Source: a virus. From it: 28,816 nt of DNA. Below are positions 1 to 28,816 of this stretch, piece after piece (positions within the stretch are counted from its first letter, which is position 1; every line of letters begins with the position of its first letter). The DNA is taken from positions 1 to 28,816 of IMG/VR virus record IMGVR_UViG_3300031659_000066. One strand, 5' to 3'. Below the pieces are notes generated by a model, which was not told the origin of the DNA, searched no databases, and saw only the letters and a program-made list of their open reading frames with translations. The translations under genes were made by a program, and so were the position numbers.

Positions 1-2
1 CT

Positions 3-1547
3 TTCCAAAACACTGCTAATAATAATCAATTAAAAATTGGCAACCAAGCTCAGGGTTACTTAAATATTCAAGGAGCTAGAATAGATAATGGTAACCCTTA
101 TAACTTCTCACTTCAATCCGATGGTGGCAATGTTGGAATTGGAACTACTACTCCAACGGAACTATTACACATTAAGAATCCTAGCAATAGCTGGAATGAA
201 TATGCCAGGATTAGAATAGGCACAGAAACTAGTGATAGCTATGCTTCTGAAATAGGGTTTCATAGAGGAACTTCAAGTGATGCTGATAGAGGGTTGTTTT
301 TAGATGGGTCTGGTGCAGGTAATCAACAATTAAAAGTACTAGTTAATGGTAATGTTGGTATCGGAACAGCTGCTCCAATTTCAAAGCTACATTTAGCAGA
401 CAGCAGTACTAATTCTATAGTTCAAACACGATTTGTTAATGATGCAAGAGATTATGCATTAGGTGTTCATGGAGGCTTGTCAGATTCATTTATTTTATAT
501 GATGACACAGCAAATGCTACTCGTTTAGTTGTTACTACTGCAGGCAAAGTTGGTATAGGAACAACTGCACCACAATCAGGATTACATATTGCTGAAGGTG
601 GTAGTGGTTCTGATGGTGGCTCAGTTCTTACTTTATCACAAACAGGATTTGGCTCTATTGTTAATAATGATGATTTAGGTAGCGTTCACTTTGGTGGCGT
701 AACAAGTGGTGGTGTTGGTATTCCTAATGCTGCAAAAATTATGGTTGAAGGTGATGCCACTTGGTCAAATAATGATTATCCAACAAGAATGTCATTTTTT
801 ACTACAGCAGATGGTGCAAGTGGTTTAAGTGAGAGGATGCGTATTGATAATGCTGGAAAAATTAAAATTGGCAATAATATTCCAATGTGGTCAGGTTCTT
901 TTGGAGGGGGTTTATTCCTTAAAGGTAACAACGCTACATCTGATAGATATGCTCAATTGTGTATTGTTGATTCTAATGGTGCTATTGCACAAGCAGGTTT
1001 AAAAGTTAATAACAATGGTTCTATTACTTGTGGTGGTAGTGGTAATGTAATAATCACAAACGGTGACTTACAAGTAGCTAGTGGACATGGAATAGACTTT
1101 AGTGCAACTGGTAATTCTGCAGGAGCTATGTCCTCAGAAATACTTGACGATTATGAAGAAGGTACTTTTACTCCTGTTTTGAAAGCAAATGGTGGATCAT
1201 CAGTTACACCTAATACTGGAATGACAAAAGGATACTATACAAAAATTGGAAATCTTGTCACAGTTTCAGGAACTTGTGTGTGGACTGCAAACGGTTCAAA
1301 TGCTAATGGTGGGTATACCGTCATTGCTGGTCTTCCTTTTACCTGTGCGAACACGAGTAACGGCAGGTTTGCAGGCAGCCTGGGGGCATGTACTGGCATT
1401 TCTGACGCTGAAAACCTCAACGCCATTGTAGACCCAGGTAATAATTTTATCTATATCACAAGACAGATAAATACTAACTATTCACATGGCAATACTATAG
1501 CGGCATCAGGTGCTATCTATGGTTTCACGGTCACTTATAGAGTATAA
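3..1547 (+). CDS. Tail fibre / receptor-binding protein, N-terminus outside window
   Basis: The reading frame is open from base 3, so this is the 3' part (514 codons) of a longer gene; the TTG at 294 is internal. The protein carries spaced copies of a G-x-V-G-I-G-T-x-x-P motif followed by LHI/LHL (bases 126-155, 348-377, 543-572, and a degenerate copy at 855-884 after RMRIDNAG), a pattern common in trimeric beta-rich tail fibres of aquatic phages. From about base 1135 it changes to a C-terminal domain starting SEILDDYEEGTFTP, also common at the ends of such fibres, likely the distal receptor-binding tip. I see no endosialidase-type chaperone domain. Bases about 1310-1440 look clearly richer in G+C than the rest. 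Role by family: host recognition. Identity as a tail fibre is fairly sure; the receptor is unknown. Confidence 0.8.
   Translation, partial: FQNTANNNQLKIGNQAQGYLNIQGARIDNGNPYNFSLQSDGGNVGIGTTTPTELLHIKNPSNSWNEYARIRIGTETSDSYASEIGFHRGTSSDADRGLFLDGSGAGNQQLKVLVNGNVGIGTAAPISKLHLADSSTNSIVQTRFVNDARDYALGVHGGLSDSFILYDDTANATRLVVTTAGKVGIGTTAPQSGLHIAEGGSGSDGGSVLTLSQTGFGSIVNNDDLGSVHFGGVTSGGVGIPNAAKIMVEGDATWSNNDYPTRMSFFTTADGASGLSERMRIDNAGKIKIGNNIPMWSGSFGGGLFLKGNNATSDRYAQLCIVDSNGAIAQAGLKVNNNGSITCGGSGNVIITNGDLQVASGHGIDFSATGNSAGAMSSEILDDYEEGTFTPVLKANGGSSVTPNTGMTKGYYTKIGNLVTVSGTCVWTANGSNANGGYTVIAGLPFTCANTSNGRFAGSLGACTGISDAENLNAIVDPGNNFIYITRQINTNYSHGNTIAASGAIYGFTVTYRV
126..884 (+). repeat. Degenerate GxVGIGTxxP protein repeats in the tail fibre gene
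   Basis: Three clear motif copies at 126-155, 348-377 and 543-572 (GNVGIGTTTP, GNVGIGTAAP, GKVGIGTTAP) and a weaker one at 855-884 (GKIKIGNNIP), each following a beta-rich stretch. The copies differ at synonymous positions, so they are old protein repeats and not recent DNA duplications. Confidence 0.7.
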
Positions 1548-1562
1548 TAACAAATTAATAGG

Positions 1563-1584
1563 GTGCTTAGTCAATTCTAGGCAC
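1563..1584. other. Intergenic hairpin after tail fibre gene
   Basis: GTGCTTAG (1563-1570) pairs with CTAGGCAC (1577-1584) through one G-T wobble, with loop TCAATT. No T-run follows, so it is not a clear terminator. It lies between the tail fibre stop and the ribosome binding site (aaaggaaaa) of the next gene and may stabilise or process the mRNA. Confidence 0.4.
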
Positions 1585-1604
1585 AGACAAAAGGAAAAAT
1601 AAAA

Positions 1605-1892
1605 ATGGCAATAACAAAAGAAACAGTCGAAGACAAAATAGAAATTGTAGGAGACTATAAATCAATACAGGTGCGAACAGCTACTGTAATAAAAGAAGAC
1701 GGAGTAGAACTTAATCGTTCATTCCACAGGCACGTTTTAGAATGCGTATCATCATCAAAAAACGATGACAATAGCTGGACTCATACTGATACAGTTGTAT
1801 CAAGCGAAAGCGCAGAAGTGCAAGCAATCGCTACAGCAGTTTGGACTACAGCAGTAAAAAACGCTAAAAAAGCATCTAACGAAGCAGCATAA
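1605..1892 (+). CDS. Small conserved-type phage protein next to tail fibre
   Basis: A 95-aa protein with no function I recognise. It starts with ATG 9-10 bases after an AAAGGAAAA ribosome binding site. The sequence is polar, with alternating charged and beta-prone residues (IEIVGDYKSIQVRTATVIKE) and an alanine-rich helical C-terminus that includes AVWTTAVKNAKKA. There is no signal peptide or membrane segment. It is the last plus-strand gene before the bidirectional terminator and is probably co-transcribed with the tail fibre gene, so a virion or tail-assembly role is a reasonable guess from position only. Confidence 0.75.
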   Translation: MAITKETVEDKIEIVGDYKSIQVRTATVIKEDGVELNRSFHRHVLECVSSSKNDDNSWTHTDTVVSSESAEVQAIATAVWTTAVKNAKKASNEAA

Positions 1893-1916
1893 AATATCCC
1901 CGACAAGGAAGCACAA

Positions 1917-1940
1917 AAAAACCCGCGAAAGCGGGTTTTT
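1917..1940. terminator. Bidirectional intrinsic terminator between converging genes
   Basis: A perfect 10-bp stem, AAAAACCCGC (1917-1926) with GCGGGTTTTT (1931-1940), closes a GAAA tetraloop (1927-1930). It ends in A on the left and T on the right, so it gives a U-run in either direction. It lies between the plus-strand structural genes and the end of the minus-strand replication genes, where transcripts would otherwise collide. Confidence 0.93.
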
Positions 1941-1953
1941 AGTTTTAGTAAGC

Positions 1954-2196
1954 TTAGCCTTCTACTGGTTCTGCTTCAACCTCATTAGGGTCTTTATCTA
2001 TGACTTGCTCGAGTCTACTAGTGTAGCCTTCTTTAGCTAATAGTAATCTGTCATGTTGAATTTTAGCGCCGACTAAGTCTTGCTCCAATCCTTGTAACAT
2101 ATTAACTATTACCTTAGCATCGTCATGCAGTTCCGAGATTATGTACTTCTTGTCGTTAAACATTAATACTGGCTCGCTGTTGGTTACTTCTGTCAT
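1954..2196 (-). CDS. Small coiled-coil protein, DUF6447-like
   Basis: An 80-aa protein. I start it at the ATG at 2196 because AAGGAG lies just upstream and a longer frame would run back into nrdB. A short beta-type opening (PVLMFNDKKYIISEL) is followed by a long amphipathic helix (about residues 22-67) and an acidic tail. This layout resembles small phage proteins in which a 'YxIxDL' opening precedes a coiled coil (DUF6447-type); that assignment is tentative. It is the last gene of the leftward unit, directly behind nrdB and in front of the shared terminator. Function unknown. Confidence 0.75.
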   Translation of the reverse strand: MTEVTNSEPVLMFNDKKYIISELHDDAKVIVNMLQGLEQDLVGAKIQHDRLLLAKEGYTSRLEQVIDKDPNEVEAEPVEG

Positions 2197-2206
2197 CTTT
2201 TTCTCC

Positions 2207-3166
2207 TTATCCAAAAATGTCTTGCCAATTACCTTGAGTTGTACTTTTTGCATACTCTGTACTTCTGTTCTCAAAGAAATTTGCGTGCTCCACTGCATTA
2301 ATCTGCTGATCCAACCATGGTAATGGATTCTCAGTGCTGTGGAAAATTGCTTTCATACCTAGACCCAATAATCTGCGGTCTGCGATATACCTTATGTATT
2401 CTTTTACTTCATTGCCAGTTAAACCTTCAATATCTGCGTTCTCAAAACAAACATCAATAAAGTTATCTTCTAACTCTACTACTCGTTCTGCTGCACAGTA
2501 TACTTCGTACTTTAACTTATCAGTCCATAGTTCTGGATTCTCAGCAATAAAAGTTCTGAATAGTTTGGACATTCCCTCTACGTGTAGAGTTTCGTCCCGA
2601 ATAGACCATGTGACAATCTGTCCCATGCCTTTCATTAGGTTGTGTCTAGGGAAGTTAAGAAGAATAGCAAAACTACTGAATAGTTGTACTCCTTCTGTAA
2701 ATCCGCTGTACACAGCCATTGTTTTTGCCATCTCATGCTTATCTCTCATGTTAAAGTCTGTTAGATAATCATGCTTGTCTGACATTGCCTGTATCTCAGT
2801 AAATTTCTGATACTCATCATCTGACTTACCAAGTGTTTCCAATAATAAAGAATACGCTTCTTGATGCACTGCTTCCATAGCAGCGAAACTAACAAGCATC
2901 ATTCTTACTTCTGGTTGCTTGAATGTTGGTAGATAATGCTTCGCATATCCACAACATACATCTACATCAGCTTGTGTAAAGAACCTAAATATATTATCTA
3001 CTAAGGCTCTATTTGCTGGTGTAAGTTTTTCTTTATAATCCTTTATATCGTCTTGTAACGGTACTTCTTCAGGCATCCAATGCATTTGCTGTTGCTTTTT
3101 ATACATCTCGAACGCCCAAGGATAGTTAAAAGGCTTATAATAATTTCTTTCTTCTAATAAATTCAT
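2207..3166 (-). CDS. nrdB: Ribonucleoside-diphosphate reductase, beta subunit (class I)
   Basis: A 319-aa small subunit that houses the di-metal centre and tyrosyl radical for reducing ribonucleotides to deoxyribonucleotides. Visible ligands: D67, E98, H101, E158, E192 and H195 (the last two in RDETLHVEG), with the radical tyrosine candidate Y105 seven residues after E98, spaced as in E. coli NrdB. All key residues are present, so it should be active and iron-dependent. Its ATG follows the nrdA stop directly (TAAATG), and its GAGGGA ribosome binding site lies in the end of nrdA, so translation is probably coupled. It supplies dNTPs for phage replication. Confidence 0.96.
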   Translation of the reverse strand: MNLLEERNYYKPFNYPWAFEMYKKQQQMHWMPEEVPLQDDIKDYKEKLTPANRALVDNIFRFFTQADVDVCCGYAKHYLPTFKQPEVRMMLVSFAAMEAVHQEAYSLLLETLGKSDDEYQKFTEIQAMSDKHDYLTDFNMRDKHEMAKTMAVYSGFTEGVQLFSSFAILLNFPRHNLMKGMGQIVTWSIRDETLHVEGMSKLFRTFIAENPELWTDKLKYEVYCAAERVVELEDNFIDVCFENADIEGLTGNEVKEYIRYIADRRLLGLGMKAIFHSTENPLPWLDQQINAVEHANFFENRSTEYAKSTTQGNWQDIFG

Positions 3167-4930
3167 TTATCCCTCACAACTAAGACAATCTGATTGCTCA
3201 AAAATTATCTCTCTCTTTGCTTGATTTGCTACGTTATCCGCACGACCTATAGCTTCGCTACGTAGGTAATATAAAGTCTTCATGTTCTTTGCCCAAGCTA
3301 GCATATGAACATTGTGTAGGTCTCCCTTGTTTACATCAGGTGGGAAGAATAGATTAATACTTTGAGACTGGCAAATAAATTCCTGTCTCATACTAGCGTG
3401 CTCTACAATCCATGCCTGATTAATTTCTACTGCTGTTTTAAAAATCTCTCTCTCATCATCAGAAAGAAATGGAAGGTGTTGACAGCTACCTTTGTTTGCT
3501 ATGATACTAGACCATACTTCATCATTGTTCTTATTATAAACCGCCAAGGTTGCTTTTAAGAATTTGTTTTTCATTAAGTATGAACCACTCTTAGTTTTCT
3601 GCGTATAAGCATTTGCTCTGTAAGGTTCTACACTAGGACTTGTGTTTCCACAAATAATACTAGAACTTGCATTTGGAGCTATTGCTAGCAAATGTGCATT
3701 TCTTACTGAGGCAGTATCATCATCAGGGCAAGCCCCTCTGTCTACTGCAAGCTTATGAGTCTCAGCTTCTGCCTGACTCTTAATATGCTTAAATATTACC
3801 ATATTTGCACTTGAAGCCATCATGCTCTCAAAAGGAAGTCCTTGTTTCTGTAGGTACGCATGGAATCCCATAGCGCCTAGCCCGATACTTCTTTCTCTTG
3901 ATGCACTATACCTTGCTCTTTCTAATTCATCAGGTGCATTTGCTATGAAATGTGTTAAAACATTATCTAGAAAACGTACTAAGTCTGGTATAAACGCAGG
4001 GATGTTTTTCCACTCGTCATAATACTCCAGATTTACACTTGATAGACAACATACTGCTGTCCTTTCTTCATTAGTTGCTAAGGTAATTTCTGAACAAAGA
4101 TTACTATGATTTACTTTTAAACCTTTTCTTTTCTGAAAATCTGGCAAGTCAGCTTGCACAGCATCTTCAAACATTAAGTAAGGTTCTCCTGTTTCCATTC
4201 TATTCTGTAGTAATTTTACCCATAAAGTTCTAGCACTAATAGTCTTTTTAACTTCACCACTATGTGGGTCAACTAAGTCCCAGCTATCATCAAAGCCTTC
4301 TAGTTTAGTTGCCTTATGGATTATTTCCATAAATGCATCTGGTACTACAACACCATGATGTAAGTTTGTACACTTACGATTTATATCTCCACCTGTTGGC
4401 TTTCTGACATCTAAGAATTCTTCGATCTCAGGGTGACTCATATGTAAGTATGAAGCATAACTACCTCTACGTGTTACTCCTTGTGAAAAAGCTAGCATTT
4501 CTGCGTCTACTACTTTCATAAAAGGAAGAACTCCTGTAGACTCCGAGCCTTTTGATGTCTTTGTTCCTTGTGAACGAACATCACTCCAACCACCACCTAT
4601 GCCACCACCCATTGAGGATAGGTAGGCATTTTCTGTATAATGTCCAGTAATTCCTTCTCTACTGTCTTCTATGTAATTAAGAAAACAACTGATAGGTAAG
4701 CCTCGTTTTGTTCCGCCATTTGAAAGTATAGGTGTTGCAAACATAAACCATAGTTTACTAGCATAATCATATATTCTTTGAGCGTGAGCATCATCGTCTG
4801 CAAAAGCTTCAGCAGCTCTTGCAAAGGCTTCTTGTGGGCTTTGTTCATCGCCAACAAGATATCTATCTTGTAGAGTAAGTTTACTGAAATCTGTTAGTAA
4901 ATCATCTTTACTGTAATCAATCTGTATCAT
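3167..4930 (-). CDS. nrdA: Ribonucleoside-diphosphate reductase, alpha subunit, no ATP cone
   Basis: A 587-aa catalytic subunit that pairs with NrdB. Active-site features: C82 and C294 as the redox pair, N277/C279/E281 in NLCSE (thiyl radical cysteine C279), the Y554-Y555 radical-transfer pair, and C-terminal C582/C585 for re-reduction by a thioredoxin or glutaredoxin. It starts right at the catalytic domain; E. coli NrdA (about 760 aa) has an N-terminal ATP cone that senses dATP. That overall activity switch is missing, so dNTP synthesis should not be shut off by dATP. A second cysteine, C295, sits beside C294. It overlaps the end of the upstream exonuclease gene by 14 bases. Confidence 0.96.
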   Translation of the reverse strand: MIQIDYSKDDLLTDFSKLTLQDRYLVGDEQSPQEAFARAAEAFADDDAHAQRIYDYASKLWFMFATPILSNGGTKRGLPISCFLNYIEDSREGITGHYTENAYLSSMGGGIGGGWSDVRSQGTKTSKGSESTGVLPFMKVVDAEMLAFSQGVTRRGSYASYLHMSHPEIEEFLDVRKPTGGDINRKCTNLHHGVVVPDAFMEIIHKATKLEGFDDSWDLVDPHSGEVKKTISARTLWVKLLQNRMETGEPYLMFEDAVQADLPDFQKRKGLKVNHSNLCSEITLATNEERTAVCCLSSVNLEYYDEWKNIPAFIPDLVRFLDNVLTHFIANAPDELERARYSASRERSIGLGAMGFHAYLQKQGLPFESMMASSANMVIFKHIKSQAEAETHKLAVDRGACPDDDTASVRNAHLLAIAPNASSSIICGNTSPSVEPYRANAYTQKTKSGSYLMKNKFLKATLAVYNKNNDEVWSSIIANKGSCQHLPFLSDDEREIFKTAVEINQAWIVEHASMRQEFICQSQSINLFFPPDVNKGDLHNVHMLAWAKNMKTLYYLRSEAIGRADNVANQAKREIIFEQSDCLSCEG

Positions 4931-5777
4931 TTAAATACTCCCGTATTTGTGAGGACAAGTCCTCTAAGTTCATGTCTGCTTCGATTAATGCTTGCTCTGA
5001 GTAACTCACTAAGTCCATGAGTTCTGCGTTGAGTAATAACCTGTCTGCGTTTTCGTTTAACGACTGTATGAATTTATACTTACTGCTTATTGGGCAGGCA
5101 TTATAAATATCAAATAAGTCTCCATACTGTTCGATTAATGATACAGCCCTCTTAGGACCGATGCCTGCTATTCCTGGCACGTTATCACCTGTGTCACCTG
5201 CTAGACATTTCTGAGTCAAGTACATACTTGGCTCTACGTCATAGTGGTCTTCCCAGTTATCTATAGTAATTTCTTTTCTAGTTACTGTGGAGAATCTAGA
5301 AACTCCATCCTGTATAAGCAAATCCCAGTCTCTATCTGAAGAGACCATCCAAATCTGTCCTATACCAAATTCTGCTTTCTTTCCGACAATCCATGCGGCT
5401 AAATCATCAGCCTCTAGTCCGTCTTGTCTTATTGTTAAATGTCCTCTTTTCTCTAATTGAGTAAAGGCATTTTTGAACTCACCCATAAACTGGGCGAACT
5501 CTGCTTTTTCTGCTGCAGTTTGCTCTGCATACTTTTCCGACCGATTAGCTTTGTAATCGGGAGAGAGTCTTTTCCTATAGGTACTTCCACCATCTGCTAG
5601 TACAACTATGTTTCCACAGTCATATGATTTTGCTAGACTTTCAACGGTTCTTACATAGTCATGTTTATATTCGAGCTGTTTAGAGTGCTTCCACCTAAAG
5701 GCTACATTTAAACCATCAACTATTAGTAAGTTCCCATTCTGGATCTGGTTCCCAAGGTTTGAGAAGTTTATCGCCAT
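4917..5777 (-). CDS. 5'-3' exonuclease of the FEN / Pol I N-domain family
   Basis: A 286-aa protein. The family removes RNA primers and 5' flaps or degrades duplex DNA from 5' ends using two metal ions. Visible acidic residues: D21 (VDG), D62, E122/D124/D125 (EADD), D148/D150 (SSDRD) and D195/D198 (GDTGDN), followed by a helix-hairpin-helix at about 200-217 (GIAGIGPKRAVSLIEQYG). Phage PolA in this window lacks a 5' nuclease domain, so this separate gene likely supplies it, as T7 gp6 or T4 RNase H do. It overlaps the upstream endonuclease gene by 62 bases and nrdA by 14. Confidence 0.93.
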   Translation of the reverse strand: MAINFSNLGNQIQNGNLLIVDGLNVAFRWKHSKQLEYKHDYVRTVESLAKSYDCGNIVVLADGGSTYRKRLSPDYKANRSEKYAEQTAAEKAEFAQFMGEFKNAFTQLEKRGHLTIRQDGLEADDLAAWIVGKKAEFGIGQIWMVSSDRDWDLLIQDGVSRFSTVTRKEITIDNWEDHYDVEPSMYLTQKCLAGDTGDNVPGIAGIGPKRAVSLIEQYGDLFDIYNACPISSKYKFIQSLNENADRLLLNAELMDLVSYSEQALIEADMNLEDLSSQIREYLNDTD

Positions 5778-6207
5778 TTGTAAATTCCAATGTTTCGTTT
5801 TCTAGCCACTTTTCTGCGATAAGAATATATGCACCGAGCCAGTTTATGTACATATATCTTTTTGTCATAAGAGGTCTGCGTGTCGTAACCACAAACCAAT
5901 TCGAGTAATTCTGTTTTATAAGCAGTATAGGCTCTTGCTTCATTAGCTGAGCCTGTAATATTGCTTTCTTCCACCAACCTACTAGCACATTACTCTTGGA
6001 TGTGAACATAGTTTGGTTAAGCCCCATATCCTTATAGTGTTTGACTTCTATAAGGAATAGGTTGTGCTTGTTTTCTACATGTAAGTCACCCTTAATTTTA
6101 CCACTACCACTTCCTGGTGTCTGTGTAAAGATGTGACCTGTGTGTCGTCTGAGCATATCAGCAGCAAGTAGTTCTGCTTTAGCTCCTTTCTGTCTTGAGT
6201 TTACCAA
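5716..6207 (-). CDS. PD-(D/E)XK endonuclease, Holliday-junction-resolvase-like
   Basis: A 163-aa protein with the nuclease pattern E12 (KGAKAE), D41 (KGDLH) and E54-x-K56 (IEVKHYK), in the order and spacing of archaeal Hjc-type resolvases and related phage nucleases. By family it would cut branched DNA or nick DNA using metal ions; the exact substrate is not determined. The start is TTG at 6207, which follows the TAG of the preceding small gene and is served by GGAGG six to seven bases upstream; no nearby ATG would keep E12. The long overlap with the exonuclease gene suggests tight packing or a late-added C-terminus. Confidence 0.75.
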   Translation of the reverse strand: MVNSRQKGAKAELLAADMLRRHTGHIFTQTPGSGSGKIKGDLHVENKHNLFLIEVKHYKDMGLNQTMFTSKSNVLVGWWKKAILQAQLMKQEPILLIKQNYSNWFVVTTRRPLMTKRYMYINWLGAYILIAEKWLENETLEFTNGDKLLKPWEPDPEWELTNS

Positions 6208-6381
6208 CTAATCCTCCAGGGACTTTAAAGTCTTTGAGAATTTCTCATTCACTTTTTTGTTTGCTGTATCCATTTCATCGAGTATACACTCGGGGCATTT
6301 CATACCAATAGGTAGAAAGGTCGTTTTACTAGTTACAGGGCATTTATGATACCAAAAGGTATCGCCTTCTTCGTGAGTCAT
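6208..6381 (-). CDS. 57-aa CxxC protein, zinc-ribbon-like
   Basis: A short gene filling the gap between the SbcC and endonuclease genes. It starts at ATG 6381 (preceded by GGAATAACT), and its stop directly abuts the TTG of the endonuclease gene. The product has a WYHKCP segment (H12, C14) followed by KCPEC (C29, C32) and then a charged helix, so a small zinc-binding knuckle is plausible. No family recognised. It is contiguous with recombination genes on both sides with no spare bases, which supports a real gene. Confidence 0.75.
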   Translation of the reverse strand: MTHEEGDTFWYHKCPVTSKTTFLPIGMKCPECILDEMDTANKKVNEKFSKTLKSLED

Positions 6382-6383
6382 AG

Positions 6384-8174
6384 TTATTCCAGACGACTAA
6401 TATTTTCTTCTTTGATTACTTCAATTCTTGCTAGTAGTGGGTGAGTCCAGCCATGAGATACTAGGTAAGTGTTTAAATCCTCTCCAAGTAATATCTCTAC
6501 TAACTTCTCTTTTCCCTCGTCATCAAGAACACTTATTATTTCATCTAAGAACAGTGTATTAATCCTTGAACTAGAAATACTACTCATAAGTTTTCGTATT
6601 GCTAGAAGCGTTGCGGTGTTTACTCTTGCAAGTTCACCAGAAGACAAGGCTAGTATATCAACTACTTTTGCATTGTCAGTTATCTCTACATTAAGCTTGT
6701 CATTCGTGACAACAAACTCTAAGCTGAATCTACCATCAGATAGTTCAGATAAGTACTCATTTGTTAAATCTTCTAAATCCTTTACTAGATTCTCAATTTT
6801 ATAGGCGAGTAAACCATTTGTACTAAAGGCTTTCTTTAGTATTTCTAAGTGTGCAGATTGTTCTTCTACCTTACCTAAAGCTGTGACAAGTTCTTCCAGT
6901 TGAGATTCCATACCTTCTGACTGTTCTTGAATAATAGAGACACGAGTATTGTGGCGTTCCGCCTTCATGTTCTCACTACTTATTCTTTCTATGTCAATAT
7001 GTATATTTCTCAACTTTGAAGAAAGTGTGTCAATCGAGGTTGAGATTTCGTCACCGTCTAAAATTGTAGAAGGTAAACTACTATCCCAATCACGAATATA
7101 GTCTTCGTGCAGTCTTTGCTGATTTTTCTGAACTATCACCTTTCGATTGTGTTCTTTCGCATCCGCAATTTTGTCCTTGATTCCAAAGAGATCATTACTT
7201 GCTACTTTCTTTTGATTGAAGTAAATTGCGTTAAGTTCTTGTACTTTCTCTTCGTCTACTTCGCTCTCACAAGTCGGGCACTGCCCATCAAGTTCCGAGA
7301 GCTTATCCAAATGTGCTTGAGCTTCAGCCACTTTGGAACCGAAGGTTCCTTGTTGCTGCAGCATAGCAGTTAAGGATACTTCCTCTTCCACTGGCTGTAA
7401 ACGACCTGAACTTTCCAACTCGTCTAGCTGTTCTCTTACAAAACTATTATCTATAATTTTTTTGTTATTTTCCGAAATCTTTTCAAAATCGCGTCGTAAA
7501 TGCCTTAGAGTGGTCTCGTCTATTTCTGATGGTTTTGGTAAATTTAATATTGGGAATATCTCTGTAGTCTCCAATTTATTTTCTTCTAACCATTTTAATA
7601 TAACATCAGACTTACTGTTAAGGCTGTTAACCTCTACTGAAATCTCTCTAGCTGCTTCCTTGAATATATCAAAGAACTCTACATACTCTTCTAGCTTTAA
7701 CAAATCAATTAGAAACTTTTTTCTGTTGGTATCTGTTGCAGTTAGAAACTGTAATGATGTGTTTGTATTCTGATATACTAACTGCGTGAAGGTCTTAAAG
7801 TCAAGCCCAAGTAAATCTTGAACTGTCTTATAGGTGTTCGTTGCAGTATGAGAAGAAATATCCTCTCCATTTTTATACAGCTTACATTTTATAGATGCCT
7901 TACGAGATACATCAATCTCATAGTCATCTTCGTCTACTTGAAATAGTAGATTAATAGAGTAGCCATTATTGACAAATCTATTTTGTATCTCTTGTTTCTT
8001 TATCCCCTTACTATTCTTATTGAATAGGACTTCCTCGATAATAAGCGGAATGGAAGACTTACCCATTCCGTTTGTTCCAACAAGTTGGGTGAGGTTGCTG
8101 TCATTAAGGTTAAGAGTATTATTTTGCCCATAGCTGAAACAGTTATCCCAGCGTAGCGTTTTTAGAATAATCAT
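6384..8174 (-). CDS. sbcC: SbcC/Rad50-type recombination ATPase (T4 gp46-like)
   Basis: A 596-aa SMC-type ATPase that partners SbcD to process DNA ends for recombination-dependent replication and host DNA breakdown. Walker A is at 33-41 (GTNGMGKSS). Long coiled-coil arms flank a CPTC zinc hook at 299-302. The signature motif is LSSGE at 510-514 and Walker B is LFLDE at 541-545, followed by a D-loop (SVLDDEGKEK). The length is close to T4 gp46 (about 560 aa) and about half of E. coli SbcC, as usual in phages. Its start overlaps the sbcD end by 32 bases. Confidence 0.95.
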   Translation of the reverse strand: MIILKTLRWDNCFSYGQNNTLNLNDSNLTQLVGTNGMGKSSIPLIIEEVLFNKNSKGIKKQEIQNRFVNNGYSINLLFQVDEDDYEIDVSRKASIKCKLYKNGEDISSHTATNTYKTVQDLLGLDFKTFTQLVYQNTNTSLQFLTATDTNRKKFLIDLLKLEEYVEFFDIFKEAAREISVEVNSLNSKSDVILKWLEENKLETTEIFPILNLPKPSEIDETTLRHLRRDFEKISENNKKIIDNSFVREQLDELESSGRLQPVEEEVSLTAMLQQQGTFGSKVAEAQAHLDKLSELDGQCPTCESEVDEEKVQELNAIYFNQKKVASNDLFGIKDKIADAKEHNRKVIVQKNQQRLHEDYIRDWDSSLPSTILDGDEISTSIDTLSSKLRNIHIDIERISSENMKAERHNTRVSIIQEQSEGMESQLEELVTALGKVEEQSAHLEILKKAFSTNGLLAYKIENLVKDLEDLTNEYLSELSDGRFSLEFVVTNDKLNVEITDNAKVVDILALSSGELARVNTATLLAIRKLMSSISSSRINTLFLDEIISVLDDEGKEKLVEILLGEDLNTYLVSHGWTHPLLARIEVIKEENISRLE

Positions 8175-9102
8175 TAAACACTCCCATTATTGATTTAATT
8201 TTAATATCATTTAAATTCAGTATCGCACTTAGGTACTCTACTAGTTCTTCTTCCATTGACATATCTTTTAAATTAAGTGTAGCTTCACTACTTCGTTTTA
8301 CTACTTTCTTATCCAGCAATTCGGAGTTCTTGATGTTTGCTAAGTCAGCTACGTCACCTTCTATCTCGTAGATAGTATGGTGAAAATCTGTTGCAATCAT
8401 TTCATTCTCACTTCCCACAGTCTTTCTTATTAGCTGTGGTAGGTTAAATTCATGCCATGTCCAAACTTCTGAGAAGCTAGGATCAATTAAAAGATAGCCC
8501 GTCTTGACTACTTCTCGATGAAAAGAAGTAGTCATGGGACTGCCTGGATAGATAATGTTTCTCTGCGTATTGGAGTGACTGTGTAGGTCTCCCGCGTATA
8601 CTACAGGAAAGTCATTAAACCTTTCCAAGTCTACCTCTGGCGTTACATGAGGTGGGATTTCTCCCCTTACATGTGTAAACAAAGGTTTGTTGGTATCGCA
8701 TTTTTCTATCATACCTTTTCTATGCAAGTCTGCATAAGGTAATATAGTACCCCATGGATACTCTGTCCATGTGTCTACGATCTCAACTAAAGGATTTACA
8801 TCAGTTGTAGCTCTCTTTAGATTGCTAAAGAATGTTGTATTCTTTTTAGTAGCTTCGTGATTACCATCATAAATGATAGTAGGAATAGTTACTTCTCTGA
8901 CAAAGTCAAAGTATAGTGTAAGCTCATCCATTGAAGGTACTCGGTCAAATAAATCACCACCTATAATGTGCATAGTAATATCTTTGTTATCTTCTAGCTT
9001 ATGAATAGCTTCAAAAAATAACTTATATCTACTACATGCCCATGCCATAGGTACGTTCTTCTGACCTAGCTTTAAGTGCCAGTCTGCTGTAAATAATATC
9101 AT
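8143..9102 (-). CDS. sbcD: SbcD/Mre11-type nuclease (T4 gp47-like)
   Basis: A 319-aa calcineurin-type phosphoesterase, the nuclease half of the SbcCD (gp46/47) complex. Metal ligands in the usual order: D7/H9 (ADWH), D50 (GGDLFD), N81-H82 (DGNHE), H144, and H174/H176 (GDLHSH). I start it at ATG 9102, not at the longer frame's 9135: this start puts ADWH at the very N-terminus and makes a 4-base ATGA junction with the peroxiredoxin stop. Translation is probably coupled to that gene. Confidence 0.94.
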   Translation of the reverse strand: MILFTADWHLKLGQKNVPMAWACSRYKLFFEAIHKLEDNKDITMHIIGGDLFDRVPSMDELTLYFDFVREVTIPTIIYDGNHEATKKNTTFFSNLKRATTDVNPLVEIVDTWTEYPWGTILPYADLHRKGMIEKCDTNKPLFTHVRGEIPPHVTPEVDLERFNDFPVVYAGDLHSHSNTQRNIIYPGSPMTTSFHREVVKTGYLLIDPSFSEVWTWHEFNLPQLIRKTVGSENEMIATDFHHTIYEIEGDVADLANIKNSELLDKKVVKRSSEATLNLKDMSMEEELVEYLSAILNLNDIKIKSIMGVFNDYSKNATLG

Positions 9103-9608
9103 GCTACGAAATCTTCTCCTGGCTGCCATGCGCAACCAGTAAGTCCACCAGCTTTTAAAGCCTGTAGTGTTCTTAGTATTTCGTCTGCGTTTCTACCCGT
9201 GTCAAGAGCGTTGACTGAGTAGTGTTGAATTACGTGGTCTTCATCAAGAATAAAAGTAGCTCTGTAAGGAACTCCTTCACTATGATTATATACACCTAAT
9301 TCTTGAGCAAGTCTACTACCTGCATCGCAACACAAAGGGTGTTGGATGTTTCTGATAATATCATTGCTTTCTTTCCAAGCTTGTTTACAAAATTCATTGT
9401 CAGGGCTAAAGCCTAACACATCAGCTTCGCCCAACAGTTTATCCATATCGGATATTTCTGTTGGACAAATGAATGTAAAGTCTTTTGGATAAAAATAAAC
9501 AACTGACCACATATTTTCTGCAAGTACTTCGACATCGATAAGTATGTTATCAATGTCACATGCTACTGCTGAAAAGTCTGGGAATACGTCTCCTATTGAA
9601 TAATCCAT
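9099..9608 (-). CDS. Typical 2-Cys peroxiredoxin (AhpC/TSA family)
   Basis: A 169-aa thiol peroxidase that reduces hydrogen peroxide and organic peroxides. It has the full active site: P41, T45 and peroxidatic C48 in FYPKDFTFICPTE, R116 in YRATFILD, and a resolving cysteine C159 in GCAWQPGE near the C-terminus. This matches the typical 2-Cys subgroup; the usual VCPANW context of the resolving cysteine is changed to GCAW. Extra cysteines lie at 17, 74, 93 and 94. The gene has a strong AAGGAG site and sits between ssb and sbcD with ATGA coupling to sbcD, so it is a settled member of the replication unit and not a loose insertion. It needs an external reductant; none is encoded here. Confidence 0.95.
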   Translation of the reverse strand: MDYSIGDVFPDFSAVACDIDNILIDVEVLAENMWSVVYFYPKDFTFICPTEISDMDKLLGEADVLGFSPDNEFCKQAWKESNDIIRNIQHPLCCDAGSRLAQELGVYNHSEGVPYRATFILDEDHVIQHYSVNALDTGRNADEILRTLQALKAGGLTGCAWQPGEDFVA

Positions 9609-9618
9609 TTGTCTCTCC

Positions 9619-10254
9619 TTAACTTATGCTGAATTCTGAATCAACATCTGAAGGGGCTTCTGCTCCATCAGCTGGTTGAGTTACCCTTTGTAGAAGCTCT
9701 AGCTGAGCATCTGCTGTAGGTCTTGCTAGTACATCGTCCATAGAACGTATATCAGCTATAGAAGCTGTTTCTGTCTCTGTTAATGGTCTAGGTTTGCACT
9801 TAAGTGCCTGAAGCCTGTACTCTACATTGAAAGCCATCGGTCCAGTTTTAACTCTTTGAAAGAAAACGTCCCACCCTGTTGTAGGGTCGGTAGGGTCGCC
9901 TAAGTCTTCTGCGGCTACCATGATTTGTTCCATGAGTTTCTTTTTAAGATTAACAACTTTGACTTTACCATCTGTTGGATCTATGCATTGAATAGCATAT
10001 GCCCAGCCACATTTTAAGTCAGGAAAGAAACTTCTTACATGATCGGTTTCCTTGTTGTTGAATGTCTCTGTATTACGGTCGAAGGCTAAACATTCCATAG
10101 GAATATTTTTACCGTTCTCGCCCTTAATCCAATAAACATATCTTGGTAGTATATCTCCTACAAGTCTGAAGATATTATCTCCTTCTTTGTATGTATACTG
10201 GTCTATTGAGGATTTTTTAGCACTCCCCTGTGCTTGATTAAATTTTAATGCCAT
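9619..10254 (-). CDS. Single-stranded DNA-binding protein, phage type
   Basis: A 211-aa protein starting at ATG 10254 (MALKFNQAQG), chosen because GGAG lies at the right distance and the longer frame would overlap the preceding gene. The central part (about 25-150) has the look of marine phage gp32-like binding proteins, with aromatic and basic patches (YVYWIKGENGK, RSFFPDLKCGWAYAI). The C-terminus is acidic (DGAEAPSDVDSEFSIS), the usual docking tail of ssDNA-binding proteins. It would coat single strands and recruit helicase and nuclease partners. I infer the family from layout and neighbours; no short signature is diagnostic. Confidence 0.7.
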   Translation of the reverse strand: MALKFNQAQGSAKKSSIDQYTYKEGDNIFRLVGDILPRYVYWIKGENGKNIPMECLAFDRNTETFNNKETDHVRSFFPDLKCGWAYAIQCIDPTDGKVKVVNLKKKLMEQIMVAAEDLGDPTDPTTGWDVFFQRVKTGPMAFNVEYRLQALKCKPRPLTETETASIADIRSMDDVLARPTADAQLELLQRVTQPADGAEAPSDVDSEFSIS

Positions 10255-10255
10255 C

Positions 10256-10654
10256 TTATGTTCTCCATTTAGCGTTATCTTCAAATAGAAAGTGTACTAG
10301 ACCATTCTCTACTCGAAGCAATCTGTTGCGATATACTATCGTTGTCGTAACAGGTAAGTGTATCAACTCTAGTGTTGACTCACCTGTTTGTTTGTAATTA
10401 AAATAATTTCGGTAAGAGGCTATTGCAATATATTCTGCAGCCTCTTTATTACTATAATTCTTTCTTTCAGCGAGCAGTTGCCTAGGATTTAGTAAGAAAC
10501 TATGTCCTACAAAACTTTTACCGAAGTATTTATAAGTCTTGTCTTTCCTGCTAGCTGGAATTCTTTTATAAGTTAATAAATGAACTATAGTGAGTATTGA
10601 AGTGGAATCTCCATTGGTCTCACTATTTATCTTTTCCCAATTATATTTTATCAT
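10256..10654 (-). CDS. Unknown 132-aa protein with promoter-overlapping start
   Basis: A soluble, basic protein of unknown function (motifs such as YKYFGKSFVGHSFLLNPRQLLAERKNYS within residues 41-69). It ends two bases before the ssb start (TAAG then ATG). The only in-frame ATG, 10654, lies 3 bases after the -10 box of a strong promoter and has no ribosome binding site, so the transcript from that promoter would begin at or just inside the start codon. It is either translated leaderless or from read-through mRNA made further upstream. Confidence 0.65.
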   Translation of the reverse strand: MIKYNWEKINSETNGDSTSILTIVHLLTYKRIPASRKDKTYKYFGKSFVGHSFLLNPRQLLAERKNYSNKEAAEYIAIASYRNYFNYKQTGESTLELIHLPVTTTIVYRNRLLRVENGLVHFLFEDNAKWRT

Positions 10655-10656
10655 AT

Positions 10657-10685
10657 ATTATAACAATTTTTGAAACCCATGTCAA
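10657..10685 (-). promoter_or_regulatory. Sigma70-type promoter P1 upstream of ssb-nrd unit
   Basis: On the minus strand, TTGACA (10685-10680), 17 bp, TATAAT (10662-10657). The A-rich CGAAAAATACTA upstream of the -35 resembles the flank of two other promoters here. It should drive the 132-aa gene, ssb, peroxiredoxin, sbcDC, nucleases and nrdAB. Confidence 0.9.
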
Positions 10686-10705
10686 GTAGTATTTTTCGGA
10701 GGTCC

Positions 10706-11986
10706 TTATAAGCTTGATATTTCATACCCCTGCTTGAGGTAGTATCCTAGTCTAAGACTAGCCTGCCTCTTTGCGGTTTTTCCTATTAAATTAATGTCTA
10801 CTACTATGGGTTGTTGTTTGCCCTCATAATCTCTTATTATTCTTCCAATGAGCTGTGTAAGTAACGGCTCGTTATTTACTGGTGTTGCGAGTATCAAACA
10901 GCTTAGAATGTTTAAGGATATACCCTCAGAGAATATAGACTGTGTCCCGTACAGGACGTCTTTATCTTCAAAAATCTGTGCTATTATGTCTGCTCTATCT
11001 TCGTGATGGACTTTGCCCGTCACACAAACTGCGTTACTACCAGTGAGTTCCGCGCAGTTCCTGAGGAAGTCTACTCTATCAGATACCACTAACACTTTGT
11101 GACCTTTGGCAGCATATGATGCCGCCGCCATTGCCACAGAATGTTGGTATTCTGGGTTGTATGCTAACTCATTAATTCTATTCGCCCAAGGTATATTATT
11201 CCCGTCCATAAAGCGTATATCTATCGGTAAGATATGCACTTTAGGCATCATAAAGTTTTCCTTCGGTGGTTTCATTACATTGTTTCCAAAGTAGTCGCGG
11301 AAGACAACGTGTCGCCCGTCCTTACGTTGTAATGTCCCTGTCAATCCAATCTTATGTCTAGCACAATTTTTATCTACTATTCTAGAAAATGACCTAGCAC
11401 TCACGTGATGCATTTCATCTAGTATGAGAGTGCCAAACTCTTGTCTTATCTCGGGAATCTTCCTATACAAACTTTGTATATTCCCAATTACGACTGGACT
11501 ATCTATTTCAAATTTACCACTGCCTATAATTCCAGGCGTGATACCAAAAACCTTCTTTACTTCGTCTTCCCACTGCTTTCTTAGAGCTAAAGTATGGGTT
11601 ATTACTAGGGTTTTCTGACCTAGCTTCGCAGCTATAGCAAGACCTGTAAATGTCTTACCCCAACTTACCCAAGCGTTAATAATGCCGCCGTCTCCAATCT
11701 CGTCATATACTAACTGCTGGCTCGGTCTTAATGTCATATTAAACTCGGGGAAGTCTACTGGTACTAGTGTTCTCTTATCTAGAACCTCGTGGTCTGTCGG
11801 GATTAGGTCTATTCTGCCCACCGGTATAGCTACTAGTCCCTGTCTTATCAATGCCATATTTTTTATAATGAGTGGTGGGTCACCGAACTTAAACGTGGGT
11901 ATGGCATACGTAAGCTCGTCGTCAATCTTTTTTTGTTGAGCAGGTAGTACTTCTAAATATATTCTGTCACTAATAACTGCTTTCAT
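10706..11986 (-). CDS. UvsW-like superfamily 2 DNA helicase
   Basis: A 426-aa helicase. After an N-terminal region of about 85 residues it has a Q-type motif (LRPSQQLVYDEI), motif I ending in G110-K111-T112, a DEMH box at 190-193, LTGT at 215-218 (motif III), and near the C-terminus QLIGRIIRDYEGK (motif VI). The layout matches T4 UvsW and related phage branch-migration and R-loop helicases, which remodel recombination and replication intermediates. Motif I reads AWVSWGKT, without the usual glycine-rich A-x-x-G-x-GKT. The start at 11986 has a TAGAGGAAG binding site. It stands behind polA and two small genes and before promoter P1. Confidence 0.88.
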   Translation of the reverse strand: MKAVISDRIYLEVLPAQQKKIDDELTYAIPTFKFGDPPLIIKNMALIRQGLVAIPVGRIDLIPTDHEVLDKRTLVPVDFPEFNMTLRPSQQLVYDEIGDGGIINAWVSWGKTFTGLAIAAKLGQKTLVITHTLALRKQWEDEVKKVFGITPGIIGSGKFEIDSPVVIGNIQSLYRKIPEIRQEFGTLILDEMHHVSARSFSRIVDKNCARHKIGLTGTLQRKDGRHVVFRDYFGNNVMKPPKENFMMPKVHILPIDIRFMDGNNIPWANRINELAYNPEYQHSVAMAAASYAAKGHKVLVVSDRVDFLRNCAELTGSNAVCVTGKVHHEDRADIIAQIFEDKDVLYGTQSIFSEGISLNILSCLILATPVNNEPLLTQLIGRIIRDYEGKQQPIVVDINLIGKTAKRQASLRLGYYLKQGYEISSL

Positions 11987-11994
11987 AACTTCCT

Positions 11995-12162
11995 CTAAAT
12001 TCCTACAATGATATTATACATTATAAGGTATACACATATTAAATTTGATACTACTATAAAAGTGCGTATAACCGCTATAGTATTTTCATTGGCAGCATCA
12101 TATCCATCTTCTTCGTCGAAGCTACCCAAAGCATGTTTCCATACTTCCCATTTTGTTTTCAT
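11995..12162 (-). CDS. 55-aa single-pass membrane protein
   Basis: A short gene in the gap between the 159-aa gene and the helicase. ATG 12162 overlaps the previous stop (ATGA), with GGAGAAAG upstream, and its stop lies 8 bases before the helicase ATG. The polar N-terminal part (KTKWEVWKH, then DEEDGYDAANEN) is followed by one hydrophobic helix (about 29-55, IAVIRTFIVVSNLICVYLIM). The N-terminus may stay in the cytoplasm; function unknown. Confidence 0.75.
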   Translation of the reverse strand: MKTKWEVWKHALGSFDEEDGYDAANENTIAVIRTFIVVSNLICVYLIMYNIIVGI

Positions 12163-12638
12163 ATCTTTCTCCAAGAATTCTTTTTCTTCTTGGTACTAGT
12201 ATCATATAGTAGCCAAGGAGCGCCGTCTCTGTAGAGCATTCCTGCCCATGTTTCACTACTTGCCAGAGGTCTGTCGATATCAAAAGGGTAGGGACAATCT
12301 TTTATCCATAGGACACTTGTTACAATTCTTTGGTCTACTCTTACTATCTTATGATACTTTAGTTCTGCTTTTGTGCTTTTAATTTTTCTAAAGAAACGAC
12401 CCGTAGTATCGATATAGTACTTACCTTGATGGTCAAGTAATGCTCTAATACTTTTAATCATTGACTTTAGAGGGTATATGCTTTTCATAGGAGTTTGTAG
12501 TCTCCTCATGCCAAGCGTTCTTCCTTTCATATTAGTATCATCTAATATTTTGTTTTCTATCCACAGTAATCCATCTACAAACATTATATCGTCTGTATGT
12601 AATACAAAGATAGGGAATTCTATTTTATCATAAATCAT
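12159..12638 (-). CDS. Unknown 159-aa protein coupled to DNA polymerase gene
   Basis: No family recognised. I start it at ATG 12638, which overlaps the polA end by 11 bases; the longer frame would begin further inside polA. The N-terminal half is beta-rich (YDKIEFPIFVLHTDDIMFVD), the middle basic (KGRTLGMRRLQ, SMIKSIRALL), and the end is a lysine run (KKKKNSWRKI). The composition suggests a nucleic-acid or polymerase-associated protein, but this is inference. No signal peptide or membrane helix. Confidence 0.75.
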   Translation of the reverse strand: MIYDKIEFPIFVLHTDDIMFVDGLLWIENKILDDTNMKGRTLGMRRLQTPMKSIYPLKSMIKSIRALLDHQGKYYIDTTGRFFRKIKSTKAELKYHKIVRVDQRIVTSVLWIKDCPYPFDIDRPLASSETWAGMLYRDGAPWLLYDTSTKKKKNSWRKI

Positions 12639-14898
12639 ACTTGGCTTCAAACTTCCCAAAGGAATAGTCATCACCAACATCAAAGTCACAACCTACGGGA
12701 GTTCCTGGGATACTAAATCCTCTGTCTTGTTGTATGAACTCTTGTAGCTTTTCTGAGTATGCTTCTACTTCTGATTCTGGTACTTCTGCTAAAATTGAGT
12801 CATGTACTAGAGCAAAGATTCTTGCTTTCATACCAGTACTCTTGACGAAAGCATTCATGTCAATAGCACCCAGTAAGTTTATATCAGAGGCTACAGATTG
12901 AACTAAGAAGTTCATACCCGATCTAACCTCATGACTTTGTATTCCTTGATTGTCAGAGTTAACATTTGGTAGTCGTCTCTTTCTGCCTGTCGCACCATAG
13001 ATAAATCCATTATCCATAATAAACTTACTAGATTGATCGATCCACTGCTTGAGCTTGAAGAACTGTTTAAAGTAATCGTCAATAACTTCTTGAGCCTGAC
13101 TCTTAGTAAAGGGTTTCCCCGAGTCAGCTGTGACTTGCTGAGATATTTTATTTGCTCCAGCACCATACATAATGCCGAAGGTAACAGCCTTAGCTGCTTG
13201 TCGTTGTGTCGGATAGAACTCTGCAATGTCTTCCGCCTCACAAGGCAAATTAAATACTAATTTGGCAATACTGCTGTGGAAATTACCACCAGTCTTAAAT
13301 ACTTCCATTAGGTTCTTGTCATCAGCAAGCACAGCAGCAACATAAACTTCTGCGGTTGTTAAATCCATTGCAACAATCTTATGCCCTGGTGAGGCTTTGA
13401 TACAGCCTTTGACAATAGGATTGTCTCTAGGGATTTGTTGCATATTCATTTTACCACTAGAAGATAGTCTACCAGATGTTGTGCCGTGCAGGTTGAACCC
13501 TGTACGCAGTCTGCTATCCTTATCTAATTGTGGATATATTTTGTCTAAATAGGTATTCTTAATTTTAGACTTCTGCCTAATACTAAGAATGTGTGCAGGT
13601 ATTTCGTGTTGTTCTGATAGTTCTTTCAACACCTCGGCATCAGTTGAGTCTGCACCTGTGCCAGTCTTTTTGCCTGTAGGCTTTAGCCCGACAAAATCAA
13701 ACAGTAGTGACCTAAGCTGCACAGTGCTGTTTGGATTAAATTCTTTTTCTTTTACTGTCTCGAAACTCTTAACTGCTGGGAACTCATATAGTTTTGCAAC
13801 TGCTTCATCTATATTAGTTTGCATTAAGTCTCTGCCTTTCAGTAGCCTTAGCTTGTCGAAAGGTACGCCATTGTCTTGTATATCTGTCAGCATCCTACAG
13901 CCAGGTATAAGTATATTCTCATACACGCTGAATAGCTTTGAATTCTTTCTTACTAAAGGATAAAGCTTCTCAAATACTAATAATGTTACTACTGCATCCA
14001 TCGCTGCATATATCTTCATAACATCAAAAGGAATTGCACTCCATTGAAAGTCAGCTTTAAGTACTCTGTGCTGTTTCTTGTAGTCGTTAATCCAGTCATA
14101 CATAGGCTTCTCATAGTCGCCGTATGCAGTATGTTCCATAGCTAATTGCTTTAGACCATGACCACCTGGCACTTCGTCTAAACAATAATGTAGTAACATA
14201 GTATCCTCGAACCTAGGGAAAGTAAAGTTGAAGTGATACTCGAAGAACGCCAAGTCAAACTTAGCATTGTGAAAGATAATTATCTTCTTGTCGAATAACT
14301 CTTGTAGCAGTTGCTCTGCTTTCTCGTCTACACACTCGGTATCTATATAAGCTCCGTGGTCTTTCTCATAAGAAATACTCATACCAAGCATATGCCCATC
14401 TCTAGGGTATAGTCCTGATGTTTCGGAGTCAAGCCCTACGTACTTGTTAGGGTGATTGATAGCTGCTTCTAAGAACTTGTGGAACTCTTCTGTGTCCTGA
14501 ATACCATAACACTTATCTGTATCAAGAGACATTTGTTTTAAGTCTCCATTAATATAGTCTATGATATTTTTCTTACTCTTATCCCACAGAGGTTTAGCTT
14601 CTGGTTTGAATGACAACATAGCAGGGTTAATTACTGGTAGAAACTTATCGTCTACACACTTACCACTATACTCAGTTATAGAATTTGCACTAGTATAGAA
14701 CTTCAGTGCTTCTGATCCTACTACTATTATCCACTCGTACGCATCTATATCTATATCGATATCTACATCTGCTTTAAGTATCTTTTTCTTTGTGTGGTCT
14801 GAGCATAGAGCATATCTGTCTATCTCGAAATTATTGTCGAATCTATCCTCCCAGTTAGTTCTACTGGTCTTAGATTCTATTAATGCTATATTTGTCAT
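12628..14898 (-). CDS. polA: Family A DNA polymerase with 3'-5' exonuclease
   Basis: A 756-aa replicative polymerase. An N-terminal region of about 150 residues is followed by the proofreading domain with all three exo motifs: D157/E159 (LDSETSG), D215 (HNAKFD) and D301 (YAAMD). Polymerase motifs: TSGRLSS at 474-480, motif A D512 and E517 (MDLTTAEVYV, in place of the usual DYSQIELR), motif B R566/K570/F574/Y578 (RQAAKAVTFGIMYG), and motif C H699-D700-S701. The phenylalanine at 574 predicts good discrimination against dideoxynucleotides. The serine at 701 replaces the usual glutamate. No 5' nuclease domain is fused. It starts with an AAAGGAAC site just below promoter P2. Confidence 0.96.
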   Translation of the reverse strand: MTNIALIESKTSRTNWEDRFDNNFEIDRYALCSDHTKKKILKADVDIDIDIDAYEWIIVVGSEALKFYTSANSITEYSGKCVDDKFLPVINPAMLSFKPEAKPLWDKSKKNIIDYINGDLKQMSLDTDKCYGIQDTEEFHKFLEAAINHPNKYVGLDSETSGLYPRDGHMLGMSISYEKDHGAYIDTECVDEKAEQLLQELFDKKIIIFHNAKFDLAFFEYHFNFTFPRFEDTMLLHYCLDEVPGGHGLKQLAMEHTAYGDYEKPMYDWINDYKKQHRVLKADFQWSAIPFDVMKIYAAMDAVVTLLVFEKLYPLVRKNSKLFSVYENILIPGCRMLTDIQDNGVPFDKLRLLKGRDLMQTNIDEAVAKLYEFPAVKSFETVKEKEFNPNSTVQLRSLLFDFVGLKPTGKKTGTGADSTDAEVLKELSEQHEIPAHILSIRQKSKIKNTYLDKIYPQLDKDSRLRTGFNLHGTTSGRLSSSGKMNMQQIPRDNPIVKGCIKASPGHKIVAMDLTTAEVYVAAVLADDKNLMEVFKTGGNFHSSIAKLVFNLPCEAEDIAEFYPTQRQAAKAVTFGIMYGAGANKISQQVTADSGKPFTKSQAQEVIDDYFKQFFKLKQWIDQSSKFIMDNGFIYGATGRKRRLPNVNSDNQGIQSHEVRSGMNFLVQSVASDINLLGAIDMNAFVKSTGMKARIFALVHDSILAEVPESEVEAYSEKLQEFIQQDRGFSIPGTPVGCDFDVGDDYSFGKFEAKYDL

Positions 14899-14922
14899 TG
14901 GTGTTCCTTTATTATTATATAT

Positions 14923-14951
14923 ATTATATCAAATTCTCAACGCTGTGTCAA
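14923..14951 (-). promoter_or_regulatory. Sigma70-type promoter P2 in front of polA
   Basis: TTGACA (14951-14946), 17 bp, TATAAT (14928-14923) on the minus strand. The TGA stop of the primase gene is the TGA inside the -35 box. The predicted start point near 14916 leaves a leader of about 18 bases for polA. Confidence 0.9.
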
Positions 14952-15787
14952 GAACTATATAACCTTTTCCTAATGTCTGCTACCTTAATCTCGGGTAGTC
15001 CGCCTGGGTCTATGTGATTTCCTAGATTTACATTTCTAGAGGTTAGTCCTACTCTTTCTGCTAACCCTTTTACTTCTTCGGCAGCTGTTTGTCCTGCCTC
15101 ATCTCCGTCAAACATGATGTCTACACCTTCTATGTTCTGCATTTTTAGTATTGCTAGCTTGTCTGCATCTATGTTTCGTGTTCCGAAACAACAGATTGCA
15201 TTTGATAAGCCTTTGTCATAAAGATTAATCATGTCAAATATTCCCTCTACTAGAATAACCCTACCTTTGATAGGGCTAACCATAGAAGGATAAAGTGGTA
15301 GCTTTGCCTGTGGAGGGTAGATGAGATATTTGGGTATCTCAGTCATGGTCATATGTCGACCGTTGAAAGCTACCACCTTTCCTGTTATATCACGAACGGG
15401 AAATACAACTCTTCCGTTGAAATGCGATTCGTGATGCATAAAAGCCTCAAAGTGCTTATATGTTTCTGGTTTGATTCCCCTCCAGTTGCCCACGTATGGG
15501 ACAAACCCTTTAGGGAAGTCAAAGCCTATACTTGCTGAGCGTTTTTCGTCTATAGATTGTTTCAACTTTTGTCTCTTAATCTCTAGGTAGTTTGCTGCAG
15601 CGCCAAAATGTTTGAAGACGTTACCTCTGAAACCACAAGCAAAGCAATTAAATATGCCAGTAACGTTGTCAATACGCATACTAGGATTGCCGTCCTCGTG
15701 GTCAGGGTTTAAGCACTTAACTAAAAAGTCTCTTCCTGAAACTTTAAACTCAAGGCGTTGCTCTTGTAATAGTTCATCTACTCTCAT
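14948..15787 (-). CDS. DnaG-type DNA primase
   Basis: A 279-aa primase that makes RNA primers for the lagging strand. Its N-terminal CHC2 zinc finger uses C25, H30, C48 and C51 (CLNPDH ... FNCFACG). The TOPRIM catalytic core has E181 (VEGIFD) and D227/D229 (FDGDEAG). It is a stand-alone primase, unlike the fused T7 gp4, with the DnaB-type helicase three genes upstream in the same unit. It is much shorter than E. coli DnaG (581 aa) and lacks a clear helicase-binding C-terminal domain. The stop codon is embedded in promoter P2. Confidence 0.93.
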   Translation of the reverse strand: MRVDELLQEQRLEFKVSGRDFLVKCLNPDHEDGNPSMRIDNVTGIFNCFACGFRGNVFKHFGAAANYLEIKRQKLKQSIDEKRSASIGFDFPKGFVPYVGNWRGIKPETYKHFEAFMHHESHFNGRVVFPVRDITGKVVAFNGRHMTMTEIPKYLIYPPQAKLPLYPSMVSPIKGRVILVEGIFDMINLYDKGLSNAICCFGTRNIDADKLAILKMQNIEGVDIMFDGDEAGQTAAEEVKGLAERVGLTSRNVNLGNHIDPGGLPEIKVADIRKRLYSS

Positions 15788-15792
15788 ACCAA

Positions 15793-16347
15793 TTACTTAT
15801 CCCCAGTATCACTACTGTTAGTATTGCTGTTAGCAGAAGCACTAGAGCCTCGTCTGTTAACAACATCTCTCTTCCATTTTAGTTCTTCACCGATATCTTC
15901 ATACTCGGTCATTAGTGTTCCGTCTACATCTTCGGTCTCTTTATAATAAAGTGATTTAAATACTACTTCTTGTGTTTGAAAGTAAATAGCAATAGCTTTA
16001 CTTCTAAACTCCTTATCAGGCCAAAGATAAAAACAATTATGGTAATCCTCTAAAAATCTATGAATTGTTATATTCACGTTAAAGTCTGGATACTCTTTCT
16101 TTAGTTCTGCCACTGCCCTTATTCTTTGACTTCCTGCCAGTGGATACCATTGCTTCATACAAAGCAAAGGATTTTTTATACCATTATCTTTTATACTTAA
16201 CATAAGTATTTCATTCAATGGTACTCTCATTATATTATCGGCAACCTGAGGTTGACTTAATATAAAGTCTGTAGTTACCTGCCTTACTTCGAAGGGTGGT
16301 ACTCCTACTAAATTTGCGGACGTGTGCCCTATTCTATCACTTGCCAC
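15793..16347 (-). CDS. ParB/Srx-fold protein
   Basis: A 184-aa protein with a ParB-like N-terminal domain fold pattern: LNEILMLSIKDNGIKNPLL (44-62) followed by WYPLAGSQRIRAVAEL (67-82), the GIxxPLL and G-x-x-R pattern of ParB, Srx and related nucleotidase folds. The basic C-terminus ends in a serine/asparagine-rich low-complexity tail. The start is GTG at 16347, overlapping the previous gene by 11 bases; the next ATG would cut into the domain. In phages such proteins accompany replication genes, but I cannot say whether this one binds DNA, nicks it or has another activity. Confidence 0.65.
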   Translation of the reverse strand: MASDRIGHTSANLVGVPPFEVRQVTTDFILSQPQVADNIMRVPLNEILMLSIKDNGIKNPLLCMKQWYPLAGSQRIRAVAELKKEYPDFNVNITIHRFLEDYHNCFYLWPDKEFRSKAIAIYFQTQEVVFKSLYYKETEDVDGTLMTEYEDIGEELKWKRDVVNRRGSSASANSNTNSSDTGDK

Positions 16348-16579
16348 GGTGGTCTGCTATCCATTGGCTAAAAGCCTGTAATAAAGTTTTAGTTTCGGGT
16401 GCTTCTCCTTCTGTCCACTTGCGACCCCCTGGCTTATTCTCCTCGAACTTTCGTACTCCATTGTTATAACAAGTCTCAATAATTCCATCCTGCCCTGAGA
16501 TGTAAGCAACCTGCTTACCCCATGCTTCTGCTTCTAGTGCTTGTGCTTTTCTTTTCATCATTTGTGTGTGTTCAGTCAT
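16337..16579 (-). CDS. Unknown 80-aa protein between helicase and ParB-like gene
   Basis: Starts at ATG 16579 in a one-base TAATG overlap with the preceding 47-aa gene. Charged N-terminal helix (MMKRKAQALEAEAWGKQ), then a mixed region with EENKPGGRKWTEGEAPE and a C-terminal helix (LLQAFSQWIADHRGK). No family recognised. Its location next to the helicase and primase hints at a replication role only by position. Confidence 0.75.
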   Translation of the reverse strand: MTEHTQMMKRKAQALEAEAWGKQVAYISGQDGIIETCYNNGVRKFEENKPGGRKWTEGEAPETKTLLQAFSQWIADHRGK

Positions 16580-16722
16580 TATTTTTGTCCCTCTATAAAC
16601 TCTGTCCACCTGAAAAAAGCGCCTCTAATAGAACAGTAATACCAACCTGAATACTTGTGCTTATCTATACTGATAGGGCTACTGATGTAGTACTTAGCCC
16701 CTTTAATTATTTTAAAAGTCAT
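16579..16722 (-). CDS. 47-aa basic, aromatic-rich peptide
   Basis: Starts at ATG 16722 inside the last codons of the helicase gene with a strong AGGAGAAGAAATAA site, and ends in TAATG shared with the next gene. The product is basic and aromatic (KGAKYYISSP, HKYSGWYYC, GAFFRWTEF), which suggests a compact beta-type fold. Function unknown; the coupling on both sides supports a real gene. Confidence 0.75.
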   Translation of the reverse strand: MTFKIIKGAKYYISSPISIDKHKYSGWYYCSIRGAFFRWTEFIEGQK

Positions 16723-18064
16723 TTATTTCTTCTCCTGTAGATAGGCTGTCTTTGATTGCTTCTCTTTCTTTAGGATTCATGGTGGACTGCGGGCCTATCT
16801 TTAGTGTTTCCCAGTCCATTACACTAGTGAATCCTTCCATCTTGGCACTTCTCATTTTAGTACAGTTAAAAGTAATGGCTTCATCTTCTGGAGACCACGT
16901 TTCTAATGTAAAGGCGGCATCTGCTGCATCGAGAATACCTTTTGCAAACCTTGCCTCACCTGTATTATCGGTTTGGTAAGGAGCAAACACAGGAATCTCA
17001 TACTCCTGTGCAATACTTTTCAGAGTCTTACTGACTTCTATCTGCTCTGTCCAGTCATATTGTCCACTCTTTGAGGGAACATTGGAGCGTTTAACTTGAT
17101 TTAGATAATCAACTACTATTACTCCATAATTTGATTGAGATACTTTACTCTCTAGTTCTTGTCGTATTCTAGAAAGGCTAAGTACTGGGTCATACACTAC
17201 ATCAATCTGTCTATCTCTATGTAAAGGTCTTGTCTGTAGTTTTTTGTGAAACGCGTCAAAGTCTCGTGTTTGTTTGAAGTCTGGTATTAATAACTCTCCG
17301 CCTTCAAATCTTCCTGCCCACCAGTTTGCTACTCTATCCCACTCAACAGTTGTTAAGTTTCGTGTAGCTAATCTAGAGATAGGAATACGTGCGCCTAATG
17401 CACACATTCTTTGTAAAATGGAACGACTATCCATTTCTATTGTAAAGTACATAGCACTCTTTCCTTGCTCATAAACATTGTTTGCAATGTTACAACAAGT
17501 AATAGACTTACCAGCACCTCTACGACCACCGACTAGTATTAAATCTCTAGGAGAGAATTTAAGTGCTTGGTCATACTCATCATTGAGTCCTAGCGGTAGA
17601 TATTTTTCAAGGTCTTTTTCTGAATCAAACAAAGGTATTGTTTGCATACTTTCTTCTGGAGCTTTAAGGTCGACTCTTTCTCCTACGTCTAAAACAATCT
17701 GTTGGATTGCTTCTACGTTCTCTTCTGCTGAAGATATTGCTACGGTTTTATCAATAAACTTATCTAGTTCACCTAGTATTTCTACTTGTGTATACTCATT
17801 TTTGAGATACTCAAGCAGCACCCACGCGTCGATATCGACCTCGACAGCTTCGATTGCGAATACTTTTTCTTGTAGCTTCCTATCGCGAATGGATAGTTTA
17901 AGATCATCAAAAGAGGGGAGAGCACTGAAATTTTTAATGTGAGTATCTATGACCTTGTGTAAGGACTGATACTCGGCACTAAGATAATTAACTCTAAGGT
18001 TTCCCCATGAATCAAAATCTTCTTGCGTAATAATTTGCTTCAACAGAGCTGAAGTTAAGTTCAA
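16712..18064 (-). CDS. Replicative DNA helicase, DnaB/gp41 type
   Basis: A 450-aa ring helicase that would unwind the fork 5'-3' and work with the primase two genes downstream of the intervening small genes. An N-terminal helical domain (about 1-130) is followed by a RecA-type core with Walker A GGRRGAGKS at 179-187, the FTIEMDSRSI segment that follows it, and Walker B VIVVDYLNQV. The start is TTG at 18064, placed by a GGGAGGG site six bases upstream; the next ATG is far inside. It lies directly behind an intrinsic terminator (18082-18111), so read-through, antitermination or a promoter I did not find is needed for expression. Confidence 0.92.
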   Translation of the reverse strand: MNLTSALLKQIITQEDFDSWGNLRVNYLSAEYQSLHKVIDTHIKNFSALPSFDDLKLSIRDRKLQEKVFAIEAVEVDIDAWVLLEYLKNEYTQVEILGELDKFIDKTVAISSAEENVEAIQQIVLDVGERVDLKAPEESMQTIPLFDSEKDLEKYLPLGLNDEYDQALKFSPRDLILVGGRRGAGKSITCCNIANNVYEQGKSAMYFTIEMDSRSILQRMCALGARIPISRLATRNLTTVEWDRVANWWAGRFEGGELLIPDFKQTRDFDAFHKKLQTRPLHRDRQIDVVYDPVLSLSRIRQELESKVSQSNYGVIVVDYLNQVKRSNVPSKSGQYDWTEQIEVSKTLKSIAQEYEIPVFAPYQTDNTGEARFAKGILDAADAAFTLETWSPEDEAITFNCTKMRSAKMEGFTSVMDWETLKIGPQSTMNPKEREAIKDSLSTGEEINDF

Positions 18065-18081
18065 TGTCTACCCTCCCAGAT

Positions 18082-18111
18082 AAAAAAGAGCAGGAGATGA
18101 TTCTCCCGCTC
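18082..18111 (-). terminator. Intrinsic terminator upstream of the helicase gene
   Basis: On the minus strand GAGCGGGAGA (18111-18102), loop ATCA, TCTCCTGCTC (18097-18088) with one mismatch, then TTTTTT (18087-18082). It points leftwards, in the direction of the replication genes, and sits only 18 bases before the helicase start, so it may act as an attenuator. Confidence 0.85.
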
Positions 18112-18119
18112 AGAATTTG

Positions 18120-18155
18120 AAGGAACTGGGAACCCGCGAGGGGAACCCTGTCCTT
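18120..18155 (-). other. Folded element preceding the terminator
   Basis: AAGGA (plus 18120-18124) pairs with TCCTT (18151-18155). Inside lie two direct copies of GGGAACCC (18128-18135 and 18141-18148) with further GGG/CCC pairing options. It is G+C-rich in an AT-rich genome and directly precedes the terminator on the leftward transcript. Together they fill the 102-base gap between the multi-HTH gene and the helicase gene. Confidence 0.5.
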
Positions 18156-18166
18156 ACAGAAAAGAA

Positions 18167-18892
18167 TTAGCTAGAAGCTTTTTCTTTCCTTGCAGCGCCA
18201 TCATAATCAGCACAAGTTAAACCACGTCTTGTCAACATAGTTTTTACGCCTCTTACAGTTTTGCCAATTTCGTCAGCGATAGCTTCAACAGTCATGCTGT
18301 CAATATCACCAACTTCAGCTAAAGGATCAGCTTTGCTAGAACCTTTAGTTTCTTTTTGCTTAGGAATAGCGTTAATATCGCCACTTCTTAGCAGGCTGAG
18401 TGCCTTTCCTCTGATAGAGTTAACAGATTTGCCTAGGGCTTCTGCGATTTCTTCAACAAAAGACCCACCATTTACCATAGTAGTAAATGTAGCTTCCTCT
18501 TCGGGAGAGTAAGTTCTAACAGCTTCAGGCTTTTCAGCAGGTTTTACATGACCAGTTAATTCCATTGATAGAATTTTGCCCTGTATTGATTTAGCAGAGA
18601 AATGCCCATCTTCGAAAGATGATGCGATGTCTGCATATGTGTATTGTCCTGAGTTATCAGATACAAATTGTGATAAAGTAGCTTCTTGGTCTTCAGAGAA
18701 TGTTCTATTCGATACTGAAGATGCAAGTTCTACGTCGTGACCCATTTTTCTAAGCTTAGACGAGACACTTCTTGTTGAAGTTTCTAGTTCTACGGCTGCG
18801 TCAGCAACCATTGCTTGAGAAATAGGTGATGTGTTTCCAACGAAGTCAACTAGTTGAGTAGTTCTTTCGTCTGTCCATTTTGGTAATGCCAT
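18167..18892 (-). CDS. Protein with four tandem HTH (Myb-like) modules
   Basis: A 241-aa protein made almost entirely of helix-turn-helix-like modules of about 45-50 residues: 6-51 (WTDERTTQLVDFV ... STRSVSSKLRKMG), 65-114 (FSEDQEATLSQFV ... SAKSIQGKILSM), 128-172 (YSPEEEATFTTMV ... SVNSIRGKALSLL) and a half-length one at 194-224 (IADEIGKTVRGVKTMLTRRG). Each has an 'S-x-x-S/G-V/I' turn before the recognition-type helix. The last module closely resembles the one in the protein at 21985-22437, so the two are paralogous. Likely binds DNA at multiple sites, as a regulator or DNA-organising protein. The start has AGGAAACC upstream. Confidence 0.75.
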   Translation of the reverse strand: MALPKWTDERTTQLVDFVGNTSPISQAMVADAAVELETSTRSVSSKLRKMGHDVELASSVSNRTFSEDQEATLSQFVSDNSGQYTYADIASSFEDGHFSAKSIQGKILSMELTGHVKPAEKPEAVRTYSPEEEATFTTMVNGGSFVEEIAEALGKSVNSIRGKALSLLRSGDINAIPKQKETKGSSKADPLAEVGDIDSMTVEAIADEIGKTVRGVKTMLTRRGLTCADYDGAARKEKASS

Positions 18893-18901
18893 TTTGGTTT
18901 C

Positions 18902-19651
18902 CTATATTTCTTTTAAGTTTGTTATTATAATTACGCCCTTGTCTCGGGCTGCCTGTGTTTTAGCGGATTCGATACCACTTTCGTTTACTAAGATTGTAAC
19001 ATCTTTAGTCAAACTGCTTTTAACAAGATAGCCCATTGTTTCTAAATATTGTGTTGCGGCTGCTTTTGTTTTATAGCTTGTGAGTTTTCCTGTTATACAA
19101 ACAACACCTTTGTCTGTGGCTGTCTTAGGTACTAATAGTTCCTTTTGTTTCCAACTGAAGGGTAGTCTGTCATATCCATTGGTAAATTCTTCGATTAACC
19201 AATCTAGTAAATTCTCTGTCGCAGTCGGTCCTAGTCCAGCTTCTTCGCATGTCTCTTCGTTAATTTCATTGATGTGTTTAACTACTGAGCATATTTTGCG
19301 AGAGGCTGTATTCCCGATTAACTTTATAGAGAAAGCTGGAAGGAGTTCAACTAAGTCGACTTCCTTACTAGCTTGTATTTCTCTTGTGAGTTTTACTGCT
19401 AATTTCTCGGATTGCAAAGCTTCTATCATTATTTCTAGGGGAAGCTCGTATAAATCATGCAAGTCATTGACCTGAAGTTTTTCTACTGTGCGAGGTCCGA
19501 GACCTCTAATCTTAAGAGTCTTTGCAAAATGCTCGATCTTTTTACTAGTCTTACCACTACAAGTAGCGTTATGACAAAAGATCTGATCTTTCTCCCACAC
19601 AAGGTCTAACATACATGCTGGACAATTTGTTGGCGGGATAATTTGCTTCAT
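18902..19651 (-). CDS. ligA: NAD-dependent DNA ligase, C-terminal half (zinc finger, HhH, BRCT)
   Basis: A 249-aa protein equal to the C-terminal part of LigA. It opens with a Cys4 zinc finger (C10, C13, C26, C31), continues with helix-hairpin-helix repeats (KIRGLGPRTVEKL; later a GLGPTATENLLDWL segment), and ends with a BRCT domain (about 176-249, VVCITGKLTSYKTKAAATQYLETMG). It has no adenylation domain, which is encoded separately at 20355-21305. In one-piece LigA this segment clamps DNA and supports catalysis. It is the first gene after its own promoter P3, so the two halves can be made independently; they would have to assemble as a complex. Confidence 0.9.
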   Translation of the reverse strand: MKQIIPPTNCPACMLDLVWEKDQIFCHNATCSGKTSKKIEHFAKTLKIRGLGPRTVEKLQVNDLHDLYELPLEIMIEALQSEKLAVKLTREIQASKEVDLVELLPAFSIKLIGNTASRKICSVVKHINEINEETCEEAGLGPTATENLLDWLIEEFTNGYDRLPFSWKQKELLVPKTATDKGVVCITGKLTSYKTKAAATQYLETMGYLVKSSLTKDVTILVNESGIESAKTQAARDKGVIIITNLKEI

Positions 19652-19678
19652 TTGTTTTCTCTTAATTTCTATTTATAT

Positions 19679-19707
19679 ATTATATCAAAATTCAGGTTCT
19701 ATGTCAA
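19679..19707 (-). promoter_or_regulatory. Sigma70-type promoter P3 for ligase C-half and replication unit
   Basis: TTGACA (19707-19702), 17 bp, TATAAT (19684-19679) on the minus strand. The TGA in the -35 box is also the stop codon of the GIY-YIG gene. The CGAAAAATA flank matches P1. The leader to the ligase ATG is about 20 bases and carries AAGAGA. Confidence 0.9.
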
Positions 19708-20075
19708 GATTTATTTTTCGGAAAGTCCTGAAGAATGAGGGAATCAATTTTGAAACACTCAGTGTGACCTCCAAACTTAAACATAGGAGCGTATTTATCT
19801 TGCTTATACATTTCATGTAGGTACAGTTCATGTGCCCACACATTATAAAGTGTGCTGCTCCAGACCTTCTGAATACGGATATCGTATCCTCTGAAACCCC
19901 TGCTACGCTTTATAATATGTCGCCAATCTTTTCCACTGGCTATTCCGACCTTAATGCACTCTCTAGCAAATGTCTTAGTGTTTACTAATACTATGCCGTA
20001 GAGAACTCCATCCCTGTCTTTCTCATCAGGGTTGTTCTCGAAGTATGTTTCGTTGTATATTCCTTTACTAGACAA
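19704..20075 (-). CDS. GIY-YIG-type nuclease between the ligase halves
   Basis: A 123-aa protein. Pattern consistent with the T5orf172/Mug113 branch of GIY-YIG nucleases: YGIVLV at 26-31, IKVGIAS at 41-47 ('YIG'), R52 and R57 in the helix after it, AHELYLHEMY at 81-90 with the acidic E83, and FGGHTECFK at 101-109. Such proteins are often homing or mobility endonucleases, although others are general nucleases. Start TTG at 20075 overlaps the end of the previous gene by 8 bases; no in-frame ATG precedes the motifs. Its stop is inside promoter P3. The position between two parts of one enzyme suggests it or its ancestor was involved in splitting the ligase. Confidence 0.7.
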   Translation of the reverse strand: MSSKGIYNETYFENNPDEKDRDGVLYGIVLVNTKTFARECIKVGIASGKDWRHIIKRSRGFRGYDIRIQKVWSSTLYNVWAHELYLHEMYKQDKYAPMFKFGGHTECFKIDSLILQDFPKNKS

Positions 20076-20355
20076 GATAACCTAGCAAATTTCTAAGAAG
20101 AAGAAGTAATCCCGCTCCGTTTAATAATATTAAGGCTCTATCATTCCATAGAACAGCAACTATTAACCAAAGAAATACACCTACTGATGATAAGCTCAAG
20201 TCTAGAAACTGCCACCCCTCTAATCCTCTTAGAGACATGGCACTCACTATAAAGACACTTGCCACCCATTTAATATACCAGTCTAGGGTATACTTAGGTG
20301 TTGCAGATTTAAAAATTCTTGTTGAGTTTTTTAACTCATTCTCATTGTATTTCAT
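20068..20355 (-). CDS. 95-aa membrane protein inside the split ligase locus
   Basis: Starts at ATG 20355, which shares one base with the stop of the ligase N-half (TAATG); AAGGGCGGA precedes it. After a polar N-terminus (KYNENELKNSTRIFKSATP) there are hydrophobic segments at about 27-42 (IKWVASVFIVSAMS), 50-67 (FLDLSLSSVGVFLWLIVAV) and 72-95 (RALILLNGAGLLLLLRNLLGYLV), so two to three membrane passes. Function unknown. It may have entered together with the nuclease gene. Confidence 0.75.
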   Translation of the reverse strand: MKYNENELKNSTRIFKSATPKYTLDWYIKWVASVFIVSAMSLRGLEGWQFLDLSLSSVGVFLWLIVAVLWNDRALILLNGAGLLLLLRNLLGYLV

Positions 20356-21305
20356 TAATCCGCCCTTGATACGATTCGGGGTATAATTTCCCCACTTCTT
20401 ATCACTTCGACCAGACAACCTATTTCTAAGTTGAGGTCATTGATGTAACGCATGTTATGTAGAGTTGCTCTACTAACAGTAGCACCATCAATTTCAATAG
20501 GCTCTAAAATAGCTACAGGAGCAACCACCCCTGACTTGCCAACATTCCATAGTACATCAACTAGTTTAGTTATAACTCCTTCATTACGCTGCTTGAGCGC
20601 ATATGCACCTCGGGGGTGCTTAGAGGTATAGCCTAGAGATTTGAAATCCTCATAGCTGTCTACACGAAATACAAGTCCATCATCGGGATAAGTAGTCCAG
20701 TCATTAGACAGAACTGTATCAAATCCAAAATCAAGAAGATACTCCATATCCTTACTCCAACACTCATTCCACGATTCCTGTACTCCATAAGCTATGAAGC
20801 GCAAGTCTCTGTTGCCGAATTCTTGTGTATCTTTAAGGTTGAGAGCACCCGCAGCGTAGTTCCGAGCGTTTTTGATAGTCTTAGGAGCAACTACTTCTCC
20901 AGTAATCTGAAGCAATGCACCCTTATACTCGCCTAATGAATTAGGTACTAGAGACTTCATGTTGTCCGTGATATCCAGACCACGTTTACCATCTCCACGA
21001 GTAAGGGCTTTGTGTAGTTGTCCCTCAACATAGAGCAAAGATACAGCAGCACCATCTAACTTAGGAGAAACAATAGTCGCTCCCTTATAATTGCCGAAGG
21101 GCTGCTTATCTAGCTCGTTTGAAAATATCTTCTGTAACGAGTACATCTGAAACGCATGAGGAATTCTGTTGTCTCTGTTAAAGAAGCCAACTTCGTCATA
21201 CTGAGCATATACAGCTAACTTATCAAATTGTTCATCTGACATCGTAGGTTTACCATTATAGTAATCTTCGGCTGCTTGCTGTAATACTGCTTTTATATTT
21301 TCCAT
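20355..21305 (-). CDS. ligA: NAD-dependent DNA ligase, N-terminal half (adenylation + OB)
   Basis: A 316-aa protein. A compact Ia-type NAD-binding start (DYYNGKPTMSDEQFDKL, 14-30) is followed by the nucleotidyltransferase core: active lysine K82 in KLDG, TRGDGKRG at 102-109, E137 in TGEV, ARNYAAGAL at 147-155, DDGLVFRVDS at 208-217 and K238 in ALKQ. The OB domain (about 253-313) is complete, with VGKSGVVAPVA, TLHN and GEIIPRIV. It stops exactly where the zinc finger would begin; that part is a separate gene at 18902-19651. Self-adenylation should be possible; sealing probably needs the other half. The ATG is 6 bases below the P4 -10 box. Confidence 0.94.
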   Translation of the reverse strand: MENIKAVLQQAAEDYYNGKPTMSDEQFDKLAVYAQYDEVGFFNRDNRIPHAFQMYSLQKIFSNELDKQPFGNYKGATIVSPKLDGAAVSLLYVEGQLHKALTRGDGKRGLDITDNMKSLVPNSLGEYKGALLQITGEVVAPKTIKNARNYAAGALNLKDTQEFGNRDLRFIAYGVQESWNECWSKDMEYLLDFGFDTVLSNDWTTYPDDGLVFRVDSYEDFKSLGYTSKHPRGAYALKQRNEGVITKLVDVLWNVGKSGVVAPVAILEPIEIDGATVSRATLHNMRYINDLNLEIGCLVEVIRSGEIIPRIVSRAD

Positions 21306-21311
21306 TTATAT

Positions 21312-21340
21312 ATTATATCAAAAATCACAGGCAAAGTCAA
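21312..21340 (-). promoter_or_regulatory. Sigma70-type promoter P4 for ligase N-half
   Basis: TTGACT (21340-21335), 17 bp, TATAAT (21317-21312) on the minus strand. Only six bases separate TATAAT from the ligase ATG, so transcription should start at or next to the A of that ATG and give a leaderless mRNA. Confidence 0.88.
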
Positions 21341-21349
21341 GAACTAAAT

Positions 21350-21652
21350 TCACGTTAGGTAAATTTCGTCCAAAATATCCTTGAAGTGTGTCTCTAAAAT
21401 ACTTTTACTCTCCGCTAGTGATAATATTTCAACTAGTCCCTCAAATAACCCTCGCGAGTTATTAAAGTCTAGCTTCATTGCTACTCCGTCCTTTGTTGGT
21501 TTGAAGTCACCATCAAAGTCGAGGTAATACTTTCTTAGATGCAGATATTCTGTATCATAAAAAGTATTTATAGTTAATTTAACTTGCTCCGTCCCCTCTT
21601 CATTTTGAGATATAATTTTTTCATATAACTCAGGGGCTTCGTGCAGCTTCAT
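21350..21652 (-). CDS. Possible PC4-like ssDNA-binding protein
   Basis: A 100-aa protein. The middle (about 25-65) reads as a beta-sheet followed by FDGDFKPTKDGVAMKLDF, similar in pattern to the 'KPTxKGIxLxL' segment of PC4/p15-type transcription coactivator folds found in phages and bacteria; a C-terminal helix follows. By family it would bind single-stranded DNA and act in transcription or replication. This is a pattern match by eye, so the assignment is moderate. The start overlaps the stop of the preceding gene by 4 bases (ATGA). Confidence 0.6.
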   Translation of the reverse strand: MKLHEAPELYEKIISQNEEGTEQVKLTINTFYDTEYLHLRKYYLDFDGDFKPTKDGVAMKLDFNNSRGLFEGLVEILSLAESKSILETHFKDILDEIYLT

Positions 21653-21915
21653 CGTTTGTTCCTAAGTATAGAACTCAAAGGTTGTATACTAGTTACATTC
21701 TTAGGTTGCAACAGGCGATAACTATCAGTATCCCAACAAAACAGTAAAACTGAATCGGGGGTTTCCTTAGCACGATTTTTCTTGCTTTGGATATACTTGT
21801 TATCGAAGTCTAGGGTACAAACATTATACTTAAGTTTTCTACTGTTTGTTGACCTATAGGTTATGATTGCGTCTCCGCAATCTGATACAGTTCTTAAGAA
21901 CTCATCTTTTTTCAC
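21649..21915 (-). CDS. 88-aa protein, possibly SH3-like barrel family
   Basis: Starts with GTG at 21915, served by GGAG eight bases upstream that partly lies in a hairpin arm. The sequence is beta-rich: DAIITYRSTNSRKLKYNVCTLDF at 15-37 and then DSVLLFCWDTDSYRLLQPKNVTSI at 54-77. This order (a basic 'K-x-x-x-CTL' strand, then a strand that ends in 'YRxLxPxNVTSI') resembles small phage proteins annotated as DUF2693 / SH3-barrel. Function unknown. Coupled to the PC4-like gene by ATGA. Confidence 0.7.
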   Translation of the reverse strand: MKKDEFLRTVSDCGDAIITYRSTNSRKLKYNVCTLDFDNKYIQSKKNRAKETPDSVLLFCWDTDSYRLLQPKNVTSIQPLSSILRNKR

Positions 21916-21924
21916 TATAATACT

Positions 21925-21963
21925 CCATTACTATTAAGAAAACTCTTTCTTTTCTAGTAATGG
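21925..21963 (-). promoter_or_regulatory. Hairpin overlapping a ribosome binding site
   Basis: CCATTACTA (plus 21925-21933) is complementary to TAGTAATGG (21955-21963), and AGAAAA (21937-21942) to TTTTCT (21950-21955), giving a long interrupted stem. On the leftward mRNA its 3' arm ends in GG of the GGAG site of the GTG-started gene at 21915. It may limit translation of that gene. No T-run, so not a terminator. Confidence 0.6.
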
Positions 21964-21984
21964 TATGGTATTATTTAGTGGGTT

Positions 21985-22437
21985 TTAGCCCTTGTTTAAT
22001 GCTGTTAGAACACCTGTGAAGTATACAGAAGCTTTGCCAGTCAATTTATCGATAATATCTGCATCGATTTCTTGTCCTGCGTCAGTTAAAGCACTTGTTA
22101 GTGCTGCAGCTGCGTCAGCTTTTGATACTCTTGCACTACCTGTTGATCCGCTAGATTTAGCAGCTCCAGTAGCAGGTGACTTTTTGACATAAACGCCAGC
22201 TTTAGTAAGTATCATTCTAACTCCATTAGGTGATTCACCTAATTCGTCTGCAATATACTTTACAATTTCCATGCTAGTCTCTGGTGTTGGTTCACCTTCT
22301 TCATACATTTCTACTGCCTGTGCTTTTGATTCATCTGTCCAAGCCATTCTTCTTCTCCGTTTGTTTTTGAGGTACTCGGGCATGCCGTGGCACCAGCCCG
22401 TTGCGTCTCTCATTTGGTTATAATATCTGTCACTCAT
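21985..22437 (-). CDS. HTH protein, paralogue of the multi-HTH protein
   Basis: A 150-aa frame. Residues 31-86 (MAWTDESKAQAVEMY ... IADELGESPNGVRMILTKAG) match the module type of the 241-aa protein at 18167-18892, especially its last module. A serine/alanine/glycine linker (88-105) leads to a C-terminal helical domain (ADAAAALTSALTDAGQEID ... KASVYFTGVLTALNKG). Two starts compete: ATG 22437, eight bases below promoter P5 (nearly leaderless), and ATG 22347, preceded by GGAGAAGAAG. The extra 30 residues include WCHGMPEYLKNKRRRR and use codons like a real gene, so I keep the longer form. Probably DNA-binding. Confidence 0.75.
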   Translation of the reverse strand: MSDRYYNQMRDATGWCHGMPEYLKNKRRRRMAWTDESKAQAVEMYEEGEPTPETSMEIVKYIADELGESPNGVRMILTKAGVYVKKSPATGAAKSSGSTGSARVSKADAAAALTSALTDAGQEIDADIIDKLTGKASVYFTGVLTALNKG

Positions 22438-22445
22438 TAATATAT

Positions 22446-22474
22446 ATTATACAGAAAAATGAGTGCGTTGTCAA
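22446..22474 (-). promoter_or_regulatory. Sigma70-type promoter P5
   Basis: TTGACA (22474-22469), 17 bp, TATAAT (22451-22446) on the minus strand, eight bases before the ATG at 22437. It drives the HTH paralogue, the 88-aa gene and the PC4-like gene. Confidence 0.9.
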
Positions 22475-22491
22475 GAATTATTTTTTGTTTC

Positions 22492-22692
22492 CTAGTAGTT
22501 AAGGTTGAGAATATAATCCAGTTTCTCCTGTGCGGTAGCTGCTTTTTCTACTTGCTCATCTATCGCGCTAATAATATCAGAGTGTTCTCCAATACCAGCG
22601 GGATTTAGCAAATACACTTTGATGTTAGCGTTTGCTGCCGCTACGTCGCCTTTATACTTTAAAGTTAAAGCCTCTCTAATTACTCCGTTCAT
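22492..22692 (-). CDS. 66-aa helical protein of unknown function
   Basis: Mostly helical and soluble (VIREALTLKYKGDVAAANANIKVYL, then IDEQVEKAATAQEKLDYILNL). It starts at an ATGA junction with the preceding membrane protein gene and ends just before promoter P5. No family recognised; the codon use and coupling support a real gene. Confidence 0.75.
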   Translation of the reverse strand: MNGVIREALTLKYKGDVAAANANIKVYLLNPAGIGEHSDIISAIDEQVEKAATAQEKLDYILNLNY

Positions 22693-22943
22693 TCAGTCCT
22701 CCCTAATATGGCATGCACATAGGCTATAACAAAATTATCTCTATACCCATCATGTATGACAATCTGCCACACAAACGGAGTAATAAAAAATATTGTTACA
22801 GCATATATAAATGCGTGTAATTTATTAAATTTATTTATTAATTCGTCTTCTTCAGTTAACTGCCTGATATACCTGTAGGTACGACCTACAACTAGTATCC
22901 ATGTAGCTAACCATAGAGACACTAAAAGTGTCCATAGTTCCAT
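22689..22943 (-). CDS. 84-aa two-pass membrane protein
   Basis: Two hydrophobic segments at about 2-20 (ELWTLLVSLWLATWILVVG) and 43-64 (HAFIYAVTIFFITPFVWQIVI) separated by a charged loop (RTYRYIRQLTEEDELINKFNK). It starts after an AAGGAGTAAAG site. Likely an inner-membrane protein; I see nothing that specifies a role. Confidence 0.75.
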   Translation of the reverse strand: MELWTLLVSLWLATWILVVGRTYRYIRQLTEEDELINKFNKLHAFIYAVTIFFITPFVWQIVIHDGYRDNFVIAYVHAILGRTE

Positions 22944-22959
22944 TCTTTACTCCTTATGC

Positions 22960-23616
22960 TTAAATATTTATTTCGTACTTATTTAAGTGTCTTAAACTAC
23001 CTAAGTCATATGAGCATTGGTGGGCATGGTAGCCACCTTCTTTGATGTGACCAAAATACTCTGTATCAAAGTCTGTTAATTCTATCACATAAATATGATA
23101 TACCTTGCAATCATAGCGAGGGTCAAATGCACCTTTCACTATTCTTGCAGGTAAGTCGTATCTAGCACTCCATACTTTTTCGCCTATATCGAAATCATCT
23201 GATACACACTGGTCTGGTAAATAGCCAACTTTCGCTCCGTTACCGCTTTCGGTACTGGGTCTTTTCTCGGGGACTCCTACTCTATCTAACAAATTGCGAA
23301 CAAATGTAGTAGAACGATACAAAGCCTGAGCTATGCTAGATACGGGTTGTTCGTTCAAGAACATTTCTATCGCTTGTTTTGTTTCGTAGTCTGTCGCCTT
23401 CTTACCCCTGTTTTGAGCCTTCCTGACTTCCCTAAACTTCATGGTGTCATCAAAATCTGTCATAATACTATTAAGTCTAGTAGTATTATAGGTGATGTTA
23501 AGCATGTTACAAGCTTCTTTCTTTGTAATTGGATTATCTTGGTTAAGACACTCCAATACTCTCTTTAGATTGGCATCATCAAGTTTTTCATGGGATTTTT
23601 TTCTAATTGTTTTCAT
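22960..23616 (-). CDS. Putative DNA-binding protein with two HTH-like regions
   Basis: A 218-aa protein. Residues about 29-54 (ITKKEACNMLNITYNTTRLN) and 91-116 (PVSSIAQALYRSTTFVRNLLDRVGVP) look like helix-turn-helix units; the N-terminus is basic (MKTIRKKSHEK). The C-terminal half (130-218) is a separate mixed domain with several histidines, tyrosines and cysteines (GHIKEGGYHAHQCSYDLGSL), possibly metal-binding. A regulator is plausible. It overlaps the DUF3310 gene by 14 bases and has GGGAG before its ATG. Confidence 0.7.
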   Translation of the reverse strand: MKTIRKKSHEKLDDANLKRVLECLNQDNPITKKEACNMLNITYNTTRLNSIMTDFDDTMKFREVRKAQNRGKKATDYETKQAIEMFLNEQPVSSIAQALYRSTTFVRNLLDRVGVPEKRPSTESGNGAKVGYLPDQCVSDDFDIGEKVWSARYDLPARIVKGAFDPRYDCKVYHIYVIELTDFDTEYFGHIKEGGYHAHQCSYDLGSLRHLNKYEINI

Positions 23617-23902
23617 CTCGACTCCCTAATAAAATAATAGTATAATGCATAATCTTTAGCAGGTCTAAATCATTCTTACCTGCTTTCTTTCCATAGCGTT
23701 TTGCATACTTGATAATGTTACCCATGCAAAAGCCCTCGCCCATACCTGAGTCTATAATAAACTCGGTGGCTTGAATTTTATCTGTACTGTAGTGCTGGTC
23801 ATACGTTCCGTCTATATAGACTTTCAACTTCTTTAGAACTTCGTCTTCGTTGAATTTATAATTTACTTCACTACTGTTAGTTTTCTTACTAAATATCCCC
23901 AT
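23603..23902 (-). CDS. DUF3310 protein (related to T7 gp1.7 region)
   Basis: A 99-aa protein. The C-terminal part carries the DUF3310 pattern: FCMGNIIKYAKRYGKKAGKN (59-78) followed by a DLLKIMHYTIILL helix, with DQHYSTDKIQATEFI (35-49) before it. T7 gp1.7, a nucleotide kinase that affects dideoxythymidine sensitivity, has this domain; many stand-alone versions have no tested function. Its place right behind mazG fits nucleotide metabolism. The start overlaps the mazG end by 14 bases. Confidence 0.8.
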   Translation of the reverse strand: MGIFSKKTNSSEVNYKFNEDEVLKKLKVYIDGTYDQHYSTDKIQATEFIIDSGMGEGFCMGNIIKYAKRYGKKAGKNDLDLLKIMHYTIILLGSRDENN

Positions 23903-24305
23903 CTGCTCTCACTTCCGAGCGGGCAGCTTCAAAGCCGTCTGGGTATCTCGCTTCTAGTTTCTTGATGTTTTCTTCCATCACTTCTTGAGGAGTATAGCCT
24001 AGTGCTGAGCAACCTTGTACCCAATACCATAATACATCTCCTAACTCTCTTTTTAAATGGAATCGTTCATCTTCGTTGTATTCTTTTCCTTGAAAAATAA
24101 TCTTTTTGATTACTTCGGAGAACTCTCCTGACTCAGCTTGCATGCCAATGGATGCTGTGAGTAGCTGTGAAAATTCTATGTTATGTTCTGTGTGTAGCCC
24201 TGTTAGTCGATCGACTAATACCTCTGTGTGCAGGCTCTCTTTGGAGGTTGTGCTAACTACGAAGTTTGCGTAGTCATTAAATTGTTTTTGTTCTTGTACT
24301 GTCAT
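23889..24305 (-). CDS. mazG: MazG-type nucleotide pyrophosphohydrolase
   Basis: A 138-aa all-alpha pyrophosphohydrolase. Metal-binding pattern: E58, E61xxE64 (QAESGEFSEV) and, after about 23 residues, E87xxD90 (RELGDVLWYW). By family it hydrolyses NTPs, dNTPs or the alarmone (p)ppGpp and can shape the nucleotide pool in infected cells. The ATG has AAGGACAGACAG upstream. It lies in a unit with the DUF3310 gene and downstream of the 200-aa protein. Confidence 0.88.
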   Translation of the reverse strand: MTVQEQKQFNDYANFVVSTTSKESLHTEVLVDRLTGLHTEHNIEFSQLLTASIGMQAESGEFSEVIKKIIFQGKEYNEDERFHLKRELGDVLWYWVQGCSALGYTPQEVMEENIKKLEARYPDGFEAARSEVRADGDI

Positions 24306-24315
24306 CTGTCTGTCC

Positions 24316-24435
24316 TTAATGTGTCTGGTTATTGTTCTGATACCACCTGGCTAGCCAAGTGTCTATTTCTAATTCTGTCCAATGCTCTGGAAAGTATACT
24401 GATATTCTAGGCTGTTCTTGTAATTCTATTCTCAT
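24316..24435 (-). CDS. 39-aa acidic peptide overlapping the 200-aa gene
   Basis: The frame starts at ATG 24435 inside the end of the 200-aa gene (an ATG at 24453 is also possible) and ends 10 bases before mazG. Product: RIELQEQPRISVYFPEHWTELEIDTWLARWYQ and so on, a beta-helix type sequence with many tryptophans. There is no strong ribosome binding site, so translation would depend on coupling. It fills an otherwise empty gap of about 90 bases. Confidence 0.5.
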   Translation of the reverse strand: MRIELQEQPRISVYFPEHWTELEIDTWLARWYQNNNQTH

Positions 24436-25009
24436 AGTCTGCGTAGTCCTCATTCCACCAATGTGGTTTATCTCTGTACTTCCAGCTAGCAAAAGTTGCT
24501 TTGTCAAGATGATAATAGTCTCTGTACGATTGTATTGGATTATCATAATCTTTAAGATCTTCTGGCATAGCCAATCCGAACTGTGTAAAGCCTACTCTTT
24601 GCATATTTACTGGCTCTGGTAATTTATTTACTACTTCGTGTATGGACTTATGTTCTTTGCCATATCTATATCTATACTCGTCATTTAAAGCATTGCCATA
24701 GCAGTGTGTCCACTCGTGGTTATCTAATGATGAGCGCGCCCATATAGTACAGGGGTGGTTATACATCATAGGAAGGTACGGAGTGACTGGTCTTTCTACT
24801 GGGGGTAGATGCTTGATCTTTGCTTTCTCAGAATTGAGTAAGTCTCGTTCTTCTTTGTTGAGTGCGCGTGGAACGAAGCCTAGAAACTGATCAATCCATA
24901 TGCTAGTGCATAGTATTTGAGCAACTTCTAGAGGCATCTTGACAATATGTTTGTCAACATGGGCTTCTGCGCATTTGTCTAAATCTTCGTCTAAGTAAAA
25001 TAAATTCAT
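24407..25009 (-). CDS. Conserved phage protein, pyrimidine-dimer-glycosylase-like
   Basis: A 200-aa protein with an N-terminal FYLDEDLDKCAEAHVDKHIVKM signature (4-25), later HPCTIWARSSLDNHEWTHCYGNAL (85-108), EYRYRYGKEHKSIHEV (111-126) and a YRDYYHLDKATFASWKYRDKPHWW end. This set is typical of a conserved family in many aquatic phages that is sometimes annotated as related to pyrimidine dimer DNA glycosylase (Pyr_excise); I cannot confirm activity. Its ATG lies five bases below the P6 -10 box, which suggests a leaderless mRNA. Confidence 0.7.
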   Translation of the reverse strand: MNLFYLDEDLDKCAEAHVDKHIVKMPLEVAQILCTSIWIDQFLGFVPRALNKEERDLLNSEKAKIKHLPPVERPVTPYLPMMYNHPCTIWARSSLDNHEWTHCYGNALNDEYRYRYGKEHKSIHEVVNKLPEPVNMQRVGFTQFGLAMPEDLKDYDNPIQSYRDYYHLDKATFASWKYRDKPHWWNEDYADYENRITRTA

Positions 25010-25014
25010 AATGT

Positions 25015-25043
25015 ATTATACATAATTTTAGACACCTTGTCAA
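25015..25043 (-). promoter_or_regulatory. Sigma70-type promoter P6
   Basis: TTGACA (25043-25038), 17 bp, TATAAT (25020-25015) on the minus strand, five bases before the ATG at 25009. It drives the 200-aa gene, mazG, DUF3310, the HTH gene and the membrane protein. Confidence 0.9.
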
Positions 25044-25046
25044 GTA

Positions 25047-25424
25047 TTATTTTGAGTTAATCTTATCTTTTGCTGTTCCTGCGTATAGTCCAAACCAGGC
25101 TGCACCTGCTCCAACTACTACTGATATTAATCCTGACTGCTCCATTGATGGGTCAGGTAATTCCATGAACCACATTGTGCAGTAGTACAATAAAAAGATG
25201 TACACAGATAAAAATGCTCTTGGGAATATTCTCCACGCATCTATCATGTTTGACATCCATATGTACTTCTGGTAGGGATTGTCTGGCTCTTTATCGTTTT
25301 CTAAGTCCATTATTTTGGCTTTTAGTTCACCGATTTCTGAAACCATTGCCATGAATTTATTGAGGTCAATTTCTACCTCGTTGCGGCTCATGTCTCCGCT
25401 GAATTGTTCTTGGTTATTTGACAT
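25047..25424 (-). CDS. Holin-like membrane protein
   Basis: A 125-aa protein. An N-terminal coiled-coil-like region (about 16-45) is followed by a segment MIDAWRIFPRAF, a membrane helix at about 69-90 (FLSVYIFLLYYCTMWFMEL) and a second one at about 97-116 (SGLISVVVGAGAAWFGLYAG). The end resembles holin-type proteins of marine phages ('GAGAAWFGLY'), and a lysozyme gene lies in the same unit, so a holin role is likely but inferred. Start 25424 has AAAGGACATAGA; the alternative ATG at 25391 makes an ATGA overlap with the preceding small gene. Confidence 0.6.
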   Translation of the reverse strand: MSNNQEQFSGDMSRNEVEIDLNKFMAMVSEIGELKAKIMDLENDKEPDNPYQKYIWMSNMIDAWRIFPRAFLSVYIFLLYYCTMWFMELPDPSMEQSGLISVVVGAGAAWFGLYAGTAKDKINSK

Positions 25425-25558
25425 TCTATGTCCTTTACTCTCAAAGTTAAGTCTTTAATCTCTTCTTCGAGCCTTGCCCATTCGCTGGGGCTTGTGTTTG
25501 TTTGATTAGCTCGTAATGCCTTAATTCCTTTCTTTAAGTTATTAAGTCTTACTGACAT
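25388..25558 (-). CDS. 56-aa coiled-coil peptide overlapping the holin-like gene
   Basis: Runs from ATG 25558 to TGA 25388, bridging the gap between the 98-aa gene and the holin-like gene and overlapping both. The sequence is a charged amphipathic helix (RLNNLKKGIKALRANQ, then SEWARLEEEIKDLTLRVKDIE). No signal peptide. The function is unknown; a lysis accessory role is possible from position. Confidence 0.6.
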   Translation of the reverse strand: MSVRLNNLKKGIKALRANQTNTSPSEWARLEEEIKDLTLRVKDIECQITKNNSAET

Positions 25559-25838
25559 CGCGCATCCATTTATTCTCGTCGCTCCATATATCTAGGGGCG
25601 TTACATCAGTTGCTAGAATCTTCACTGCTTTTTTACTAAAGTCACTATTATCTAATGCGTCTTGAATCCAGTCGAAGGGATCGCCTTCTTTTATATCTTG
25701 TGTGAATGTAATCACCACTTCATATGCTTCTAGTCTTTCCATTTGTTCTTTCCTTTCTTTGCTTTCGTTCATGGTCTTTACCCAACCATCACTACTATCC
25801 TGCCATCTTTTGTCGTTAATCATTTTGAATCTCATCAT
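25542..25838 (-). CDS. Unknown 98-aa protein
   Basis: A soluble acidic protein (ESKERKEQMERLEAYEVVITF, then DPFDWIQDALDNSDFSKKAVKILATDVTPLDI), with a helical start and a beta-alpha-beta-like end. ATG 25838 follows the previous stop by two bases. No family recognised; part of the tight run of small genes behind lysozyme. Confidence 0.7.
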   Translation of the reverse strand: MMRFKMINDKRWQDSSDGWVKTMNESKERKEQMERLEAYEVVITFTQDIKEGDPFDWIQDALDNSDFSKKAVKILATDVTPLDIWSDENKWMRDVSKT

Positions 25839-25840
25839 AA

Positions 25841-26065
25841 CTAATCATACATACCTGCGTTATCTAGCTCTCTATTATGACTGTACGGAGTAGAGTCGAC
25901 TGGCTTGTCTTCAGGAATAGTAAGTCCTAGTAAGTTTCTTTCTACGATTTCTTTTGATATCCGCTCGTTTAACTCTTTAATTCTAATGTAGGCTTTCTGT
26001 ATTTGTTCTTGTTGTTCTGCAATTGTTTGTTTAAGTATTTCTATTTCTGACCACCAATTATTCAT
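25841..26065 (-). CDS. 74-aa coiled-coil protein
   Basis: Starts at ATG 26065 with AGGAG ten bases upstream; ATG 26074, which overlaps the previous stop (ATGA), would add three residues. Residues about 8-48 form a heptad-type coiled coil (EIEILKQTIAEQQEQIQK, then IRIKELNERISKEIVER). The acidic C-terminal tail has no structure I recognise. Function unknown. Confidence 0.7.
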   Translation of the reverse strand: MNNWWSEIEILKQTIAEQQEQIQKAYIRIKELNERISKEIVERNLLGLTIPEDKPVDSTPYSHNRELDNAGMYD

Positions 26066-26070
26066 TTGAT

Positions 26071-26250
26071 TCATACTCCTAGTAATCCCCAGCCATGATT
26101 GGCTATTGCATTTAACATGATAAACCAACATGTTGCCATGTGTGTTAACCACCATACTGTTCTTACTACTGCTACTCTGTCTGCTTGTTTGTCTGTCTCA
26201 CCAACTTTTTCCCCTAAGCTTTTTGCCCAGAGTCTCCAAAGTCCACTCAT
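26071..26250 (-). CDS. 59-aa small membrane protein
   Basis: ATG 26250 overlaps the preceding stop (ATGA) with AGGA upstream; I prefer it to the longer frame. An amphipathic start (SGLWRLWAKSLGEKVGETDK) is followed by one hydrophobic helix (about 29-53, VVRTVWWLTHMATCWFIMLNAIA). Similar small proteins with a 'LWRLW.K.LGEK' opening occur in marine phages; function unknown. Confidence 0.7.
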   Translation of the reverse strand: MSGLWRLWAKSLGEKVGETDKQADRVAVVRTVWWLTHMATCWFIMLNAIANHGWGLLGV

Positions 26251-26459
26251 TGTTTGATTCCTTCTACAAAGTTCTCGGCAGTGTTTTCTGCCCAAATTTC
26301 ACTATGTGTAGGGTAGTATTCTATGAAGTCGGCTTTGCCTTTTTCCTTCAATATAACTCCCCAACTGCCATTTGCTTTATGTTTTATAACTACAGCTTCT
26401 TTACTGTCCTTTACAAAAGTAGAATAAACTATATACTCGTTGTTATCTTGCTGATACAT
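26247..26459 (-). CDS. Unknown 70-aa beta-rich protein
   Basis: Starts at ATG 26459 with a GGGAG site five bases upstream; the longer frame begins with TTG and lacks one. The sequence alternates beta strands (NEYIVYSTFVKDSKEAVVIK, SWGVILKEKGKADFIEYYP) and ends in a helix (AENTAENFVEGIK). No family recognised. Confidence 0.7.
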   Translation of the reverse strand: MYQQDNNEYIVYSTFVKDSKEAVVIKHKANGSWGVILKEKGKADFIEYYPTHSEIWAENTAENFVEGIKQ

Positions 26460-26595
26460 TTTGCTCCCTGTATAATGTGAAAGCCTCAACAATATACTCG
26501 TCTATAGTCATATCACGCTCTTCAGCATGATTATTCATAGCCTCCCACATTTCCTGTGAAATATTATATTCTTTGCCGTCGTACTTAATTACCAC
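26443..26595 (-). CDS. 50-aa ribbon-helix-helix-like protein
   Basis: A short gene in the gap after lysozyme. GTG 26595 lies inside the lysozyme end, and the stop overlaps the start of the 70-aa gene. After a beta strand (VIKYDGKEYNIS, with about residues 2-12), two helices follow (EMWEAMNNHAEERDM and IDEYIVEAFTLYREQ), the order and spacing of Arc/CopG-type ribbon-helix-helix proteins. If so it would bind DNA as a dimer. No strong ribosome binding site is seen; translation may be coupled. Confidence 0.6.
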   Translation of the reverse strand: MVIKYDGKEYNISQEMWEAMNNHAEERDMTIDEYIVEAFTLYREQNVSAR

Positions 26596-27013
26596 TAAAC
26601 ATGTCCGCTTCGGCTTGACGCCTGCGAGTTAGTCCTTCTAGTACCTTTCCATTTGCTTTGTTCCATCTTAGCATTTGGGCTGGAACTCCGTCCATATCGT
26701 CAGCGTTGATTACTTTTAGTAGTGTAGATGTCCTTAAGTTTCCGCCACCTAAGTTATACACCCATGATACCATAGCATCAAATTGGTTTTGCTTGAGTGT
26801 TAGTGATACATTAACATTAATGTACCCTTCGTACTCATCTAATTCTGCTACTAACATTTCTTCGGCTTGTTGCTCTGTAATTACATCGCCTTCTTTTACG
26901 CCTTTAATATGTCCATAGCCTATAGTCCATACGCCCGCTGGGCATAGGTACGCTTCGGTCTCACAACCTTCAAATTCTTTAATCAGGTCTATTCCTGCTT
27001 TACTTGTTTTCAT
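26585..27013 (-). CDS. Endolysin, T4-type/R21-like lysozyme
   Basis: A 142-aa glycoside hydrolase that cuts peptidoglycan at the end of infection. Catalytic triad pattern E15-x8-C24-x5-T30 (EFEGCETEAYLCPAGVWTIGYGH), where C24 takes the place of the usual aspartate, as in some phage lysozymes. Later motifs: FDAMVSWVYNLGGG and LLKVINADD, and RRRQAEADMF near the end. I start at ATG 27013 because AGGAAAAC lies before it and the longer frame overlaps iscA. No signal-anchor is seen in this form, so release would need the holin-like protein. Confidence 0.92.
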   Translation of the reverse strand: MKTSKAGIDLIKEFEGCETEAYLCPAGVWTIGYGHIKGVKEGDVITEQQAEEMLVAELDEYEGYINVNVSLTLKQNQFDAMVSWVYNLGGGNLRTSTLLKVINADDMDGVPAQMLRWNKANGKVLEGLTRRRQAEADMFSGN

Positions 27014-27020
27014 AGTTTTC

Positions 27021-27329
27021 CTATATGTAGAAGCTTTCACCACATCCGCAGCGTCCACTCTCTTTGTTGTTTGTGATTCTAAACTCTTCATTAAGCTTAT
27101 CAACCACCCAATCCATTTTTGCATCTTCTAGATACTCCGAACTTAGCATATCTACTACTAAGATATTGTGGTATACCACATCATTTAAATTAGGACTTTC
27201 GGCATAACTTAAATCATATGAATAGCCACCACAGCCGCTATTACGGACTGTAAGTCGAGCACCCCAAGCATTGCTGCTTGAGGCGACTCTCTGTTGTAAC
27301 ATCGCTAAGGCAGTGTTAGTGATAATCAT
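27021..27329 (-). CDS. A-type Fe-S cluster carrier (IscA/HesB-like)
   Basis: A 102-aa protein with the three cysteines of A-type carriers: C33 in NSGCGGYSY and C94-x-C96 in GRCGCGESF near the C-terminus. These bind iron or an Fe-S cluster for delivery to target proteins. I start at ATG 27329, which overlaps the TGA of a 52-aa gene (ATGA) and gives the usual family length; the longer frame upstream is a shadow of that gene. It ends 7 bases before the lysozyme ATG. It probably supports host or phage Fe-S proteins during infection; no Fe-S target is visible here. Confidence 0.88.
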   Translation of the reverse strand: MIITNTALAMLQQRVASSSNAWGARLTVRNSGCGGYSYDLSYAESPNLNDVVYHNILVVDMLSSEYLEDAKMDWVVDKLNEEFRITNNKESGRCGCGESFYI

Positions 27330-27484
27330 AGAATGGGCAGCATCGCTAGATACATAGTTCCAAAACATAATGACATCATAATAATCACCTCGCATGTGTC
27401 CCCGTGAGGACAATATTTTACTTTAACTACTTTAACCGCTTGCAACAAAGCACTACGATTAAAGAATCGTTTTGCATATTGCAT
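27326..27484 (-). CDS. 52-aa peptide with CPHGDTC motif and membrane tail
   Basis: Short gene between hsp20 and iscA. ATG 27484 has AGGAGAAACTCT before it, whose AG overlaps the hsp20 stop, and TGA 27326 overlaps the iscA start (ATGA). The product has a basic amphipathic start (QYAKRFFNRSALLQAVKVVKVKY), a C-P-H-G-D-T-C motif (C25, H27, C31) and a hydrophobic tail (32-52, VIIMMSLCFGTMYLAMLPIL). Coupling to iscA and the cysteine/histidine motif suggest an Fe-S- or metal-linked role, but this is inference. The frame is in a different phase from the longer shadow of iscA. Confidence 0.75.
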   Translation of the reverse strand: MQYAKRFFNRSALLQAVKVVKVKYCPHGDTCEVIIMMSLCFGTMYLAMLPIL

Positions 27485-27494
27485 AGAGTTTCTC

Positions 27495-27926
27495 CTAGCC
27501 TATTGTTATCGTCTTAGGCTTCTCTTCGTCAGGTGTATTTACCTGAAGGTTAATAACTAACATACCATGTGTGAATTCGGCATTAGATATTTCTACCCAA
27601 TCCCCAAGAGTAAAAATTCGGCTAAAGGTTTTACCGCTGAGTCCTTTATGGACATAACGTTCCTCGCCAGAACTTAGTTCTTGCTTTTCTGTTCCTTCTA
27701 TAGTAAGTTTATTTTTGTGTTGCTTGATATCGATGTCATCTTTTGACCAGCCAGGCAGCGCGATTTCGATGCGGTAACCCGTATCTCCAACTGCTACTAA
27801 GTTGTATCTTGGATAGTTAGTAAGAGGTGAACTCTCGTTCCTTCTAGTAAGTTCCTTATTCAAGCGGTCGAATCCAACAAATAATTTGTCGAAGTCGTTA
27901 AAGTTTAATGCTGTTAATCCAGTCAT
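27495..27926 (-). CDS. Small heat shock protein (Hsp20)
   Basis: A 143-aa chaperone of the alpha-crystallin type that holds unfolding proteins. The alpha-crystallin domain spans about 43-130: YNLVAVGDTGYRIEIALPG, DDIDIKQHKNKLTIEG, YVHKGLSGKTFSRIFTL and GMLVINL (the G-x-L motif), with a C-terminal I-x-I (KTITIG). I start at ATG 27926 with CAGGAGAAAAAC upstream. Longer in-frame sequence upstream (to 28088) is G+C-rich, lysine/arginine-rich, without a ribosome binding site, and more likely structured leader. Hsp20 genes are common in T4-like cyanophages. Confidence 0.92.
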   Translation of the reverse strand: MTGLTALNFNDFDKLFVGFDRLNKELTRRNESSPLTNYPRYNLVAVGDTGYRIEIALPGWSKDDIDIKQHKNKLTIEGTEKQELSSGEERYVHKGLSGKTFSRIFTLGDWVEISNAEFTHGMLVINLQVNTPDEEKPKTITIG

Positions 27927-27933
27927 TGTTTTT

Positions 27934-28148
27934 CTCCTGTTTGCGTCCTTTCGGTCCGCGCTTTGAGACCCTTGCGGCGTCTCGGTTAATGTTGTATGTC
28001 TAACAAAACCCGTCCGCTGGTGGAAAGCGGAGCTCCTACCACAACCCTCAGAAACTTGGCGTTTCTTACTCGTGCCAGACATATGCAAGGTTTTGTTGTG
28101 GGAGTCCCTGCAACTCCGCTGAAAATCACATAAATTATTTAAAATTTA
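27934..28148 (-). ncRNA. Structured G+C-rich leader of hsp20, candidate regulatory RNA
   Basis: The predicted transcript from P7 has about 220 bases before hsp20. On the minus strand it contains AGCGGAG (28120-28114) pairing with CTCCGCT (28032-28026), CCACAAC (28101-28095) with GTTGTGG (28045-28039) nested inside, and AACAAAACC (28097-28089) complementary to GGTTTTGTT (28010-28002), which lies outside the first helix and would form a pseudoknot. Local hairpins are AGAAAC/GTTTCT (28066-28050), GAGAC/GTCTC (27983-27965) and a GAAA-loop stem (27959-27943). The G+C content looks higher than around it. No riboswitch class recognised; candidates are an RNA thermometer, a riboswitch or a processed RNA. 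Confidence 0.6.
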
Positions 28149-28155
28149 TACTACT

Positions 28156-28184
28156 ATTATAACAAAAATTACCACCCTTGTCAA
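28156..28184 (-). promoter_or_regulatory. Sigma70-type promoter P7 for hsp20-lysis unit
   Basis: TTGACA (28184-28179), 17 bp, TATAAT (28161-28156) on the minus strand. It drives the structured leader, hsp20, the 52-aa gene, iscA, lysozyme and the small genes to the holin-like gene. Confidence 0.9.
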
Positions 28185-28194
28185 GAATTAAATT

Positions 28195-28335
28195 TCAGTC
28201 CTCATCAAAGTCTATCTGTCCATCGGCTTTGAGGAAGTCTAGTGTTTTACTGATACCTTGTTTCTTACCTACTATATACATAAGATGTCCACTGCAAGCT
28301 GCTGCGAACATTATACTTATTATTTGCCAATCCAT
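28195..28335 (-). CDS. 46-aa membrane-anchored small protein
   Basis: Short gene from ATG 28335, inside the last codons of the 96-aa gene, to TGA 28195. A GAGGAGATGTAGA site precedes it. The N-terminus is a hydrophobic helix (DWQIISIMFAAACSGHLMYIVG), the rest polar with an acidic end (IDFDED). It probably sits in the inner membrane with an N-terminal anchor. Function unknown; it ends 11 bases before the P7 -35 box. Confidence 0.8.
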   Translation of the reverse strand: MDWQIISIMFAAACSGHLMYIVGKKQGISKTLDFLKADGQIDFDED

Positions 28336-28610
28336 TCTACATCTCCTCGTGGTATCACTTGATACGCACCCTTGTTGTACGCTGGAGCTACAGTAAACTT
28401 CTTACTCTCCTCCACTTTCCAACTATTGTCTACAACTGTGCAGTACCCCGTGGTTTCCATACTAGGTAATCTCTTTTGTTTTTCTACTAACAAAGATTTG
28501 CTAGTGTCCGCTACATGAGCTTTCCACTCGGGTCGCTTAGCCTTCTTGTAAGCGTTTGTTTTTCTTTTGCGTCCACTTGGTGAATGACGCATACTACAAT
28601 TCACAATCAT
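28320..28610 (-). CDS. Unknown 96-aa basic protein, first gene of leftward region
   Basis: Starts at ATG 28610 with AAAGGAAC upstream, about 26 bases below the P8 start point; ATG at 28592 is an alternative. The N-terminus is very basic (RHSPSGRKRKTNAYKKAKRP), then RLPSMETTGYCTVVDNSWKVEES and a beta-type end with NKGAYQVIPRGDVEWIG. The basic start would suit nucleic-acid binding. No family recognised. Confidence 0.75.
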   Translation of the reverse strand: MIVNCSMRHSPSGRKRKTNAYKKAKRPEWKAHVADTSKSLLVEKQKRLPSMETTGYCTVVDNSWKVEESKKFTVAPAYNKGAYQVIPRGDVEWIGK

Positions 28611-28642
28611 AAAAGTTCCTTTATTTATTTTAATATACAGTT

Positions 28643-28671
28643 ATTATAAACCTTTTTCAGTGCGATGTCAA
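28643..28671 (-). promoter_or_regulatory. Sigma70-type promoter P8
   Basis: TTGACA (28671-28666), 17 bp, TATAAT (28648-28643) on the minus strand, upstream of the 96-aa gene. It is the rightmost leftward promoter in the window. Confidence 0.9.
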
Positions 28672-28681
28672 GAACTAAAAA

Positions 28682-28781
28682 ATGTTTCCTAAAATTATGT
28701 TTCTTAAAATATACAATGTACATTATATGAAACATATTTCATGAATTATCAAAACATGGGTTATAAACCATGCAAAACATT
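28682..28781. promoter_or_regulatory. Repeat- and palindrome-rich control region
   Basis: No gene is seen between 28672 and the right edge. It holds a tandem 15-base direct repeat (ATGTTTCCTAAAATT 28682-28696 and ATGTTTCTTAAAATA 28697-28711), the palindrome AATGTACATT (28715-28724), ATGAAA-CATA-TTTCAT (about 28728-28743) and an 18-base near-palindrome CATGGGTTATAAACCATG (about 28755-28772). These look like operator sites or an origin-like element between divergent promoters. Confidence 0.6.
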
Positions 28782-28794
28782 CCGAAAATACTTC

Positions 28795-28816
28795 TTGACA
28801 TCTGGTCTCACTTTTG
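28795..28816 (+). promoter_or_regulatory. Divergent plus-strand -35 box, -10 outside window
   Basis: TTGACA at 28795-28800 in the context CCGAAAATACTTCTTGACATC, close to the flanks of P1 and P3. With a 17-bp spacer the -10 box would begin at 28818, two bases past the end of the window. Probably the start of rightward transcription. Confidence 0.55.

Follow-up and report, generated by a model that had tools for sequence, protein, structure and literature searches.

The leader of the phage hsp20 gene is a real, strongly conserved structured RNA, which is supported by covariation and absent from Rfam. In the window, as we call the whole stretch of 28,816 nucleotides that was analysed (IMG/VR record IMGVR_UViG_3300031659_000066), it spans some 220 non-coding bases of the minus strand (27927-28150), between a promoter and the hsp20 start at 27926. 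Read from its 5′ end, the conserved fold comprises a hairpin, an H-type pseudoknot, a three-way junction, and two tandem hairpins just before the ribosome site. Our preferred reading, to which we give a probability of roughly 0.6, is that of a cis-acting regulatory RNA of the hsp20 operon composed of two separable modules, a sensor-like, exchangeable core and an hsp20-specific operator.

The hsp20 locus and its relatives

All features of the window given here with coordinates lie on the minus strand. A sigma70-type promoter, TTGACA-17-TATAAT, stands ahead of the leader at 28156..28184 (12/12 matches), and a similar promoter is found ahead of the leaders of the relatives too. Seven perfect TTGACA-N17-TATAAT promoters are present in the window (10657, 14923, 19679, 22446, 25015, 28156 and 28643), all on the minus strand, when 0.07 would be expected. 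Unlike the hsp20 promoter, at least those at 25015 and 28643 have short leaders. Promoter and leader are followed by hsp20, which encodes a small heat-shock protein of 143 aa (27495..27926; PF00011, E 2.6e-14; phrog_432, E 3e-37), then by the gene of an A-type Fe-S protein and by an endolysin gene. The iron-sulphur carrier (HesB/IscA-like, PF01521, 27021-27413) comes directly behind hsp20 in many relatives and is absent from others. Nearly all relatives also encode, downstream of the endolysin gene, a conserved protein of 125 aa with a GAGAAWFGLYAGT tail (25047-25424 in the window), without Pfam match, which is possibly a holin. A phage protein that looks like a peroxiredoxin (AhpC-like, 9099-9608) matches weakly a PHROG of unknown function. 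The window is part of a T5-like phage: its DNA polymerase shares 42-46% identity with the enzymes of T5-like phages, and SbcC/SbcD, a D5-like regulator, an NAD-dependent DNA ligase and a ribonucleotide reductase are present.

A search with the Hsp20 protein produced 72 loci from IMG/VR, and the RNA core was present directly before hsp20 in every one of them that had enough upstream sequence. Further loci, with Hsp20 identity down to about 45-56%, were recovered with DNA patterns; invariance of the search motif is partly built in for loci found in this way, and most loci came via the protein. Altogether, 57 distinct hsp20 leaders carry the core (55 full leaders forming the main set, plus L181 and L193). 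A single core without hsp20 was found, in L098, so that hsp20 comes directly after the core in 57 of 58 cases. Real copies of the core amount to one per record in the 8 longer phage records that were searched; a downstream match of 16-20 bits, which falls within the L222 endolysin gene, is due to chance, and five extra pattern matches (L182-L186) turned out to be unrelated G+C-rich DNA. The isolated phages and plasmids of the collection contain no relative of the RNA. Among cellular organisms, a pattern scan of the genomes of 84,980 species gave 4 matches, the best with 12.1 bits in the model, none of them meaningful. Carriers of the RNA are uncultivated T5-like phages, known here only from metagenomes. 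The leader might have been taken for that of a lysis operon, endolysin being downstream in many relatives; as it does not follow in all of them, hsp20 is the better-linked gene, and this reading was rejected.

Evidence for selection and the conserved fold

A first-pass annotation of this DNA had described a leader richer in G+C than its surroundings and structured beyond chance. Both observations hold: G+C is 0.50-0.56 in 100-base windows over the core, compared to 0.30-0.38 on the flanks, and the leader of the window folds at -62.9 kcal/mol, against -52.9 for shuffled sequences (z -2.4, 2 of 200 shuffles being as good). Fifty leaders were aligned by sequence only (A1), without fitting to any structure, and covariation was scored over all column pairs with a G statistic and average-product correction. 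For the null, the substitutions of each column were scattered randomly over the tree, giving 60 alignments; as this is a home-made simplification of published nulls, E-values are approximate. Of 25,200 column pairs, the nine that scored highest were all base pairs, each paired in 86-100% of cases: four in P4 (E 0, 0, 0 and 0.07), two in HP-B (0 and 0.07), two in HP-A (0 and 0.35) and one in P1 (0.07). An alignment-free test, in which the strands of a helix were recombined between phages (2000 permutations), gave for P0, P3 and P4 no permutation as good as the observed pairing (0/2000 each). For P1 and the pseudoknot PK1, scored jointly, none of 2000 linker permutations equalled the observed score. 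This test locates the hairpin first and is the proper one; with a cruder cut of segments, neither P1 nor PK1 was separated from the permutations. A pair counter found 85% of cells paired, versus 28-45% when the strands were slid. The RNA is also held more tightly than the Hsp20 protein: in pairs of phages with Hsp20 45-55% identical (51% given), the P2-P4 block is 82% identical, and fourfold codon sites 38%. Some 38 columns are invariant, many of them unpaired.

These helices are not those initially proposed. The two nested helices named by the first-pass annotation (AGCGGAG/CTCCGCT, 28114-28120/28026-28032, and CCACAAC/GTTGTGG, 28095-28101/28039-28045) and the 9-bp complementarity crossing them (AACAAAACC/GGTTTTGTT, 28089-28097/28002-28010) are present in the window letter for letter, but are not conserved in relatives: with strands recombined from different phages, permutations were as good in 166, 197 and 1076 of 2000 cases. 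The covariation that it had called for does exist, in other helices, and its idea of a pseudoknot was right, PK1 being conserved, with a different pairing from the one it gave.

At the 5′ end of the transcript, P0 (28130..28149) is an A+U-rich hairpin whose strands match within a phage and not between phages. It is followed by the P1 hairpin, GGAGT-TGCAGGG-ACTCC (28101..28117, 89% of cells paired), whose loop (28106-28112) reaches over an A-rich linker (28091-28100) to pair with 28084-28090, forming the H-type pseudoknot PK1 (28084..28112). Loop and partner change together, as GTAGG/CCTAC, GATGG/CCATC, GTCGG/CCGAC, and GGGG/CCCC in L181. An alternative pairing of the 3′ arm of P1 with the junction GGUAG scored below the shuffled mean and was discarded. 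P2 (27995..28083), a probable rather than proven helix, would close the three-way junction by pairing 28074-28083 with 27995-28004 (88.8% of cells paired). In 6 of the 10 pairs a single side varies, G-U mostly replacing G-C, and in none do both sides vary; covariation cannot be assessed because the strands are nearly invariant. Inside the junction, the P3 hairpin (28050-28066) stands on an invariant GAGTA/GAG internal loop (whole element 28045..28071), which may resemble a G-bulged motif of the sarcin-ricin type; 4 of 6 pairs change on both sides, and L181 has GGAGC-UUCG-GUUCC at this place. The P4 hairpin, TCCGCT-TTCCACC-AGCGGA (28013..28031), shows the strongest covariation: four of its pairs are in the top 8 of the 25,200, all 6 change on both sides, and pairing reaches 99.6%. 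The junction GGAG (28033-28036) could pair with TTCC of the P4 loop (28022-28025), and we propose, from invariance and geometry, a second compact H-type pseudoknot, PK2 (28019..28036). Its covariation is impossible because the strands hardly vary, GGAG being invariant and TTCCACC found in 53 of 55 leaders.

The core is linked to the twin hairpins by 11 bases (27984..27994) that are A+U-rich and unstructured in relatives as well, and that might be a processing site. HP-A (27965..27983, covarying pair 27980-27968) and HP-B (27943..27961, covarying pairs 27958-27944 and 27957-27945) were found in all 55 leaders and follow the same design: a variable stem that covaries, in most cases a single bulged base 2 bp below the loop, CC:GG or UC:GA, and a loop that is GNRA or, in both hairpins of ten divergent phages, GAUAA. 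The bulged base is always a purine in HP-A and mostly so in HP-B. This design does not occur elsewhere in the window or in a 91-kb relative. HP-B ends a few bases before the ribosome-binding site AGGAG (27934..27938), itself 8 to 12 bases before the start codon and unpaired in the predicted fold. The pair of hairpins looks like an operator for an RNA-binding protein, and is a candidate for this role.

Natural loss and exchange of the parts

Two natural rearrangements separate the core from the rest of the leader. In L098, promoter and core are intact (116.6 bits), and HP-A, HP-B and hsp20 are missing. What follows the core matches the L076 sequence immediately downstream of hsp20, which is what would be left if the hairpins had been deleted together with hsp20; this could be a recent event, and is a single case. 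A hairpin-forming element (GGAGTGGCA...TGCCACTCC) is located just after hsp20 in L076 (2041-2080) and relatives, and directly after the core in L098 (955-1035). Conversely, L275 (the same phage as L268), L276 and L277 have kept promoter, hsp20 and both hairpins, but their core is unrelated, and structured too. This type 2 core (L275:2276-2425, L276 and L277) has a fold z of -3.1 and shows compensatory changes, for instance GCCUAC/GUAGGC to GCCUAU/AUAGGC; it matches neither model R1, nor Rfam, nor isolated phages. We conclude from the loss in L098 and the swap in L275-L277 that the hairpins go with hsp20, and that the core is a separate, exchangeable unit.

Such natural events indicate which of the parts accompanies the chaperone gene and which is independent of it, and make function directly testable with reporters.

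Proposed regulatory model and known systems

The data show an RNA under selection, with its fold, its modularity and its linkage to hsp20; cis regulation, the partner bound by each module and the direction of control are inferred. The host sigma70 polymerase would transcribe leader and hsp20 together. The first module (28149-27995), with its compact fold and many invariant unpaired bases, would most likely decide what becomes of the transcript, acting as a sensor or aptamer or else as a docking domain for a protein. The second (27983-27943), beside the ribosome site, would most likely be a translational operator bound by a protein. Hsp20 itself may be the first candidate binder: since the hairpins accompany no gene but hsp20, autogenous control is the simplest proposal for the operator. 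A cis leader combining a sensor or docking core with a protein operator would explain position, linkage and modularity. Some points count against it. The core is a conserved, folded, aptamer-like domain with invariant unpaired bases, but no conserved U run acting as terminator follows P4 and no conserved sequestration of the ribosome site is seen, so that the usual expression platforms of riboswitches are not visible; and a core without hsp20 is seen in one phage only, L098, where the deletion could be recent.

Survival of the core in this phage speaks for a rival reading in which the core is a trans-acting sRNA, the transcript being cut in the unpaired A+U-rich linker that parts core from hairpins, the core acting on other RNAs or proteins, and the rest encoding hsp20. 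The invariant pyrimidine loop UUCCACC would suit such a role. Nevertheless, we consider this unlikely, though worth keeping in mind: all cores but that of L098 are immediately upstream of hsp20, the core is not followed by a terminator, and an exchangeable core occupying one slot, as in L275-L277, suits a leader at least as well. The same unrelated core would agree with the leader being mainly a stabiliser, its 5′ hairpin, pseudoknot and junction shielding the operon mRNA from RNases without any sensing, and a hairpin lies indeed right at the predicted 5′ end. This seems rather improbable, since the invariant columns, many of them unpaired, exceed the needs of shape alone. A self-cleaving ribozyme of an undescribed class would also have a compact pseudoknotted fold and an invariant core; none of the ribozyme models of Rfam gave a match at E≤5, no cleavage-site pattern was seen, and we give this very little credit.

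Placement before a heat-shock gene had led the first-pass annotation to suggest a thermosensor, and thermometers are reported to control IbpA in Pseudomonas (PMC3669281). A ROSE or fourU element, likewise located in the 5′ leader of a small heat-shock gene, would need a conserved weak helix over the ribosome site that opens upon heating. Here, no conserved helix covers AGGAG, its predicted openness hardly moves (0.51 at 10 C, 0.60 at 45 C), the ribosome site is not sequestered and the conserved helices are all upstream of it; a thermometer controlling hsp20 is therefore very improbable. An N-terminal extension of Hsp20 or a leader peptide in place of an RNA element can be rejected. In the window the frame runs open from 28088 (28088-27927), and conservation of its amino acids had been named as what could overturn the RNA interpretation, but it fails in homologues: a median of 15 open codons precedes hsp20 in 55 of them, frame-breaking indels and stops are present, and the frame is closed in most. 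Products of the ATGTCTGG frame range from 7 to 52 codons and share no common C-terminal part.

Returning to the cis-regulatory reading, its strongest form would be that of a regulatory phage RNA of a new class: an exchangeable pseudoknotted sensor-like domain and a twin-hairpin operator, bound by the phage chaperone or another protein, would couple a signal and protein-folding stress to expression of the chaperone operon. We put this forward as a tentative possibility. Ligand binding by the core would make it a new class of riboswitch, and binding of Hsp20 to the hairpins would provide a viral example of a chaperone that controls its own mRNA.

The earlier impression that the leader belongs to no known RNA class was confirmed with Rfam 15: at gathering score the leader has no match, only tRNAs being found elsewhere in three loci, and nothing credible appeared at E≤5 on three members. 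No description of this RNA was found in an open-access library; one elsewhere is possible. The manA RNA (RF01745) is similar as a phage-borne structured 5′ leader of comparable length (192 model positions), and is also found before ibpA-type chaperone genes (PMC2864571). Its model, which scores 141.7 bits on P-TIM40, gives no match at E≤10 in the record of the window and four relatives, and the true manA leader of P-TIM40 has no recognisable motif in common with ours. The wcaG RNA (RF01761), a marine phage 5′ leader and candidate riboswitch, has no match in the window and a chance-level one elsewhere in the 91-kb relative, compared to 78.6 bits for syn9. The preQ1 and SAM-II riboswitches are H-type pseudoknots with an A-rich third loop and many invariant unpaired bases. 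The pseudoknot type is the same here; the leader differs by the lack of an Rfam match, an extra three-way junction and no platform over the ribosome site.

Among protein-bound leaders, R93 of E. coli IbpA presumably corresponds, by alignment of GIAERNF of the E. coli protein with GLSGKTF, to a Lys (SGK) in all aligned phage Hsp20 proteins, and not to an Arg. In E. coli this residue is needed for IbpA to bind its own mRNA (PMC10474464). Because the phage proteins have Lys at this position, autogenous control of the IbpA kind is not supported; binding of a small heat-shock protein to its own leader would be the point in common with IbpA self-repression, the leader itself being unrelated. Coat-protein operators of the MS2 type are short hairpins, with a small loop and a base bulging out two pairs beneath it, placed beside the ribosome site. 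HP-A and HP-B share with them both the bulge design and the position, and differ in being tandem, in having GNRA-type loops, and in belonging to a DNA phage.
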